Below are positions 1 through 64,000 of a stretch of DNA of 64,000 bases, one piece after another. Position numbers and translations under genes: made by a program. Positions within the stretch are counted from its first letter, which is position 1. Each line of letters begins with the position of its first letter. The notes under the pieces were generated by a model, which saw only the letters and a program-made list of their open reading frames with translations, did not search any database and was not told the DNA's origin. Origin of the DNA: Caulobacter segnis (GTDB taxonomy: Bacteria; Pseudomonadota; Alphaproteobacteria; Caulobacterales; Caulobacteraceae); NCBI RefSeq assembly GCF_029543125.1, contig NZ_JARQWW010000001.1, positions 248,001 through 312,000 on the forward strand, in the 5' to 3' direction.

Positions 1-279
1 GTCGCCGCCGGTGATGATGGCGACCTTGTCGAGCAGCTTCTCCGACCCCTTGTAGAAGGGCGCGTCGTACATGGGAGCCAGATCGAGGTCCGCCTCCGAG
101 CCCGGCTTGGCCTGGTGCTGGGCCGGCAAAGGCGGCACGGGATATTCACGCCCGCCCGCCTGCATCGCGAAAGAGCGTTCTTCCTCCCCCGCCGCCTTGT
201 CAGCGCGGTCGACCTGATCCTGCACCTTGCGCTGCTGATCGGCGGCGCGTTCGGCCTGCTGGGCGTGGTTGTCGGTCAT
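1..279 (-). CDS. Short-chain dehydrogenase/reductase, N-terminal part (runs off the left edge)
   Basis: Reading leftwards from the ATG at 279, 93 codons stay open to the window edge. The product starts with a charged, Gln/Ala-rich stretch of about 45 residues, then KPGSEADLDLAPMYDA and KLLDKVAIITGGD, which is the start of the Rossmann TGxxxGxG motif. This N-terminal extension before the Rossmann fold is typical of the YghA/YhdF-type SDR subfamily of NAD(P)-dependent oxidoreductases, often linked to stress. The catalytic Tyr and Lys lie outside the window, so substrate and activity cannot be judged. It is divergent from ffh across about 260 bases. Confidence 0.8.
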   Translation of the reverse strand, partial: MTDNHAQQAERAADQQRKVQDQVDRADKAAGEEERSFAMQAGGREYPVPPLPAQHQAKPGSEADLDLAPMYDAPFYKGSEKLLDKVAIITGGD

Positions 280-482
280 GGGAAGGCCTCGAAAGCTGGC
301 GTGGAGTTGCGAGGACAACGCCGTGCGGACGCGCGAGTTCGGCCCTGCAGACTCTCAAAACTTGATTTTGACGGCCTTCTCGCCCATAAGGCCCGCTTTC
401 CGGCGCAGCATTGCCAGCGCCCTCCACCGCCACGACCCCGGCCTGGGAGACCAGGACACCATCCGGACGAGGGCGGCGAGGC

Positions 483-510
483 CCCCCGTCGACGTGATCG
501 TCCACGGGGG
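483..510 (+). other. Strong hairpin in the ffh leader
   Basis: CCCCCGT at 483-489 pairs with ACGGGGG at 504-510. Inside it GACG (491-494) pairs with CGTC (499-502) around a TGAT loop, with one C-C mismatch between the two helices. It ends 30 bases before the ffh start. No T-run follows, so it is not an obvious terminator. The rest of 280-540 shows no coding sequence I can support; a TTGACG at about 367 could be a -35 element, but no convincing -10 follows. Confidence 0.45.
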
Positions 511-540
511 CTGGCCGCGTTGCGCGCATGGGTGAGCTGA

Positions 541-2070
541 ATGTTCGACGGCCTTACAGAGCGACTTTCCGGCGTATTCGACCGGCTTGGCGGGCGCGGC
601 GTCCTTTCTGAGAAGGACGTCGAGGAAGCCCTGCGCGAAGTCCGCGTCGCCCTGCTGGAGGCCGACGTCGCCCTGCCGGTGGTGAAGGACTTCATCTCCA
701 AGGCCAAGGAAAGCGCCACGGGCGAGGCGGTGATCCGCGCCGTCCGCCCCGCCGACCAGGTGGTCAAGATCGTCTATGACGGCCTGATCGAGATGCTGGG
801 CGGCGAGGAGCCGGAGCCCCTGCGCCTGGCCACCAATCCGCCGACGGTCATCCTGATGGCCGGTCTTCAGGGTTCCGGCAAGACGACCACCTCGGCCAAG
901 CTGGCCCTGCGCCTGACCAAGACCGAGCGCAAGAAGGTCCTGATGGCCTCGCTGGACACCCGTCGTCCGGCCGCCATGGAGCAGCTGGCCGCCCTGGGCG
1001 TCCAGATCGGCGTCGAGACCCTGCCGATCGTCGCCGGCCAATCGGCCCCCGACATCGCCAAGCGCGCCCTGAGCGCCGGCAAGCTGGGCGGCTACGACGT
1101 GGTCATCCTGGACACCGCCGGCCGCACGACCCTGGACGAAGCGATGATGAGCGAGGCGGCGGAGATCGCCAAACTCGCCAATCCCGTCGAGACCCTGCTG
1201 GTGGCCGACAGCCTGACCGGCCAGGACGCGGTGCGCACCGCCACCGCCTTCCACGAGCGCCTGCCGCTCACCGGCCTGATCCTGACCCGCGCCGACGGCG
1301 ACGGCCGCGGCGGCGCCATGCTGTCCATGCGGGCGGTCACCGGCCTGCCGATCAAGTACCTGGGCGCCGGCGAAAAGGTCGACGAGCTCGACACCTTCGA
1401 CGCCCGCCGCGTGGCCGGCCGCATCCTGGGCCAAGGCGACGTGGTGGCCCTGGTGGAGAAGGCCGCGGCCGAACTTGACCAGGCCCAGGCCGAGCGCATG
1501 GCCAAGAAGCTGGCCAAGGGCCAGTTCGACCTCGACGACCTGGCCAGCCAGCTCGCCCAGATGCAGAAGATGGGCGGCATGCAGGGCATCATGGGCCTGC
1601 TGCCCGGCGTCCAGAAGGTCAAGAAGCAGATCGAGGAAGCCAATATCGACGACAGCGTCTTCCGTCGTCAGCAGGCCATCATCAGCTCCATGACCAAGCA
1701 GGAGCGCAAGAAGCCCGACATCCTGCAGGCTTCGCGCAAGCGCCGCATCGCGGCCGGCGCCGGGGTCGACGTGGCGGAGGTCAACCGCCTGCTCAAGCAG
1801 CACCGCCAGATGGCCGACATGTTCAAGTCGATCAGCAAGGACGGCGGCAAGGGCATGATGAAGATGGCCCAGGCCATGGGCCTGGGTGGCGGCGGCGCCA
1901 ACCCGCTCAAGAACCTCGGCGGCGGCAAGATGCCGTCCGAAGCAGAGATCGAGGCCGCCGCGGCCAAGCTGCAGCAGCAGGGCGGCCTTTCCGGCCTGCC
2001 GGGCCTCGGCGGACCCAAACTACCTGGCCTGGGCGGCATGCCCCCCGGCTTCAACCCGTTCAAGAAATAA
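541..2070 (+). CDS. ffh: Signal recognition particle protein Ffh
   Basis: GTPase subunit of the SRP. It binds signal sequences of nascent membrane proteins together with 4.5S RNA and delivers ribosomes to FtsY. The 509-residue length is normal for a three-domain Ffh. The N domain spans about 1-98. The G domain carries GLQGSGKTTT near 108-117 (P-loop), DTAGR at 191-195 and TRADGDGRGG at 249-258. The M domain follows, with Met-rich segments (QMQKMGGMQGIMGL), and a Gly/Pro/Leu-rich tail ends FNPFKK. The G4 motif reads T-R-A-D instead of the usual T-K-x-D, a conservative change. It is first in the cluster with rpsP and rimM. The start follows an in-frame GGTGAGCTGA stretch without a clear Shine-Dalgarno. 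Confidence 0.97.
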   Translation: MFDGLTERLSGVFDRLGGRGVLSEKDVEEALREVRVALLEADVALPVVKDFISKAKESATGEAVIRAVRPADQVVKIVYDGLIEMLGGEEPEPLRLATNPPTVILMAGLQGSGKTTTSAKLALRLTKTERKKVLMASLDTRRPAAMEQLAALGVQIGVETLPIVAGQSAPDIAKRALSAGKLGGYDVVILDTAGRTTLDEAMMSEAAEIAKLANPVETLLVADSLTGQDAVRTATAFHERLPLTGLILTRADGDGRGGAMLSMRAVTGLPIKYLGAGEKVDELDTFDARRVAGRILGQGDVVALVEKAAAELDQAQAERMAKKLAKGQFDLDDLASQLAQMQKMGGMQGIMGLLPGVQKVKKQIEEANIDDSVFRRQQAIISSMTKQERKKPDILQASRKRRIAAGAGVDVAEVNRLLKQHRQMADMFKSISKDGGKGMMKMAQAMGLGGGGANPLKNLGGGKMPSEAEIEAAAAKLQQQGGLSGLPGLGGPKLPGLGGMPPGFNPFKK

Positions 2071-2097
2071 CCTGAACTAGACTCCAAGGAACTGAAA

Positions 2098-2637
2098 ATG
2101 CTGAAGATTCGTCTCGCCCGCGGCGGCACCAAGAAGCGCCCGTACTACTCGATCGTCGTGGCCGACAGCCACTCGCCGCGCGACGGCCGCTTCATCGAGA
2201 AGGTCGGCACCTACAACCCGCTCCTCAAGAAGGACGATCCGACCCGCGTCACCCTGAAGCTCGAGTCCATCCAGGGCTGGCTGGCCAAGGGCGCTCAGCC
2301 GACCGACCGCGTCGCGCGCTTCCTGTCGAAGGAAGGCCTCGTGAAGTGGGAAGCCGGCAACAACCCGAACAAGGGCCAGCCGGGCAAGAAGGCGCAAGAG
2401 CGCACCGCCGAGCGCGCCCAGCGCGAAGAAGACCGCAAGGCCGCCGAAGTGGCCGCCGCTGAGGAAGCCGCCGCCGCCAAGGCCGCGGCTGCTGAAGCCG
2501 CTGCCGCCGCCGCTGCTGCTCCGGCTCCGGAACCGGAAGCTGCTCCGGCCGAGGAAGCCCCGGCTGCCGAAGCTGCTGCTGAAGAAGCTCCGGCCGCCGA
2601 GGAAGCTCCGGCTGCTGAAGAAACCACCGAAGCCTAA
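2098..2637 (+). CDS. rpsP: 30S ribosomal protein S16 with a long Ala/Glu-rich tail
   Basis: Small-subunit protein needed for 30S assembly. Residues 1 to about 85 form a complete S16 domain ([20 protein letters not shown] at the start, then [14 protein letters not shown]). From about residue 95 a 70-80 residue low-complexity extension runs to the end: first a basic/acidic helix-like stretch ([22 protein letters not shown]), then Ala/Glu/Pro repeats such as EEAPAAE. Bacterial S16 is usually 80-90 residues, so this 179-residue form is about twice normal. Tails of this kind are known in alphaproteobacterial S16, but their role is unclear. The start follows AAGGAACTGAAA closely, 27 bases after ffh, in the same transcription unit. 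Confidence 0.97.
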
Positions 2638-2647
2638 GGGTTTTCGC

Positions 2648-3178
2648 GTGACCGACGCCCTCATTCTGGTTGGCCGCGTGGCCGGGGCGTTCGGCGTGCG
2701 GGGCGAGGTCCGGATCAGCACCTATACGGCTGATCCCCTCGCTCTCGCGCAGTACAAGTCTCTGGTGCGTGAGGACGGTTCGCCCGCCCTCACCATCACG
2801 AGCGCCCGCGCGGTCAAGGATGGGATCATCGCCCGTTCGCCCCAAATCGCCTCCAAGGAAGACGCCGACGCCCTGCGCGGCTTGAAGCTTCACGTCCTGC
2901 GCTCGGACCTGCCCGAGCCGGAGGAGGATGAGTTCTATCTCAACGACCTGATCGGCCTGGCCGCCGTCACGCCGCAGGGCGAGACCGTGGGCAGGATCAA
3001 GGCCGTGCAGGACTTCGGCGCCGGCGACCTTCTTGAGATCGCGCCCGCCGCCGGGGGCCAGACCTGGTACCTGGCCTTCACGCGTGAGAACGCCCCCACC
3101 GTCGACATCGCCGGCGGCAAGGTGGTCATCATCCGACCCGTCGAGGTCGGCGAAAGCGAACCCAACACCGACGCCTGA
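2648..3178 (+). CDS. rimM: 16S rRNA processing protein RimM
   Basis: Ribosome maturation factor that binds S19 and helps assemble the 30S head. The product is 176 residues. The N-terminal RimM beta-barrel starts VGRVAGAFGVRGEVRI, and a PRC-barrel domain follows from about residue 95 (DEFYLNDLIGLAAVTPQGETVGRI). The start is GTG at 2648, only 10 bases after the rpsP stop, with AAGGG just upstream as a plausible ribosome site. In most bacteria trmD and rplS follow directly. Here three other genes come between. Confidence 0.95.
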   Translation: MTDALILVGRVAGAFGVRGEVRISTYTADPLALAQYKSLVREDGSPALTITSARAVKDGIIARSPQIASKEDADALRGLKLHVLRSDLPEPEEDEFYLNDLIGLAAVTPQGETVGRIKAVQDFGAGDLLEIAPAAGGQTWYLAFTRENAPTVDIAGGKVVIIRPVEVGESEPNTDA

Positions 3179-3261
3179 GGCGCACGATCTGCATGACGAG
3201 AATTTAAGTACCGTCGCTTCGCATAAATAAGTAAGCGCTTTCCTAGATTGAAAGGAAAGCC

Positions 3262-4320
3262 ATGCTCTCTCGCTCCACCGTCTTCGCCGCCTTGCTGTTC
3301 GCCAGCGCCGCGAGCTTCGCCCAGGCCGCTGTTCCGCTGGACCGGACCCAGGCGGCCCAGGCGCTCGACCAACTGGACAAGGCGCTGAACAGCTACGTCT
3401 TCCCGGAGAAGGCGGACGCCGTGCGCAAGGCGCTTAAGGCCGACCGCGAAACCCTGCTGGCCGCCAAGGACGTGGACGCCTTCACGGCGGCGGTGTCGGA
3501 GGAGATGCAGCGCGTCGGCGGCGACAAGCACCTGAACGTCACCTATGAGCCGACCAAAATCGAGACCGCCGCCGGCGAGCGCCCGCCCCTGTGGCCGGAG
3601 CCCCTGGCCAAGGGCATCGCCCAGGGGCTGATGTCGGTCCGCCGCCTGCCGGGCAATGTGGGCTACATCAAGCTGCGCTATCTGGTGGACACGCCCGAGG
3701 CCGAGGCGATGATGACCAACATCGTCGCCATGCTGAAGGACACCGACGCCCTGATCATCGACCTGCGCGCCAACAACGGCGGCGGGGCCGGGGCGGGCGA
3801 CGTGCTGATCAGCCACCTGTCGAACACCCTGATCCCCATGGAGGAGCTGCATTACCGCCAGCCCGACGGAAGCTGGGAGATCGAGAAGGTGGTGGTGAAG
3901 CCGGCGGTCGGCGGCGCGGCCTTCGACGGCAAGCCGATTTATGTGCTGACCTCGTCCCGGACCTTCTCGGCGGCGGAGGCCATGGCCTATGTGCTGAAGG
4001 CGGCGGACCGCGCGACCCTGGTGGGCGAGACCACGCGGGGCGGCGCCAACCCCGCCAACGCGCCGGCCCAGACCCTGGGCGGCGGCTTCTCGGTCTTCGT
4101 GCCCAACGGCAAGGTGGTCCACCCGACCACCAAGGGAAACTGGGAAGGCGTTGGCGTGGCCCCAGACGTGGCGGTCCCGGCGGGCGAGGCCCTGACCACC
4201 GCCTACACCCTCGCCCTGAAGGCGGCCAAGCCGGTCATCACCCTGAAGGGGCTGGAGGACCAGCGCGCCAAGGCGATGGCCGACCCGAAGGCCGCCCTGA
4301 TCGCCGACCAGGAGCTCTAG
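3262..4320 (+). CDS. Secreted S41-family peptidase (IRBP/tail-specific protease type)
   Basis: The 352-residue product begins with a clear signal peptide (MLSRSTVFAALLFASAASFAQA), so it acts in the periplasm or outside. The N-terminal helical part (to about 110) and a crotonase-like fold match S41 peptidases: GNVGYIKLRYLVDTPEAEAM, DALIIDLRANNGGG, and TSSRTFSAAEAMAY, where the Ser of FSAAE is the expected nucleophile. No PDZ domain is visible, which fits the interphotoreceptor-retinoid-binding-like branch rather than CtpA. A good Shine-Dalgarno (AAAGGAAAG) precedes the start. The upstream 80 bases are unusually AT-rich and likely carry its own promoter. Its stop shares a CTAG with the convergent thioesterase. 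Confidence 0.85.
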   Translation: MLSRSTVFAALLFASAASFAQAAVPLDRTQAAQALDQLDKALNSYVFPEKADAVRKALKADRETLLAAKDVDAFTAAVSEEMQRVGGDKHLNVTYEPTKIETAAGERPPLWPEPLAKGIAQGLMSVRRLPGNVGYIKLRYLVDTPEAEAMMTNIVAMLKDTDALIIDLRANNGGGAGAGDVLISHLSNTLIPMEELHYRQPDGSWEIEKVVVKPAVGGAAFDGKPIYVLTSSRTFSAAEAMAYVLKAADRATLVGETTRGGANPANAPAQTLGGGFSVFVPNGKVVHPTTKGNWEGVGVAPDVAVPAGEALTTAYTLALKAAKPVITLKGLEDQRAKAMADPKAALIADQEL

Positions 4321-5174
4321 CCCTTACGCACCCGCATCAGGCACTCCTGCGCCACCGAGGCGACGAGGGTCCCGTCCTTGGCGAACATCTGGCCACGGAC
4401 GAGGCCCCGGCCTTGGGAGGCGGAGGGGCTGTCCTGCGAGAACAGCACCCATTCGTTGAAGTCGAACGGACGGTGGAACCACATGGCATGGTCCAGGCTG
4501 GCGGCCTGCAGGCCTGGCGTGGTCCAGATGAGGGCGTGCGGCCGCAGGGCCGTCTCCATGAAGGCCATGTCCGAGGCGTAGGCCAGGGCCGCATGCTGCA
4601 TGCGGATGTTGTCGCCGATCGGCGCCTTGGCCCGCATCCAGACGTCCTTCAGCGGCGACATCTTCTGCGGGTCGATGAAGGACTGCGGATCGGGCCAGCG
4701 CACGTCGATGGGGCGCGGCTTCTCGGCTTGGCGGATCAGGCCGCGCGGGACCTTGTCGCCGAGGGCCTGGAAGCGCTCCAGTTCGGTGGGCACGTTCAGC
4801 GGCTCGGGCGCGGACGGCATGTCGAACTGGTGCTCGTAGCCGTCCTCGATGGACTGGAACGAGGCGGCGAGGTTGAAGATCTGCTCCCCGTTCTGGATGG
4901 CGGTCACGCGGCGAGTGGTGAAGCTGCCGCCGTCGCGGGCGAAGTCGACCTCGTAGACCACCGGAATCTTCACGTCGCCGGGACGGATGAAGTAGGCGTG
5001 CAGGGAGTGGCAGATGCGCTCGGGCACCGTCTCGTAGGCCGCCAGCAGGGCCTGGGCGATGACGAGGCCGCCGAAGATGCGCGGGAAGCCGTCGTCGGGG
5101 GACACGCCCCGGAACAGGTTCTTCTCGATGCGCTCGAGCTTCAGGACGTCGGCGAGGTCTTCTGTGGTCTCCAT
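4317..5174 (-). CDS. tesB: Acyl-CoA thioesterase II (TesB family)
   Basis: Hydrolyses acyl-CoA to free fatty acid and CoA in the cytoplasm. The 285-residue product has the double hot-dog fold signatures of TesB: VSPDDGFPRIFGGLVIAQALLAA, SLHAYFIRPGD and SLDHAMWFHRPFDFNEW, which contains the expected catalytic Asp; it ends GQMFAKDGTLVASVAQECLMR. The start chosen is the ATG at 5174 (METTEDLADVLKLERIEKN). Longer in-frame extensions run into the divergent aldolase gene and look non-coding. The stop TAG overlaps the S41 gene stop on the other strand within one CTAG. Confidence 0.93.
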   Translation of the reverse strand: METTEDLADVLKLERIEKNLFRGVSPDDGFPRIFGGLVIAQALLAAYETVPERICHSLHAYFIRPGDVKIPVVYEVDFARDGGSFTTRRVTAIQNGEQIFNLAASFQSIEDGYEHQFDMPSAPEPLNVPTELERFQALGDKVPRGLIRQAEKPRPIDVRWPDPQSFIDPQKMSPLKDVWMRAKAPIGDNIRMQHAALAYASDMAFMETALRPHALIWTTPGLQAASLDHAMWFHRPFDFNEWVLFSQDSPSASQGRGLVRGQMFAKDGTLVASVAQECLMRVRKG

Positions 5175-5271
5175 GCCGTAGCGCTTAGGAGCATCGGCGG
5201 AGCGCGGCAACCTTGACTTTGCGGGGCCTATGGCCGCATCGCCCTGCGCGAACAAGGATATTCGTGCGCCC

Positions 5272-6168
5272 ATGACGCTCTTTTCCGGCCTCAGCGCCTT
5301 TCCGATCACGCCCGCCGATGCGGAAGGCCGCGTGGACGCCGCCGGCGTGCAGCGCGTGGTGGGGCGTCTTGTCGAGGCCAGGGTCGACTCCATCGGCCTG
5401 CTGGGCAGCACAGGGACCTACGCCTATCTGACCCGCGACGAGCGCCGCCGCGCTGTCGAGGCGGCGGTGGAGCGCGTGCAGGGCTCGGTTCCGATCATGG
5501 TCGGCATCGGGGCCACGAGCACCGCCGAGGTGATCCGCCTGGGTCAGGACGCGGCCAAGGCCGGGGCCGACGCGGTGCTGCTGGCGCCGGTGTCCTATCT
5601 GCCGCTTACCGACGCCGAGGTCGCGGGACACTACACGGCCGTGGCCGCCGCCGTCGGCCTTCCGCTGTGCATCTACAACAACCCCACGGTGACGCGCTTC
5701 ACCTTCAGCCCGGAGCTGATCAGCCGGCTGAGCCAGATGGAGGGGATCGCGGCGGTGAAGACCTCCGGCGCGGCGACGCCGCAGGAGGCGGAGGCGCTGG
5801 TGTCTGAGCTGCGGGCGCGTGTCGCGCCGGGCTTCTCCATAGGCTGCGCGGCGGACTGGCTGGTGACCGAGGCGATGATCGCCGGGGCGCAGGCCTGGTA
5901 CAGCGTGCTGGGCGGGCTGTTCCCGGCGCCGATCCAGACCATCGTGCGGGCGGTCCAGGCTGGCGATTTCGACACGGCCCGCGCCGAGAATGCCCGGCTG
6001 AAGCCCCTGTGGGGCCTGTTCCAGGAACTGACCAGCTTCCGGGTGATCTATGCCGCCAACGCGCTGCTGGGCTTGAGCGACGCCCAGCCGCCCCGCCCGA
6101 TCCTAGGCCTGTCGGAGACCGATCGCCGCAGGGTGGAGCAGGTCATCGAACAGCTAGAGCTGGCCTGA
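5272..6168 (+). CDS. DapA-family class I aldolase (dihydrodipicolinate synthase/N-acetylneuraminate lyase superfamily)
   Basis: The 298-residue product has the superfamily pattern: [17 protein letters not shown] near 42-58, YNNPTVTRF with Tyr135, and AVKTSG with the Schiff-base Lys163. The pyruvate-binding GxxGE motif appears as GSTGT rather than GTTGE. This departs from true DapA, so the substrate is probably another 2-oxo acid aldol. It should not be taken for the lysine-pathway enzyme without testing. The start at 5272 gives the normal N terminus ([14 protein letters not shown]). It sits 32 bases before trmD on the same strand, so it may be co-transcribed into trmD-rplS. Confidence 0.85.
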
Positions 6169-6200
6169 CCCGGCCGCGGGTTTGGTGTAAAGGCCCGCCC

Positions 6201-6926
6201 ATGCCGTTCACCGCCACCGTCCTGACCATGTTCCCCGAGGCCTTTCCGGGCCCGCTCGGCGTCTCGCTGATCGGCACGGCGTGGCGCGAGCAGGACCTTT
6301 GGCGATTGGAAACGCTGGACATTCGGGGCTTTTCCGCAGATAAGCGCGGCTTCCTCGATGACACCCCCGCGGGTGGCGGTCTGGGACAAGTGCTTAAAGC
6401 GGACGTCATAGCCGCCGCGCTGGATAGCGTGGAGCGGGATGGGCGGCCGCTTTTGTACATGAGCGCCAGGGGTCGTCCCCTCACCCAGGCGCGCGTGCGT
6501 GAGTGGAGCAAGGCCCCCGGGATCATCGTCCTGTGCGGCCGCTTCGAGGGGGTGGACCAGCGGGTGCTCGACAGCCGCGGGTTCGAGGAGGTCTCCGTCG
6601 GAGACGCGGTTCTCGCCGGCGGCGAGGCGGCGGCGATGGTGGCGATCGAGGCGTGCGTCCGACTGATCCCAGGTGTGCTGGGCGATTTCGGGAGCACGAG
6701 TGAAGAAAGCTTCGAGGACGGTCTCCTCGAGCATCCGCAGTACACGCGACCGCGGACGTTCGAAGGGCTCGACATCCCCGAGGTGCTGCTGTCCGGCCAT
6801 CACAAGAAGGTCGGCGAGTGGCGCAAGCTTATGCGTGAACAAACAACCCGCGAGCGGCGTCCAGATCTCTGGGAAGCGCATCTCGCCAATCAACAGGCAA
6901 AGGGCGGCCCTTCTCGCAAGGGGTAA
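6201..6926 (+). CDS. trmD: tRNA (guanine37-N1)-methyltransferase TrmD
   Basis: Methylates G37 next to the anticodon of tRNAs reading CNN/GNN codons, using S-adenosylmethionine, and prevents +1 frameshifting. The 241-residue protein has the trefoil-knot SPOUT signatures: [77 protein letters not shown] (with the catalytic Asp of EDG) and [15 protein letters not shown]. The start at 6201 gives the standard N terminus. A longer reading frame upstream overlaps the aldolase gene and is spurious. rplS follows 20 bases on. Confidence 0.97.
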
Positions 6927-6946
6927 GCCCAGTAGGAGAAATTACG

Positions 6947-7342
6947 ATGGCTGCGAACATCATCAAGCAACTGGAGCAGGAAGAAGCCCAGCGCCTGCTC
7001 GACGTCCGCAAGGTTCCGGAATTCCAACCCGGCGACACCCTGCGCGTCAACGTGAAGATCAAGGAAGGCGACCGCGAGCGCATCCAGGCGTACGAAGGCG
7101 TCTGCATCGCCCGTCAAGGCGGCGGCATCCACGAGAGCTTCACCGTCCGTAAGATTTCGTTCGGCGAAGGCGTGGAGCGTCTGTTCCCGCTGCTGTCGCC
7201 GAACATCGACAGCATCGAAGTGAAGCGTCGCGGCGTCGTCCGTCGCGCCAAGCTGTACTACCTGCGCGACCGTCGCGGTAAGTCGGCTCGTATCGCCGAG
7301 CGTCAGATGTCCAACACCAAGGAAGCTGCGACCGAAGCCTAA
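6947..7342 (+). CDS. rplS: 50S ribosomal protein L19
   Basis: Large-subunit protein at the 30S-50S interface. The 131 residues cover the full L19 family ([94 protein letters not shown]), followed by a short Ala/Glu tail. A strong AGGAGA lies 8 bases before the ATG. It is last in the trmD unit and is followed by a classical terminator. Confidence 0.98.
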
Positions 7343-7369
7343 GCTTCCCGCATCGACCTGAAGATCGAG

Positions 7370-7396
7370 GGCCCCGGAGCGATCCGGGGCCTTTTT
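7370..7396 (+). terminator. Rho-independent terminator after rplS
   Basis: GGCCCCGGA at 7370-7378 pairs perfectly with TCCGGGGCC at 7383-7391 around a GCGA loop, and TTTTT follows. This is the cleanest intrinsic terminator in the window and ends the trmD-rplS transcript before the convergent MFS gene. Confidence 0.93.
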
Positions 7397-7411
7397 CTAT
7401 TCCGCCAAGAC

Positions 7412-8932
7412 CTATTCCGCCGGCGTCGTCTCCACCCCCGCATTGCGGCGGGCGCGGGTGAGGCGGGCGCGAATCTGGGCGTCGCGGACGAAGGCGCCGG
7501 GGATTTCGGTCAGGTGGCGCAGGCCGGCCACCGGCGACAGGTTGCGCACCACCTGGCGGGCCTGGGACAGGACCTCGGCCCGCATGCGGCGGCTGTCGAT
7601 CTCGCCTTCCTCGCGCACCAGGCTGAGGCGGTGCAGGGCGTAGAGGCCGAGCACGGCGGCGATCAGGAAGAAGAAGTCCCAGTTGGACAGGCGCAGGGCG
7701 CGGACCACCAGGGCGCCGTCGGGACTGGTCCAGCGCAGGGCGATCTCCAACGCGCGGACGGAGAAGAAGTCGGCGAACAGACCGCCTAGCACGGGAGCAA
7801 GACCGGCGGCGGCCGAGGAGACCATGGCGCTGGCGGCCACATAGGCGGTGGCCGAACCCTTGGGCGACAGCTTCAGGGCGATGTTGGCGGTGGCCAGGGT
7901 CACCCCCGCCGAGGCCAGACCCATCAGCAGGTGCAGACCGACCAGATAGGCCGCCGCCCAGTCCCGGTCCTCGATCTGGGACGCCCCGACCATGCCGGCG
8001 ATGCAGAGGAGGAAGATCGGCGTGGCGAAGGCCAGGACCGACTTGTTGGAGAACCGGTCCGACAGCAGGCCCCAGGAGCGTAGGGCGATGAGATTGGCCA
8101 GCTGGCTGACCACGCTGAGCATCACCACGAAGGTCATGGAGAAGCCGAGCTGGCGTACGAAGAACACCGTGAAGAACGGCGTCGCCAGGTTGGCCGCGAA
8201 CTGCCAGCTGGCGAGGTAGGCGATCAGGCGGCGGAAGTTCACATCGCGGAACGGCGCGCGCAGCAGGGCGAAGAAATCGACCTTCTCATGCAGGGCGGGC
8301 ATGGCCGGCTCGGGCATCCGGGCGACGATCAGGGCGCTGATCATGCCGAACAGGCAGCCGACGATGTAGAGGCCGAAGAACGCCCAGCCGCGAAGGGGCG
8401 AGCCGGGCGCGGCGGCGTCCAGGGCGAAGGCGGCGGCGAGGCCGGCGACCATGCTGACCAGGGTGGACCAGATGTTGCGCTTGGCGACGATCTCGCCCAG
8501 CCGCTGCTCGGGCGCGAGGTCGCGGATCCACGCGTTCCAGGCGCAGCCGCCCACCGCGCCCGCGGCGCAATAGACCAGCTGGGCGGCCAGCAGCGCGCCG
8601 AGCGACGGCCCGCCCGGGAAGAAGGCCAGCACCGCCATGCCCACCAGCATGGCGCGGCCCAGGACGCTGGAGACCACGGCGATCCGTTTGCGGGTGCGCA
8701 GCCGCTCGATCAACACCACGCTGGGCGCCTGGAGAAGCTGGGTCCAGAACGGCAGGGCCGCCAGCAGGCCGATCACCGAATTGGGCGCCCCCAGATAGAG
8801 GGCGAAGGCGGTGAGGATCACGCCGGAGGTCATGGCCCCCGTGGTGTTCGAGAAGGCGGACTCGATCACCATCTGGCGAACGCCGCGTTCGCGCGCCTCG
8901 TCGGACAGGTTGTCTACGGGGGCCAGAAACAT
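7412..8932 (-). CDS. Major facilitator superfamily transporter
   Basis: The 506-residue product has about 10-12 hydrophobic segments and MFS features, including the basic loop ERLRTRKRIAV after the second helix and an interdomain loop near 210-235 (MPEPAMPALHEKVDFFALLRAPFRD). The C-terminal tail of about 70 residues is charged and Arg-rich (SRRMRAEVLSQARQVVRN), longer than usual. Substrate cannot be read from sequence, and neighbours give no hint: it lies alone between rplS and leuC on the opposite strand. Confidence 0.8.
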   Translation of the reverse strand: MFLAPVDNLSDEARERGVRQMVIESAFSNTTGAMTSGVILTAFALYLGAPNSVIGLLAALPFWTQLLQAPSVVLIERLRTRKRIAVVSSVLGRAMLVGMAVLAFFPGGPSLGALLAAQLVYCAAGAVGGCAWNAWIRDLAPEQRLGEIVAKRNIWSTLVSMVAGLAAAFALDAAAPGSPLRGWAFFGLYIVGCLFGMISALIVARMPEPAMPALHEKVDFFALLRAPFRDVNFRRLIAYLASWQFAANLATPFFTVFFVRQLGFSMTFVVMLSVVSQLANLIALRSWGLLSDRFSNKSVLAFATPIFLLCIAGMVGASQIEDRDWAAAYLVGLHLLMGLASAGVTLATANIALKLSPKGSATAYVAASAMVSSAAAGLAPVLGGLFADFFSVRALEIALRWTSPDGALVVRALRLSNWDFFFLIAAVLGLYALHRLSLVREEGEIDSRRMRAEVLSQARQVVRNLSPVAGLRHLTEIPGAFVRDAQIRARLTRARRNAGVETTPAE

Positions 8933-9119
8933 GAAGCCGAAGTCTGGTGAGGGAATGCGGCCTGAAGAAGCCCCGCCGGGGATGGTTTGTTCCGGCGGTT
9001 TGGGCTAGCGGGGCCTCAAGAGGCAAAATGTTGCGCGAAAGCCGCGTCACCACGCCGCTCGGCGAAAGATGATGCTCAAGGAACTGGACTACGGCGCTTC
9101 ACGGGCCTAAATCGCCGCC

Positions 9120-10544
9120 ATGTCCGGCAAAACCCTCTACGACAAGATCTGGGATGCGCATGTGGTCGCCGAGGACGGCGGCGAAGCGATCCTGTACATC
9201 GACCTGCACCTCATCCACGAGGTCACTACGCCCCAGGCCTTCGCCGGCCTTCGCAGCGCGGGCCGTGGCGTGCGCCGCCCCGACCGCACCCTCGCCGTGG
9301 CCGACCACAACATCCCGACCGAGGGCCAGGACCTGGGCACCGCCGGCATCACCGATCCGGAAGCCAAGCTGCAGCTTGAGACCCTGGGCCGCAACACCAA
9401 GGCCGCCGGGATCGAGTATTTCGGCATGGGCGACATCCGCAACGGCATCGTCCACGTGGTCGGCCCCGAGCAGGGCCGCACCCAACCGGGCATGACCATC
9501 GTCTGCGGCGACAGCCACACCTCGACCCACGGCGCCTTCGGGGCCCTGGCGCACGGCATCGGCACGTCCGAGGTCGAGCACGTCCTGGCCACCCAGACCC
9601 TGCGCCAGAAGAAATCCAAGAACATGCGGGTCACCTTCACCGGGGCTCCGGCCCCAGGCGTCGGCGCCAAGGACTACGCCCTGGCCATGATCGGCGAGAT
9701 CGGCACGGGCGGCGGCACGGGCTACGTCATCGAATATGCGGGCGAGGCCATCGAGACCCTGTCGATGGAGGGCCGCATGACCCTCTGCAACATGACCATC
9801 GAGGGCGGCGCCCGCGCCGGCCTGGTGGCGCCGGACCAGATCACCGCCGACTATCTGCGCGGCCGCCCGGCGACGCCCAAGGGCGCAGCCTTCGACATGG
9901 CCGCCTCCTACTGGAAGACCTTCTTCACCGACGCCGACGCCAGGTTCGACCGCGAGGTGGTGATCAACGTGTCCAAGCTGGTCCCGACCGTGACCTGGGG
10001 CACCAGCCCCGAGGACGTGATCGCGGTGACCGACGTGGTGCCCGACCCGGCCGCCATCGCCGACGAGACCCGCCGCCTGTCTGCTCAGAAGGCTCTCGAC
10101 TACATGGGCCTGACCGCCGGCCAGAAGATCACCGACGCCAAGGTCGACGTGGTGTTCATCGGCTCCTGCACCAACAGCCGCATTGAGGACCTGCGCGAGG
10201 CCGCCGGCGTGGTGCAGCACGCCTTCGTCCACGGCCGCATGGTGGCGCCGCATGTGCGGGCCATGGTGGTGCCGGGCTCCGGCCTGGTGCGCGAACAGGC
10301 GGAGGCCGAAGGCTTGGACGCCATGTTCAAGGCCGCCGGCTTCGAATGGCGTGAGCCGGGCTGCTCCATGTGCCTAGGCATGAACCCCGACAAGCTGACC
10401 CCGGGGCAGCGCTGCGCCTCGACCTCCAACCGCAACTTCGAGGGACGGCAGGGACCAGGCGGGCGCACCCACCTGATGAGCCCGGCCATGGCCGCGGCGG
10501 CCGCCATCGCCGGCCATATCGCCGACGTGCGGGAGTTCCTGTGA
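9120..10544 (+). CDS. leuC: 3-isopropylmalate dehydratase large subunit
   Basis: With LeuD it isomerises 2- to 3-isopropylmalate in leucine synthesis, using a 4Fe-4S cluster. The 474-residue protein has the aconitase-family signatures [28 protein letters not shown] and the cluster ligands Cys350 (GSCTNSR), Cys415 and Cys418 ([10 protein letters not shown]). It lacks a Shine-Dalgarno (CCTAAATCGCCGCC precedes the ATG), so leaderless or weak initiation is likely. Its stop overlaps the leuD start as TGATG, a sign of translational coupling. Confidence 0.97.
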
Positions 10545-11155
10545 TGCAAGCTTTCACCCGCCTCGACAGCCGCGCCGCGCCGCTGAATCAGACCAATATC
10601 GACACCGACCAGATCATCCCCGCCCGCTTCCTGAAGACGGTGGAGCGCGAGGGTCTGGGCAAGGGCCTGTTCCACGCCTTCCGCTATGACGAGAACGGCG
10701 CGGAAAGGACCGACTTCGTGCTCAACCGGCCGGAGTACAAGGGCACGTCGATCCTTGTGGCCGGCGACAATTTCGGCTGCGGGTCGAGCCGCGAGCATGC
10801 CCCCTGGGCGCTGATGGATTTCGGCATCCGCTGCGTGATCGCACCCAGCTTCGCGGACATCTTCAACAACAACTGCTTCAACAACGGCCTGCTGCCGATC
10901 GTCCTGCCTGTCGATCAGGTGAACGCCTTGATGGACGAGGCCAAGGGCGGCAACCACGTCTTCACCGTGGACCTGGAAAGCCAAACCGTCACAGCCCCGT
11001 CGGGCAAGAGCTACGGCTTCGACATCGATCCGGGCCGCAAGGAAAAGCTGCTCAAGGGTCTGGACGCCATCGGCGAGACCCTGCAGCACGCGGGCGACAT
11101 CGACGTGTTCGAGAGCAAGCGCGCCATCGGCCAGCCCTGGCTTGAGCAGGCCTAA
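10544..11155 (+). CDS. leuD: 3-isopropylmalate dehydratase small subunit
   Basis: Small, swivel-domain subunit of isopropylmalate isomerase. The 203 residues show the family motifs [35 protein letters not shown] and [17 protein letters not shown]. The start at 10544 overlaps the leuC stop by one base. A longer upstream frame runs through leuC and is rejected. leuB follows 51 bases later, giving a leuCDB unit; leuA is not in the window. Confidence 0.97.
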
Positions 11156-11206
11156 GGCCGCCCCCTCATTTCTCTGATTTCCTTCCAGCGTTCCCAAGGA
11201 CCGATC

Positions 11207-12259
11207 ATGGCCACTCTCCTGCTTCTTCCCGGCGACGGCATCGGTCCCGAGGTGTGCGCCGAGGTGCGCCGCATGGCGGCCAAGCTGACACCCGACCTGA
11301 CCGTCGAGGAGAAGATCTATGGCGGCGCCAGCTATGACGCCCATGGGACGCCGCTGACCGACGACACCCTGAACGCCGCCCTGGCCGCCGACGCGGTGCT
11401 GATGGGCGCGGTGGGCGGCCCGCAGTGGGCCGACGCCCCGCGCGACAAGCGGCCGGAAGCCGGCCTGCTGGCCCTGCGCAAGGCGATGAACGTCTATGCC
11501 AACCTGCGTCCGGCCTATTGCTTCGAAGCCCTGGCCGATGCGTCGAGCCTGAAGTCCGAGTTGGTGTCCGGCCTGGACCTGATCTTCGTGCGCGAATTGG
11601 TGGGCGGCGTCTATTTCGGCCAGCCGCGGGGCATCGAGGACCTGGGCGACGGCCAGAAGCGCGGCTTCGACACCCAGACCTACACCACCGCCGAAATCGA
11701 GCGCGCCGGACGCGTGGCCTTCGAGCTGGCGCGCGGCCGCCGCAACAAGGTCCACTCCGCCGAGAAGTCGAACGTGATGGAGAGCGGCCTGCTGTGGAAG
11801 CAGGTCATCACCGACCTGCACAAGCGTGAGTACGCCGACGTCGAGCTGGAGCACATCCTGGCCGACAACTGCGCCATGCAGCTGGTCCGCGCGCCCAAGC
11901 AGTTCGACGTGATCGTCACCGACAACCTGTTCGGCGACATCCTGTCCGACGCCGCCGCCATGCTGACCGGCTCGCTGGGCATGCTGCCCTCGGCGGCCCT
12001 GGGCGATCCGGGCAAGCCGGGTCTGTACGAGCCGATCCACGGCTCGGCGCCGGACATCGCGGGCAAGGGCCTTGCCAATCCGCTGGCGGCGATCCTGTCC
12101 TTCGAGATGGCCCTGCGCTGGTCCCTGAACCGCACGGCGGAAGCCGACCGCCTGACTGCGGCGGTCAACGCCGCCCTCAACGGCGGCGCCCGCACGCGTG
12201 ATTTGGGCGGCTCCCTGACCACCACCCAGATGGGCGACGCGGTGCTGGCGGCGCTGTAA
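11207..12259 (+). CDS. leuB: 3-isopropylmalate dehydrogenase
   Basis: NAD-dependent oxidative decarboxylation of 3-isopropylmalate to 2-oxoisocaproate, the third step of leucine synthesis. The 350-residue product has the beta-decarboxylating dehydrogenase pattern: [16 protein letters not shown], the substrate-binding Arg run in [10 protein letters not shown] and [49 protein letters not shown] and the adenine-binding [18 protein letters not shown]. The gene has a short AAGGACCG before the ATG. Confidence 0.97.
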
Positions 12260-12282
12260 GTCACCACCAGCACCACTACGCC

Positions 12283-13275
<993 letters not shown>

Positions 13276-13321
13276 GGGGAAGCTCCTTGGTGGATGAGCC
13301 GACTATGCGCCGCGATGTTTC

Positions 13322-13370
13322 GTGCGATAATCCGGTTTAGTTCGCACAACCCGTTCGGAAATTCGCACAA
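13322..13370. promoter_or_regulatory. Candidate LysR operator between the aldo/keto reductase and its regulator
   Basis: GTGCGA (13322-13327) and TCGCAC (13342-13347) form a perfect inverted repeat with 14 bases between. TTCGCACAA occurs twice in the same direction, at 13341-13349 and 13362-13370, exactly 21 bp or two helix turns apart. The second copy overlaps the LysR start codon. Multiple half-sites on one face of the helix in a divergent promoter are typical of LysR autoregulation. Confidence 0.6.
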
Positions 13371-14266
13371 TGTCAGATGTGGATCTGGCCGACCTGGACG
13401 CCTTCGCCGCCGTGGCGCGGGCCCGCAGCTTTCGCGGAGCGGCGGCGTTGCGCGGCGCGTCCGCCTCGACCCTGAGCGAGGCGGTGCGGCGGCTTGAGGC
13501 GCGGCTGGACGTGCGGCTGCTGAACCGCACCACTCGCAGCGTGACGCCGACCGAGGCGGGAGAGCGGCTGCTGACCCGGCTGGCCCCCGCCCTGGGCGAG
13601 GTGGCGGGGGCGCTGGAGGAGTTGGGCAGCCTGCGCGCCGCCGGGCCGTCCGGTACCTTGCGCCTGAACGCCCCCACCGTGGTGGCGCGGTTCATCCTGC
13701 CGCCCATCGCTCTGCGCTTCCTGCAGGCCTATCCCGGCGTGCGGCTGGAGATCATCGCCCAGGACGAGTTCATCGACGTGCTGGCGGCCGGCTATGACGC
13801 CGGCATCCGCTATGACGAGCGGCTGGAGAAGGACATGATCGCCCTGCCCATCGGGCCCCGCGAGCAGAGGTTCGCCACCGTCGCCGCACCCGCCTATCTG
13901 GCCGCGCACGGGACGCCGCGCCATCCGCAGGACCTGCTGGAGCACGCCTGCATCCGTCATAGGTTCCTCAGCGGGGCGTCGCCGGCCTGGGAGTTCTCCA
14001 AGGGCAACGAGCTGCTCCGCGTCGCGCCCAAGGGGCCGCTGGTCACCAATAGTCCCGAGATGCATCTGGCCGCCGTCGAGGCGGGCCTGGGGATTTCCTA
14101 CCTGTTCGAGGACATGGTGGCGCCGCAGCTGGCCTCCGGCGCCCTGGTGGAGGTCCTGCCGGAGTGGTCGGAGCGGTTCACCGGGCCGCGCCTGTACTAC
14201 CATTCGCGGCGGCACATGCCGCCGGCCTTGCGGGCCTTCATCGACTTCGTCCGCGCCGGGCGGTGA
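13370..14266 (+). CDS. LysR-family transcriptional regulator
   Basis: The 298-residue product has an N-terminal winged helix-turn-helix (LADLDAFAAVARARSFRGAA, then SASTLSEAVRRLEARLDVRL and LNRTTRSVTPTEAGERLL). The effector-binding domain starts near residue 90 (SGTLRLNAPTVVARFILPP). It resembles the branch that controls divergent aldo/keto reductases and other oxidoreductases. The divergent arrangement and shared repeats in the 94-base gap suggest it regulates the reductase and itself. The inducer is unknown. Confidence 0.9.
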   Translation: MSDVDLADLDAFAAVARARSFRGAAALRGASASTLSEAVRRLEARLDVRLLNRTTRSVTPTEAGERLLTRLAPALGEVAGALEELGSLRAAGPSGTLRLNAPTVVARFILPPIALRFLQAYPGVRLEIIAQDEFIDVLAAGYDAGIRYDERLEKDMIALPIGPREQRFATVAAPAYLAAHGTPRHPQDLLEHACIRHRFLSGASPAWEFSKGNELLRVAPKGPLVTNSPEMHLAAVEAGLGISYLFEDMVAPQLASGALVEVLPEWSERFTGPRLYYHSRRHMPPALRAFIDFVRAGR

Positions 14267-14303
14267 GCTTTTCGAATCCGGCGATCAGGGCTAAGAACAG
14301 AGC

Positions 14304-15548
14304 ATGAACTTCGCCATCCTCTTCGCCGCCTCCGCCGTGCTGGCCCTCGCCTTCCTCGCCTGGGCCGTGTTGGAGCGCCTGCGCGCCGGCCGCGCCGACG
14401 ACCGGGCCTTCGCCTATCAGGAGCGGGTGGCCGAGGCCGAGGCGCGCGTGCGGCTGCTGGAGGACCAAGCGGCGAGCCAGGGCGAACTGCTGCGCGCCCA
14501 GGCCGCCCAGAGCGCCAGCGTGGTGGCCGAAGAGCTGCTGAAACGCAGCGACGAGACCTTCCGCAACCGCGAGCTTCTGGCCCAGCAACGGCTGGAGGCG
14601 CAGTTGAAGCCCGTCGCCGACACCCTGGCCAAGTTCGAGGCCCAGGTGCAGGCGGTGGAGAAGACCCGCGCCGAGGAGACCGGCGGGCTGAAGGCCCAGA
14701 TCGCCGCCCTGATGGAGGCGTCCACCGCCACCCAGGCCGAGGCGCGCAAGCTGTCCGCCGCCCTGCGCCGAGGCGCCGGGGTTCAGGGCCGCTGGGGCGA
14801 GCAGACCCTACGCAACGTTCTGGAGGCCGCCGGCCTGAACAGCCGCTTCGACTTCGAGGAGCAGTTCAGCGTCGACACCGACGAAGGCCGCCGTCGCCCG
14901 GACGTAAAGGTGCGGATGCCCGGCGGCGGGGTGTTCGTCATCGACGCCAAATGCTCGCTCAACGCCTTCCTGGAGGCCCAGGAGGCGGCCGATGAGGCTT
15001 TGCGCGAGGCCGCCTTTGTCCGCCACGCCGCCAGCGTCCGCACCCACATGACCGGGCTGTCGGCCAAGGCCTACTGGGACCAGTTCGCCAATGAGGGGTC
15101 GCCCGACTTCGTGGCCATGTTCGTGCCGGGCGACGGCTTCCTGGCCGCGGCGCTGGACCGCCTGCCGGACCTGATGACCGAGGCCATGGAGAAGAAGGTG
15201 GTGATCGTCACCCCGACCACCCTGTTCGCCCTGTGCAAGGCCGTCGCCTATGGCTGGCGGGTCGAAGAGCAGGCCAAGAACGCCGCCGACATCGTCAAGG
15301 TCGGGCGCGAGCTCTACAAGCGCATCGCGGTCATGGGCGCCCATGCCGGTTCGGTGGGCAAGGCGCTGGAGGCGGCGGTGGGCCGCTACAACCAGTTCGT
15401 CGGCTCGCTGGAGAGCCAGGTCCTGACCCAGGCCCGGCGTTTCGAGGAGCTGTCGGTGGACCACGAAGGCAAGGAGATCGCCGAACTGGCGCCCGTCGAG
15501 GGCTCGGTCAGGCCATTGGTGAAGCTGGCGCCGCCTGCGGCGGAATAG
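14304..15548 (+). CDS. rmuC: DNA recombination protein RmuC
   Basis: The 414-residue protein starts with one membrane segment ([21 protein letters not shown]). A long coiled coil covers about 35-165 ([19 protein letters not shown]). The RmuC nuclease-like domain follows: [37 protein letters not shown] and [16 protein letters not shown]. In E. coli loss of RmuC raises inversion between short repeats; the PD-(D/E)xK-like core suggests a nuclease. The gene is 55 bases ahead of def on the same strand. Confidence 0.93.
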
Positions 15549-15603
15549 TCCCCAAAACCCCGGAAATCTTGACGTTCGGCCCCATCGGGCCTACCTCCCG
15601 CCC

Positions 15604-16122
15604 ATGGCTATCCGTCGCATCCTCACCGTGGACAACGCCGCCGACACGGCGGTGCTCAAGCAGGTCTCCACCCCCGTCGAGGGCGTGGACGACGAACTGC
15701 GCGCCCTGATGGACGACATGCTGGAGACCATGTACGCCGCGCCCGGCATCGGCCTGGCCGCCGTGCAGATCGGCGTGACCAAGCGCGTCATTGTCATGGA
15801 TCTAGGCTCGGGCGAGGAGAAGGCTCCGCGCTACTTCGTGAACCCGGAGATCCTGACCACGTCGGAAGACACCCTGCCCTACGAGGAAGGCTGCCTGTCG
15901 ATCCCGGAATATTATGACGAGGTCGAGCGTCCGGCGAAGGTCACGCTGCGTTACCTGAACTATCAGGGCGAGCAGGTCGAGGAAGAGGCCGAGGGCCTGT
16001 TCGCCGTCTGCATCCAGCACGAGATGGACCACCTGGAAGGCGTGCTGTTCATCGACCACCTGTCGCGCCTGCGCCGCGACCGGGCCATCACCAAGGTCAA
16101 GAAGGTCATGCGCGCCGCCTAG
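15604..16122 (+). CDS. def: Peptide deformylase
   Basis: Removes the formyl group from the initiator Met of new proteins. It is a metalloenzyme, usually iron. The 172 residues carry all three motifs: GIGLAAVQ (48-55), EGCLSIP with metal ligand Cys97, and QHEMDHL with His139, Glu140 and His143. It pairs functionally with fmt 470 bases downstream, but a small lipoprotein gene on the other strand lies between them, which breaks the usual def-fmt operon. Confidence 0.98.
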
Positions 16123-16144
16123 GGCGACGCGCCTCAGGCCCTAG
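16119..16144. terminator. Inverted repeat between convergent def and lipoprotein genes
   Basis: CTAGGGC at 16119-16125, overlapping the def stop, pairs with GCCCTAG at 16138-16144 around a 12-base loop. There is no T-run, so a termination role is only possible. It is placed where both converging transcripts would end. Confidence 0.3.
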
Positions 16145-16146
16145 CG

Positions 16147-16515
16147 CTAGCGGGGCTTGGTTTCTTCCTTGCCGTCGGTGGCGCGCTGGACGTTTCGCGC
16201 GCCCTCGTTCGTCTCACGCTTGATGTCGGCGCCGAGCTCCTTGCCCTCACGCTTGGCGTCAGCGGCCGCGTCTTCCAGCGCGTCGCCGGCTTCGGCCGCC
16301 GTCTCCTTCAGGGCTTGGCCGCTGTCCTTGGCGGCTTCCTTGATGGCGTTGCCGGCGTCCTTCACGTCGGTGTCGTTCTTGATGTCGCTGGCGGCCTCGC
16401 GGACTTCCGAGGCGGCGCTGTCGGCGCCTTCCTTGATCTCCGACCGCTGCTCCTGCGAGCAGGCGGCGATGGACAGGGCGGCGACGGCCGTGGCGGCGAG
16501 CAGGATGGAACGCAT
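16147..16515 (-). CDS. Small Ala/Glu/Lys-rich lipoprotein
   Basis: The 122-residue product starts MRSILLAATAVAALSIAACSQ, a signal peptide ending in a lipobox (SIAAC), so Cys18 or Cys19 should be lipidated. The rest is hydrophilic and strongly helix-forming, with repeated heptad-like units (DSAASEVREAASDIK, AIKEAAKDSGQALKETAA, DALEDAAADAKREGKELG). This resembles entericidin-like or LEA/CsbD-like envelope stress proteins, but no family can be named with confidence. The ATG at 16515 is preceded by GGAGAG. It is divergent from fmt across 73 bases. Confidence 0.75.
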   Translation of the reverse strand: MRSILLAATAVAALSIAACSQEQRSEIKEGADSAASEVREAASDIKNDTDVKDAGNAIKEAAKDSGQALKETAAEAGDALEDAAADAKREGKELGADIKRETNEGARNVQRATDGKEETKPR

Positions 16516-16588
16516 GGCTAAGCTCTCCTCTGTTGCGGCGTCTAACGTAGGCATGGCGGGGACGGTTCCGGCCCGCTAAACCACGCCC

Positions 16589-17506
16589 ATGCGTCTAGCT
16601 TTCCTCGGCACCCCCGAATTCGCGGTCCAGAGCCTGGCCGAACTGGTCTCAGCCGGACACGAGATCGTCTGCGTCTATTCCCAGCCGCCGCGCCCGCGCG
16701 GCCGGGGCCAGGCCCTGAAGCCCTCGCCCGTCCACGCCTTCGCCGAGACCCTGGGGCTGGAGGTGCGCACCCCGGCCAGCATGAAGACCCCGGAGGAGAT
16801 CGAGGCGTTCCAGGCCCTGGACCTCGACGCCGCCGTGGTGGTGGCCTACGGCCAGATCCTGCTGCGTGAGGTGCTGGAGGCGCCGCGCCTGGGTTGTTTC
16901 AACGTCCACGCCTCCCTGCTGCCGCGCTGGCGCGGGGCCGCGCCGATCCAGCGGGCGATCATGGCCGGCGACGCCCTGACCGGGGTTCAGGTCATGCGCA
17001 TGAGCGAGGGTCTGGACGAAGGGCCGATCCTGCTGTCGGAGACGGTGCGGATCGACGCCCTGGACACGGCCGCCAGCCTGTCCGAGCGCCTGGCCCAGGT
17101 CGGCGCGCAGCTGCTGCCCCGCGCCCTGGCCGCCATCGAGCGCGGCGGCGCGGCCGGCACGCCGCAGAGCGAGGACGGCGTCACCTACGCCAAGAAGATC
17201 AAGTCTGAGGAGGCGCGCATCGACTGGACGCGCCCGGCCGCCGAGATCGACCGCCATATCCGCGGCCTGTCCCCCTTCCCCGGCGCCTGGTTCGAAGGGC
17301 CGGGCGGCGCGCGGGTGAAGGCCCTGCTGTCGCGGCTGGAGAACGGCGAGGGCGCGCCCGGCACGATGCTGGACGACCGCCTGCTGATCGCCTGCGGCGA
17401 GGGCGCGGTGCGCCTGCTGACCGTCCAGCGCGAGGGCAAGGGCGCCCAGAACGCCGACGTGTTCCTGAACGGCTATCCCGTGCCGGCCGGCACGATTGTG
17501 AGCTAG
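16589..17506 (+). CDS. fmt: Methionyl-tRNA formyltransferase
   Basis: Transfers a formyl group from 10-formyl-THF to initiator Met-tRNA. The 305-residue product has the hydrolase/formyltransferase core [36 protein letters not shown] (Asn105, His107) and the catalytic Asp143 in [15 protein letters not shown]-terminal OB-like domain starts near 205 ([15 protein letters not shown]). No Shine-Dalgarno precedes the ATG. GCTAAACC at 16575-16582, close to the Caulobacter -10 consensus GCTANAWC, would give a leaderless message (inference). Confidence 0.97.
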
Positions 17507-17507
17507 A

Positions 17508-17747
17508 TCAGCGGAAGAAGTCGAACTCCTTGCCCAGGATGTTCCACAGCTCGAAGGCGCTCTTGCGGTCGAGCTGGAAGGTCTGGACCGGCTTGCCGGA
17601 GAAGTCCTTGTCGTCGGCGCTGTAGGTGTCGATCTGGACCAGGGCCTGACCGTCGCGGGTCTCGGACTTGTGCCGGGCGACGACCTGAGTCTTCTGACGT
17701 TTGACGCCTGGGGTGTCATGGCGCGCGAACCGCGTGATCAGTGGCAT
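17508..17747 (-). CDS. Conserved-looking small protein of unknown function
   Basis: A 79-residue soluble, basic protein (MPLITRFARHDTPGVKRQKT, later DTYSADDKDFSGKPVQTFQL, ending NILGKEFDFFR). No membrane segment or recognisable domain is visible. GAAAGG lies about 7 bases before the ATG at 17747, which supports translation; a TTG two codons upstream is less likely. Its stop lies one base from the convergent fmt stop, and its start is 30 bases from divergent truA. Codon use is typical of the neighbourhood, so it is probably a real gene. I do not recognise its function. Confidence 0.65.
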   Translation of the reverse strand: MPLITRFARHDTPGVKRQKTQVVARHKSETRDGQALVQIDTYSADDKDFSGKPVQTFQLDRKSAFELWNILGKEFDFFR

Positions 17748-17777
17748 TCTCAACCTTTCACCGAGTAAGCCTTACTG

Positions 17778-18515
17778 ATGCCCCGCTACCGCCTTCTCGT
17801 CGAGTATGACGGCCGCCCCTATCGCGGCCTGCAGGCCCAGGGCGACCTGCCGTCGGTGCAGGGCTCCATCGAGCGGGCGGTGAAGGCCTTCTGTGGCGAG
17901 GACGTGCGCCTGCAGGCCGCCGGCCGCACCGACACCGGCGTTCACGCCACCGGCCAGGTGGTCCATATCGACCTGGAGAAGGACTGGAAGCCGGAGGTCG
18001 TCCGCGACGCCCTGAACGCCCACCTGGTTCCCGAGCCGGTGGCCATCGTCGAGGCGGAGGTCGCGGTGGGCGACTGGCACGCCCGGTTCTCGGCCACGGA
18101 GCGGCGCTACCTGTACCGGATCCTGAACCGCAAGGCGCCGCCGGCCCTGGACCAGGGGCGCGTGTGGCTGGTGAAGAAGCCGATCGACGAGGCGCGGATG
18201 CATGCGGCCGGCCAGGTTCTGGTGGGGCACCACGACTTCACCACCTTCCGCGACATGCAGTGCCAGGCGAAGTCGCCCATGAAGACCCTGGACCTGGTGA
18301 AGGTCTATCGCGAGGGCGACTACGTGCTGACGGAGTTCGCCTCTCGCTCGTTCCTGCATCGGCAGGTGCGGTCGATGATCGGCACCCTGACCGAGGTCGG
18401 CGTCGGCCGCTGGACCGCCGACGATTTGAAGGCCGCCCTGGAAGCCAGGGATCGCCGAGCCTGCGGCCCGGTGGCGCCGGCGGACGGCCTGTACTTCACC
18501 GGCGTGGGTTACTGA
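17778..18515 (+). CDS. truA: tRNA pseudouridine38-40 synthase TruA
   Basis: Makes pseudouridine at positions 38-40 of the tRNA anticodon stem. The 245-residue protein has AAGRTDTGVHATGQV with catalytic Asp52, a central FSATERRYLYRI, and the C-terminal SFLHRQVRSMIGTL. The usual GWQ after the first strand is GLQ here (EYDGRPYRGLQAQG), a modest difference. Confidence 0.97.
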   Translation: MPRYRLLVEYDGRPYRGLQAQGDLPSVQGSIERAVKAFCGEDVRLQAAGRTDTGVHATGQVVHIDLEKDWKPEVVRDALNAHLVPEPVAIVEAEVAVGDWHARFSATERRYLYRILNRKAPPALDQGRVWLVKKPIDEARMHAAGQVLVGHHDFTTFRDMQCQAKSPMKTLDLVKVYREGDYVLTEFASRSFLHRQVRSMIGTLTEVGVGRWTADDLKAALEARDRRACGPVAPADGLYFTGVGY

Positions 18516-18566
18516 GGGGCGGTTGAGGCGTATTCTGGGGTCGCGTGGCTCGAGGAGACCTCCCCA

Positions 18567-19175
18567 TTGGAACTCAAACCGCTTCCACCAGCGGAAAGAA
18601 GCATCGCCTGGGGCACGGGCCTGCTGAAGACGTCGGTTCTTCGGCGGAAACTCGTTGGCGGCGAGCTTGAGACGCGCGGCGAGCGCTTCGTCGAGGCGAT
18701 CGCAGCAAAATACAATGCCTTGCAGGGCCGCTATCCTGAAGCTCGTTCCGCCGACCATCCGATTGTGGCGCCGGGCTACGAAATCACTTCAAGCCTCGTC
18801 ATCATTCCCGCAGAGGACGGCGACGCTCTTCAGCGCATCGACTTCCAGTTCCATCTGCGACCGATGCCCTACGCGTATGACAACCACGAGGATTTGGGCT
18901 TCAGCCAAGCAGCCTGCGATCTGCTTGTTCTGGAATTGCGTGAAGCGTTGAGGAGCTGGGGATGGGTGTTCCCGCCCCCGCCGCAGGACCTCGAAGCCTG
19001 CTGGCTTGCTTTGATTAGGGGCTCGAAAGAGCCTTGTGACCCAAGCGGCCACGAGCTCACCGTGACGGCCATCCTTCGCCGCAGCAGTTCTACAAGCTAC
19101 AGTCGCTCAGTCTCGTTTGTGGGCGACAAGACTTGGGCCATTCTCACCAGGTCTACGGCGCCTATCGCGATGTAA
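18567..19175 (+). CDS. Unknown protein with atypical base composition
   Basis: The 202-residue product starts with TTG at 18567, preceded by GAGGAG about 10 bases away. No signal peptide or membrane segment is visible. It is a mixed alpha/beta soluble protein with motifs such as WGTGLLKTSVLRRKLVGGE and RSWGWVFPPPPQDLEACW. I do not recognise a family. Third-position GC is visibly lower than in neighbours (many codons ending in A or T) and a TTG start is uncommon here, which fits recent acquisition. Its last 14 bases overlap the end of convergent dapE. Close paralogues are not seen in the window. Confidence 0.7.
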   Translation: MELKPLPPAERSIAWGTGLLKTSVLRRKLVGGELETRGERFVEAIAAKYNALQGRYPEARSADHPIVAPGYEITSSLVIIPAEDGDALQRIDFQFHLRPMPYAYDNHEDLGFSQAACDLLVLELREALRSWGWVFPPPPQDLEACWLALIRGSKEPCDPSGHELTVTAILRRSSSTSYSRSVSFVGDKTWAILTRSTAPIAM

Positions 19176-20310
19176 ACGCCGCGAAGTAACGTGCGATCAG
19201 CCGCTCATAGACCTTGGTCAGGGCCTCGATCTCGGTGATCGGGGCGCGTTCGTCGATCTGGTGCATGGTCGTGCCGACCAAGCCCATCTCGACCACCGGG
19301 CACAGACTGCGGATGAAGCGGGCGTCGGAGGTGCCGCCGCTGGTGGAGCGTTCCGGCGCGTGGCCGGTGACGTCCTCGAACGCCCCGGCGGCGACGTCCA
19401 CGAAGGAGCCGGGCTCGGTGAGGAAGGCCTCGCCGCTGACCAGGGGATCGAGGGTCACGGAGCCCTTGAAGCCTTCGCCCGCCGCGGCGCATTCGGCCTG
19501 GAGCCATTCGGTCAGCGACGCGCCGGTATGGTTGGGATTGAAGCGGATATTCAGCCGCGCCTTGGCCACGGCCGGGATCACGTTCGTCGCCGGATTGCCC
19601 ACGTCGATGGTGGTGACTTCCAGGTTCGAGGGCTGGAAGTCCTGGTATCCCTCGTCCAGCACGCGGGCCTGGAGCTTTGCCAGCAGGTTGACCAGCACCG
19701 GGATCGGGTTGGCCGAGCGGTGGGGATAGGCCACGTGGCCCTGAACGCCCTCCACCGTGATCCAGGCGTTGATGCTGCCCCGGCGGCCGACCTTGATCAT
19801 GTCGCCGAAAACCGTGGCGCTGGTGGGTTCGCCCACCACGCAGTGGTCCACGGGCTCACCCTCGGCGATCAGGGCCTCGACCACTTTCTTGGTGCCGTCG
19901 AGGGCCACGCCCTCCTCGTCGCCGGTGATCAGGAAGCTGATGGAGCCGGCGGGTTCCGGGCTGTTGGAGACGGCGGCGACGAAGGCGGCGATGGCGCTTT
20001 TCATGTCCACCGCGCCGCGGCCGATCAGCTTGCCGTCGACGATGGGGGCCTCGAAGGGATCCTGGCTCCAGGCCGCGAGATCGCCCGTCGGCACCACGTC
20101 GGTGTGGCCGGCGAAGCAGAGGTTCGGCGAGGCCGTTCCGCGACGGGCATAGAGGTTCTCGATCTCGCCGTACTTCATGCGGCGGCAGGCGAAGCCCAGG
20201 GCCTCCAGCTTGCGCTGAAGCACGTCCATGGCGCCGGCGTCGGCGGGGGTGACGGACGGGCGGCGGATGAGTTCCTGCGCGAAGGCGACGGGATCGATGG
20301 CGGCGGTCAT
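19162..20310 (-). CDS. dapE: Succinyl-diaminopimelate desuccinylase
   Basis: Hydrolyses N-succinyl-LL-diaminopimelate in lysine and peptidoglycan synthesis, using two zinc ions. The 382-residue product has the M20 pattern: FAGHTDVVPTGD (His69, Asp71), GRGAVDMKSAIAAF (Asp102), ITGDEEGVALDGT (Glu132, Glu133) and a dimerisation lid region. It ends with STSGGTSDARFI and the HQIDE ligand motif. With dapD about 1.6 kb further on it supplies the succinylase branch; a cupin and an AI-2E gene lie between. Confidence 0.97.
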   Translation of the reverse strand: MTAAIDPVAFAQELIRRPSVTPADAGAMDVLQRKLEALGFACRRMKYGEIENLYARRGTASPNLCFAGHTDVVPTGDLAAWSQDPFEAPIVDGKLIGRGAVDMKSAIAAFVAAVSNSPEPAGSISFLITGDEEGVALDGTKKVVEALIAEGEPVDHCVVGEPTSATVFGDMIKVGRRGSINAWITVEGVQGHVAYPHRSANPIPVLVNLLAKLQARVLDEGYQDFQPSNLEVTTIDVGNPATNVIPAVAKARLNIRFNPNHTGASLTEWLQAECAAAGEGFKGSVTLDPLVSGEAFLTEPGSFVDVAAGAFEDVTGHAPERSTSGGTSDARFIRSLCPVVEMGLVGTTMHQIDERAPITEIEALTKVYERLIARYFAAFTSR

Positions 20311-20324
20311 GGCGCCGGTTTAGG

Positions 20325-20353
20325 CTTGAATTTGCATCACATGCAAACTCAAG
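20325..20353. promoter_or_regulatory. 29-bp palindrome in the dapE-cupin divergent promoter
   Basis: TTTGCAT (20331-20337) and ATGCAAA (20341-20347) form a perfect inverted repeat around CAC. Outside one A/C mismatch on each side, CTTGA (20325-20329) pairs with TCAAG (20349-20353). Twelve of 13 arm positions match. It occupies most of the 50-base gap between the two start codons, so it looks like an operator for a dimeric repressor. Confidence 0.65.
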
Positions 20354-20360
20354 AGTCCGC

Positions 20361-20843
20361 ATGCCCAAGATCGACATCGCCGCCGCGCCCGTCTTTGACG
20401 GCACCGGCTATCCGCCGCCCTTTCACCTGCAGTGTCATGGCCGGCGGCGGCAGAAGCTGGGCGACGCTGCGGGGCTGAACCAGTTCGGGGTGAACCTGAT
20501 GCGCCTGCCGGACGGACAATGGAGCAGCCAACGGCACTGGCACACTGCGGAGGACGAGTTCGTCTGGGTGGTGGAGGGCGAGGTGGTGCTGGTGGAGGAC
20601 GGGGTAGAGACCGTGCTCAGGGCCGGCGAATGCGCGGGCTTCCCAGCCGGGGCGCCGAACGGGCACCACCTGCAGAACCGTTCAGGCAAGGACGCCCTGC
20701 TGCTGGAGGTGGGCGGGCGACAGCCTGCGACGGACGTCTGCACCTATCCGGACATCGACCTGCACCTGCCGCTGGAGGCTGAGGGCTACGAGACCAAGGA
20801 CGGAAAGTCCTACGGCCCCTTCGCGCAGCGGACGGAGCCCTAG
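20361..20843 (+). CDS. Cupin-domain protein
   Basis: The 160-residue product holds a single cupin barrel. Motif 1 is SSQRHWHTAEDEFVWVVEGE (metal-binding His-X-His and Glu), and motif 2 is GECAGFPAGAPNGHHL with the last His ligand. The short C-terminal part (DVCTYPDIDLHLPL) is shared with cupins annotated as auxin-binding-like or sugar-related, but the substrate is unknown. A metal-binding enzyme or sensor is likely. Its promoter overlaps a strong palindrome. The stop shares CTAG with the convergent AI-2E family gene. Confidence 0.85.
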   Translation: MPKIDIAAAPVFDGTGYPPPFHLQCHGRRRQKLGDAAGLNQFGVNLMRLPDGQWSSQRHWHTAEDEFVWVVEGEVVLVEDGVETVLRAGECAGFPAGAPNGHHLQNRSGKDALLLEVGGRQPATDVCTYPDIDLHLPLEAEGYETKDGKSYGPFAQRTEP

Positions 20844-21895
20844 GCCCCTTCAGTCGGCTTATCCTCGGGCAGGGGCCGGCCGTCGTTGGAGATCAGGATC
20901 GCCACCCAGCGGGTGCTGTCGAACTGGGCGAAAAGGAACATCAGCGCCAGGGTCAGGGGTATGGCCAGGAAGGCGCCCGAAATCCCCCAGATCAGGGTCC
21001 AGGCGCCCAGGGCCACCAGGCCGGCGGACGGGTCGATGTTCTGGGTGTCGGCCTGCATCTTGGGCAGGACCAGATTGCCGACCACGAAGGACACCGCCTG
21101 GATCGCCGCGAAGATCGCCACGGCCTGCCAGGGCTGGGTGAACTGTAGTAGGGCGAACAGGGCCGGGGCGATGCTCCCGATGGCGACGCCCAGCACCGGG
21201 ATGTAGGACAGCAGGAACAGGATCAGCGTCCAGAACATGGCGTTGTCCAGGCCCAGCGCCAGCATGACCAAGCCGGAGACGCCGGCGATCATGGCGCCGG
21301 TCACCGTCTGCACCCAGACATAGGCCTCGACGCCCTTCACGCAGCGCTCGACCACGGCGTGGGCCTGGGCCGAGAGGGCCGAGGACTCGGCGATGCGGTC
21401 GATCTTCTCGTCGATGCGGTGGCGGGTGGCGAGCAGGAAGGCCAGGAACAGCAGGGTCAGGGTGATGCCGGACATGGCCCCCTGCAGCTGCCCCAGGACG
21501 TTCTGGATCAGGGACGGCAGGTCGATCCGCGACAGCAGGCCCCGCAGATGAAGGGGCTGCGTGACGCCGAACTGCGAGCCGGCCAGGGCCAGCAGGTCGT
21601 CGAGGCGATCCTCCAGCCGCCCGGCCTGACCCATGAGCTGAGCCGCGCCGCGCACCACCACGAAGGCCGAGCCGAGGACGCCGAGGCCCAGGATCGCCCC
21701 CGTGCCGATGACCACCAGCCATTGCGGCGCGCGGGGCATGGCGCGCATCAGGGCCCGCGCCGTGGCGTCCACCAGGACCAGCAAGACCAGGGCGATGACG
21801 AAGGGCTGGATTACGGCGCGGAAGGCCCACAGGATGGCGAGGCCCGCCGCCACCCCGGTGACCGTCTGTGCGACCCGCGCCGGCGCTGTGATCAC
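20840..21895 (-). CDS. AI-2E family (UPF0118) membrane protein
   Basis: The 351-residue product has about eight hydrophobic segments, with two N-terminal pairs, a central amphipathic region (RLEDRLDDLLALAGSQFG) and four C-terminal helices, including the family motif FLLSYIPVLGVAIGSIAPALFALL and the closing GISGAFLAIPLTLALMFLF. Family members have been described as AI-2 exporters or Na+/H+ antiporters; the name AI-2E is not functional proof. It is 36 bases downstream of dapD on the same strand and may be read through from it. Confidence 0.85.
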   Translation of the reverse strand: MITAPARVAQTVTGVAAGLAILWAFRAVIQPFVIALVLLVLVDATARALMRAMPRAPQWLVVIGTGAILGLGVLGSAFVVVRGAAQLMGQAGRLEDRLDDLLALAGSQFGVTQPLHLRGLLSRIDLPSLIQNVLGQLQGAMSGITLTLLFLAFLLATRHRIDEKIDRIAESSALSAQAHAVVERCVKGVEAYVWVQTVTGAMIAGVSGLVMLALGLDNAMFWTLILFLLSYIPVLGVAIGSIAPALFALLQFTQPWQAVAIFAAIQAVSFVVGNLVLPKMQADTQNIDPSAGLVALGAWTLIWGISGAFLAIPLTLALMFLFAQFDSTRWVAILISNDGRPLPEDKPTEGA

Positions 21896-21931
21896 GACAA
21901 GCCCCTATGGTTCACGCGCCGAGGCGCTGGA

Positions 21932-22780
21932 TCAGTCCCGCAGCAGTTCGTTGATGCCGGTCTTGGATCGGGTCTGGGCGTCCACCGTCTTGACGATGAC
22001 CGCGCAGTAGAGGCTCGGGCCGCCGTCCTTGCCCGGCAGCGAGCCCGGCACCACGACGCTGTAGGGCGGCACCTTGCCCATGTGGATCTGGCCCGTGGCG
22101 CGGTCGACGATCTTGGTCGAGGCCGACAGGAAGACGCCCATGGAAAGCACCGCGCCCTGGCCGACGATCACGCCCTCGGCCACTTCCGAGCGGGCGCCGA
22201 TGAAGCAGTCGTCCTCGATGATGGTCGGGTTGGCCTGCAGAGGCTCCAGCACGCCGCCGATGCCGGCGCCGCCGCTGATGTGGACGCGCTTGCCGATCTG
22301 GGCGCAGGAGCCGACCGTAGCCCAGGTGTCGACCATGGTGCTTTCATCGACATAGGCGCCGATGTTCACGAAGGACGGCATCAGAACCACGCCCTTGCCG
22401 ATGAACGAGCCGCGACGGGCCACGGCGCCCGGCACCACGCGGAAGCCGGCGGCCTGGAAGTCCGCGTCGGTCCAGTCGTCGAACTTCAGCGGCACCTTGT
22501 CGAAATAGGGGCTGGGCGAGCCGGTGCCGGCGCCGCCGAACAGCGGGGCCGAGGCCATGACGCGGTTCGGGTGCAGGCGGAAGGACAGCAGGACCGCCTT
22601 CTTCAGCCATTGGTGAGTGACCCATTCGCCGTCGATCTTCTCGGCCACGCGGGCCTCGCCGGCGTCCAGCTGGGCCAGGGCCTGGTCGACCGCCGTGCGG
22701 GCGCCGCCGCGCGTGTCGGCGTTGAGGGTGTCGCGGACCTCCCAGGCGGCTTCGATTTCGGTTTGAAGCTCATGGCTCAT
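21932..22780 (-). CDS. dapD: Tetrahydrodipicolinate N-succinyltransferase
   Basis: Transfers succinyl from succinyl-CoA to tetrahydrodipicolinate in the lysine/DAP pathway. The 282 residues start with the typical helical N-terminal domain. A left-handed beta-helix of hexapeptide repeats follows ([20 protein letters not shown], then [38 protein letters not shown]). The start overlaps the HAD gene stop by 4 bases, so argB-HAD-dapD form a translationally coupled operon. Confidence 0.97.
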
Positions 22781-23442
22781 CGGGCGGTCTCCTTGATGCT
22801 GGCCCCGGCGAGGAAGCCGGCCAGGTCGGTGGTCTTGTGATGGACGAAATCGGCGATCGAGGCCGGCGCGTCGTCGCCGACCAGCACGGTGGTCATGCCG
22901 ATCAGGGCCGCCGGGGCGAGATTCTTCTCGCTGTCCTCGAAGAAGGCGGCGGCGCGCGGATCGACGCCGTGGCGCTTGGTCATGCGGTCGAAGGTCCCCG
23001 GCGCGGGCTTGGGGATGTAGTCGGCCGCCTCGATATGGAAGGTGTCCTCGAACAGGTCGTCGAGCTGCAGGTGCGCCAGGACCCGTTCGGCGTGGGCGGC
23101 CGAGCCGTTGGTGAAGATCAGGCGGCGGCCCGGCAGGCGCTCCATCGCCGCGCGCAGCAGCGGATCGGGCGCCAGACGGTCGAGGGCCACGTCATGGACC
23201 TCGTTCAGGAAGTCGGTGGGGTCGATGCCGTGGTGAGCCATCAGTCCGGCCAGGGTCGTCCCGTGCTCCATCCAGTAGCGCTTCTGCAGCGCCCGGGCCT
23301 CGTCCCGCGGCAGGCCGGTCGCCCGCGCAACGAAGTCGGTCATCCGAACCTCGATCAGCCCCATGAACTCGGTCGAGGCCGGGTACAGGGTGTTGTCGAG
23401 GTCGAACAGCCAGACGTCGATGTGGGCGAGGTTGGCGGTCAT
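22777..23442 (-). CDS. HAD-family pyrimidine 5'-nucleotidase
   Basis: The 221-residue product has the HAD motifs in order: [13 protein letters not shown] (nucleophile Asp and acid/base Asp), FTNGS (motif II), KPAPGTF (motif III Lys) and FFEDSEKN (motif IV). The length and cap fit the SDT1/PpnN-like pyrimidine 5'-nucleotidases found in alphaproteobacteria between argB and dapD. It overlaps both neighbours by 4 bases. Physiological substrate is not certain. Confidence 0.88.
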
Positions 23443-24353
23443 GCGCGGATGAGCGTGCCCGCCCCGTGCTCGCTGAACAGCTCCACCAGCATGGCGTGCG
23501 GGCGGCGGCCGTCGAGGATGACCACGGCTTCGACGCCCGATTCCACGGCGGCGATGGCGGTCTCCAGCTTGGGGATCATGCCGCCGGTGGCGACGCCCGA
23601 GGCGATCAGGCCGCGCGCCTCGGCGACGGTGAGCTCGCGGATGAGCTCCTTGTTCTCGTCCAGCACGCCAGCCACGTCGGTGAGCAGCAGCATCCGCTTG
23701 GCCCGCAGGGCGCCGGCCAGGGCGCCGGCCACGGTGTCGGCGTTGATGTTGTAGGTCTCGCCGTGCTCCGACACGCCGATCGGCGCGACGACGGGGATGT
23801 AGTCCTGCTCGGAGGTGATCAGGGCTTGGATGAGCTGCGGATCGACGCGGGTAGGCTCGCCCACGAAGCCGAGATCGACGACCTGCTCGATGTTGCTGTC
23901 CGGGTCCTTGCGGGTCCGGGTGGCTTTCTCGACGGTGATCAGGCGGGCGTCCTTGCCCGACAGGCCCACGCCCCGCACGTCGGCTTCACGGCCGGCCAGG
24001 GTGATCCAGTTGGCGATCTCCTTGTTGATCGCGCCGGACAGAACCATTTCGGCCACTTCCATGGTGGCTTCGTCGGTGACGCGCAGGCCGTCGATGAAGG
24101 TCGATTTCACGCCGGCGCGGTCGAGCATGCGGCTGATCTGCGGGCCGCCGCCGTGGACGACGACCGGATGCACGCCCAGCAGCTTCAGCAGCACGGCGTC
24201 GGCGGCGAAGCGCTTGGCGCTCTCCTCCTCGCCCATGGCGTGGCCGCCGTATTTGATGACCACGGTCTCGCGGTCATAGATCTGGATGTAGGGCAGAGCC
24301 TCGGCGAGCGTCTTGGCGCCGGCCCAATCTGGGGTGACGGAACTGTCGGTCAT
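23439..24353 (-). CDS. argB: Acetylglutamate kinase
   Basis: Second step of arginine synthesis: phosphorylates N-acetylglutamate. The 304-residue amino-acid-kinase fold shows [48 protein letters not shown] and [16 protein letters not shown], and ends with the C-terminal [12 protein letters not shown] motif. The N terminus has an extra helix ([20 protein letters not shown]), a feature of arginine-sensitive hexameric forms, so feedback inhibition by arginine is likely (inference). It leads the argB-HAD-dapD operon. Confidence 0.97.
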
Positions 24354-24487
24354 TTCGGCGCTCTCCGCCCAATCGAAAGGCGCGCTTCGATAGCGGACCT
24401 TGCCCCCCCTGTCACCTTCGCCTTGCCCCTAGGCGCCACGCCGCGAACTGCTAGCGTCCGACGCTCGTGATTTGAGGGGGCTGTTTC

Positions 24488-25759
24488 ATGAAGCATGTGG
24501 TGATGGCGGCTGTGGCCGCGGCGATGGTTTCGGGCGTCGCCCAGGCCGAGACGGTGGCCGTGACCGCCGACCGGCTGCTGGACGTGGCGACCGGGAAATA
24601 CGTCGAAAAGCCCCTGGTGCTGATCACCAACGGCAAGATCGTCAGCATCAGCCCCCTGGCGGCCACCACGATCCCTCAAGGAACCAAGACCGTGGACCTG
24701 GGCGCGACGACCCTGGTCCCGGGCCTGATCGACATGCACACACACCTGGAAGGCGCGCCCGAATTGGGCGGCTATACGGGCCTGCAGTACACCGACAGCT
24801 TCCACACCTTCACGGCGCCGCGAAACGCCAAGGACACCCTTGAGGCCGGCTTCACCACCGTGCGGTCGCTGGGCACCTCGCCCTATGTGGACGTGGGCCT
24901 CAAGCAGGCCATCGACATGGGCTATCTGGTCGGGCCTCGGGTGATCCCGGCGGGCTCCAGCTTCGGCGCCACGGGCGGACACTGCGACAGCACCTATTTC
25001 CCGCCCTCGATGAAACAGGCCAGCGAATTCAACGCCGACAGTCCTGAAGAGGGCCGCAAGGTGGTCCGCACCCTTCGCAAGTACGGGGCCGAGGTGATCA
25101 AGATCTGCGCCACCGGCGGGGTCTTTTCGCGCAACACCGAACCCGGTCAGCAGCAGCTGTCCCTGGCCGACATGACCGCCATCGTTGAAGAGGCGCACAT
25201 GTGGGGTCTGAAGGTCGCCGCGCACGCCCACGGCGCGGCGGGCATCAAGGACGCCATCCGCGCCGGCGTCGACACCATCGAGCACGTCAGCCTGGTGGAT
25301 GACGAGGGCATCCGCCTGGCCAAGGCCAAGGGCGCCTGGTTTTCCATGGACATCTACAACACCGAGTACACGCAGTCCGAGGGCGCCAAGAACGGCGTGC
25401 TGGAGGACAACCTGCGCAAGGACCGCGAGATCGCCGAGATTCAGCGCAACAACTTCCGCAAGGCGCACGCGGCCGGCGTGAAGATGGTCTACGGCACCGA
25501 CACCGGCGTCTATCCGCACAAGGACAGCGGCAAACAGTTCGCGATCATGGTCCGCTACGGCATGACGCCCCTGGAGGCGATCCGCACCGCCACGCTCAAC
25601 GCCGCTGAAGCCCTCGCCCGCCCCGACGTGGGCCAGATCAAGGTCGGCGCGTGGGGCGACATGGTGGCGGTGTCGGGTGACCCGTTGTCGGACGTCCGCG
25701 CCCTGGAGAAGCCGGTGGCGGTGATCAAGGGCGGCGTGGTGGTGAAGGGCCCCAACTGA
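24488..25759 (+). CDS. Secreted COG1228 amidohydrolase, prolidase-like
   Basis: The 423-residue protein has a signal peptide (MKHVVMAAVAAAMVSGVAQA). A complete binuclear amidohydrolase set is present: DMHTH (His84, His86), VIKICATGG with the Lys205 expected to be carboxylated, AAHAHG (His246, His248), IEHVS (His266) and YGTDTG (Asp338). Caulobacter members of this COG1228 group have been shown to cleave dipeptides such as Xaa-Pro or Xaa-Arg/Lys, so a periplasmic dipeptidase or carboxypeptidase role is likely here. It lies with a DUF2059 gene on the strand opposite to argB and engB. Confidence 0.88.
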   Translation: MKHVVMAAVAAAMVSGVAQAETVAVTADRLLDVATGKYVEKPLVLITNGKIVSISPLAATTIPQGTKTVDLGATTLVPGLIDMHTHLEGAPELGGYTGLQYTDSFHTFTAPRNAKDTLEAGFTTVRSLGTSPYVDVGLKQAIDMGYLVGPRVIPAGSSFGATGGHCDSTYFPPSMKQASEFNADSPEEGRKVVRTLRKYGAEVIKICATGGVFSRNTEPGQQQLSLADMTAIVEEAHMWGLKVAAHAHGAAGIKDAIRAGVDTIEHVSLVDDEGIRLAKAKGAWFSMDIYNTEYTQSEGAKNGVLEDNLRKDREIAEIQRNNFRKAHAAGVKMVYGTDTGVYPHKDSGKQFAIMVRYGMTPLEAIRTATLNAAEALARPDVGQIKVGAWGDMVAVSGDPLSDVRALEKPVAVIKGGVVVKGPN

Positions 25760-25814
25760 CCCGTTCTTGATCCCGATCAAGGCCCGGCGGCGCGTGAACC
25801 TCCAAGGAAGGCCC

Positions 25815-26345
25815 ATGAACACCACACTTCTCGCCGCCCTGGCCGTCCTGGGCCTGACCTTCGCCGCGCCCGCCCTGGCCACCGAGAAGGACGTGGTGGA
25901 GGCCGAGCGCTTCGCCCTGTGCGCCAGGTCGGTGGATCTGGCCGGCATGCGCGACGACATGGACGCCAAGATTGCGGCCATCGTCGATGAGGTGAGCCAG
26001 CGGATCACGCCCTTCGCCGAGAACGAGAAGAGCGTCGAGGCCTACAAGACCGCCCTGGGCCTGGCCCTGGACGGCGGCAAGGCCGTGGTGGTGCAGCGGG
26101 TGATCGAGACCTGCGCCACGACCTTCACCATCGAGGAGCTGAACGGCATCAACGCCTTCTACGTCTCCCCGGCCGGCAAGGCCTGGCTGGAGAAGGGCCG
26201 GACGGTGATGATGCCGGCCCTGGAAGGCGCGATCGCCGAGGTCCAGCCGCAGATCGAGGCGGAGATGCAGGCGCGCTTCTGCGCCGCCATCGGCGGCTGC
26301 GCCCTGCCGGAGCAGGCCCAGCGGCTTCCGGGGAAGAAGACCTAG
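25815..26345 (+). CDS. Secreted DUF2059-type protein
   Basis: The 176-residue product has a signal peptide (MNTTLLAALAVLGLTFAAPALA) and a helical domain with the DUF2059 hallmark FYVSPAGKAWLEKG near the middle. The two cysteines of the C-terminal FCAAIGGC could form a disulfide in the periplasm. AAGGAAGG lies just before the ATG at 25815; a longer in-frame extension upstream lacks such a site. The function of the domain is not established. It is 55 bases after the amidohydrolase and probably co-transcribed. Confidence 0.85.
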   Translation: MNTTLLAALAVLGLTFAAPALATEKDVVEAERFALCARSVDLAGMRDDMDAKIAAIVDEVSQRITPFAENEKSVEAYKTALGLALDGGKAVVVQRVIETCATTFTIEELNGINAFYVSPAGKAWLEKGRTVMMPALEGAIAEVQPQIEAEMQARFCAAIGGCALPEQAQRLPGKKT

Positions 26346-26349
26346 GGCC

Positions 26350-26997
26350 TTACGGCCGCACGCCGCAGACGGTCATGATCTCGGCCCGCAGGTCCGGGAT
26401 GCCCACGCCCTTTTCGGACGAGGTCGCCAGGACGCGGGGGAAGGCGGCCGGACGCTTGGCGATGGCCTTGAGCGTCTTCTGGGCCACGGCCTCGACCTCG
26501 GCCGGCTTCATCTTGTCGGCCTTGGTCAGGACGATCTGATAGGACACCGCCGCCTTGTCGAGGGCGTCCATGGGCTCGTTGTCCACCGTCTTCAGGCCGT
26601 GGCGGCTGTCGATCAGCAGATAGACGCGCTTCAGCGCCGGGCGGCCGCGCAGGTAGTCGCGGCCGAGGTTCTGGAACTTCTTCACCTCGGTCTTGGCGGC
26701 GCGGGCCCAGCCGTAGCCGGGCAGGTCGACCAGGCGCAGCTTGTCGTCGGTGACGAAGAAGTTCAGTTCGCGCGTGCGGCCCGGCTCGTTCGAGGCTCGG
26801 GCCAGATGGTTCTGGCCGACGATGGCGTTGATCAGGCTGGACTTGCCCACATTGGAGCGGCCGGCGAAGGCGACCTCGGGAAGGTCGTCCGGCGGCAGGC
26901 CGTCCATGGCGACGGCGCCCATCATGAACACGGTGGGTCGGGCGAACAGCAGCCGCCCGGCCTCCAGTTGTTCGTCGTCGAACAGGGCGTCGCTCAA
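26350..26997 (-). CDS. engB: Ribosome biogenesis GTP-binding protein EngB/YsxC
   Basis: Essential small GTPase for 50S assembly. The 215-residue product has [17 protein letters not shown] (G1), RTRELNFF (G2), VDLPGYGWA (G3), VLTKADK (G4) and ATSSEKG (G5). The start is TTG at 26997 ([20 protein letters not shown] follows), only two bases after the yidC stop. The upstream AAGGCGG at the yidC end can act as ribosome site, so EngB synthesis is probably coupled to YidC. A longer frame that continues through yidC is spurious. Confidence 0.93.
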
Positions 26998-26999
26998 GA

Positions 27000-28808
27000 T
27001 CAGGCCGCCTTCGGCTTCTTGCCGGACAGACGTCCGATGATGTCGTCGATCGGGTTGTCCACCTTGTAGCGGCGGAAGATCACGTACTGCTGGGCGATCG
27101 TGAGCAGGTTCGACCACGTGTAGTAGATGATCAGGCCGACCGCGAACTGCGACAGCATGAAGGTGAAGATGATCGGCATGTAGGCGAAGATCTTGCGCTG
27201 GACCGGATCGGCCGGCGGCGGGTTCATCGCCTGGCTCAGCCACATGGACACGCCATAGGCGATGCCCCAGACGCCCAGGTGCAGCGGGCCGTTCAGCAGG
27301 CCGCCCACCACCGGCAGGAGCGCCGGGTCGTAGGGGATGACGCCGAACAGGTTCCAGATCGTCGACGGATCGCGCGAGGACAGGTCCTTGATCCACCCGA
27401 AGAACGGCGCGTGGCGCATTTCGATGGTGACGGTCAGCACCTTGAACAGGGCGTAGAAGACCGGGATCTGCACCAGCATCGGCAGGCAGCCCATGAACGG
27501 GTTGACCTTCTCGCGCTGGTAGAGGGCCATCATCTCCTGCTGCTGCTTGGCCGGATCGTCCTTGAAGCGGCCGCGCAGTTCTTCGACCTGCGGGGCGACC
27601 TTCTTCATCTTGGCCAAGGACTCGTAGCTCTTGTCCGCCAGCGGGTAGAACAGCAGCTTCACCAGAACGGTCAGGGCCAGGATGGCCAGACCGAAGTTGC
27701 CCACCTGCTTGAAGACGAACTCCAGCACCAGGAAGATCGGGCGGGTGAAGAACCAGAAGTTGCCCCAGTCGACGGCCATGTCGAAGCGGGGAACGCCCAG
27801 CTCCTTCTGATACTCGCGCAGGACCGGCACGGTCTTGGCGCCGGCGAACAGGCGGCTGGTCTCGGTGATGGCGGCGCCCGGCTGCACGGTGCGGGCCGAG
27901 CCCAGCCAGTTGGCGTCGTAGATGTCGGAGCCGGCCACGGGGGTGACGCGGAACTGGCCCTTGATGGTTTCGGTCTGGGACGGGATCAGGGCCGCCAGCC
28001 AGTACTTGTCGTTGATGCCGATCCAGCCGCCCTTGGAGGCGAAGGACTGGTCGGGCTCCTTCTTCCACTTCTTGTACTTGGCTTCGTGCAGGTCGGGCTT
28101 TTCCGTGCCCAGCATGGCGATGCCGCCCTCGTGGACGATCTGGTTCGTGCCCAGGTGCTGCGGCACGCCCTGGCGCTGGACCGAGGCGTAGGGGGTCAGG
28201 CTGACCGGCGCGCCGCCCGTGTTGCGGACGGTGTCGCTGACGGTGAACATGAACTTGTCGTCCACCTCGATCCGGCGGCTGAACTGCAGACCCTGGCCGT
28301 TGTCGTAGGTCAGGACCAGCGGACGGCCCGGCGCCAGCTTGTCGCCCTGGGCCACGGTCCAGACGGTGTTCGGGCCCGGCAGGCCGAGCAGGTTCTGACC
28401 GACCCAGCCGAAGTCCGCGAAGTAGGCGTGCTCAGCGCCCTCGGGGCGGAACAGCTCGACCGGCGGCGAGTTGCGGGTCACCGCCTCGCGGTACTGGGTC
28501 AGGTAGAGGTCGTCGATGCGGGCGCCCTTCAGCGACACCGAACCCTTGAGGGCCGGGGTGTCGATGGCGACGCGCGGGCTGCCGGCGGCGGCCTGGGCGC
28601 GGTTCACGCGCTGGGCCGGGGCCGAAGCGTTCGGACCCAGGGGCCCGGCGTTGGACCCCTTCTGCGATTGCTCGACGGCGGCGCGGGCGCGCTGCTCCGC
28701 CTGACGCTTCTTGGTCGCCGGCTCCAGCACGAAGAACTGGTAGGCGATGAAGATGACGGCCGCGCACACGACGAAGATGATCGTATTGCGGGAGGAGTCG
28801 TTGTTCAT
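27000..28808 (-). CDS. yidC: Membrane protein insertase YidC
   Basis: Inserts and folds inner-membrane proteins, alone or with SecYEG. The 602-residue protein has an N-terminal anchor ([20 protein letters not shown]). A large periplasmic beta-supersandwich domain covers about 60-370. The Oxa1 core carries conserved [15 protein letters not shown]-like residues ([20 protein letters not shown]), [20 protein letters not shown] and the final [17 protein letters not shown]. The start at 28808 is favoured over one 13 codons upstream because it gives the standard N terminus. Confidence 0.97.
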
Positions 28809-28843
28809 GCGGGGCCTTGGAAGCGGGGAATGGAGCCTGCGGC

Positions 28844-29224
28844 TCATATAGGGGCGTCTTGGCCCTTTGCGGGCGCGCGTTCGGCCGCGAGGCTTATCAG
28901 CGCGCTTTTCACGTCGTCAAGCAGACGCGGCCAGGAGCGCGTCGCCGTGCCGCCCCTGGCGACGAACACATAGTCGCATCCAGGCTTGCCCAACTCGGGC
29001 AGAAGCAGCCGCGCGGCCTCGCGCAGTCGGCGCTTGCAGCGGTTGCGGACCACAGCCCCGCCGACCTTGCGGGTGGCGGTGAAACCGGCGTGGACCACGG
29101 GGTCGCCGTCGTTGCGAGGCAACATCTGGACCATGACTGCGCCGCGGGCCAGGTACGGCCCCTTGGCCGCCGCCAGGAACTGCGGCCGGACCTTCATGCG
29201 CTCGATGGTCAGGGACTGGATCAT
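28844..29224 (-). CDS. rnpA: Ribonuclease P protein component
   Basis: Protein subunit that helps the RNase P RNA bind pre-tRNA. The 126-residue form starts at the ATG at 29224 ([19 protein letters not shown]) with AGGA 7 bases upstream. The RNR motif is present in [19 protein letters not shown] longer start at 29299 would add 25 residues but has no ribosome site and would cross a hairpin. The usual small gene yidD between rnpA and yidC is absent; only 35 bases separate them. Confidence 0.93.
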
Positions 29225-29241
29225 GGGTCCTGAAACGACAA

Positions 29242-29270
29242 TCGCCCCGCCGACATGATCGACGGGGCGA
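29242..29270. other. Hairpin between rpmH and rnpA
   Basis: TCGCCCCG (29242-29249) pairs with CGGGGCGA (29263-29270). A C/A mismatch and a further CG/CG pair enclose the loop ACATGAT. In the direction of transcription it follows rpmH and precedes rnpA, with ATTGTCGTTT after it. It may partly terminate or protect the abundant rpmH message and so lower rnpA expression (inference). Confidence 0.45.
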
Positions 29271-29314
29271 GAGATGTCTTCAAGTTCCGCGTCGGCCATC
29301 AGGCCGGACGTGGA

Positions 29315-29449
29315 TTAGGCCGTCAGGCGCTTGCGGCCCTTGGCGCGGCGACGCGCGACGACCTTTTGGCCGTTCTTGGTGGCCATGCGCGCGCGGTAGC
29401 CGTGACGGCGCTTGCGCACGAGTCGGGACGGCTGGAAGGTCCGCTTCAC
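29315..29449 (-). CDS. rpmH: 50S ribosomal protein L34
   Basis: A 44-residue, highly basic protein of the large subunit. It reads from GTG at 29449: [17 protein letters not shown], then [17 protein letters not shown] and AKGRKRLTA, a complete L34. GGAG lies about 8 bases upstream. It heads the rpmH-rnpA-yidC-engB unit and has a recognisable promoter. Confidence 0.97.
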
Positions 29450-29509
29450 GATGTGGCTCCGAAATTGAGTTTCACGCCGGGAGAAGCCCCGTCGCGAGTG
29501 AGCGGCGGT

Positions 29510-29537
29510 GGATAAGGGAAGGCCGCCAGCCTGTCAA
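29510..29537 (-). promoter_or_regulatory. Housekeeping promoter of rpmH-rnpA
   Basis: Read on the minus strand, TTGACA (29537-29532) is separated by 16 bases from TTATCC (29515-29510). This is a near-consensus sigma-70 type promoter about 60 bases before the rpmH start, the usual place for this strong promoter. Confidence 0.7.
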
Positions 29538-29587
29538 CTTGAGTCTGGCCCGCCGGGCCGGGTTTCGACCCTGCGAGCGATCAGATC

Positions 29588-29770
29588 CTACCGCTTCTTG
29601 CCCAGTTCGGCGGCGATGTCCTTGGTCAGGCGGCCGACCTTGCGGTGCGCGGCGGTGATCTGGTCGCGCGTCACGCCCCAGCGCTTCATCCAGTATTCCA
29701 CGGCCTGGCGCTCCGACAGGTCGAGTCGCTCCTTATCGATGAAGCCGCGCTTGTCCTTCAGTCCCGCCAT
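29588..29770 (-). CDS. DUF3606 small protein
   Basis: A 60-residue basic, helical protein (MAGLKDKRGFIDKERLDLSE, then RQAVEYWMKRWGVTRDQITA). This is the compact DUF3606 fold, which often pairs a short strand or turn with two helices and looks DNA-binding-like, but no function is established. GGAGG lies 6 bases before the ATG at 29770, which fixes the start. Longer upstream readings in the same frame overlap the quinone reductase and are not credible. Confidence 0.85.
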   Translation of the reverse strand: MAGLKDKRGFIDKERLDLSERQAVEYWMKRWGVTRDQITAAHRKVGRLTKDIAAELGKKR

Positions 29771-29837
29771 ATCCGCCTCCAGCGTCCCTGGCGAAGCGCC
29801 GACGCGGAGCCAGGATAGGCGCAAGCCTGACCGGAGC

Positions 29838-30821
29838 CTAGAGATCGGGGCGGATGACGGCCTTGCCCACCACCTGGCGGTCGGCCAGCAGGTTGAAGGC
29901 CTCGCGCCAGCGGTCCAGGGGCAGCTCGGCATGAACACGGGGTTTGATGCGGCCCTCGTCGGCCAGGCGCCAGACCGATTCCCGGTCCTCGGCGCCGCGC
30001 TCCGGGAACTGACGGCCATACTCGCCGGCCCGCACGCCCATCACCGAGAATCCCTTGATGAGCGGGATGTTGGCGTCGACGTTCGGGATGCGGCCGGAGG
30101 TGAAGCCCACCACCAGCAGGCGGCCGTCAAAGGCGACGCAGCGGCAGCTTTCATCGAAGATGTCGCCGCCGACCGGGTCGTAGATGATGTCGGCTCCCCG
30201 CCCGCCGGTGATCGCCTTCACCCGCTCACGGAAACCGCCGGTGACGTTCACCACCGCGTCCGGCGCGTATTCGGCCTGGAGAATCGCCAGCTTTTCGTCG
30301 GAGGCCGAGGCGGCGATGACCCTGGCGCCCAGGGCCTTGGCCAGATCGACGGCGGCCAGACCGACACCCCCCGCCGCACCGTGGACCAGAACCCACTCCC
30401 CCGGCTGCAGCCGCGCGCGGCGGACCAAAGAGACCCAGGCGGTCAGATAGGCCGCGCCATAGGCGGCGGCCTGGGCGAAGGACAGACGCTCAGGCTTGGG
30501 CTTCAGTCCGGCGGCGGACAGGACGGCGTATTCGGCGAATCCCCCCAGGCGCGCGCCGCCCACCACGGCGTCGCCAACCGCGAACGAGGCGACGCCCTCG
30601 CCCAGGTCGGCGACTTCGCCCGCCAGATCGAGGCCCGGCGTGAACGGCAGGGGTGGCTTCAGCTGGTACTCGCCCCGGGTCATCAGCAGGTCGGGGAAAT
30701 TGATGCTGGCGGCGCGGACGCGGACCAGCACCTCGCCCGCCCCCGGTTGGGGCGTCGGAACCTCGCGCACGGCGCAGCCGGCATAGTCCTGGCCCAGGCT
30801 TTCAACGACCAGGGCGCGCAT
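29838..30821 (-). CDS. NADPH:quinone oxidoreductase, zinc-free MDR family
   Basis: The 327-residue product is a medium-chain reductase: N-terminal GroES-like domain (GEVLVRVRAASINFPDLLMT, PFTPGLDLAGEVADLGEGV) and a Rossmann domain with VHGAAGGVGLAAVDLAKALG. The zinc-ligand cysteines of alcohol dehydrogenases are missing, which points to the quinone-reductase branch (QOR, or acrylyl-CoA reductase-like). It lies 5 bases after the esterase gene in a TetR-esterase-reductase operon. Confidence 0.9.
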   Translation of the reverse strand: MRALVVESLGQDYAGCAVREVPTPQPGAGEVLVRVRAASINFPDLLMTRGEYQLKPPLPFTPGLDLAGEVADLGEGVASFAVGDAVVGGARLGGFAEYAVLSAAGLKPKPERLSFAQAAAYGAAYLTAWVSLVRRARLQPGEWVLVHGAAGGVGLAAVDLAKALGARVIAASASDEKLAILQAEYAPDAVVNVTGGFRERVKAITGGRGADIIYDPVGGDIFDESCRCVAFDGRLLVVGFTSGRIPNVDANIPLIKGFSVMGVRAGEYGRQFPERGAEDRESVWRLADEGRIKPRVHAELPLDRWREAFNLLADRQVVGKAVIRPDL

Positions 30822-30826
30822 GGCCC

Positions 30827-31873
30827 CTACGCCTGCCGGCCGTCGTAGGCCTGGCGGATCAGGTCGGCGATCTCGCGGCAGGCGGCGTCGGCGGCGGGCA
30901 CCGCGCCGGTGAAGGCGGTGAAGCCATGGGCCAGACTGTCATAGCAGCGATAGACCGTAGGGACGCCCTCGGCCTTCAACGCCTTGGCGTAGGCCTCGCC
31001 CTGGTCGACCAGGGGATCGAAGCCGGCGGTGACCACCACGGCGGGGGCCAGGCCGGACAGGTCCTTGGTCACGTTGGGCGACAGGCGCGGATCGGCGGGG
31101 CTGGCGTCCGGGCCGATGTAGTGGCCCATGAACCACTCCATGATCGACCGCGACAGCGGATAGGCGTCCGCATAGGTGGTCATGGACTGGGTTTCGCTGG
31201 CCACGTCCACGGCGGGATAGATGAGCAGCTGCAGGGCCGGCTGCGGCTCGCCCGCGCGCTTCATGTCCTGGGCGATGATGGCGGCGAAGTTGCCGCCCAT
31301 GGAATCGCCGCCGATGGCCGCCACGCCGGACGGGGCGCCGAAGCGGTCGGCGTTGTCGCGGGCCCAGCGATAGGCGGCCAGCACATCCTCAAGCCCCGTG
31401 GGGAAGCGATGATCGGGCGCCAGGCGGTAGTCCACCGACAGCACCGCGCAGCGCACGCGCCGGGCGATGATCGAGCAAAAGGCGTCGCAGGTCTCCAGAT
31501 CGCCGATCACCCCGCCGCCGAAGTGGGCGAAGACCAGGATCGGCGCCGAGGCGTCCTGGTCCAGGGGGCGATAGGCGCGCAGGGGGATGCTTCCGGCCGG
31601 TCCGTCGATGGACAGGCTTTCGGTCCGCACGCCCGGCTCAACCGGGCCGGAGACCGCCGCCAGGCCGCGGGCGCTGCCGATGCGCGCCTCCTCCGGCGAC
31701 AGGGTTGTCATGGAGGGCAGCTTGCGCGCTGCGTGGGCGAAGAACTGGAAACGCGGATCGAGGGTGCGCCCGCCCTTCCAGACCACGCCGCCGCCCGACA
31801 TGGCCCGCAGCAGCGGGGTCGGCAGGGACAGGATGGTCTTGAGGACCAGCTTCTGGACGGCGGGACTGGCCAT
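30827..31873 (-). CDS. Alpha/beta-hydrolase, hormone-sensitive-lipase family esterase
   Basis: The 348-residue protein carries the HSL-family oxyanion motif as FAHFGGGVIGD (HGGG is modified to HFGGG), the nucleophile elbow GGDSMGGNFAA, the Asp in VVVTAGFDPLVDQGE and the His in DSLAHGFTAF. It probably hydrolyses short acyl esters or lactones. It is 9 bases after the TetR gene and 5 bases before the reductase, so all three are co-expressed. Confidence 0.92.
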   Translation of the reverse strand: MASPAVQKLVLKTILSLPTPLLRAMSGGGVVWKGGRTLDPRFQFFAHAARKLPSMTTLSPEEARIGSARGLAAVSGPVEPGVRTESLSIDGPAGSIPLRAYRPLDQDASAPILVFAHFGGGVIGDLETCDAFCSIIARRVRCAVLSVDYRLAPDHRFPTGLEDVLAAYRWARDNADRFGAPSGVAAIGGDSMGGNFAAIIAQDMKRAGEPQPALQLLIYPAVDVASETQSMTTYADAYPLSRSIMEWFMGHYIGPDASPADPRLSPNVTKDLSGLAPAVVVTAGFDPLVDQGEAYAKALKAEGVPTVYRCYDSLAHGFTAFTGAVPAADAACREIADLIRQAYDGRQA

Positions 31874-31882
31874 GCTTGCTTC

Positions 31883-32509
31883 CTAGTCGGCGTAGAGGCG
31901 CGGCAGGCCGGCGACCCCGCCCATGATCATGCCCACCGCGAAATCGGCGGCGACGCGGGTGTCGATCGGTCGGCGCTGCAACATGCGCTCGCCGATCTCG
32001 CGCGAGACGGCGATGCAGGCCACGGCCAGATAGTCGGGGTCCACGCGGGGGGCGTCGCCGCGCTCCATCACCTCGGCCAGGGCGTCGCGGATCTCGTCGA
32101 ACACCGCCGCCATCTCGGGCGTCTGGACATGGGTGTGAGGCAGGCGCTCGCCGGCCGGGCGGCGGGCCTGCCAGTTCTCGTGCTCATCGGCCAGGAAGTC
32201 GAAATAGGCTTGGATGGCGCCGCGGACGTAGGACTCGAAGCCCTCGGCGCTCTCATAGGCGGCGCGCAGCAGCGGCCGGAAACGGCGCGCGCCGTCGTCG
32301 GCCAGGGCCTCGAACACTTCTTCCTTGGAGCGGTAGTAGTTGTAGAAGGCGCCCACGGACAGGCCGGTGCGGCGGATGATGTCGCGCACCGTGGCGCTTT
32401 CGTAGCCCAGCTCCCCGAACACCTCGCGCGCGGCGTCGAGGATGGCGCGGCGGTTGGCCGCCTTGGTCTGTTCACGCTTGCCGACGGGCAGATAGGCGAC
32501 TTGTGACAT
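31883..32509 (-). CDS. TetR-family regulator of the esterase/reductase operon
   Basis: The 208-residue product has the TetR DNA-binding domain: NRRAILDAAREVFGELGYE, then TVRDIIRRTGLSVGAFYNYY. A ligand-binding helical part follows, with a family-specific C terminus (AVGMIMGGVAGLPRLYAD). It is first in its operon, so it likely represses itself and the downstream enzymes; a palindrome 26 bases upstream may be its operator. Confidence 0.9.
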   Translation of the reverse strand: MSQVAYLPVGKREQTKAANRRAILDAAREVFGELGYESATVRDIIRRTGLSVGAFYNYYRSKEEVFEALADDGARRFRPLLRAAYESAEGFESYVRGAIQAYFDFLADEHENWQARRPAGERLPHTHVQTPEMAAVFDEIRDALAEVMERGDAPRVDPDYLAVACIAVSREIGERMLQRRPIDTRVAADFAVGMIMGGVAGLPRLYAD

Positions 32510-32534
32510 CGTGCGCTTCAGGCGCGGCTCGAAT

Positions 32535-32547
32535 CTGACGCCGCGTC
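32535..32547. promoter_or_regulatory. Palindrome upstream of the TetR operon
   Basis: TGACG and CGTCA form a perfect inverted repeat around CCG, 26 bases before the TetR start on the minus strand. Position and symmetry suit a repressor operator, but the arms are short. Confidence 0.35.
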
Positions 32548-32585
32548 ACGATCAGAGCCTCAATCGGCCCCCTCGCGCAAGCGGC

Positions 32586-33224
32586 TTACCGTCCGGGGCG
32601 CGCCGAGGAGACGCGGCCGCGCAGCAGGCCGAGGTTGCGGATCTCGCCTTCCACGGTCTGACAGCGGCTGCCGTAGTTGTCGTCTTCGCACAGGCTCCAA
32701 AGGCCCACGGCGCGGGCGCTCATGGCCTTGTCGTTGAAGTCCTGCTTGGCCAGACGGCCCGACTTCTTGGTCAGGACCAGGGTTTCGCCCTGGAAGTCCG
32801 GGGCGGAGTAGAAGGTCAGCTGCGGCGCGGCCTTGGCCGGCTTCGCCACGCCCGAACCGCGCACGAAGGCGGCGGAGGACAGGGCCGGCAGGCCGGCGGC
32901 GGCCAGATCGGGGATGTCCGCCGACACCACCTCGCACTTGCCGCGCAGGCGGGAGTCCTCGCACAGGCGCCATTGGCCGACGACGCGGGCGCTCTTGGCG
33001 CGGTCGTTCATGTGCAGACGGGTCAGGTTGCTTTCGGCGGTGCGGATGGTCACCGCGCGGCCGGTGTAGTGAGCCCCTTCGAACAGGACCAGACGGCGCT
33101 CCTCCTTCTTGGGGAAGACGCGGCCGGGGATCGCCCCGAAGTCTGGCAGGTTCGGCTTGGGCAGGGCGTGGGCGGAAGGGGCGGCCAGGGCCAGCAGGCC
33201 GGCGGCGAGGATCAGACGCTTCAT
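32586..33224 (-). CDS. Secreted beta/gamma-crystallin-fold protein (first of a tandem pair)
   Basis: The 212-residue product has a signal peptide (MKRLILAAGLLALAAPSAHA). Two repeats match the crystallin Greek-key pattern: RLVLFEGAHYTGRAVTI with SARVVGQWRLCEDSRLRGKC near 45-100, and QLTFYSAPDFQGETLVL with SARAVGLWSLCEDDNYGSRC near 135-195. Each repeat has a pair of cysteines around (L)CEDxxxxxxC, which could form disulfides in the periplasm. The fold is used for calcium binding or peptidase inhibition in bacteria; the role here is unknown. A paralogue lies 90 bases upstream. Confidence 0.85.
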   Translation of the reverse strand: MKRLILAAGLLALAAPSAHALPKPNLPDFGAIPGRVFPKKEERRLVLFEGAHYTGRAVTIRTAESNLTRLHMNDRAKSARVVGQWRLCEDSRLRGKCEVVSADIPDLAAAGLPALSSAAFVRGSGVAKPAKAAPQLTFYSAPDFQGETLVLTKKSGRLAKQDFNDKAMSARAVGLWSLCEDDNYGSRCQTVEGEIRNLGLLRGRVSSARPGR

Positions 33225-33313
33225 CGGCGCGCTCCTGAAAAATTACGCGGGGCGCTGACAAATGCGCCTATCGCCGGTCTGTCGCGCTGAACAGACCGGC
33301 GGTCAAGCGCAGC

Positions 33314-34018
33314 TTATCGGCCCAGAGGACGGACCGAGGTGATCAGGCGGTTCATGCCCAGGACGCCCAGGTCGCCGAAATCGCCGTAGAGCATCTCGCA
33401 GCGGCGGCCGAAATCGCGGTCCTCGCACACCTGCCAGCGGCCGACGGTCCGGGCGCTCATGGCCCGGTCGTTGAAGCCGCGGCTGGAGAGGTTTCCCACC
33501 GTATCAAACACCTCGATCCGCTGGCCGCGGAAGTTCGGCTCGCTGAACAGGATCAGTTGCGGCGGATCACCAGGGCGCGGGCCGCCGCCGGGGAAGCCGG
33601 GACCGCCGGGGCCAGGCCCTGGGCCGTTTCCGGGGCCGGGACGGCCGTTCTCCACCCAGGCGGCGGAAGACACCTTACGATCCATGCCGAAGGCGCCGAG
33701 GTTCGCCACGTCGCGATCCACCACCTCGCAGCGGCTGCGATAGTCGCGGTCCTCGCACAGACGCCAGACGCCGCTGACGCGGGCGCTGCCGGCCCGGTCG
33801 TTGAAACCGGTGTCAGCCAGATTACGCACGCTGCCGGTGAAGGTGATCGAGCGGCCGCGGAAGTTGGGACGCTCGAACAGGGTCAGGCTCGGCCGCTCCC
33901 AGCCGCCTGGACGGTCGGGACGTCCCGGGCGGTCCGGCCGCCACTGGGCCGCCGCCGGAAGGGCCACGGCCGTGATGGCCGCCGCCAGGATCAGTCGTTT
34001 CATGGCTTTCATTGGCAT
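33314..34018 (-). CDS. Secreted beta/gamma-crystallin-fold protein (second of the pair)
   Basis: The 234-residue product starts with the same MKRLILAAA signal sequence as its neighbour, preceded by MPMKA; the exact start (34018, 34012 or 34003) is open. A basic PDRPGRPDRPGG linker follows. The first repeat is SLTLFERPNFRGRSITF with WRLCEDRDYRSRCEV. A Gly/Pro-rich hinge separates it from the second, QLILFSEPNFRGQRIEVF with WQVCEDRDFGRRCEM. Both repeats share the CED motif with the downstream paralogue, so the two genes come from a local duplication. Confidence 0.85.
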   Translation of the reverse strand: MPMKAMKRLILAAAITAVALPAAAQWRPDRPGRPDRPGGWERPSLTLFERPNFRGRSITFTGSVRNLADTGFNDRAGSARVSGVWRLCEDRDYRSRCEVVDRDVANLGAFGMDRKVSSAAWVENGRPGPGNGPGPGPGGPGFPGGGPRPGDPPQLILFSEPNFRGQRIEVFDTVGNLSSRGFNDRAMSARTVGRWQVCEDRDFGRRCEMLYGDFGDLGVLGMNRLITSVRPLGR

Positions 34019-34025
34019 CGTGCTC

Positions 34026-34823
34026 TCAATCCAGCGCCTTGATCAGCGCCTGCGCGGCGGCGGGCGCGCGCACCTTTCCTTCGTGGATGAAGAACGCAAA
34101 GACGTCCCTCGGTTCCCGTGAAGCTTCCTGGGCGGACACCTTGTGCAGGTCGTCCGGCGCGCCGCCGGCCGCATAGGTTTCGAATCGCTGGGCCCAGCGC
34201 TTGATCTCGGCGGGCTTGTAGGCGGTCGGAACCTCGTCCACGCCGGTCATCAGGCGGGCATAGACGAAGCTCGACGTCACGTCGGCGATCATCGGGAAGG
34301 TCTCGTGGTCGGCAAGGCAAATGGCGACATCGTGCTTGCGGCACAGGTCGATGAAGGCGGGGGTGCTGAAGCTGTCGTGTCGCACCTCCATAACATGGCG
34401 CAGGGCCAGGCCGTCCTGCTTGCGCGGCAGCAGCTTGAGAAAGGCCTCGAAGTCGTCCGGGTCGAACTTCTTGGTGGCCATGAACTGCCAGACGATGGGG
34501 CCGAGCCGGTCGCCCAGTTCGGTGATGCCCTGGGTGACGAACTTCTCGATGGAATCCCCCGCCTCGGCCAAGACGCGGCGGTTGGTGCAGTAGCGGGAAG
34601 CCTTGGCGGAGAAGACGAAGCCGTCGGGGGTTTCGTCCCGCCACTTGGCGAAGGTGGCCGGCTTCTGGCTGGAATAGTAGGTGGAGTTGATCTCGATCGC
34701 CGTCAGATGGCGGCTGGCGTAGGACAGCTCGTCCTTCTGCTTCAGGTCGTCGGGATAAAAGGTCCCGCGCCACGGCTCGAAGATCCAGCCGCCGATGCCG
34801 GCGCGAACTTTACCCTTGGACAT
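34026..34823 (-). CDS. DUF72 family protein (YecE-like)
   Basis: The 265-residue TIM-barrel protein has the DUF72 signatures GIGGWIFEPWRGTFYPDDL, AIEINSTYY, FVFSAKASRYCTN and LGPIVWQFMAT, with FVYARLMTG later on. Function of the family is not established. GGAGG lies 5 bases before the ATG at 34823, so the MSKGKV start is chosen over one four codons upstream. Its end is 7 bases from the crystallin gene, suggesting a shared transcript. Confidence 0.88.
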   Translation of the reverse strand: MSKGKVRAGIGGWIFEPWRGTFYPDDLKQKDELSYASRHLTAIEINSTYYSSQKPATFAKWRDETPDGFVFSAKASRYCTNRRVLAEAGDSIEKFVTQGITELGDRLGPIVWQFMATKKFDPDDFEAFLKLLPRKQDGLALRHVMEVRHDSFSTPAFIDLCRKHDVAICLADHETFPMIADVTSSFVYARLMTGVDEVPTAYKPAEIKRWAQRFETYAAGGAPDDLHKVSAQEASREPRDVFAFFIHEGKVRAPAAAQALIKALD

Positions 34824-34886
34824 GGCGACCTCCATTGGCGGGCCGCCAATTCAGCATTCCGCAGGCTGCTTCGCCAGCCCCGACGA

Positions 34887-36002
34887 TCAGTACTTCACAG
34901 ACACCCGCAGGCCAGGATTCTTGAACTGCGGCCGCACCACGACCGGTCCGACGGTCTTGGCGGCGGCCAGGACGGTCGGGCTCCAGCTCAGGCGGTATCG
35001 GACAAGATAGCCGTCGTGGTCCGAAAGCCGCGCCTTCAGCCCGTCGAAGCCGAACAGGGTGTCGATGCGGACGGGGCGGACATCCACCGGCCCCTTGCTG
35101 ACGAAGGCCTGCAGATCCTGCGACTTCAGCCAGGGCTCGGCCACGGCGGCCTGGCCAACGCAGCCGGCCGACGGGCTGCTGCAGAACTCGCTGACCACCT
35201 GATACGGGCGGGCCGAGGCGCGCCAGCCGTAGCGGTCGGGGGCGTTCTTGACGTTGAAGTCCCCGCCCACCAGCAGGGGCCGTTCGGCGGTCCAGTTGGC
35301 CTTGATGAAGCCCAGCAGTTCGTCGGTCTGCAGGCGGTGCGCCTGCAAGGACCGCTCGGTGGGCACCTTGGCGGCCTTGCGGGAATTCATGTGAGTGTTG
35401 ACGATGTCGATCTCACCCGGCCCGCCGGGCAGGGAAAGGCGCACCATCATCACGCCCTTGTTGGCCAGGCAGTCGAAGCCCGCGCAGTAGCGATAGGGCG
35501 CGGCCCGGACCTCGAGAATCGGCAGATCGCTGAGCACGTGCAGGCCGGCGCCCGTCAGCTTGCCCCACCCCTCGCCCGAGCGCAGGTAGCGGATCGGACG
35601 GAACAGCTTGGCCTCTTCCGGGGCCGGACCGGCGGCCCGCTCGGAGCGGCCGGGCCCGCGAGCCCAGTGTGCGTAGCCGCTGGCGGAGACCAGATCCTCG
35701 ATCTCGTCGCGGAAGCCTTCCTGGATCAGGACGACGTCGGGCTGCCGGCCGTCGCGGCGCAGCTGAGCCAGCTCCTCGCCGATCTCGCGCAGAGCCTCGG
35801 CCCGCCCCTTGGCGATCGGCCAGGGCAGCCCCTTCACATTATAGGTCAGCACGCTGATTTCGGTGCTTTGCAGATCGGCCTTCGCCGTCAGTTCCGCTGC
35901 GGGCGTGACGGGGGCGGTGAGAATGGAAGGGGTTTCGTTGGGGATCGCCGCGGACGCCGCTGTCAAAGCGGCGGCCAGGGTCGCAGATGCCAGATACGCC
36001 AT
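34887..36002 (-). CDS. Secreted endonuclease/exonuclease/phosphatase-fold protein
   Basis: The 371-residue product starts with a hydrophobic Ala-rich segment that is probably a signal peptide. The EEP-fold motifs are in order: VLTYNVKGLPW, VVLIQEGF (Glu metal ligand), DIVNTHMNS, LLVGGDFNV (Asp, Asn) and RLSDHDGYLV (Asp, His). The catalytic set is complete. Homologues include neutral sphingomyelinase-like and nuclease enzymes, and the substrate cannot be chosen from sequence. Its secretion and the DEGFRD-like Glu region fit a phosphodiesterase acting on lipids or nucleic acids outside the cell. Confidence 0.85.
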   Translation of the reverse strand: MAYLASATLAAALTAASAAIPNETPSILTAPVTPAAELTAKADLQSTEISVLTYNVKGLPWPIAKGRAEALREIGEELAQLRRDGRQPDVVLIQEGFRDEIEDLVSASGYAHWARGPGRSERAAGPAPEEAKLFRPIRYLRSGEGWGKLTGAGLHVLSDLPILEVRAAPYRYCAGFDCLANKGVMMVRLSLPGGPGEIDIVNTHMNSRKAAKVPTERSLQAHRLQTDELLGFIKANWTAERPLLVGGDFNVKNAPDRYGWRASARPYQVVSEFCSSPSAGCVGQAAVAEPWLKSQDLQAFVSKGPVDVRPVRIDTLFGFDGLKARLSDHDGYLVRYRLSWSPTVLAAAKTVGPVVVRPQFKNPGLRVSVKY

Positions 36003-36163
36003 ACGCCGCTCCTAGACATGCGGACCGCGATGCTTGGCCGAACTAGAGATGGCCGAGGTCCACGTTGTTCAGATGCAGCCGGATGTCTGTTGATCTATTC
36101 CCGGCGTCGCCTCTCTCCACGCGTTCGATGACGCTGTTATGAAAAGGCGGCGAAAGTTCCGTG

Positions 36164-36194
36164 GGGGTTTGTGACAGCCAGTGTCACAAACCCC
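36164..36194. other. Perfect 13-bp hairpin downstream of a PepSY gene
   Basis: GGGGTTTGTGACA (36164-36176) pairs exactly with TGTCACAAACCCC (36182-36194) around GCCAG. It starts 9 bases past the stop of the minus-strand PepSY gene. No T-run follows on either strand. It may protect the 3' end of that message or be a protein-binding palindrome. The rest of 36003-36163 shows nothing I can assign. Confidence 0.5.
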
Positions 36195-36203
36195 ATCGCG
36201 GAT

Positions 36204-36479
36204 TTAGTCGTCGAGACGTTCGCGGACGATCTTGCCGGAGGCGTCGACGTCCAGATCCATGCGGCGGCCGTCGCGGGCGATGGCCTCGATGTCGAAGCCG
36301 CTGCGGTCGCGATCCATCTCCAGGATGGTGTAGCCAAGGGCCTCGACCCGTTCGGCGGCGACCGAGAACTTGGCTCCGCCTTGGGCGGGAGCCCCGGTCT
36401 GGGCGACAGCAACGGCGCCGCCGGCGACGAGGACGGCCGCGCCGGCGGCCAGGATCAGGTTGCGGGTCTTGAAGGTCAT
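36204..36479 (-). CDS. Secreted PepSY-domain protein
   Basis: A 91-residue protein starting MTFKTRNLILAAGAAVLVAG, a signal peptide or anchor, followed by a PepSY-like repeat: AERVEALGYTILEMDRDRSG, then FDIEAIARDGRRMDLDVDA and GKIVRERLDD. The PepSY pattern (two short strands, an acidic DxxG turn, then the IEAxDxxGxxxxxxxD segment) is clear. AAAGGCG precedes the start. It is divergent from a second PepSY gene and a two-component system, and the 108-base gap carries tandem repeats likely bound by the regulator. Confidence 0.85.
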   Translation of the reverse strand: MTFKTRNLILAAGAAVLVAGGAVAVAQTGAPAQGGAKFSVAAERVEALGYTILEMDRDRSGFDIEAIARDGRRMDLDVDASGKIVRERLDD

Positions 36480-36525
36480 GGGTTCGCCTTTCGTGATTGA
36501 ACTTCGCCACCTTGCGCCCCGCCTC

Positions 36526-36564
36526 CTGACGTCCCGCCGGTCTTGGCCGTCAGCCACGCGTCAG
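36526..36564. promoter_or_regulatory. Tandem CGTCAG operator between the two PepSY genes
   Basis: CGTCAG occurs at 36548-36553 and 36559-36564, 11 bp apart, one helical turn, and a reverse copy CTGACG lies at 36526-36531, 22 bp before the first. Direct repeats with 11-bp phase are the usual target of OmpR/PhoP-type response regulators, and such a regulator is encoded just downstream. The same pair, with similar flanks, recurs at 38889-38905. Confidence 0.7.
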
Positions 36565-36587
36565 GTTTGATGGGGCAGAGCTTTCCC

Positions 36588-36899
36588 ATGCGCGTCACAC
36601 GCCTTCCCCTTCTGGCCGTCCTGGCCGCCCTCAGCCTGGGCTCCCCCGCCCTGGCCGGCGACTCCGATCACGAGCGCGCCCGCAAGGCCGTCGCCAGGGG
36701 CGAGGCCCTGCCGCTGGACGTCATGCTTCAGCACCTGGCCAAGGTCGCTCCGGGCACGGTCATCGAAGTCGATTTCGAACGTGAGCGCGGCCGCTGGGTC
36801 TATGAGTTCAAGGTCCTCCAGTCCGACGGAGCGATCCGCGAGGTGGAGATGGACGCCAAGACCGCCAAGGTCCTGGAGATCGAGATCGAACGTCCATGA
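36588..36899 (+). CDS. Secreted PepSY-domain protein heading the two-component operon
   Basis: A 103-residue product with a signal peptide (MRVTRLPLLAVLAALSLGSPALA). The PepSY domain carries ALPLDVMLQHLAKVAPGTVIE, then VDFERERGRWVYEFKVLQS and GAIREVEMDAKTAKVLEIE. It lies in the periplasm and overlaps the response regulator start by 4 bases (ATGA), so it is translated with the two-component pair. PepSY proteins in such operons are thought to modulate sensor or peptidase activity; this role is inferred. Confidence 0.88.
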   Translation: MRVTRLPLLAVLAALSLGSPALAGDSDHERARKAVARGEALPLDVMLQHLAKVAPGTVIEVDFERERGRWVYEFKVLQSDGAIREVEMDAKTAKVLEIEIERP

Positions 36900-37558
36900 G
36901 AGTGCTGGTGGTCGAGGACGACGCCGTCCTGCGCACGGATCTGGCGGAGGCTCTGACCGCCAGCGGCTTCGCGGTGGAGACCGCCGAGGACGGCGAGACC
37001 GCCTGGTTCCTGGGCGACACCGAAACCTTCGACGCGGTGGTGCTGGATCTGGGCCTGCCGATCCGCGACGGGCTCAGCGTGCTGAAGCTGTGGCGCGGCG
37101 CGGGCAACCGCACGCCCGTCATCGTGCTGAGCGCGCGCGGCTCGTGGATGGAGCGGGTCGAGGGAATCGACGCCGGCGCCGACGACTATCTCGCCAAGCC
37201 GTTCGAGATGGTGGAGCTGGTTTCGCGTCTTCGCGCCCTGACCCGCCGTGCGGCCGGGCAGGCGGCGGCCATCCTGACCCGCGGCCCGCTGGTGATCGAC
37301 ACCCGGCGGATGTCCGTGGCGGTGAACGGCCGGGCGCTGGAGCTGTCGCCGCTGGAATACCGCCTGCTGCATTATCTGGCGCATCACGCCGAGCGGATCG
37401 TGCCGCCGGCGGAACTGGCTGAGCATGTCTATGGCGACGCCGACGCCCGCGACCCCAACGCCCTGGAAGCCCTGATCGCCCGGCTGCGGCGCAAGACCGG
37501 TCCCAAGGTGATCGAGACCCGGCGCGGCTTCGGCTACGGCCTGGCGGCGGACGCATGA
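36896..37558 (+). CDS. OmpR/PhoP-type response regulator
   Basis: The 220-residue protein has a receiver domain with Asp8, Asp9, the phospho-acceptor Asp51 (VVLDLGLPIRDG), Ser79 and Lys101 (YLAKPF). A winged-helix effector domain follows from about 125 (LELSPLEYRLLHYLAHHAERIV, then DPNALEALIARLRRK and IETRRGFGYGL). It overlaps both the PepSY gene and the sensor kinase by ATGA. The pattern is closest to PhoP/QseB-like regulators. It probably binds the CGTCAG direct repeats at 36548 and 38889. Confidence 0.95.
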   Translation: MRVLVVEDDAVLRTDLAEALTASGFAVETAEDGETAWFLGDTETFDAVVLDLGLPIRDGLSVLKLWRGAGNRTPVIVLSARGSWMERVEGIDAGADDYLAKPFEMVELVSRLRALTRRAAGQAAAILTRGPLVIDTRRMSVAVNGRALELSPLEYRLLHYLAHHAERIVPPAELAEHVYGDADARDPNALEALIARLRRKTGPKVIETRRGFGYGLAADA

Positions 37559-38871
37559 AGAGCGGCTCCCTGCGTCTGAGGCTGCTGGCCATGGCCGGCA
37601 CCGCGATCGCCGCGGCTCTGTTCGTGGCCTTCATCGCCCTGTCGGCCATGTTCGAACAGCATGTGGAGCGGCGCTATGGCGAGCAACTGGATATGCACGT
37701 CCAGAGTCTGGCCGCCCGCCTGACCCTGACGCCGGAGCGCCAGCTGGCGCTGTCACGCCCCTTGAGCGACACGCGGTTCAGCCAGCCGCTCAGCGGCGTC
37801 TATTGGACCGTGACCGACCCTGTCACCGGCCGGCAGATCCACTCCCGCTCGCTCTGGGACCGCCAGCCGCCGCCGCCGGGCGCGGAGACCGAGGTGGGCC
37901 GCCCCCGCCGCGAGGCCGGACTTCTGGTGGCCGAACGCCGGGTCCGCCTGATCCGCGACGGCCGCCCCTACCCCGCCATCCTGCAGGCCTCCATGGACGA
38001 CACCGCCGTGGCCGACGCCCGGCACGAGTTCAACGAGGACCTGGCCCTGTCGCTGATCGTGGTCGGCATCGCCCTGTCGCTGGCCGCCTGGATTCAAGTC
38101 GAGGTGGGGCTGCGCCCGCTGGAGCGGCTGCGCAGCGCCGCCGACCGACTGGACGATCCGCAAGCCCGCCTGGCCGAACGCCACCCCAGCGAGGTCCTGC
38201 CCCTGGTGGCCGCCATCAATCGGCTGCTGGACGCCCGGGCGGCCTCGATCCAGGCGGCCCAGGCGCGGGCCGGGGATCTGGCGCATGGGCTGAAGACCCC
38301 GCTGGCGGCCCTGCGCAATCAGGCCGGTCGCCTGGCCGCCGCCGGGCACGAGGACGCCGCCGCGGCCATGCAGGCCGCCGTGACGGCGATGGAGCGGCAG
38401 GTGAACCGCGAACTGACCCGCGTGCGCGCCGCCGCCGCCGCCGAGGCGCCGCGCCAGGTCTGCCGCATGCACACCGTGACCGGCCAGCTGATCCGGGTGA
38501 TCTCGCGCACCACCGAGGGCGAGCGCCTGACCTGGCGCAACGAAGTGCCGGAAGACGCCGTCGGCCCGATCAGCCACGCCGATCTGGCGGAAGCGCTGGG
38601 GGCGATTCTCGACAATGCGGCCCGACACGCCCGCGCCACGGTTCGGATCGGCGTCGAGGACGCCGCCCTGGTGGTTGAGGACGACGGCCCGGGCATGGAC
38701 GAAGCCCAGCGTCAGACGGCCGTGCGCCGAGGCGGGCGGCTGGACGAGCGGGGATCGGCCGGCCTGGGCCTGGCCATCGCGACGGAGGTTCTGGCGGCCT
38801 ACGACTGGTCGCTGTCCCTGGAGAAAAGTCCGCTCGGCGGGCTTCTTGTCCGCCTTTCTCCAGAAAACTGA
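37555..38871 (+). CDS. Sensor histidine kinase partner of the PepSY/OmpR system
   Basis: The 438-residue protein has two membrane segments (about 8-32 and 161-182) that enclose a 128-residue periplasmic sensor domain. A HAMP-like linker follows, then the phospho-acceptor His244 in DLAHGLKTPLAALRNQ. The ATPase domain has an N box (ALGAILDNAARHA), G1 (VVEDDGPGMD) and G2 (RGSAGLGLAIATEV). The sensor region is PhoQ/FeuQ-like in layout, but the signal is unknown. Cation or antimicrobial-peptide sensing would be usual for this class (inference). Confidence 0.94.
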   Translation: MKSGSLRLRLLAMAGTAIAAALFVAFIALSAMFEQHVERRYGEQLDMHVQSLAARLTLTPERQLALSRPLSDTRFSQPLSGVYWTVTDPVTGRQIHSRSLWDRQPPPPGAETEVGRPRREAGLLVAERRVRLIRDGRPYPAILQASMDDTAVADARHEFNEDLALSLIVVGIALSLAAWIQVEVGLRPLERLRSAADRLDDPQARLAERHPSEVLPLVAAINRLLDARAASIQAAQARAGDLAHGLKTPLAALRNQAGRLAAAGHEDAAAAMQAAVTAMERQVNRELTRVRAAAAAEAPRQVCRMHTVTGQLIRVISRTTEGERLTWRNEVPEDAVGPISHADLAEALGAILDNAARHARATVRIGVEDAALVVEDDGPGMDEAQRQTAVRRGGRLDERGSAGLGLAIATEVLAAYDWSLSLEKSPLGGLLVRLSPEN

Positions 38872-38888
38872 CATCACATCGTCGTCGT

Positions 38889-38905
38889 CGTCAGCCGAAC
38901 GTCAG
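38889..38905. promoter_or_regulatory. Second CGTCAG-N5-CGTCAG operator
   Basis: CGTCAG at 38889-38894 and 38900-38905, 11 bp apart, followed by GTTCG. Over 22 bases it matches the 36548 site at 18 positions (shared CGTCAGCC, then CGTCAGGTT). It lies 54 bases before the 68-residue gene and 18 bases past the kinase stop, so the same regulator likely drives that gene. Confidence 0.65.
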
Positions 38906-38959
38906 GTTCGCGCGTTCAAGCTTCAGCACCGCACGCCAACCCGCTGACAGGGAGACGTC

Positions 38960-39166
38960 ATGAACCAGATTTCCGAATTGCTGCAGGATGCCGCCACGGT
39001 CCTGTCCATGCCGCCGGAGCGCAACGAGGCCCGCTATCGCAAGATCATCCTGGAGCTGCGCCGTTCGGCCGGCAGCTTCGAGGCCCGCTACGACGACTAT
39101 GTCCGCAGCGAGGTCTATCGCCGGGCGCTGAGCACCCGGTTGAACCGGTCGGCGCGAGCCTCCTGA
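38960..39166 (+). CDS. Small helical protein, likely member of the regulon
   Basis: A 68-residue soluble, charged protein (MNQISELLQDAATVLSMPPE, later RNEARYRKIILELRRSAGSF and YDDYVRSEVYRRAL). It is predicted mostly helical. No known domain is recognised. GGGAGA lies 6 bases before the ATG. Its upstream region holds the second CGTCAG repeat pair, so it is probably an output of the two-component system rather than a random short gene. Confidence 0.65.
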   Translation: MNQISELLQDAATVLSMPPERNEARYRKIILELRRSAGSFEARYDDYVRSEVYRRALSTRLNRSARAS

Positions 39167-39170
39167 ACCG

Positions 39171-40559
<1,389 letters not shown>

Positions 40560-40567
40560 GGTGAGCG

Positions 40568-40590
40568 GCCGCCCGTGGGAGACGGGCGGC
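40568..40590. other. Hairpin just before the sdaA start
   Basis: GCCGCCCGT (40568-40576) and ACGGGCGGC (40582-40590) form a perfect stem around GGGAG. On the minus strand it separates the M28 stop (40598) from the sdaA start (40559). Without a T-run it is a weak terminator, but it would fold in the sdaA leader and could limit translation or read-through. Confidence 0.5.
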
Positions 40591-40597
40591 GCGATCC

Positions 40598-42244
40598 TTA
40601 CTTGCGTTCGGACTTGGAGGCGTCGCGGGCGGCCTTGAACTCCTGCCCGTCGGCCCATTCCGGCCAGCGGTTGGAGTCCGCCAGGGCACGGCCCGTGTCG
40701 TAAAGCAGGCTCAGGTCGGCGACCATGCCGGTGAACGGCCAGCTTTCCTCGAACTCGTCCGCCGGCTGGTGATAGCGGTCGCGGCCATAGGTTTCGCCCC
40801 ACGCCTTCGACGCTTCACGGCCGCCCACGACCATGTCGCGGCCCGACCCGAAGGACAGGGCCGGCACGCCGCGCTTGGCGAACGGGAAGTGGTCCGAACG
40901 GTAGAAGCCGCCAGACTGCTGGTTGGGGTCGCGGATGAAGGTGCGGTTGTTCTTGGCGCCCTCAGCGATCAGGTCGTCCAGCAGGCCGAACTCGGCCGAT
41001 CCGCTGATGGTGAAGTCCTTGGCCGGGCCCTGCGGGCTGATGGAGTCCATGTTGATGACCCCGGCGGTTTTGGCCAGCGGGTACAGCGGGTTGGCGGCGT
41101 AGTACTCCGAACCCAGCAGGCCCTTCTCTTCCGCCGTCACGGCCATGAACACCACGGTGCGGTCAGTGCGCGGAGCCTTGGCGTAGGCGCGGCCCAGCTC
41201 CAGCAGGCCGGCGATGCCGGTCGCGTTGTCGATGGCGCCGTTGTAGATCGTGTCGCCGCGGGCGTCCGCCAAGCCGACGCCCAGATGGTCCCAGTGGCCG
41301 CTGTAGATCACCGTCTCGTCCGGACGGGTCTTGCCGGTCAGCTTGCCCACCACGTTCTTGGAGACGATCGTCTCCTGCTTCACGTCGTAGTCGGCCGAGA
41401 AGGTCACGCCGTTCAGGACCACCGGCTTGAACGCGCGGGTCTGGGCCTGCTTCTTCAGCGCCTCGAAATCCAGTCCGGCCTGCTTGAACAGGTCCACGGT
41501 CAGGTCGCGCTGGATCCAGCCCTCGACCGGGGCATGGGTGTCGCCGGGGTTCTTCCGCACCACGTCGAACATGGTGTTGGTGTTGGAGTTCTTGACCGTC
41601 GCCCAGCCGTAGGAGGCCGGCGCCGTCTCGTGGATGACGATGAAGCCGACGGCGCCCTGGCGCGCGGCCTCTTCGTACTTGTAGGTCCAGCGGCCGTAGT
41701 AGGTCATGGCCTTGCCGCCGAAGTCGCCCTGCCCGGTCTCGAAGTCCGGGTCGTTGACGAGGACGAGGGCGATCTTGCCCTTCAGGTCCATGCCCTTGAA
41801 GTCGTCCCAGTTCTTTTCCGGGGCGCTGACGCCGTAGCCGACGAACACCACCGGGGCGTCCTTCACCGACACGTGGCTTTCGCCGCGCATGTTGGCGCGG
41901 ATGGCCACGTCCTCGCCCTGGCGCAGCGGCTTGGCCAGACCGCCGATGGTCAGGCTCAGGCTCGGCGTGCCGACGATGTCCGACTTGGCCAGCGGCACGT
42001 CCTGGGTCCAGGCGCGCTTGCCGTTCTTCAGGTCGCCGCCCGGCTCCAGGCCCGCGGCCTTCATCTGGGCGGAAATGTAATCGACAGTCTTGACCTCGCC
42101 CGCCGTGGCGGGCCCCCGGCCTTCGAAGGCGTCGGAGGACAGGGTCTTCACATCCGCCTTCAGGCGAGCCGCTTCCATGGGCGGCGCGGCGAAGGCCACG
42201 ACCGGCAGAGCGGCGAAGACGGTGCAGAGCAGAAGCTTTTTCAT
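40598..42244 (-). CDS. Secreted M28-family metallopeptidase with PA domain
   Basis: The 548-residue protein has a signal peptide (MKKLLLCTVFAALPVVAFA). A PA-type insert spans about 110-250 (SVKDAPVVFVGYGVSAPEKN). The zinc peptidase domain carries ligands SGHWDHLG (His), AIDNATG (bridging Asp), VTAEEKGLLGS (catalytic Glu and ligand Glu), NMDSI (Asp) and RYHQPAD (His). All expected ligands are present. It is likely a periplasmic or secreted aminopeptidase that scavenges peptides. It precedes sdaA on the same strand. Confidence 0.92.
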   Translation of the reverse strand: MKKLLLCTVFAALPVVAFAAPPMEAARLKADVKTLSSDAFEGRGPATAGEVKTVDYISAQMKAAGLEPGGDLKNGKRAWTQDVPLAKSDIVGTPSLSLTIGGLAKPLRQGEDVAIRANMRGESHVSVKDAPVVFVGYGVSAPEKNWDDFKGMDLKGKIALVLVNDPDFETGQGDFGGKAMTYYGRWTYKYEEAARQGAVGFIVIHETAPASYGWATVKNSNTNTMFDVVRKNPGDTHAPVEGWIQRDLTVDLFKQAGLDFEALKKQAQTRAFKPVVLNGVTFSADYDVKQETIVSKNVVGKLTGKTRPDETVIYSGHWDHLGVGLADARGDTIYNGAIDNATGIAGLLELGRAYAKAPRTDRTVVFMAVTAEEKGLLGSEYYAANPLYPLAKTAGVINMDSISPQGPAKDFTISGSAEFGLLDDLIAEGAKNNRTFIRDPNQQSGGFYRSDHFPFAKRGVPALSFGSGRDMVVGGREASKAWGETYGRDRYHQPADEFEESWPFTGMVADLSLLYDTGRALADSNRWPEWADGQEFKAARDASKSERK

Positions 42245-42281
42245 GGACGTTTCCAGACGACCTTATCTTTGAGGCGGCGGA

Positions 42282-42312
42282 CCCTAGCGCCGCCTTTGCG
42301 CCGCCGCTAGGG
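42282..42312. other. Inverted repeat in the M28-MDR divergent region
   Basis: CCCTAGCG (42282-42289) pairs with CGCTAGGG (42305-42312) around 15 bases. The remaining 250-base gap (42245-42495) holds no gene I can support and no firm promoter; GGGAGA at about 42484 serves as the ribosome site of the following gene. Confidence 0.35.
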
Positions 42313-42495
42313 CCGTCCGAGAGACCATCGGTCACGGTGCCGGTCACGTCGCAAACTTGAGCTTGTGGCGCACGGATTGGAGCACCATCCGCGCCTTCGG
42401 ACACCCGCGAAGGCCGAACGATCGTTTGAACCGCGCCCGACTTTGCGCCTAAGCTCCGCGCCAAAACACGCCGCGTCGGCAAGGGAGACCGCCTT

Positions 42496-43635
42496 ATGTC
42501 ATCGACCAACTTCGAACAGGGCCTGCAGCTTCATTCAAAGGTCACCTCCGGCGGCGAGCTGGAGCTGAGCCTGGCGAAGGTCGCCACCCCGACCCCGGGA
42601 GAGAACGACATCGTCGTGCGGGTGGAGGCGGCGCCGATCAATCCGTCCGACCTGGGCCTGCTGATCGGCCCGGCGGACATCTCCACCGCCACGTCCAGCG
42701 CCGGCGAGTTCGGCCCCGTGGTCCGCGCGCCGGTTCCGCAAGGCGCGCTGAAGGGCCTGAAGGCCCGCCTGGATCAGCCCATGGAGGTCGGCAATGAAGG
42801 CGCGGGCACCGTGGTGGCCGCCGGCTCGGGCGCGGCCGCCCAAGCCCTGATCGGCAAGCGCGTGGCCCTGGCCGGCGGCGCCATGTTCAGCCAGTTCCGC
42901 GTAGTCGACGCCCGCCAGGCCTTCGTCCTGCCGGACCACATCACCTCGGAACAGGGGGCCTCGGCCTTCGTCAATCCGCTCACCGCGCTGGGCATGGTGG
43001 AGACCATGCGGATGGAGGGCCACACCGCCCTGGTCCACACAGCGGCGGCCTCGAACCTGGGCCAGATGCTGAATCGCCTCTGCCAGGCCGAAGGGATCGG
43101 TCTGGTCAATGTCGTGCGCAGCCCGGCTCAGGCAGACCTGCTGCGCCAGCAAGGCGCCAAGCATGTGGTGGATTCCAGCGCCGAGAGCTTCATCAACGAC
43201 CTGACCGCCGCGATCACCGAGACCGGCGCGACCCTGGCCTTCGACGCCGTGGGCGGCGGCCGACTGGTGGGCCAGATCCTCACCGCCATGGAGGCGGGCG
43301 CGGTGGCGCGCATGTCGGAGTACAGCCGCTACGGCTCCACCACCTTCAAGCAGGCCTATATCTACGGCGCGCTGGACACCCGGCCGACGGAGCTGTCGCG
43401 GGCCTTCGGCTTCTCCTGGGCCATCGGCGCCTGGCTGCTGACGCCGTTCCTGCAGAAGATCGGCATGGAAGGCATGATGCGCCTGCGCGCCAAGGTGGCC
43501 GCCGAGCTGACCACCACCTTCGCCAGCCGCTATCACCAGACCCTGTCGCTCAGCGAGGCCCTGGAGCTGCCGAACCTCGCCGCCTATGCGCGCCGCGCCA
43601 CCGGCGAGAAGTACCTGATCGACCCCAGCCGCTGA
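42496..43635 (+). CDS. Zinc-free MDR oxidoreductase (quinone-reductase-like)
   Basis: The 379-residue product has a GroES-like domain (NDIVVRVEAAPINPSDLGLL) and a Rossmann domain whose nucleotide motif is unusual: VHTAAASNLGQMLNRLCQ in place of the AxxGGxG loop of most quinone reductases. An insert of about 30 residues near 55-85 (STATSSAGEFGPVVRAPVPQ) distinguishes it from the QOR at 29838. Cofactor is probably NADP(H) and substrate unknown. GGGAGA precedes the start. Confidence 0.85.
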   Translation: MSSTNFEQGLQLHSKVTSGGELELSLAKVATPTPGENDIVVRVEAAPINPSDLGLLIGPADISTATSSAGEFGPVVRAPVPQGALKGLKARLDQPMEVGNEGAGTVVAAGSGAAAQALIGKRVALAGGAMFSQFRVVDARQAFVLPDHITSEQGASAFVNPLTALGMVETMRMEGHTALVHTAAASNLGQMLNRLCQAEGIGLVNVVRSPAQADLLRQQGAKHVVDSSAESFINDLTAAITETGATLAFDAVGGGRLVGQILTAMEAGAVARMSEYSRYGSTTFKQAYIYGALDTRPTELSRAFGFSWAIGAWLLTPFLQKIGMEGMMRLRAKVAAELTTTFASRYHQTLSLSEALELPNLAAYARRATGEKYLIDPSR

Positions 43636-43717
43636 TCCGGCCCGCCGAACCCGCGCAACCCCTTGGCGAAGCAGCGGGTTCGGCATAGACCGGCGTTCAG
43701 GGACATACGGGGCTTCC

Positions 43718-44323
43718 ATGCGGAAATTTTTGTTGGCGGCGGGAGCCGCCTTTGTCGCGCTGTCGGGTTCGGCCAGCGCGCAAGAGGTCTTCGTGGGCGT
43801 GTTCGGCCACGACGTGACGTTCATCGGCAGCGCCCTGGGCGTGGGCGCGGCGGGCAAGGAGGACGGGGTCGACATCATGGTCGGCGTGCGGTCCGACCGC
43901 TGGGAGCGCGCGCCCTGGCTGGGCAAGCCCAAGTTCTACGCCCAGGCCAGCGCCAACACGTCTGGCGACACCAGCTTCGTATCGGGCGGCCTGGTGTGGC
44001 CGATCGATTTCGGGGACGAGGACGGCTTCTACTTCCAGCCCGGCCTCGGTCTGGCCTATCAGGACGGCTATTCGAAGCTGCCCAGCTTCCGGGAGCCGAA
44101 CCTGACGCCGCAGGAGCTGCAGCGCCGCATCGACCTGCGCGAGGAGCGCATCGAGTTCGGCTCCAAGATTCTGTTCCAGCCGGAACTGACCCTGGGCTAC
44201 CGCTTCAACGAGAAGATCGCCGCGGAATTGTCCTGGGTTCACCTCAGCCATGGTCAAATCCTGGCCAGCGGCAAGAACGAGGGCCTTGACGACGTCGGCG
44301 TGCGGCTGGTTTACAGCTTCTGA
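43718..44323 (+). CDS. PagL-like lipid A 3-O-deacylase / acyloxyacyl hydrolase
   Basis: The 201-residue protein has a signal peptide (MRKFLLAAGAAFVALSGSASA) and the pattern of an 8-stranded outer-membrane barrel ending in aromatic SF. The PagL active-site motif is present near the end: VHLSHGQILASGKNEG, with His, Ser and the downstream Glu in the expected spacing. It would remove the 3-O acyl chain from lipid A at the outer leaflet. A terminal Phe (VRLVYSF) agrees with BAM-dependent insertion. It stands alone before purA. Confidence 0.85.
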   Translation: MRKFLLAAGAAFVALSGSASAQEVFVGVFGHDVTFIGSALGVGAAGKEDGVDIMVGVRSDRWERAPWLGKPKFYAQASANTSGDTSFVSGGLVWPIDFGDEDGFYFQPGLGLAYQDGYSKLPSFREPNLTPQELQRRIDLREERIEFGSKILFQPELTLGYRFNEKIAAELSWVHLSHGQILASGKNEGLDDVGVRLVYSF

Positions 44324-44328
44324 CTTTC

Positions 44329-44348
44329 GGGCGGCCTTCCCGCCGCCC
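44329..44348 (+). terminator. Hairpin after the PagL-like gene
   Basis: GGGCGGC (44329-44335) pairs with GCCGCCC (44342-44348) around CTTCCC, starting five bases after the stop codon. The T-run is missing, so it is a weak terminator or a 3'-end stabiliser. Confidence 0.4.
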
Positions 44349-44434
44349 TCCTGACAACCTGATAACCGCCCCCTGCCGAGACCTGTCGAAGGGCTTGGGG
44401 CGTCGCCGGGCAGGACGAGAAAGCGTATCCGAAA

Positions 44435-45721
44435 ATGGCCAACGTCACCGTGATCGGCGCCCAATGGGGCGACGAGGGCAAGGGCAAGATCGTCGACTGG
44501 CTCAGCAACCGCGCCGACGTGGTCGTGCGGTTCCAGGGCGGCCACAACGCCGGCCACACGCTGGTCGTGGACGGCAAGGTCTACAAGCTGGCCCTGCTGC
44601 CGTCGGGCGTGGTGCAGGGCAAGCTGTCGGTCATCGGCAACGGCGTGGTCATCGACCCCTGGCACCTGCTGGACGAGATCGGCCGCATCGCCGACCAGGG
44701 CGTGGCGATCACCCCCGAGATGCTGGTGGTGGCGGACAACGCCTGCCTGATCCTGCCGCTGCACAAGGACCTGGACCAAGCGCGGGAAGCCGCCTCGTCC
44801 CAGAAGATCGGCACCACCGGCCGCGGCATCGGCCCGGCCTATGAAGACAAGGTGGGCCGCCGCGCCATCCGCGTCGCCGACTTGGCCGATCCGGAAGCCC
44901 TGAAGCCCAAGATCGAGCGCCTGCTGAGCCACCACGGCGCCCTGCGCCGCGGCCTCGGCCTGCCGGAAGCCGACGGCGAGGCCCTGCTGGCCCAACTGCT
45001 GGAGATCGCGCCGAAGATCCTGGCCTACGCCAAGCCGGCTTGGCGCCTGCTGGACAAGGCCGCCAAGGAAGGCCGCCGCATCCTGTTCGAAGGCGCGCAG
45101 GGCGCCCTGCTCGACGTGGACCACGGCACCTATCCGTTCGTCACCTCGTCCAACACCGTGGCCGGTCAGGCCGCGGCCGGTTCGGGCATGGGCCCGCGCG
45201 GCCCCGGCTACGTCCTGGGCATCGTGAAGGCCTACACCACCCGCGTGGGCGAAGGCCCCTTCGCCGCCGAACTGAATGACGAGGTGGGCAAGCACCTGGC
45301 CACGGTCGGCCGCGAGGTCGGCGTGAACACCGGCCGCGCCCGCCGCTGCGGCTGGTTCGACGCGGTTCTGGTGCGCCAGTCCGTAGCCCTGAACGGCATC
45401 GACGGCGTGGCCCTGACCAAGCTGGACGTGCTGGACGGCCTGAAGACCCTGAAGATCTGCGTCGGCTACAAGATCGGCGACCGCACCCTGGACTATCTGC
45501 CCGCCGGCATGCGCGACCAGGCCGCGGCCATCCCGATCTATGAAGAGATGGAGGGGTGGGACGAAAGCACGCAGGGCGCCCGCTCGACGAAGGATTTGCC
45601 CGCGAATGCGGTGAAATATGTCCGTAGAATCGAGGAGTTGATCGAAGCGCCGGTCGCATTGCTCTCGACCAGCCCGGAACGCGACGATACCATCCTGATG
45701 CGTGACCCCTTTCAGGGGTGA
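44435..45721 (+). CDS. purA: Adenylosuccinate synthetase
   Basis: GTP-dependent first step from IMP to AMP. The 428-residue protein carries [16 protein letters not shown], the IMP-binding [44 protein letters not shown] and [12 protein letters not shown], all diagnostic. The 111-base gap upstream carries only the post-PagL hairpin. Hairpins after its stop separate it from the next gene. Confidence 0.98.
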
Positions 45722-45727
45722 AGCGGA

Positions 45728-45751
45728 TGTGGTTAGCCAAGCTCAACCACA
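45728..45751 (+). terminator. Hairpin pair after purA
   Basis: TGTGGTTAGC (45728-45737) pairs with GCT-C-AACCACA (41-51 of the same block) with one bulged C. The AACCAC arm can also pair with GTGGT at 45758-45762, which runs into GGGGCTTTT. Two exclusive pairings before a short T-run look like a simple terminator with alternative folds. Confidence 0.4.
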
Positions 45752-45907
45752 CGCGACGTGGTGGGGCTTTTGGCTACGGGGGAGGCGAGACTTTTGTCCG
45801 CCCTTGGGAAATTCGGATCCGGCGGCGGTGATCGCTCGGCGCGTGGCTTGCGCGCCCTGCAAAAGACCGCGTCGACCAGCCGTGTTCTCAATCTACCCGC
45901 CGTTGAG

Positions 45908-46924
45908 ATGCAGAGCGGGACCCGTCCTGAGTATCTGGAATCACCGCTTTTCCGCAGCCGGGTGCTCAACACCGCGCTGATCATCAAGCACCGGCTGCGA
46001 CCCGACGACTCCTACCTGTTCGACGACGCGCGGGCGACGGCGACCAAGATCATCATCCCCTTCGAGCGCAGCGACCTGGGCCTGGGCGGCCAGTCGCTGT
46101 TCGTGGGGCAGCGCGGCTGGACCGACATCCTGCGCGAAGCGTGCCGCGACGTGCCGGACATCACGGGCGACCTGCGCGTCCTGCGGATCATCGACGCCCT
46201 GCCCTCGCTGGACCCGTTCCTGCTGCGCGAGAACCTGCGCCGGCACGGGCACCGCGTGGCGCCCTGCTACTTCGCCATCTCTCAGGCGGACATGGAGCAG
46301 ATGCAGAGCTTCGTGGGCGGGCAGATCTCCGAGCTCACGCGCCTGGCCTACGACGGCAAGACCAGCGCCAACGAGACCGGCAGCCTGGTGAAGGCCCTGC
46401 TGTCCACGGACGTGGACGAGCGCCTGGAGCCCCTGCGCCGCACCCTGGTGCTGGAGGGCGAAAGCTTCCGCGAGGGCGTGTTCAGTTGGAAGGGCGTCCT
46501 CTACTACAAGTGGATGTTCAGCGTGCTGGAGCCGCAGCTGCGCTCCGTGGTCCGGGAACTGGGCGACCTGGTGGCCAGCCGCGTGCCGGACCCCGACACG
46601 GCCTCTCATATCGACACCGTCCGCAAGCGCCTGCAGCGGTCGATCCTGCTGCAGAAGCGCGACGTCCAGCGCACGCTGGAAGTCTATAATGACGCCTTCC
46701 GCGACCTGACCATCAACGGCAAGGCCCAGGCCTTCCGCGCCTTCCTGCTGTCGGCGCCGGAACTGTTCCTGTCTTTGGGCGAGAAGATCGGCGCGATCTC
46801 TCACATCAGCAGCTTCTGGCGTTACCGCTTCCCGGCGGGTCGTCCGCCGGTGGCGCCGGTGGACGAGGTGTACGACATCCTCAACGACTTCGAGGCCAGC
46901 CTGCAACGGCAGCAGGAAGCGTAA
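45908..46924 (+). CDS. Unknown soluble protein in the rpoH-linked pseudo-receiver cluster
   Basis: A 338-residue product with no signal peptide, no membrane segment and no domain I recognise. It is largely helical. Distinct stretches are RVLNTALIIKHRLRPDDSYL, SLFVGQRGWTDILREACRD, and a conserved-looking FSWKGVLYYKWMFSVLEPQL. The ATG at 45908 is preferred. A GTG at 45758 would add 50 residues, but that segment has weak coding bias and no ribosome site. It ends 9 bases before the first receiver gene, so the two are co-transcribed. The arrangement suggests a partner or target of the receivers (inference). Confidence 0.75.
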   Translation: MQSGTRPEYLESPLFRSRVLNTALIIKHRLRPDDSYLFDDARATATKIIIPFERSDLGLGGQSLFVGQRGWTDILREACRDVPDITGDLRVLRIIDALPSLDPFLLRENLRRHGHRVAPCYFAISQADMEQMQSFVGGQISELTRLAYDGKTSANETGSLVKALLSTDVDERLEPLRRTLVLEGESFREGVFSWKGVLYYKWMFSVLEPQLRSVVRELGDLVASRVPDPDTASHIDTVRKRLQRSILLQKRDVQRTLEVYNDAFRDLTINGKAQAFRAFLLSAPELFLSLGEKIGAISHISSFWRYRFPAGRPPVAPVDEVYDILNDFEASLQRQQEA

Positions 46925-46933
46925 AGCCGCCGC

Positions 46934-47713
46934 ATGTCGCTCGATCCCAAGCTGAGCCGGGCGGTGGCCGAACGCGTGGCCCGCGTCCTCATCATCAACC
47001 GCGACGCCGCACCGGCCCGGATGCTGGCGACCCAGCTGCGCGACCTGGCGCCGAGCGAGGCGACGATCGTCGCCGACACCGCGACCGGGCTCAAGGCGAT
47101 CAACGACCTGAACCCGACCCTGATCTTCGTGGAGCATGTCTCCGGCGAGATGGATGGGCTGGAGTTCACCCGCCGGCTGCGCCGCAGCATGACGCCCGCG
47201 CGCGGCACGCCGGTGATCCTGACCACCACCGAAGCCACGGCGGCCGTCCTGTTCGGCGCGCGGGACGCGGGGGTGCACGAGTTTCTCCGCAAACCCTTCA
47301 ACCTGGGCGACCTGACCAAGCGGGTGGTGGCGGTGATCACCCCGCGCCCGTGGATTCAGGCCGAAAGCTATGTCGGGCCGGACCGCCGACGCTTCAACTC
47401 GGGCGACTACAAGGGACCGCCCAAGCGCCTGAGCGACAAGCGCGCCAAGGAGACCGTGGCCGTTCAGAAGGCGGTTCTGGCCTTGCTGCGCAACGCCGAC
47501 GCAGCGTTGGATGTCAGCCCGGATGAAGTGATCGCCGCCCTGAAGGCTCGCGCAGACACCCTGTATCCCGCCTTTGAATCGATCCCCGGCGGCGGCCCGC
47601 TGGCCGTCGAACTCGCGACCTGGCTGGATCGGCCGGTGAGCAGCGGACCGCTGGCGCGCAATCAGCTCCGCCAGAAGATCCAGGCTCTTCTCGCCCTGGT
47701 TCCCGCTGGCTGA
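46934..47713 (+). CDS. Stand-alone degenerate receiver protein with Glu at the phospho-acceptor
   Basis: The 259-residue product has an N-terminal receiver-like domain (about 15-135) and a C-terminal helical extension of about 120 residues. The acidic pair is replaced by N-R-D (VLIINRDAAPA). The phospho-acceptor position is Glu67 in LIFVEHVSGEMDGLEF, while Thr97/98 and Lys120 (FLRKPF) are kept. A Glu there can mimic phosphate, so a constitutively active fold is possible. No DNA-binding or enzymatic output domain is seen, and the tail has a conserved PDRRRFNSGDYKGP motif. Confidence 0.85.
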   Translation: MSLDPKLSRAVAERVARVLIINRDAAPARMLATQLRDLAPSEATIVADTATGLKAINDLNPTLIFVEHVSGEMDGLEFTRRLRRSMTPARGTPVILTTTEATAAVLFGARDAGVHEFLRKPFNLGDLTKRVVAVITPRPWIQAESYVGPDRRRFNSGDYKGPPKRLSDKRAKETVAVQKAVLALLRNADAALDVSPDEVIAALKARADTLYPAFESIPGGGPLAVELATWLDRPVSSGPLARNQLRQKIQALLALVPAG

Positions 47714-47720
47714 TCCCTTG

Positions 47721-47737
47721 TGCGTCAAGGGGACGCA
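47721..47737. promoter_or_regulatory. 17-bp palindrome upstream of the second receiver gene
   Basis: TGCGTC-AAGGG-GACGCA, with a 6-bp perfect arm on each side. It begins 8 bases after the first receiver stop. Fifteen of its 17 bases are identical to a palindrome at 57065-57081 upstream of a chemoreceptor gene. GTGTTAACGCTCAC follows at 47742-47755. Confidence 0.55.
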
Positions 47738-47792
47738 CCAAGTGTTAACGCTCACAATCGTACGACAGACGACCCTCGTGGAGGTTCGTGTC

Positions 47793-48527
47793 GTGAATAC
47801 GCCAACCTTGCTGCTGAACGACCCGGTCGTGCTGATCGTCGAGCCGCACGTGCATACGGCGCGCATGCTCGCCAGCCTATTGAACAGCCTGACCCGCTGC
47901 GACATCCACTTCGCATTCGACGTGGAGCTGGCGGTGGAGTTGGCCACGACGCGAACGCCCGACCTGCTGTTCATCGCCCATGCGCCGGAGCAGGTGGACG
48001 GCCTCGAGTTCACCCGCAAGCTGCGGGCCAGCGACTGGGCCTGCCGCGCGGCTCCGGTGATCCTGACCAGCGCCGAGCCGACCGCTGCGCTCATCAACAG
48101 CCTGAAGGATGCGGGGGTGCAGGAATTCCTCCGCCGCCCGTACACCATGGGCGGGTTGTCGCAACGATTGGAGTCAGCAGCGGCGCGGATTCAGAAGAGC
48201 GAGGCTCCCGTCGCGCCCGTGGACGAAACACCACGCGAGGAGACCCTCGAAGAGATCCGGGAGCGCATCGACCGGGTCACCGACACCATGAAGCTCCTGC
48301 ATCAGGCGCTCACGCTGTTCGACACGAACCAAGCTGAGGCCTGCCGCGCCCTTCTGGCTCAGGCGGAGATTCTGCGGACCTTCGACATCCCCGGCCTGCC
48401 TTACGCCGCCGGGGACTTGAAGGACTACATCACCATCAGTGGTGAAATCCTGGAACGCCGGCGGTTGAAGGACTCCATCAACGCCATCGTCACCGTCATC
48501 GCCGACGGACTGAAGAACGCCGCTTAG
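47793..48527 (+). CDS. Stand-alone degenerate receiver protein with Ala at the phospho-acceptor
   Basis: The 244-residue product starts at GTG 47793, 8 bases after GGAGG; another in-frame GTG at 47778 is less likely. The receiver-like domain (about 10-130) has Glu17-Pro18 for the acidic pair, Ala62 at the phospho-acceptor position (FIAHAPEQVDGLEF) and Arg115 for the conserved Lys (FLRRPY). It cannot be phosphorylated at the usual site. The shared DGLEFTRKLR stretch shows it arose from the same ancestor as the preceding gene. The C-terminal part is helical (EEIRERIDRVTDTMKLLHQA). Its stop overlaps the rpoH stop on the other strand. Confidence 0.85.
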   Translation: MNTPTLLLNDPVVLIVEPHVHTARMLASLLNSLTRCDIHFAFDVELAVELATTRTPDLLFIAHAPEQVDGLEFTRKLRASDWACRAAPVILTSAEPTAALINSLKDAGVQEFLRRPYTMGGLSQRLESAAARIQKSEAPVAPVDETPREETLEEIRERIDRVTDTMKLLHQALTLFDTNQAEACRALLAQAEILRTFDIPGLPYAAGDLKDYITISGEILERRRLKDSINAIVTVIADGLKNAA

Positions 48528-49414
48528 GCCTCAACCAGATTGCGCTCGCGGGCGGCGGCCTGCATCGACTTCTGCAGCTTTTCGAAGGCTCGAACCTCGA
48601 TCTGACGCACGCGTTCGCGGCTGACGCCATACTGGGCGGCCAGCTCCTCAAGCGTGGTCGGATCGTCCTTCAGACGCCGCTCGGTCAGGATGTGACGCTC
48701 GCGGTCCGAAAGCTCGGTCATGGCCTCTTCGAGCAGCCCCATGCGCAGGGACTTCTCTTCCGTCTCGGCGACGGCGTCTTCCTGGCTGACCTGATTGTCG
48801 TCGGCCAGCCAGTCCTGCCATTCGCTCTCGCTGTCCGAACGCAGCGGCGCGTTCAGCGAGGCGTCCGGGCCCGACAGGCGCCGGTTCATGGAGATGACTT
48901 CGCTGTCCAGAACGCCCAGCTTGGTGGCGATGGCGGAGACCTGGTCCGGATGCAGGTCGCCTTCCTGGAAGGCGGCGATCTGGCTCTTGGCCTTGCGCAG
49001 GTTGAAGAACAGCTTCTTCTGCGCGGCGGTCGTGCCCATCTTCACCAGCGACCAGGACCGCAGAATGTATTCCTGGATCGAGGCGCGGATCCACCACATG
49101 GCATAGGTGGCCAGGCGGAAGCCTTTGTCGGGCTCGAACTTCTTCACCGCCTGCATCAGGCCGACGTTGCCCTCGGAGATCACCTCGCCGATCGGCAGGC
49201 CGTAGCCGCGATAGCCCATGGCGATCTTGGCCACGAGGCGCAGGTGGCTGGTGACCAGCTTGTGCGCGGCTTCGGGATCCTGGTGCTCTTTCCAGGCCTG
49301 GGCGAGCATGAACTCCTCGTCCTTGGCCAGCATCGGGAACTTGCGGATTTCAGAGAGGTACCGCGAGAGGCCGCCTTCCGGCGACATGACGGCGAGTGCG
49401 CTTGCAGCAGCCAT
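48524..49414 (-). CDS. rpoH: Heat-shock sigma factor RpoH (sigma-32)
   Basis: Directs RNA polymerase to heat-shock promoters. The 296-residue product has region 2 (FMLAQAWKEHQDPEAAHKLV, then EVISEGNVGLMQAVKKFEPD, RLATYAMWWIRASIQEYIL), the RpoH box (QKKLFFNLRKAKSQI) and region 4 (DRERHILTERRLKDDPTTLE, then YGVSRERVRQIEVRAFEKL). The start at 49414 has AAGGGGATC upstream. A start 60 codons further upstream is not credible. It is convergent with the second pseudo-receiver gene. Confidence 0.97.
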   Translation of the reverse strand: MAAASALAVMSPEGGLSRYLSEIRKFPMLAKDEEFMLAQAWKEHQDPEAAHKLVTSHLRLVAKIAMGYRGYGLPIGEVISEGNVGLMQAVKKFEPDKGFRLATYAMWWIRASIQEYILRSWSLVKMGTTAAQKKLFFNLRKAKSQIAAFQEGDLHPDQVSAIATKLGVLDSEVISMNRRLSGPDASLNAPLRSDSESEWQDWLADDNQVSQEDAVAETEEKSLRMGLLEEAMTELSDRERHILTERRLKDDPTTLEELAAQYGVSRERVRQIEVRAFEKLQKSMQAAARERNLVEA

Positions 49415-49560
49415 TGCGATGATCCCCTTTTCTTCTTGGAGCTGTCCGCGCGGCGATCCGCGCGACGTCCCAGCCCCCATTGAAGGCATCAGATAGGAAT
49501 GCGTTGCGGCGAAGGTAAGACCGATGACGCAATTGTAATGTCCGAGCGCCGGACTAGGAC

Positions 49561-49590
49561 ATAATAGCCCTGTCGATGGCGGCCGGACAA
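49561..49590 (-). promoter_or_regulatory. Candidate sigma-70 type promoter of rpoH
   Basis: On the minus strand, TTGTCC (49590-49585) and TATTAT (49566-49561) are 18 bases apart, about 147 bases before the rpoH start. The -10 is close to consensus, the -35 only partly. No clear heat-shock-type promoter was found in the gap, although autoregulation is known for rpoH in Caulobacter. Confidence 0.4.
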
Positions 49591-49662
49591 CCACTCCATG
49601 GCGTGCAAACTAGCCGCCCCGGCTCTCCCGCGCTTGTATGTGGCCGATGCGAATCGCCGGAG

Positions 49663-51108
49663 CTATTTGCGCTCGGGCAGCGGGACCTCGACGTGCGGCT
49701 CCTTGTAGATGCGGCCGTCCTGCAGCATCAGCCGGCCGTTGACGAAGGCGGTCTTCACCCTGCGCAGGGCCGCGAAGTCCTGATCGGGGTTTCCATCGAC
49801 GACGATGATGTCCGCCAGCTTGCCCGGTTCGATCGTGCCCAGCCGGTCGCCCATGCGCATGATCTCCGCGCCGGTCTTGGTGGCCGCCACCAGCGCCTCG
49901 CTCTTGGTGAAGCCGATGCGGGTGAAGCTCTCCAGCTCGTCGATATAGGAGCCCGGCAGGAAACCCGTGCCGGCAAGCGCCACCACATCGAGCCCGATCC
50001 CCATCTTCACCCCCGCGCGGCGCATCTTGGCGGCCATGGCCTCGATGGTCGTTTCATTCAGCTCGAAGCGGCGCGAGGTGGAGCCGAAGTAGCCGCCGCT
50101 GCCGCGCTGGATCACGCGATAGGCGATCATGGTCGGGACCGAGGCGATGCCGCGCTTGGCCATCAGGGCGACCGCGGCGTCGCTGCGCGGCAGGGGGTGC
50201 TCGATAGAGTCCACGCCCGCCTTGATCGCCATGTCGATGTACTGGGTCTCGGCGTCGACGGTCACCGGCAGGCCCAGGGAGTGCGCTTCGTCCACGGCGG
50301 CGGTGATCTCGTCCTGCGAGTACTCGCTGGCGAGCTTGATGAGGTCTGCGCCCTTGGCGAACTGGATGCGTACAGCTTCGCGCCATCCGTCAGGACCGGA
50401 GGCGATCCGCGCCATGCCATTGGGGTTGCCGTTCGCCACCTCCGGCCAGCCGGGCCCAAAGGTATGGATCGCGGCGTGCCCGCCCGTCTGGGTGATCAGC
50501 TGGCCCGCCGTGAAGATGCGGGGACCGGGAACCTCGCCGGAGGCCTGAAGACGCTTGAGAACGAACGGCACGTCGCCATGCGAGGCGACGTCCCGGACGC
50601 TGGTGATCCCCGATTCCAGATAGACCGACATGCGCTTCACCGCGCGCATGGTGGATTCCGAGGCGCTCAGATTGGCGCTGGAATAGACGCTGGCCGCGTC
50701 GGAGCCTGCCATGAAGGTCAGGTGCGTGTGCAAGTCGATCAGACCCGGCATCACCGTCTTGCCGGTCACGTCATGGACCACGGCCTCCGCCGGCCAGTTG
50801 CGGTCGCCGGGTTCGAGCACGGCGGTGATGGTCTTGCCGATGACCACGACCGTCGCAGGCCGCGCCGCCTTGCCGGTGCCGTCGAACAGCCGCCCGCCGA
50901 CCAGCACGAAAGACCCCTTAGGGGCGTTGTAAGTGGCCGGCGTCGGAACGCGCAGCACGTCGTCCGAGGTCGGAACCGAAGGCGGCAGCCATTGATCGCG
51001 TTCATAGATCGGCCGCGCCAGAGGACCGCCATCCTGTGCGAAGGCGGCTGGCGTGAACAGCAGAGAGGCGCACAACACCGCGCCCATGAACTTGCCGGTC
51101 ATCGTCAT
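49663..51108 (-). CDS. Secreted COG1228-type amidohydrolase with altered metal ligands
   Basis: The 481-residue protein has a signal peptide (GKFMGAVLCASLLFTPAAFA). The HTH motif (DLHTHL, His127, His129), Lys258 (LIKLASEYS), His304 (SIEHPLP) and a terminal Asp region (MGIGLDVVA) are in place. Where relatives read AHAHG it reads VTVDAETQ, so two His are Asp285 and Glu287. These could still bind metal but would change the site. AGGGA before the ATG at 51108 fixes the start. It is divergent from a gamma-glutamyltranspeptidase gene. Confidence 0.88.
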   Translation of the reverse strand: MTMTGKFMGAVLCASLLFTPAAFAQDGGPLARPIYERDQWLPPSVPTSDDVLRVPTPATYNAPKGSFVLVGGRLFDGTGKAARPATVVVIGKTITAVLEPGDRNWPAEAVVHDVTGKTVMPGLIDLHTHLTFMAGSDAASVYSSANLSASESTMRAVKRMSVYLESGITSVRDVASHGDVPFVLKRLQASGEVPGPRIFTAGQLITQTGGHAAIHTFGPGWPEVANGNPNGMARIASGPDGWREAVRIQFAKGADLIKLASEYSQDEITAAVDEAHSLGLPVTVDAETQYIDMAIKAGVDSIEHPLPRSDAAVALMAKRGIASVPTMIAYRVIQRGSGGYFGSTSRRFELNETTIEAMAAKMRRAGVKMGIGLDVVALAGTGFLPGSYIDELESFTRIGFTKSEALVAATKTGAEIMRMGDRLGTIEPGKLADIIVVDGNPDQDFAALRRVKTAFVNGRLMLQDGRIYKEPHVEVPLPERK

Positions 51109-51159
51109 TCTGATCCCTGGAAGCCGCCCTATAAGACCGGCGATTGTGTGGGCGGCCGC

Positions 51160-51259
51160 GTTGCGCGCAACAGAGGAAACTTGGGGCAAAGGCTGAGAGT
51201 CCCTGGTGCTCGGAGCTGTGCGGCTCTCATCCACAAACCTGCCCCGTGACGCTCACGGG
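51160..51259. promoter_or_regulatory. Two palindromes in the amidohydrolase/ggt divergent region
   Basis: The 12-base perfect palindrome GTTGCGCGCAAC lies at 51160-51171, and a 6-bp perfect hairpin CCCGTG-ACGCT-CACGGG at 51243-51259. Both sit in the 249-base gap between the two peptidase genes and could be operators. No other gene is seen in the gap. Confidence 0.35.
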
Positions 51260-51357
51260 ATCTGTTTCAGTCCGACGAGCACACAAAACATTCGCCTCAT
51301 CCGCCTGTCATCGACCAAGCTGCCGACCGCGTGGTTCAGCAGCGCTTAGGGGTGATG

Positions 51358-53064
51358 ATGTTCAGAACGACCTTGATGACGGCCGCCGCCGCGGCTCTGA
51401 CTCTGGCGAGCGGAGCCGCTGCTCAGGAACAGGGCGCTAAGCCCGCCGCCAAGGCCCCGAAGGCCATGGTCTCGTCGGGCCATCCGCTCGTCACCCAGGC
51501 GATGATCGAAGTGCTGAAGAAGGGCGGCAACGCCATGGACGCGGCGCTCACCGGCGCCATCCTACAGAACGTCGTCGAACCGCAGATGGTGTCCCTGGCC
51601 GGGGCCCTGACCGCGCTCTACTACGACGCCAAGACCAAACAGTACTATTACCTCGACGCCGATCTCGACCACACGGCCAAGGGCGCGCCGACGGTGCCGG
51701 GCTGGGCCCAGGTCACGGGCGGGCCGCTGCCGACGGAGGCCACCTCCGGCCAGCTCGTCGCCGTACCCGGCGCGGTCGCCGGCCTGAAGGCGGCGGCGGA
51801 CAAGTTCGGCACCCTGAAGTGGAGCCAGTATTTCCAGCCGGCGATCAAGACCGCCGAGCAGGGCTTCCCCATGTACTCCTTCCTGTACGGGGAGATGGCG
51901 GATGCGGCCCTGGGCCGGCTGTCGGCCTATCCCTCCGGCCGGGAGGAGTTCCTGCCCAACGGCTATGTCCCGCCGGTGGGCTCGAACGTCCAGCGCCCTC
52001 GCCTGGCCGCCACCATGCGCCGCCTGGCGAACGAGGGCCCCGACTACTTCTACACCGGCGACTTCAGCCGCAGGTTCGTGGCCGAGGTGCAAAAGACCGG
52101 AGGCTCGCTCTCGCAAGAAGACATGGCCGGCTACAAGGTCCGCTGGATCGAGCCCCTGCGCTTCACCTACAAGGGCCGGGAGATCATCTCCGCCCCGCCG
52201 CCGGGCACGGCCGGCGCGCTGATGGCGGTGGCCATGAACGTGGTCGAGCCCTGGGACCTGAAGGCCGGCGGGCACTACACGCAGTCGGCCGAGTCCCTGT
52301 TCAAGATCCGCAGCGCCTTCGGCTTCGCCGAGGATATGACGGACGGGTTCATCCAGGACCCCGAGACTTTCAATGTCCCGACCTCCGTGCTGACGTCCAA
52401 GGCGTTCTCCGCCCAACTCACCGCCTTGATCGACGGCTCCATGCCGAAGGTCGCGGCCACGAAAAGCGCGGCGGCCGAGAACGACGCCCTGGTCCTGGCT
52501 GGCGGCTTCGACCACAGCGACGTCCACGCGTCCGACACGGACCACATCATCGTCGCCGACGCGCAGGGCAACATCGTCTCCCTGACCCACAGCGTCATGG
52601 GCGCGACCTTCGCCACCGGGCTGGTTGTGGACGGGGTGGTGGTCAATGGCGGCAACTACTTCCCCGGCCGGAACCTGGCGAAGGGGCGGCGAGTGGTCAG
52701 CGGCTTCGCGCCGACGATGGTCGCCGAGGCGGGCGTTCCCACCCTGGCCATCGGTTCCCCCGGCCTGACCTCACGCGCCATCGCCCTGACCCTGATCAAC
52801 CACTACGGCTACGACATGCCGCTGGAGCAGGCGGTGGACGCCGCCCGCTTCCAGGGCTCGCAACAGGGCCGAGCCATGTCCATCGAGGGCCGCATCACCG
52901 ATGAGGTGCGCGCCCAGATGAAAGAGCTCTACGGCGTCACCGTTAAGATCACGACGCCCTACAACTGGCACTTCGGATCAATCCATGCGGCGGCGAAGCA
53001 GCCGGACGGAACCTGGCTCGGCGTCGCCGATCCGCGTCGGGGCGGGTTCGCCGCCGGCTACTAG
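51358..53064 (+). CDS. ggt: Gamma-glutamyltranspeptidase family protein
   Basis: The 568-residue protein has a signal peptide (MFRTTLMTAAAAALTLASGAAA). Like other GGTs it would self-cleave into a large and a small subunit. The nucleophile Thr394 starts the small subunit in SDTDHIIVADAQGNIVSLTH, where the second Thr of the usual TTH is Asp. Later motifs GFAPTMV and SIHAAAKQPDGTWLGVADPR are typical. Ligands for gamma-glutamyl binding look conserved (PAVAGLK region). It likely hydrolyses glutathione or gamma-glutamyl peptides in the periplasm. ATG 51358 or 51355 is the start, after AGGGG. Confidence 0.93.
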   Translation: MFRTTLMTAAAAALTLASGAAAQEQGAKPAAKAPKAMVSSGHPLVTQAMIEVLKKGGNAMDAALTGAILQNVVEPQMVSLAGALTALYYDAKTKQYYYLDADLDHTAKGAPTVPGWAQVTGGPLPTEATSGQLVAVPGAVAGLKAAADKFGTLKWSQYFQPAIKTAEQGFPMYSFLYGEMADAALGRLSAYPSGREEFLPNGYVPPVGSNVQRPRLAATMRRLANEGPDYFYTGDFSRRFVAEVQKTGGSLSQEDMAGYKVRWIEPLRFTYKGREIISAPPPGTAGALMAVAMNVVEPWDLKAGGHYTQSAESLFKIRSAFGFAEDMTDGFIQDPETFNVPTSVLTSKAFSAQLTALIDGSMPKVAATKSAAAENDALVLAGGFDHSDVHASDTDHIIVADAQGNIVSLTHSVMGATFATGLVVDGVVVNGGNYFPGRNLAKGRRVVSGFAPTMVAEAGVPTLAIGSPGLTSRAIALTLINHYGYDMPLEQAVDAARFQGSQQGRAMSIEGRITDEVRAQMKELYGVTVKITTPYNWHFGSIHAAAKQPDGTWLGVADPRRGGFAAGY

Positions 53065-54389
53065 ACGGCGGGCGCGGGGGTCGCGGCGGCGGAGCGGTAC
53101 TTTGAGGCGTCGGTCGTGTACTCGGCGTGCCCATACCGGGCCAGCAGGCCGCGCACCCGCCGCACCAGCACGGCGTCGGTCAGGTCCCGAAGCACCGGGA
53201 CCTGACCGGCCATGCGGAAGGCCGCCATCCGGCCGTAGACCAGCAGGGCGCAGGCGACGAACACCGCCTCGTCCAAGCGGGTGACCTCGATACCCAGTTC
53301 GCGGGCCCGGACACGATCCCCCTCCATGAAGTGACGCAGGAAGAAGGCCTTGGCGAAGCGGCGCTCGATCCGGTCGTGCAGGCGGTTGGCCGGCGACCGA
53401 TCCGGCGGCAGATAGGCGTCGAGGGTGGCGCGGATCAGCGCTCCGCAGGTGGCGTCGTCGAAGCCGCGCCGCAGGGTGCTGTTGCGGGCGGTCATGATCC
53501 TCACGATCCCCTCCGGCGTGTCGGCCAGCAGGTCCTCCGGCAGGCCCAGCAGGAAGCAGCGATAACGGGCCAGCTCCACCTTCGCCCGCTCGTCGCGGGT
53601 GAAGGTCGTGCGCCCCTTTCGGATCAGGGCAAAGGCCATGAGGAAGATCGGGATCAGACCCGCCGGCATTTGGTCCACCTGCGGGATCGGCACGCCATAG
53701 ACCCGCGAGTCCCACTGGCCGGAGCGCAGGGCGTTGATGCGGACCATGGAGTGCATCAGACGCACCATGGCGGCGGCCTTGAACCCTTCGCCATGACGTT
53801 CCAGCGCCCCCGGCAGGACGGTTGTGGTGAAGAAGGTCGCCGTCTCGTTCACCCGCTTGGCCGCCGTATCGTTGCTGAGCGTGCCGGTCAGCGCCATGGG
53901 CAGGGCGGAGTACTTGTTCAGGAAGGTGGCCATGAACGCCCCGCGGATGGCGAAGGGCGCCAGATGGGCCGTGGCGTTGCGGTCCAGGCGCGCACCCTCG
54001 CGGACCAGGTCCATGTCCACCCAGTCGGGCGTGGCCTCCATGTCCGCGATGAAGGCGGCGAGTTCGGGCGGCGCGTCCTGAACGGCCTCGGCGCCCTGCT
54101 CGCAGGCCTGGGTCAGCATGGCGATCAGGCGGCGGAAGCCGTACTGCGGGATGAGCGCCGCATAGGCGTCCGCCACCTGGTCGCCGAGCATGGTGTAGGC
54201 CCGCACCCGGTCCAGGTCGTCCCGGGTCACGGCCACGCCCATGGGGATGCGGTCGGTAGCGACGGCCAGGCTGGCGTCCTCGGTGAAGCGTTCTGGCGTG
54301 TGGTCGAAGTCGACTTGACCATAGAAAGCCGGCAGCAGGGTCTTCTGGGCGGCCACACGGGCCCGGACCTCTTCGATCGAACGGATCAT
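53061..54389 (-). CDS. MpaB-like oxygenase (DUF2236, latex-clearing protein-like)
   Basis: The 442-residue helical protein has the DUF2236 signatures IRGAFMATFLNKYSALPMAL, TLSNDTAAKRVNETATFF and RLMHSMVRINAL, with the axial-ligand His in MHSMVR, and later WDSRVYGVPIPQVDQ. The fold is that of MpaB and Lcp heme-dependent oxygenases; a heme cofactor is likely, substrate unknown. No signal peptide or membrane segment is clear. It is divergent from a TetR gene, and a palindrome in the 127-base gap suggests repression by it. Its stop overlaps the ggt stop. Confidence 0.88.
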   Translation of the reverse strand: MIRSIEEVRARVAAQKTLLPAFYGQVDFDHTPERFTEDASLAVATDRIPMGVAVTRDDLDRVRAYTMLGDQVADAYAALIPQYGFRRLIAMLTQACEQGAEAVQDAPPELAAFIADMEATPDWVDMDLVREGARLDRNATAHLAPFAIRGAFMATFLNKYSALPMALTGTLSNDTAAKRVNETATFFTTTVLPGALERHGEGFKAAAMVRLMHSMVRINALRSGQWDSRVYGVPIPQVDQMPAGLIPIFLMAFALIRKGRTTFTRDERAKVELARYRCFLLGLPEDLLADTPEGIVRIMTARNSTLRRGFDDATCGALIRATLDAYLPPDRSPANRLHDRIERRFAKAFFLRHFMEGDRVRARELGIEVTRLDEAVFVACALLVYGRMAAFRMAGQVPVLRDLTDAVLVRRVRGLLARYGHAEYTTDASKYRSAAATPAPAV

Positions 54390-54448
54390 CGCGGCTCCTG
54401 CGCGTTGCGGATCCAGAATGTGGATCCTGTCTTCGCCCCACAGGTTAT

Positions 54449-54463
54449 GTAAGCATTGCTCAC
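54449..54463. promoter_or_regulatory. Candidate TetR operator between MpaB-like and TetR genes
   Basis: The 15-base GTAAGCATTGCTCAC is a palindrome about its central T with 6 of 7 pairs matching. It lies between the divergent starts, 60 bases from the oxygenase start and 54 bases before the TetR start. Two GGATCC copies (54409 and 54422) also lie in this gap. Confidence 0.55.
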
Positions 54464-54516
54464 GTTCCTACTCGCCTTCCCGCAGAGGCTGCAAGGACGC
54501 AGCGGAGACGCCGCAA

Positions 54517-55107
54517 GTGACTGAAAGAACGAGACGTTTCCCAACTCAGGCGCGAGCTGCATCAACCGTCGAGGCCATTCTTGACGCCACCTTTCAGCTT
54601 CTGGAGGAGACGGGGTTCGAGACCCTGACCACCAACCACATCGCCGCGCGGGCGGGGGTGAGCATCGGCACGCTGTACCAGTACTTCGCGGACAAGAACG
54701 ACATCCTTGCGGCCATGGCCCAGCAGCGCGCCGAGAAGGTCCGCGACAGCATCGCCGCCATGCTGATCGAGCAACCGAACCTGGGCAGCGTGCGGCCGAT
54801 CGTGCGGGCGCTGATGAACGGCTTCGAAGGGTCGCCGGGGACGCGCCACGCCCTGCTGGGCGCGCTGTTCAGCAAAGGCGACGAGGTGCTCTACAGGCAC
54901 CACGAGCTGTTCCTGGCCGCCATCGCCGGCAAGGCGCAGCTGGATATCGAGCTGACGCCGGAGCGGGCCTTCATCCTGACCCACGCGGCGGTCAGCCTGC
55001 TGCGCGCCTCGGCGGCGGAGCAGGATCTGGCCCTCGATCCCGAAGCGCTCGAGGACGAGCTGGTCCGCCTGATGGAGGCCTATCTGGCCGCGTTGCGGAC
55101 CGCCTGA
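54517..55107 (+). CDS. TetR-family regulator
   Basis: The 196-residue product starts at GTG 54517 with GGAG about 9 bases upstream (TERTRRFPTQARAAS follows). The DNA-binding domain includes VEAILDATFQLLEETGFETL and TNHIAARAGVSIGTLYQYFAD. The ligand domain is typical in length (about 140 residues). An in-frame start 33 codons upstream would run into the operator and is rejected. It is divergent from the MpaB-like gene, which it probably represses. Confidence 0.88.
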   Translation: MTERTRRFPTQARAASTVEAILDATFQLLEETGFETLTTNHIAARAGVSIGTLYQYFADKNDILAAMAQQRAEKVRDSIAAMLIEQPNLGSVRPIVRALMNGFEGSPGTRHALLGALFSKGDEVLYRHHELFLAAIAGKAQLDIELTPERAFILTHAAVSLLRASAAEQDLALDPEALEDELVRLMEAYLAALRTA

Positions 55108-55114
55108 AACGAAA

Positions 55115-55140
55115 ACGGCCGGAGGCGGACCTCCGGCCGT
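55115..55140. terminator. Bidirectional terminator between TetR and chemoreceptor genes
   Basis: ACGGCCGGAGG (55115-55125) pairs perfectly with CCTCCGGCCGT (55130-55140) around CGGA. On the minus strand TTTTCGTTTC follows the stem, so it is a good terminator for the chemoreceptor gene. On the plus strand TTCGTC follows, a weaker signal for the TetR transcript. Confidence 0.75.
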
Positions 55141-55161
55141 TCGTCCTGATGGGATGACAGG

Positions 55162-56973
55162 TCAGGCGGCTTGGCGGACGCCCGATGCATGGGCGGCGGT
55201 GTGCCCCTCGATCCGGAAGCGGTCCACCAGACCGCCCAGGGTCGCGGTCTCCCCGCGCAGGGACTGCGCGGCGGCGGTGGCCTCTTCGACCATGGCGGCG
55301 TTCTGCTGAACCACCTGGTCCATCTGGTTGATGGCCGAGTTGACCTGATGCAGGCCGGTGGCCTGCTCCTGGGCCGAGGCGGCGATCTCGCGGATGCGCT
55401 CGTCGATGCTGACCACCTGATCGACGATGCGGCGCAGGGCTGCGCCGGTCTGACCGACGAGATCGACGCCCGCCGACACCTGCTGCTCGGAGGCGCCGAT
55501 CAGGGCCTTGATCTCCTTGGCCGCTTCGGCCGAACGCTGGGCCAGGGCGCGCACTTCCGAGGCGACGACCGCGAAGCCCTTGCCGGCTTCGCCAGCCCGC
55601 GCCGCCTCCACGCCGGCGTTCAGGGCCAGCAGGTTGGTCTGGAAGGCGATCTCGTCGATGACGCCGATGATGTTGCCGATTTCCCGCGAGGAGCTTTCGA
55701 TCTGGCCCATGGCGCCGACGGCCTGGTCCACCACCTTGGCCGAACGATCCGCGTCCATGCGCGCGTCGGCCACGGAGGCCGACGCGGTCTTGGCCCCGTC
55801 GGCGGTCCGGCGGACAGTGGCGGTGATCTGGTCGAGGGCGGCGGCGGTCTCCTCCAATGCGGCGGCCTGCTGCTCGGTGCGGCGGGACAGGTCGGAGGAG
55901 GCGTTGGCGATCTCGTCCGAGCTCGACCGCACGCTGCTGGTGCTGACATTGATGGAGCGCATGGCGCTCATCAGTTCGCCCATCGCCCGGTTGAAATCGT
56001 CCTTCAGGCTCTGCGAGCGCGGCGCGAACTCCGCGGTGATGCGGTGGGTCAGGTCGCCGTCCGCCAGACGGCTGAGCGCTTGGCCGAGAGCGTCAACGGC
56101 GACGGCGTCCTCCTTGGCCTGACGGGCCTTGTCCGCCTCGCGGGCGGCGCGTTCGCTTTCCGAAAGATTGCGGTCGGCCTCGCTGCGGGCCTCCAGGGCG
56201 ATCTTCTCCAGGGCGGCTTCCTTGAAGGACAGGACCGCGCCGGCCATGTCGCCCAGTTCGTCCTTGCGGCCGACAGCCGGCACGTCCACGGCGTTGTCGC
56301 CGCCGGCCAAACGGCGCATGGCCTGGGTCATGGCGGCCACCGGCGATGCGATGGTCCCCGACAGCAGCCAGTTCATCAGGCCGGCGATGGCGATGGCCGC
56401 CACCGCAGCGATCGCCAGGGTCGTCACCATGGCGGTGGCGGCCGCGTCCTGCGCAGCGTTGCGGGTCTTCACCTCGGCGTTGGCGGTCGTCTGAATCTCA
56501 GAATAAAGCGCGCGCAGTTCGCCCAGCGACTTCTTGCCGACCAGGGCGACGGCGGTTTCACGGCCAGCAGGGTCGCTCATGGCGGATACGGCTGGATCGC
56601 CGACCTCCGCCCGCCACTTCGTCATGGCCTCGCGCATCTTCTGGGCGCGGGCCTTCTGGGCCGGCAGCTTGGTGGTCTCCTCGAAGTCATTGAGGGCCGC
56701 ATCGAAGGCGGCCTTCTCTTCGGTATAGGTTTCCAGGAACGCCGGGTCGCCCAGCAGAGCGTAGCCACGCACGGCGTTCTGCTGCTCCAGCACGCCCTTC
56801 AGCAGGCCCTCGCCCTTGCCCGCCACGAGCTGGCCGCGAAGAGCCGCCGTGGACGCCGTATCCAGCTGCGAAAGACTGCTGAGGATCAGCCCCGTCGCCA
56901 CGAGAAAGGCGGCGATGACCGCGCCGAAAGCCACCACGAGCTTGGCTCGTATGCGAAGATTGTTGAACGACAT
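55162..56973 (-). CDS. Methyl-accepting chemotaxis protein, periplasmic-loop type
   Basis: The 603-residue receptor has a first membrane helix ([19 protein letters not shown]), a ligand-binding region of about 140 residues with a CHASE3-like [13 protein letters not shown] pattern, a second helix ([19 protein letters not shown]), HAMP units ([20 protein letters not shown] and a second near 300), and the signalling hairpin tip [20 protein letters not shown]. Methylation helices flank it. The C terminus has no CheR/CheB-docking pentapeptide. A terminator follows, and two palindromes lie upstream. Confidence 0.93.
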
Positions 56974-57029
56974 GCTACGCCCCGAAGCAGAAATATCGAA
57001 GCGTAGCCGTAAGGGCCGAAATACAATCC

Positions 57030-57081
57030 AAGGTTAACCGAGTTAAACCTTGATCGCCTCGCGTTGCGTCAAGCTGACGCA
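57030..57081. promoter_or_regulatory. Palindromes upstream of the chemoreceptor gene
   Basis: At 57065-57081, TGCGTCA-AGC-TGACGCA is a perfect inverted repeat and matches 15 of 17 bases of the site at 47721. At 57030-57051, AAGGTT and AACCTT enclose ACCGAGTTA-like bases, with 6-bp perfect arms. The second lies 57 bases, the first 92 bases, before the start at 56973. Confidence 0.5.
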
Positions 57082-57089
57082 TCACCTGT

Positions 57090-58247
57090 TCAGCGAACAA
57101 GGCTCCGCGCATCGACATTCACTGCCTCGATCGGCTGTCCGCGACACCGGTCGTCCGTACGCAGAGCATTGCAGGCCGCAGCGGCGCCGTCCGGCAGCCG
57201 TACGAAGTAGCCCCCGGCGAAGCGCGGGTCGGGCCGCATGTAGTCGGTGGAGATGTACTGCGCGCCGCTGGCGAAGGCGGCGTTGCGGCGGCGCGGGTCA
57301 TTGGCGCGCGCCTCCCAGGTGTCGGCGTCAGCACGGGTGCGCACGACGAAGCCGGCTTTCACGGCGGCCTTGATGCGCGCCTGTTCGGCGATGGGGTCGT
57401 TGAGTGTCAGATAGGCGGCGGCGGGGGACGTCTCGTCCGTGTTCACGAACATGGCGCGGCCTTCCAGCGACCGGCGCCCGCCGCGATAGACGGCGACCTT
57501 CTCCGGGCTCTCATCAAGGGCGAAGAACACCTTGCCCCGCGCCGCGCCGAGGGTCGGCCAGCCGCCGGCCAGAACCGCATCACGCAGGGTCGCCTTCTTG
57601 CCCTGGACCTGATCAGGGGTGATCAGCTCGGCTTCCGAAAAGACCGAGCGGATCTCTGCGTCCAGAGCGTCGAACGCCTTGGCGTCATAGGCTGGCGCGA
57701 CCACGCCGCCGGGCAGGTTCGGCCCGCCCTCCTTGGCGTTGATCATGATCAGGATCGGCGCGTGGGTGGGGTTCGCCTTGGACCAGGCGCGGACTTCGCC
57801 CAGGCAGGCGACGAAGGTCAGACAGGTGGAGCGGAAGTCCACGTCCTGCATGTGCAGAACCTTGTAGCCGGGCCTCGCCATGACCGCGGCGACGGCGGGC
57901 GACAGCGTCTCCTCCTTGCCCAGCGCCGTCTTCGGATGGGCGTACAGACCGCCGGCCGGATCCCGGGCCACGTCGATTTCAAGCTGGCGCGCGCCGCCGT
58001 CCAACTGCTGCGTCAGAGGGAGATGGCCGTAGTCGATGCCCAGAGCGCGCTGACCGCCGGCGGCGACCATGGCCGCCAGTTCGGCCGGCGGAAGGTGCTG
58101 CTTGTAGCTGTTGTGGGTGCCGACCGCGACGAGGTCGTTGAGCTTCAGCCCCTGCTCCATCCGGCCGCGCACGCAGGCGTCCTCGGTCGATGCCGGCGTG
58201 CAGGAAATGGCGGACGCCGCCGAGGCGGCGAGGAGGAAAGCAAGCAT
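57090..58247 (-). CDS. Secreted phosphoinositide-specific phospholipase C-like protein
   Basis: The 385-residue product starts MLAFLLAASAASAISCTPAS, a signal peptide. The PI-PLC-C1 pattern is clear: VAVGTHNSYKQHLP (catalytic His), ARQLEIDVARDPAGGLYAHP (calcium-site Glu/Asp), YKVLHMQDVDFRSTC (second His) and the later YISTDYMRPDPRF. The catalytic residues of the family are present. Its substrate may be a phosphoinositide or another phosphodiester. It is flanked by two chemoreceptor genes on the same strand. Confidence 0.88.
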   Translation of the reverse strand: MLAFLLAASAASAISCTPASTEDACVRGRMEQGLKLNDLVAVGTHNSYKQHLPPAELAAMVAAGGQRALGIDYGHLPLTQQLDGGARQLEIDVARDPAGGLYAHPKTALGKEETLSPAVAAVMARPGYKVLHMQDVDFRSTCLTFVACLGEVRAWSKANPTHAPILIMINAKEGGPNLPGGVVAPAYDAKAFDALDAEIRSVFSEAELITPDQVQGKKATLRDAVLAGGWPTLGAARGKVFFALDESPEKVAVYRGGRRSLEGRAMFVNTDETSPAAAYLTLNDPIAEQARIKAAVKAGFVVRTRADADTWEARANDPRRRNAAFASGAQYISTDYMRPDPRFAGGYFVRLPDGAAAACNALRTDDRCRGQPIEAVNVDARSLVR

Positions 58248-58309
58248 GGAGCCTCCGACTTTTGCGGCAGCTCTATTCCGCTTTCACGACAGCACTGCGT
58301 CAGCGCGGC

Positions 58310-59746
58310 CTAGGCGACGAAGCGCTCACGCGTCTCCTGCAGCGGGGCGTGCGCCGCTCCCTGCTCCAGGGTGAAGCGTTCGACCATGGTGCTCAGGCCG
58401 ACAGCCTGCTGGTCCAGGGCGCGGGTGGCCGAGGCGCTCTGCTCGACCATGGCGGCGTTCTGCTGGATGACCTGATCCATCTGGTTCATGGCCTTGTTGA
58501 CCTGCTCCAGGGCGGTGGACTGCTCCACGGCCGAATGGGCGATCTCCTGAACGAGGTTGGAGATCTCGCCCACCTTGCCGACAATGGCGGCCAGGGCCTC
58601 GCCGGTCTGGCCGACCAGGGCGACGCCGTTCTCCACCTGCTGGCCGGATCCGCCCACCAGGGCCTTGATCTCCTTGGCCGCCTGGGCGGAACGCTGGGCC
58701 AGGGCCCGCACTTCGGAGGCGACCACGGCGAAGCCCTTGCCCGCATCACCGGCGCGGGCGGCCTCCACGCCGGCGTTCAGGGCCAGCAGGTTGGTCTGGA
58801 AGGCGATCTCGTCGATCACGCCGATGATCTGGCCGATCTCCTGCGAGGACTCGGCGATCAGGCCCATGGCGGCCACGGCGCGCTTGACCACCTGGCCGCT
58901 GCGCTCGGCGTCTTCACGGGCCTGGATGACCACGCCGGTCACCTGTTCGGCGCCCTGGGCGGTGCGGCTGACCGTGGCGGTGATCTGGTCGAGGGCGGCG
59001 GCGGTCTCTTCCAGGGTCGCGGCCTGATGCTCGGTGCGCTGCGACAGGTCGTCGGAGGCGCGGGCGATCTCCAGCGAACCGGTGCGCACGGCGCCGGCGG
59101 CGCCGGCCAGGCCGCGGATCGTGGTCTCCAGCTGGGCTACGGCGGCGTTGAAGTCTTCTTTCAGCTCACGGTACTCGGCCGCCACTTCCTCGGTCAGGCG
59201 GACGGACAGGTCGCCCTCGGCCAGCTTGGCCAGTTCACCGGCCATGGCGTCGACCAGCTTCTTCTGCTCGCGCCCCGCGGCCTCGAAGGCGGCTTCGGTC
59301 TCGCGCAGGCGACGGTCCACATCGCGGTGAACCTCGGCGGCCTGAGCTTCAAGCCGCGAGCGGGCCAGGCCGTTCTCGCGGAAGACCTCGACGCTGCGGG
59401 CCATCTCGCCGATCTCGTCGCGGCGGTTCGCGCCGGGAATGGTCACGTCGAACTCGCCCGAGGCCAGCCGACGCATGGTCGCCGACATGCCGCCCATGGC
59501 CGAGATCACCAGACGCTCGAAATAGATGGCGCCGAGGATCACCCCGATCACGGTGCCCACACCGACGGCGATGCTGACACCGTCAGCGATGCGCAGAATG
59601 GCGTCCGCACGGGCTCCCGCGCCCGCCACCATATGCAGCAGAGCGACGTTCAACGCCGCCAGCGCAAGCATGGCCACCATCCCCATGAACCAGGAGACGC
59701 GCATCCGCGACTTGATCGTCCGCAGCATCAGATGAGCTCCGCTCAT
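58310..59746 (-). CDS. Methyl-accepting chemotaxis protein, short-loop type
   Basis: The 478-residue protein has two membrane helices close together ([20 protein letters not shown], then [20 protein letters not shown]), so almost no periplasmic sensor; it may sense through the membrane or the cytoplasmic HAMP region. HAMP ([20 protein letters not shown]), a second HAMP-like segment and the signalling tip [18 protein letters not shown] follow. GGAG sits 9 bases before the ATG at 59746; the start at 59728 is an alternative. It is the second receptor flanking the phospholipase gene. Confidence 0.93.
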
Positions 59747-59816
59747 AAACAGAAGCTCCACCGCTAAGACTGAGTCGTTTATGGCGCATTGATATGGATC
59801 AGTATTCTTTCGCGGC

Positions 59817-60455
59817 TTAGCGCCGCGCTTCGAACGCCATGCGGACGGCGAGACCTCCGAGCACCGTGCCCATGATCCAGCGCTGCACCTTGGCCCAGGT
59901 CGGTCGGGCCGCCAGGAACGCGGCCACGCCGCCGGCCGCGTACACCACCATCCCGTTCACCGAGACGCTGACGATGATCTGGGTCGATCCCAGAAACAGG
60001 CTCTGGCCCAGCACATTTCCATGCTCCGGGCGGATGAACTGCGGCAGCAGCGACATGTAGAGGACGGCGAGCTTGGGGTTCAGCAGGCTGGTGGTCAGCC
60101 CCATGCCGAACAGCCGCGCCGGTCGATGGGCCGGCAGTCGCCGGACCTGGAACGGCGACACCGCGCCGGGCTTGGGTGCGTTCCAGGCCAGCCACGCCAA
60201 ATAGGCCGCCCCACCAAAGCGCAGGATGTCGTAGGCGATCGGCACCGCCATGATCACCGCCGTGATCCCGGCCGCGGTCAGCGTCATGTAGACGAAGAAG
60301 CCGAGCCCCACCCCGCCGAGGGAGATAAACCCCGCCGCGCGGCCCTGGCTGATGGAGCGGGACAGCAGATAGAGCATGTTGGGCCCCGGCGTGCAGGCCA
60401 TGCCGAATGTCACCAGGGCGAACGCCGCCCAATCCTTGAACTCAACCATCGCCAT
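59817..60455 (-). CDS. LysE/RhtB-family amino acid exporter
   Basis: The 212-residue product has six hydrophobic segments with the LysE/RhtB motif [20 protein letters not shown] near the start and [17 protein letters not shown] in the middle. Members export amino acids such as homoserine, threonine or lysine; specificity is not readable. It is divergent from the D-amino-acid-oxidase-like gene, a possible functional pairing. Confidence 0.9.
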
Positions 60456-60613
60456 CCCCCGAAACCGCAGCCACGGTTAGGGCTTCGAACACGCCGGAAG
60501 CAAGTGCGCGCAAGAATTCGCCATATCCGCCGGCTGGAAGTGATTACTCCACAAGCGGGAAGACAGATTCCGCATCAACCGCCAAGGTCGCCTCGGCACA
60601 AGGGGACCGTTTC

Positions 60614-61783
60614 ATGAGCCAGACCGCACCGCGCCTGGACCGCCGCAGCCTGATCCGGATGGGCGCCGCCTTGGGCGGACTTCAGGCCTTGGGCGGCTGC
60701 GCGACCGTGGCGTCCCAGCCGACGTCACTTCTGATGCCCGCGCCCGGCCTCGCTCCCGTTCGGGCGCGACCGGAGAACATCTTCAACATCACCGTCTGTT
60801 CGCGGCCGTTCCGCGCCGCCGGTCCGCGGCTGGATGCGGAGACGGTGGGCGACAAGCTGGTGGTCCATAATTACGGCCACGGCGGCAGCGGCTGGTCCCT
60901 GTCCTGGGGCTCGGCCGAGATCGTCGTCGGCAAGGCGTTGGCCGGCGGCGAGAAGGATATCGCCGTCATCGGCTGCGGCGCCATGGGCCTGACCGCCGCC
61001 ATCACCGCCCAGCGCGCCGGCGCACGAGTGACCATCTACGCCAAGGAGCTGATGCCGGACGTTCGCTCCGCCCGCGCCACCGGTGTGTGGTCGCCGGATT
61101 CGCGCATCGCCCTGAGCAGCCAGGCGCCCGCCGGCTTCGACGTCCTGTGGGAGCAGATGTGCCGCCGGTCGTGGAAGACCTATGCCCGCTATCTGGGCGT
61201 CGACGGCGAGCCGGTGAGCTGGACCGACCGCTATGTCCTGTCCGACAAGCCCTTCGCGCCCTCGGCTGATCCCATGGGCTTCGCGCATTACGAGCGCATG
61301 GTCCCGGACCTGACGCCGCGCCCGCAGACCTTGGCGCCCGGCGAGCACCCCTTCCGCGTCGCTCACGCCCGGCGCGTGCCGACCCTGATGTTCAATGTGA
61401 TGGAGCTGGGACGCACCTTGATGGGCGACTTCCTGGTCGCCGGCGGCAGGCTGGAGGTCATGGACTTCAAGAGCCCCGCCGACCTCGCCGCCCTGAAGCA
61501 GAAGGTGGTCATCAACTGCACCGGCTATGGCGCGCGGGCGTTGTGGAAGGACGAGACGGTCACGCCGGTGCGCGGTCAGCTCGCCTGGCTGCCGGCCCAG
61601 CCCGAGGTGACCTATGGCCTTTATTACCGCCACGTCTCCATGCTGGCCCGCCGCGACGGCATCATCCTCCAGCAGACGGGAGCCGATGAAAGCTACGGCT
61701 ACGGGATCGAGGACGAACGGCCAGACCGGGCGGAGGCGGAGGCCGCCATCCGCACCATCGCGGCGTTGTTCGCAAAGGCCTAG
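60614..61783 (+). CDS. Tat-exported D-amino-acid-oxidase-like flavoprotein with permuted domain order
   Basis: The 389-residue protein begins with a Tat signal ([20 protein letters not shown], Arg10, Arg11) followed by Cys29, which may be lipidated. Residues 60-100 then hold what is normally the end of D-amino acid oxidase: [15 protein letters not shown] and [15 protein letters not shown]. Only after that comes the FAD motif [12 protein letters not shown] (117-128). The C terminus ([19 protein letters not shown], ending [11 protein letters not shown]) matches the part that normally precedes RPxRxxxRLE. So the C-terminal segment has moved to the front. All key residues seem present. It is the most unusual protein here. 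Confidence 0.85.
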
Positions 61784-62382
61784 GCGGGACGACGGGCGCG
61801 GAGGGCCTGGGCGATGGTGCCGTCGTCCAGCCAGTCGAGGTCGCCGCCCACCGGCACGCCGCGCGCCAGGGACGTGACGCTGGCGCCGGAGGGACCGAGA
61901 CGCTCGGCCAGATAGTGAGCCGTGGTCTGGCCGTCGACCGTGGCCGGCAGAGCCAGGATCACCTCACGCACAGAACCGCCGGTGGAGCGATCCACCAGTT
62001 CACGCACGCGCAACGCCTCGGGCCCGACGCCGTCGAGCGCCGACAGCAGGCCGCCAAGCACATGGTAGCGCCCGCGGAAAGCGCCGGCCCGCTCCATGGC
62101 CCACAGGGCGCCCACATCCTCGACCACGCAGATCAGGGTCTGGTCCCGCGCGGTGTCGGCGCAGACGGCGCAGGGGTCCGTGGTGTCCAGCGCCCCGCAG
62201 ACGCCGCAGGTCTTCACCCGATCGCGCGCGGCGGCCAGGGCGTCGGCCAGGGGAGCGAGCAGTTGGTCGCGCCGCTTCAACAGGGCCAGAGTGGCCCGCC
62301 GGGCCGAACGCGGTCCCAGACCCGGCAGCTTGGACAGCAGGGCGATGAGGCGCTCGATCTCGGGTCCGGCGGAAGCGGCCAT
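61780..62382 (-). CDS. recR: Recombination mediator protein RecR
   Basis: Works with RecF and RecO to load RecA on gapped DNA. The 200-residue product has a helix-hairpin-helix ([19 protein letters not shown]), a four-cysteine zinc finger ([16 protein letters not shown]) and a Toprim domain ([17 protein letters not shown]). It shares its stop CTAG with the flavoprotein gene. The usual recR-ybaB-dnaX order is kept, although a repeat element separates recR from ybaB. Confidence 0.97.
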
Positions 62383-62393
62383 CAGCGAGCCCT

Positions 62394-62529
62394 CTCCTCC
62401 CCCGTATGACGGGGGAAGGAGACCATGCGCAGCATGGTGGAGGGGGCGCGACTGGGCTTAGAGGAAGCGGTCGCCCCCTCCACCGCTTCGCGGTCCCCCT
62501 CCCCCGCACGCTTCGCTACGGGGGAGGAG
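62394..62529. repeat. 136-bp imperfect palindromic repeat element
   Basis: CTCCTCCCCCGT (62394-62405) pairs with ACGGGGGAGGAG (62518-62529), and inside GGTGGAGGGGGCG (about 62436-62448) pairs with CGCCCCCTCCACC (about 62472-62484). Between them lie short hairpins such as CCATGCGCAGCATGG. The nested, G/C-purine-pyrimidine-biased layout is typical of interspersed REP/BIME-like elements of alphaproteobacteria. It fills most of the 154-base recR-ybaB gap, the only non-coding gap on this strand at the right end. Confidence 0.75.
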
Positions 62530-62536
62530 AAACACA

Positions 62537-62866
62537 TCAGAACTTCAGACCCGGGATGCCGCCCATCATGCCGGCCATGGGACCGGCGGCGGCGCGCATC
62601 ATCTCGGCCTGCTGGGCGTCTAGGGTCTTCTTGGCGTTGGCATGGGCGGCGACGATCAGGTCGGACACGACCTCGCCTTCGCCCGGCGCCATCAGGCTCT
62701 CGTCGATCTTGATGCCGACCAGTTCACCGCCGCCCTTCAGGGTGACCGTGACCATGCCGCCGCCCGAGGTCCCCTCGGCGGTCAGTTCGGCCATCTTCTC
62801 CTGGGCTTCGGCCAGCTTGGCCTGCATCGCCTGGGCCTGCTTCATCAGGCCGCCAAGATCTTTCAC
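62537..62866 (-). CDS. ybaB: Nucleoid-associated protein YbaB/EbfC
   Basis: A 109-residue small DNA-binding protein. It starts MKDLGGLMKQAQAMQAKLAE, a coiled-coil helix, followed by the beta strands MVTVTLKGGGELVGIKIDE and a C-terminal helix. The family usually sits between dnaX and recR, as here. It is 3 bases from the dnaX stop and so co-expressed with it. Confidence 0.95.
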   Translation of the reverse strand: MKDLGGLMKQAQAMQAKLAEAQEKMAELTAEGTSGGGMVTVTLKGGGELVGIKIDESLMAPGEGEVVSDLIVAAHANAKKTLDAQQAEMMRAAAGPMAGMMGGIPGLKF

Positions 62867-62869
62867 GCT

Positions 62870-64000
62870 CTACTCCTCGTCGTCTTCGATGGGGTCCGCG
62901 GCCGGCAGGGCCTCGACCACAGGGGGCGCGACACGCACGCCGACAATCTCCGCTCCCGGGAACGCCTGCATGACGGCGCGCACAAAGGGATCGGCCTCGA
63001 TCTCCGCGCGGGTCTCCCGCTCCTCGCGCTTCTCCCGCTCCCAGGCGCTCTCGGCCCCGCCGCCGCCGTCGGTGGCGATCAGCCAGTGCTGGCCGGTCCA
63101 GTCCTTCATGGCGCGGGCCAGACGGCCGGCCAGGTTGGCCGGCGCGCCGGGGGCCGGTTCGTACTCGATGACGCCCGGGCGCACGTTGATGGGCCGCACG
63201 AACCGCTGGACGTCGAGCTTCAGCCCGATGTCGCGCTTGGCGTCGATCAGGCGGACCACATCCTCGAAGCTGGCGATGACCGGCGCCGCCTGCTGGGCGG
63301 ACTGAGGCATGGCGACGCCCTGGGCGACCACGCCGCCTCCGCCGCCGGCGGCCATGCCGCCCCCACCGCCGCCGCCGCCCGGCCCGCCGCCGATGGGCGA
63401 GCCCTCGCGAATGGCCTTCAGCGCCTCTTCAGGTCCTGGCAGCTCGGCGGCGTAGGTCAGGCGGATGATCGCCATCTCGGCGGCGGCCGGCGCGTCGGGC
63501 GCGCGGCGCACCTCGTCATGCGCCTTGAGCAGCATCTGCCACAGGCGCGACAGAACTCCGGCGGAGACGTTGGCCCCGATGGCGGCCAGGCGCGCGGCCT
63601 GCTCCTTGGGCAGGGACAGGGCGTCCGGCCCCAGGGCCTTGGCCACGGACGAGCCGTGGCAATGCTCCAGCAGGTCGAGCATGACCACCGCCGGATCGGC
63701 GCCGAAGCCCCACAGGGTGCGGAAGGTCTCCAGCGCCGGGCCGACCTCGCCGCGCATGACGTGTTCGAACAGGGCGATGGTCTGGGCGCGGTCCGCCAGA
63801 CCCAGCATATCGCGGACCACGGCGGCGGTGACCGTCTGGCCCCGCTCGGCCTGGACAATGGCTTGGTCCAGCAAGGACAGGCCGTCACGCACCGAACCCT
63901 CGGCGGCGCGGGAGATCAGGGCCAGGCCGTCAGCCTCGACCATCGCGCCTTCCTGCTTGGCGATGCGCGCGAAATGTGCGCTCAGCACGTCCGGCTCCAC
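62870..64000 (-). CDS. dnaX: DNA polymerase III subunit gamma/tau, C-terminal part (runs off the right edge)
   Basis: The frame is open to the window edge, so the ATPase domain start is missing. The visible 376 residues include the end of the AAA+ domain (SRAAEGSVRDGLSLLDQAI), domain III (AVVRDMLGLADRAQTIALFE, then LARLWQMLLKAHDEVRRAPD-like helices), a glycine-rich linker of about 25 residues near 63340-63400, and the tau-specific C-terminal domain (SFEDVVRLIDAKRDIGLKLD). In Caulobacter, partial ClpXP proteolysis trims DnaX, and such a glycine-rich region is known to matter, so the same may happen here. Confidence 0.93.
   Translation of the reverse strand: MEPDVLSAHFARIAKQEGAMVEADGLALISRAAEGSVRDGLSLLDQAIVQAERGQTVTAAVVRDMLGLADRAQTIALFEHVMRGEVGPALETFRTLWGFGADPAVVMLDLLEHCHGSSVAKALGPDALSLPKEQAARLAAIGANVSAGVLSRLWQMLLKAHDEVRRAPDAPAAAEMAIIRLTYAAELPGPEEALKAIREGSPIGGGPGGGGGGGGMAAGGGGGVVAQGVAMPQSAQQAAPVIASFEDVVRLIDAKRDIGLKLDVQRFVRPINVRPGVIEYEPAPGAPANLAGRLARAMKDWTGQHWLIATDGGGGAESAWEREKREERETRAEIEADPFVRAVMQAFPGAEIVGVRVAPPVVEALPAADPIEDDEE

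Follow-up and report, generated by a model that had tools for sequence, protein, structure and literature searches.

The window, that is, the whole 64,000-nucleotide stretch of Caulobacter segnis DNA that was analysed, contains an open reading frame whose product has the motifs of a D-amino acid oxidase (DAAO) in a rearranged order (Table 1). In addition to the landmarks listed in the table, the protein carries RPFR (residues 64-67), HNYGHGG (85-91) and SWG (97-99) ahead of its FAD-binding motif and NCTGYGAR (301-308) and VRGQ (319-322) behind it, and it ends at residue 389. The three glycines of the GCGAMG motif are invariant in all 71 rows of our alignment, which comprises the window protein and 70 of the best 80 loci described below, near-copies and the locus L070 having been left out. 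In the R. emersonii DAAO, GxGxxG is assigned to the N-terminal region (PMC6697736). The FAD motif of the window protein stands behind the signal peptide and the moved segment, and not at the N-terminus as in DAAO (EC 1.4.3.3). An earlier note on this DNA had described canonical DAAOs as having the FAD motif near the N-terminus and the RPxR...HNYGHGG segment at the C-terminus, an order that we also see in the natural-order comparators discussed below, and had placed this C-terminal segment ahead of the FAD motif in the window protein. That order stands, while the rough positions given for the two elements (60-100 and 117-128) are refined to 64-99 and 120-125.

Table 1. Location of the gene and of the landmarks of its product in the window
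Feature	Position	Strand	Basis
Permuted DAAO-like flavoprotein gene (389 aa, ATG start)	60614..61783	+	Exact open reading frame
Tat-type signal peptide, RR at residues 10-11, lipobox-like LGGC with Cys29	60614..60700	+	Sequence
Moved segment (residues 57-105), corresponding to the DAAO C-terminus (RPxR, HNYGHGG loop, SWG, next helix)	60782..60928	+	Alignments with 7ct4, the DAO profile and the canonical model
Arg64, aligned with Arg308 of R. emersonii DAAO, which binds the substrate carboxylate	60803..60805	+	Ungapped 7ct4 alignment
Gly91, aligned equivalent of Gly335 of R. emersonii DAAO (substrate amino contact)	60884..60886	+	Ungapped 7ct4 alignment
Remaining DAAO fold, residues 114-389, N-terminal part of a normal DAAO	60953..61780	+	Pfam DAO match
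FAD dinucleotide-binding GxGxxG (GCGAMG), residues 120-125	60971..60988	+	Sequence
Ser342, at the site of the carboxylate-binding Tyr of DAAOs	61637..61639	+	Alignments

The N-terminus reads RRSLIRM...ALGGC, with a twin arginine, a hydrophobic stretch and a lipobox-like cysteine, as judged by eye and by pattern counts. The earlier note had recognised a Tat signal ahead of the moved segment, which agrees with these features; the lipobox was absent from its description. The twin arginine is present in 70 of the 71 aligned rows, the sole row without it (L037) starting at a contig edge, and it is combined with a lipobox-like motif in 43 of the 71; another search pattern gave 78 of 79 for the twin arginine and 41 of 79 for the combination. 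Four distant members (L021, L144, L165 and L166, the last three judged by eye) have no recognisable signal. The window protein itself is very probably exported, as predicted from its signal.

A gene for a LysE-type amino acid exporter (59817-60455, - strand) diverges from the DAAO-like gene; apart from this exporter, no gene for a cytochrome c, a deacylase or a transporter lies beside it. The neighbourhood of the window gene comprises recR and LysE; a pattern search of 23 other loci, 15 of them with only about 1.5 kb of flank, found neither beside the homologue in any of them. Further away, the region 55162-59761 (- strand) holds two chemotaxis genes, both of the methyl-accepting type, at 55162-56973 (CHASE3) and 58310-59761 (HAMP), and between them a gene for a Ca2+-dependent phosphoinositide phospholipase C (57090-58247, - strand; PF16670, 401.2 bits).

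Order of the DAAO segments

In a phmmer comparison with PDB sequences, residues 114-329 of the window protein aligned with residues 24-245 of the 7ct4 chain and residues 56-105 with residues 320-369, which is the swapped order. The swap was seen in five PDB alignments (7ct4, 6rkf, 8hy5, 9vpf and 1c0i), with one of the two pieces weak in 9vpf and 1c0i. Used alone, the fragment 46-113 matched the C-terminal part of 17 of the 17 DAAO or D-aspartate oxidase sequences found (E 6.1e-8 to 0.0068), and the 18th match, a DUF269 protein at E 0.042, is unrelated and weak. A profile of the 71 rows likewise returned 17 DAAO or D-aspartate oxidase sequences at the top of the PDB list, and in 16 of these the best stretch paired the N-terminal segment of the profile with the C-terminal part of the chain, the exception being 1c0i, where it was the FAD part.

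The Pfam DAO profile (PF01266) gives the same picture. Residues 115-386 match positions 1-297 of its 353 positions with 78 bits (cut-off 27.9), and the N-terminal fragment matches positions 308-351 with 22.8 bits, which alone is under the cut-off. The two Pfam parts are thus complementary and swapped, and the match to the profile is not collinear. As controls, the natural-order relatives L121 and L163 each give a single DAO match that covers nearly the whole profile. The C-terminus of the window protein stops where the moved piece would attach, as the earlier note had put it.

A canonical model made from 7 natural-order bacterial DAAOs was then used to scan rotations of the mature window protein. 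In its native order the protein is split by the model into two swapped domains (82.8 and 48.7 bits), with residues 46-104 falling on model positions 253-310, while rotation yields one continuous domain of up to 126.5 bits that spans model positions 4-310. Of the 361 cut points, the 15 that score best are confined to residues 101-115, and rotation near 105-114 restores the match. A chance match was rejected, since 100 shuffles of the mature sequence reached at most 0.9 bits.

For the comparison across homologues we used a second model, made from 8 natural-order proteins. Rotation raised the best-domain score in 133 of the 134 distinct homologues (mean 91 to 148 bits, with a median span of 308 of 316 model positions), the lone exception being L144, which scored equally either way; an earlier comparison that used another split of the proteins gave an improvement in 79 of 94. 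When the 8 natural-order DAAOs, which are the model's own members, were permuted artificially, they showed the same two-piece split as the window family.

The joint between the two parts is also regular. In 116 of the 134 homologues the distance between the WG at the end of the moved motifs and the GxG of the FAD motif is exactly 20 residues, and a motif search found no second copy of the segment at the C-terminus of any of the 134, nor any evolutionary intermediate with both copies among them. Direct fusion of the natural C- and N-termini would give this pattern of a fixed spacing and a single N-terminal segment. The central claim of the earlier note, a circular permutation of the DAAO order with its breakpoint between the secretion signal and the displaced segment, is borne out on both counts: the swapped PDB and Pfam pieces and the gain upon rotation speak for the permutation, and the breakpoint falls between the signal, which extends to Cys29, and the segment at 57-105. 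From these comparisons we regard the circular permutation as almost certainly real.

Extent and origin of the family

The search for homologues with the same order, which the earlier note had suggested, returned 134 distinct permuted members. Among 61 related genomes, 25 had a match at E<=0.001. A permuted protein is encoded in 21 of these (L001-L021, of which one is truncated at a contig end), and the remaining four (L022-L025) have only more distant proteins without such a segment. A scan of one genome per species gave at least 571 confirmed stretches among 590 candidates. The 80 named loci are the best 80 of these stretches, so that natural-order proteins may be among the other 491; the permuted order was recognised in 79 of the 80 by pattern and in the remaining one, L070, by reading the translation. 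In a sample of the class, 15 of 385 genomes matched at E<=1e-15, as did 20 of 398 in a sample of the phylum, and the loci returned were permuted in both. In the phylum of Edaphobacter aggregans, 12 of 119 genomes matched at E<=1e-10, 10 with permuted and 2 with natural-order proteins (L163 and L164). Altogether, 172 loci were collected, of which 156 are permuted (the 134 distinct members after removal of repeats), 8 are of natural order and 8, including L070, are neither by pattern.

The permuted order is spread over Pseudomonadota and Acidobacteriota, and one case each was found in Verrucomicrobiota and in Actinomycetota. Members occur in Caulobacter, Phenylobacterium, Brevundimonas, Sphingomonas, Sphingobium, Acetobacteraceae, Bradyrhizobium, Reyranella, Xanthomonas, Dyella and Paucibacter, and further in the Acidobacteriota isolates Edaphobacter aggregans and Bryobacterales F-183, an Opitutaceae metagenome genome, a Rhizobium plasmid and Nonomuraea. 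Four records of a plasmid collection matched, and the two with an annotated gene (Kozakia and Rhizobium) are both labelled 'FAD-dependent oxidoreductase'. The permuted order is no one-off: by sequence comparison it belongs to a large, conserved family, which indicates that the architecture is old and widespread. In one genome of the Edaphobacter phylum (G849) the permuted profile has four matches, at 269-303 bits; L156 is among them, and a single contig carries two of the four about 13 kb from each other. The longest end branch in the tree (6.49) is that of L120, a very divergent permuted protein that lacks the twin arginine and comes from a 1.9 Mb genome of the window's class.

The natural-order relatives served as a reference for the origin of the family. 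The bacterial DAAO-like proteins L121, L163, L164 and L168-L172 align with the permuted family along their length in both modules and carry the tail at the C-terminus. L121 comes from the window's own genus, in which it serves as an internal control, and has its FAD motif at residue 11 and HNYGHGG at 340; its genome (G004) also encodes a permuted protein. When 249 genomes of the phylum were searched with L121, no other natural-order relative was found at E<=1e-8, the 4 matches being the moved segments of permuted proteins. A tree was built from separate alignments of the two modules, with 102 permuted proteins, 8 of natural order and 3 ThiO-like ones as its rows. The 8 natural-order proteins occupy one side of a branch with support 99/100, so that one switch suffices if the outgroup is ignored. 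When the tree is rooted with the ThiO outgroup, four permuted proteins (L143, L144, L165 and L166) join the natural-order eight (89/89), and only 11% of 200 bootstrap trees unite all permuted rows. The branches to this outgroup, 4.55 on each side, are very long, so that the direction of the change and a strict single origin can be read from this tree only tentatively. The simplest reading of the sequences would be a single ancient permutation.

Substrate, electron acceptor and possible function

For the R. emersonii DAAO, PMC6697736 names Tyr244 and Arg308 as the residues that bind the substrate carboxylate and Gly335 as the one that binds the amino group. The ungapped alignment with 7ct4 sets Arg64 of the window protein on chain residue 328 and Gly91 on residue 355. 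We infer that 7ct4 is the R. emersonii DAAO, on the sole basis that four residues named in that paper (Asn53, Arg308, Gly335 and Gln339) all fit the chain at an offset of 20, presumably a tag. Neither Arg64 nor Gly91 varies in any of the 71 rows, and thus the carboxylate Arg and the Gly of the amino contact are kept. The Tyr is replaced by Ser342 in the window protein and is found in 4 of the 71 rows of the window's clade, as far as can be judged in a lid region that aligns loosely and lies outside the 7ct4 match. A conserved Tyr334 (68 of 71 rows) might substitute for the lost carboxylate Tyr. In 11 more distant permuted rows a Tyr stands at the Ser342 site in 9, and all 11 have a GG[TS] motif where DAAOs have LGGT. 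All 71 rows of the window's clade have the pair Ser163-Arg164, and none of the 11 distant rows does; Ser163 falls on the Asn53 position in the 7ct4 alignment, which would put the pair near the substrate pocket. The loss of the Tyr together with the invariant pair suggests that the substrate may differ from those of classical DAAOs. A D-amino acid or a related compound is a reasonably likely substrate.

With regard to the electron acceptor, 9 of the best 80 loci (L066, L074, L075, L076, L081, L089, L093, L100 and L105) have a gene for a small CxxCH protein immediately after the permuted gene and on its strand, some flanks being cut by contig ends. In Kozakia baliensis an annotated cytochrome c gene begins 5 bases after the permuted gene. 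The partner in L074, the one of the nine that was scanned, is Cytochrome_CBB3 by Pfam, and looser CxxCH neighbours occur upstream in L053 and 539 bases downstream in L057. Eight of the nine paired loci and Kozakia form one clade of 9 rows with support 100/99, while L081 is not in the tree. A search of the window's own genome with the partner cytochrome gave only a weak best match (E 3.7e-4). The gene pairs favour a dehydrogenase for the paired clade; for the window protein we lean slightly towards a dehydrogenase rather than an oxidase.

Taken as a whole, an exported, permuted DAAO-like flavoenzyme is the explanation that we judge probable, and it can be outlined as follows. The C-terminal DAAO segment, as placed by the alignments, sits between the signal peptide and the FAD domain and is tied to the first FAD-binding strand by a short, near-constant joint; the new C-terminus, by the same alignments, ends just before the usual start of the moved segment. 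The moved piece would fold back to its usual place in the DAAO fold, where Arg64 and Gly91 would hold an alpha-amino acid or a similar alpha-substituted acid over the flavin. Hydride would pass from the alpha-carbon to N5 of FAD, and hydrolysis of the imino acid would yield ammonia and a keto acid. Less certainly, the electrons may leave the reduced flavin for a c-type cytochrome of the periplasm or for the respiratory chain, oxygen not being the main acceptor. The full scenario is put forward only tentatively: a single ancient permutation would have given rise to a large Tat-exported family whose members work in the periplasm, oxidising D-amino acids (or amino acids that D-containing compounds release) and passing the electrons to c-type cytochromes.

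Two alternatives concern the architecture itself. The reading of the N-terminal segment as an extra domain resembling a DAAO tail, or as an assembly or frameshift artefact, is extremely improbable and was rejected, since the same order recurs in 134 distinct proteins, the motif search found no copy at the C-terminus, and the Pfam parts are complementary. A domain swap, in which the moved segment would pack into an adjacent subunit and complete the fold there, is compatible with the sequence alone, but the short and near-constant junction is what would be expected for closure within one molecule, and we consider a swap quite unlikely.

The remaining alternatives accept the permutation and differ in the chemistry. 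The protein could be a true oxidase that uses oxygen for the periplasmic oxidation of D-amino acids and forms hydrogen peroxide. Its closest solved relatives are indeed oxidases, and 71 of the best 80 loci are without such an adjoining cytochrome gene; on the other side, the paired clade keeps the cytochrome c gene in 9 of 9 rows, and export beside the respiratory chain makes an acceptor of the cytochrome type available. We give this possibility appreciable weight, short of an even chance. The fold could also have moved to another substrate (an N-substituted, esterified or acidic amino acid or a cyclic amine), D-amino acids then not being the natural one. The replacement of the Tyr and the clade-specific Ser163-Arg164 pair point in this direction, as do the scores of the window protein with the NCBIfam models for glycine oxidase ThiO (TIGR02352, 24.4 against a cut-off of 250.8) and D-amino acid dehydrogenase (NF009074, 20.9 against 494), which are far below threshold. 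We find a change of substrate possible but doubtful, given that the Arg and Gly that would hold the alpha-carboxyl and alpha-amino groups are invariant; in addition, the Amidohydro_3 enzyme gene located 12 bases after the cytochrome gene in L074, with an amidohydrolase subfamily as its best NCBIfam match (227.5, cut-off 340), would fit the release of free amino acids.

The exported, permuted flavoenzyme that we favour can be compared with several known systems. With DAAO and D-aspartate oxidase (EC 1.4.3.3 and 1.4.3.1) it shares GxGxxG, NCTG..AR, RGQ, RPxR, HNYGHGG, WG and the catalytic Arg and Gly, whereas the permuted segments, the Tat-type signal with its lipobox and, in its clade, the replaced Tyr set it apart. 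ThiO and D-amino acid dehydrogenase belong to the same broad DAO superfamily. With periplasmic flavoprotein dehydrogenases that have a cytochrome c partner, the permuted family has in common the export signal and, in one clade, the downstream gene for a c-type cytochrome; none of these dehydrogenases is known to use a permuted DAAO fold. In the titles and abstract openings of the open-access papers searched, no report of a permuted DAAO was found, and the large permuted family appears undescribed in the sources searched. A D-amino acid oxidase is listed among the proteins released by Asaia bogorensis (PMC12502724).

Among flavoenzymes DAAO is a textbook case, and in all 17 solved sequences of DAAO or D-aspartate oxidase that were matched the segment is at the C-terminus. 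A conserved and widespread natural circular permutant would be a clean evolutionary experiment on this fold, indicating that the tail which caps the flavin can also be supplied from the N-terminal side. The permuted order also explains the 'FAD-dependent oxidoreductase' label of the two annotated homologues and the truncated appearance of the Pfam match. If the link to the cytochrome were general, the family would represent an unrecognised route by which many soil, plant-associated and acetic acid bacteria oxidise D-amino acids or related amines in the periplasm. In the full scenario outlined above, the enzyme would be a respiratory D-amino acid dehydrogenase with a permuted DAAO fold, distinct in build from DadA.

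Other neighbours of the permuted genes vary between loci. In the neighbour table, which covers 83 loci apart from L028, L049, L072, L075, L078, L098, L099, L103, L105 and L166, TonB receptors, PF00144 serine hydrolases and S9 peptidases recur, but these are common families and were given no weight as evidence of function. In Paucibacter sp. TC2R-5 a class C beta-lactamase gene (L104:5131-6351; NF033085, 513.7 bits, cut-off 415) directly follows the permuted gene, a PF00144 protein also adjoins the homologue in L102, and weak class C or AmpH-like matches below the cut-off were obtained for a protein in L091 and for one encoded two genes upstream in L167. At L165:5054-6667 and L166:5047-6753, the permuted genes of Nonomuraea and the Rhizobium plasmid, the products of which have no recognisable signal, are each followed by a gene for a thiamine-diphosphate enzyme, which suggests a second, cytosolic role of the permuted fold.
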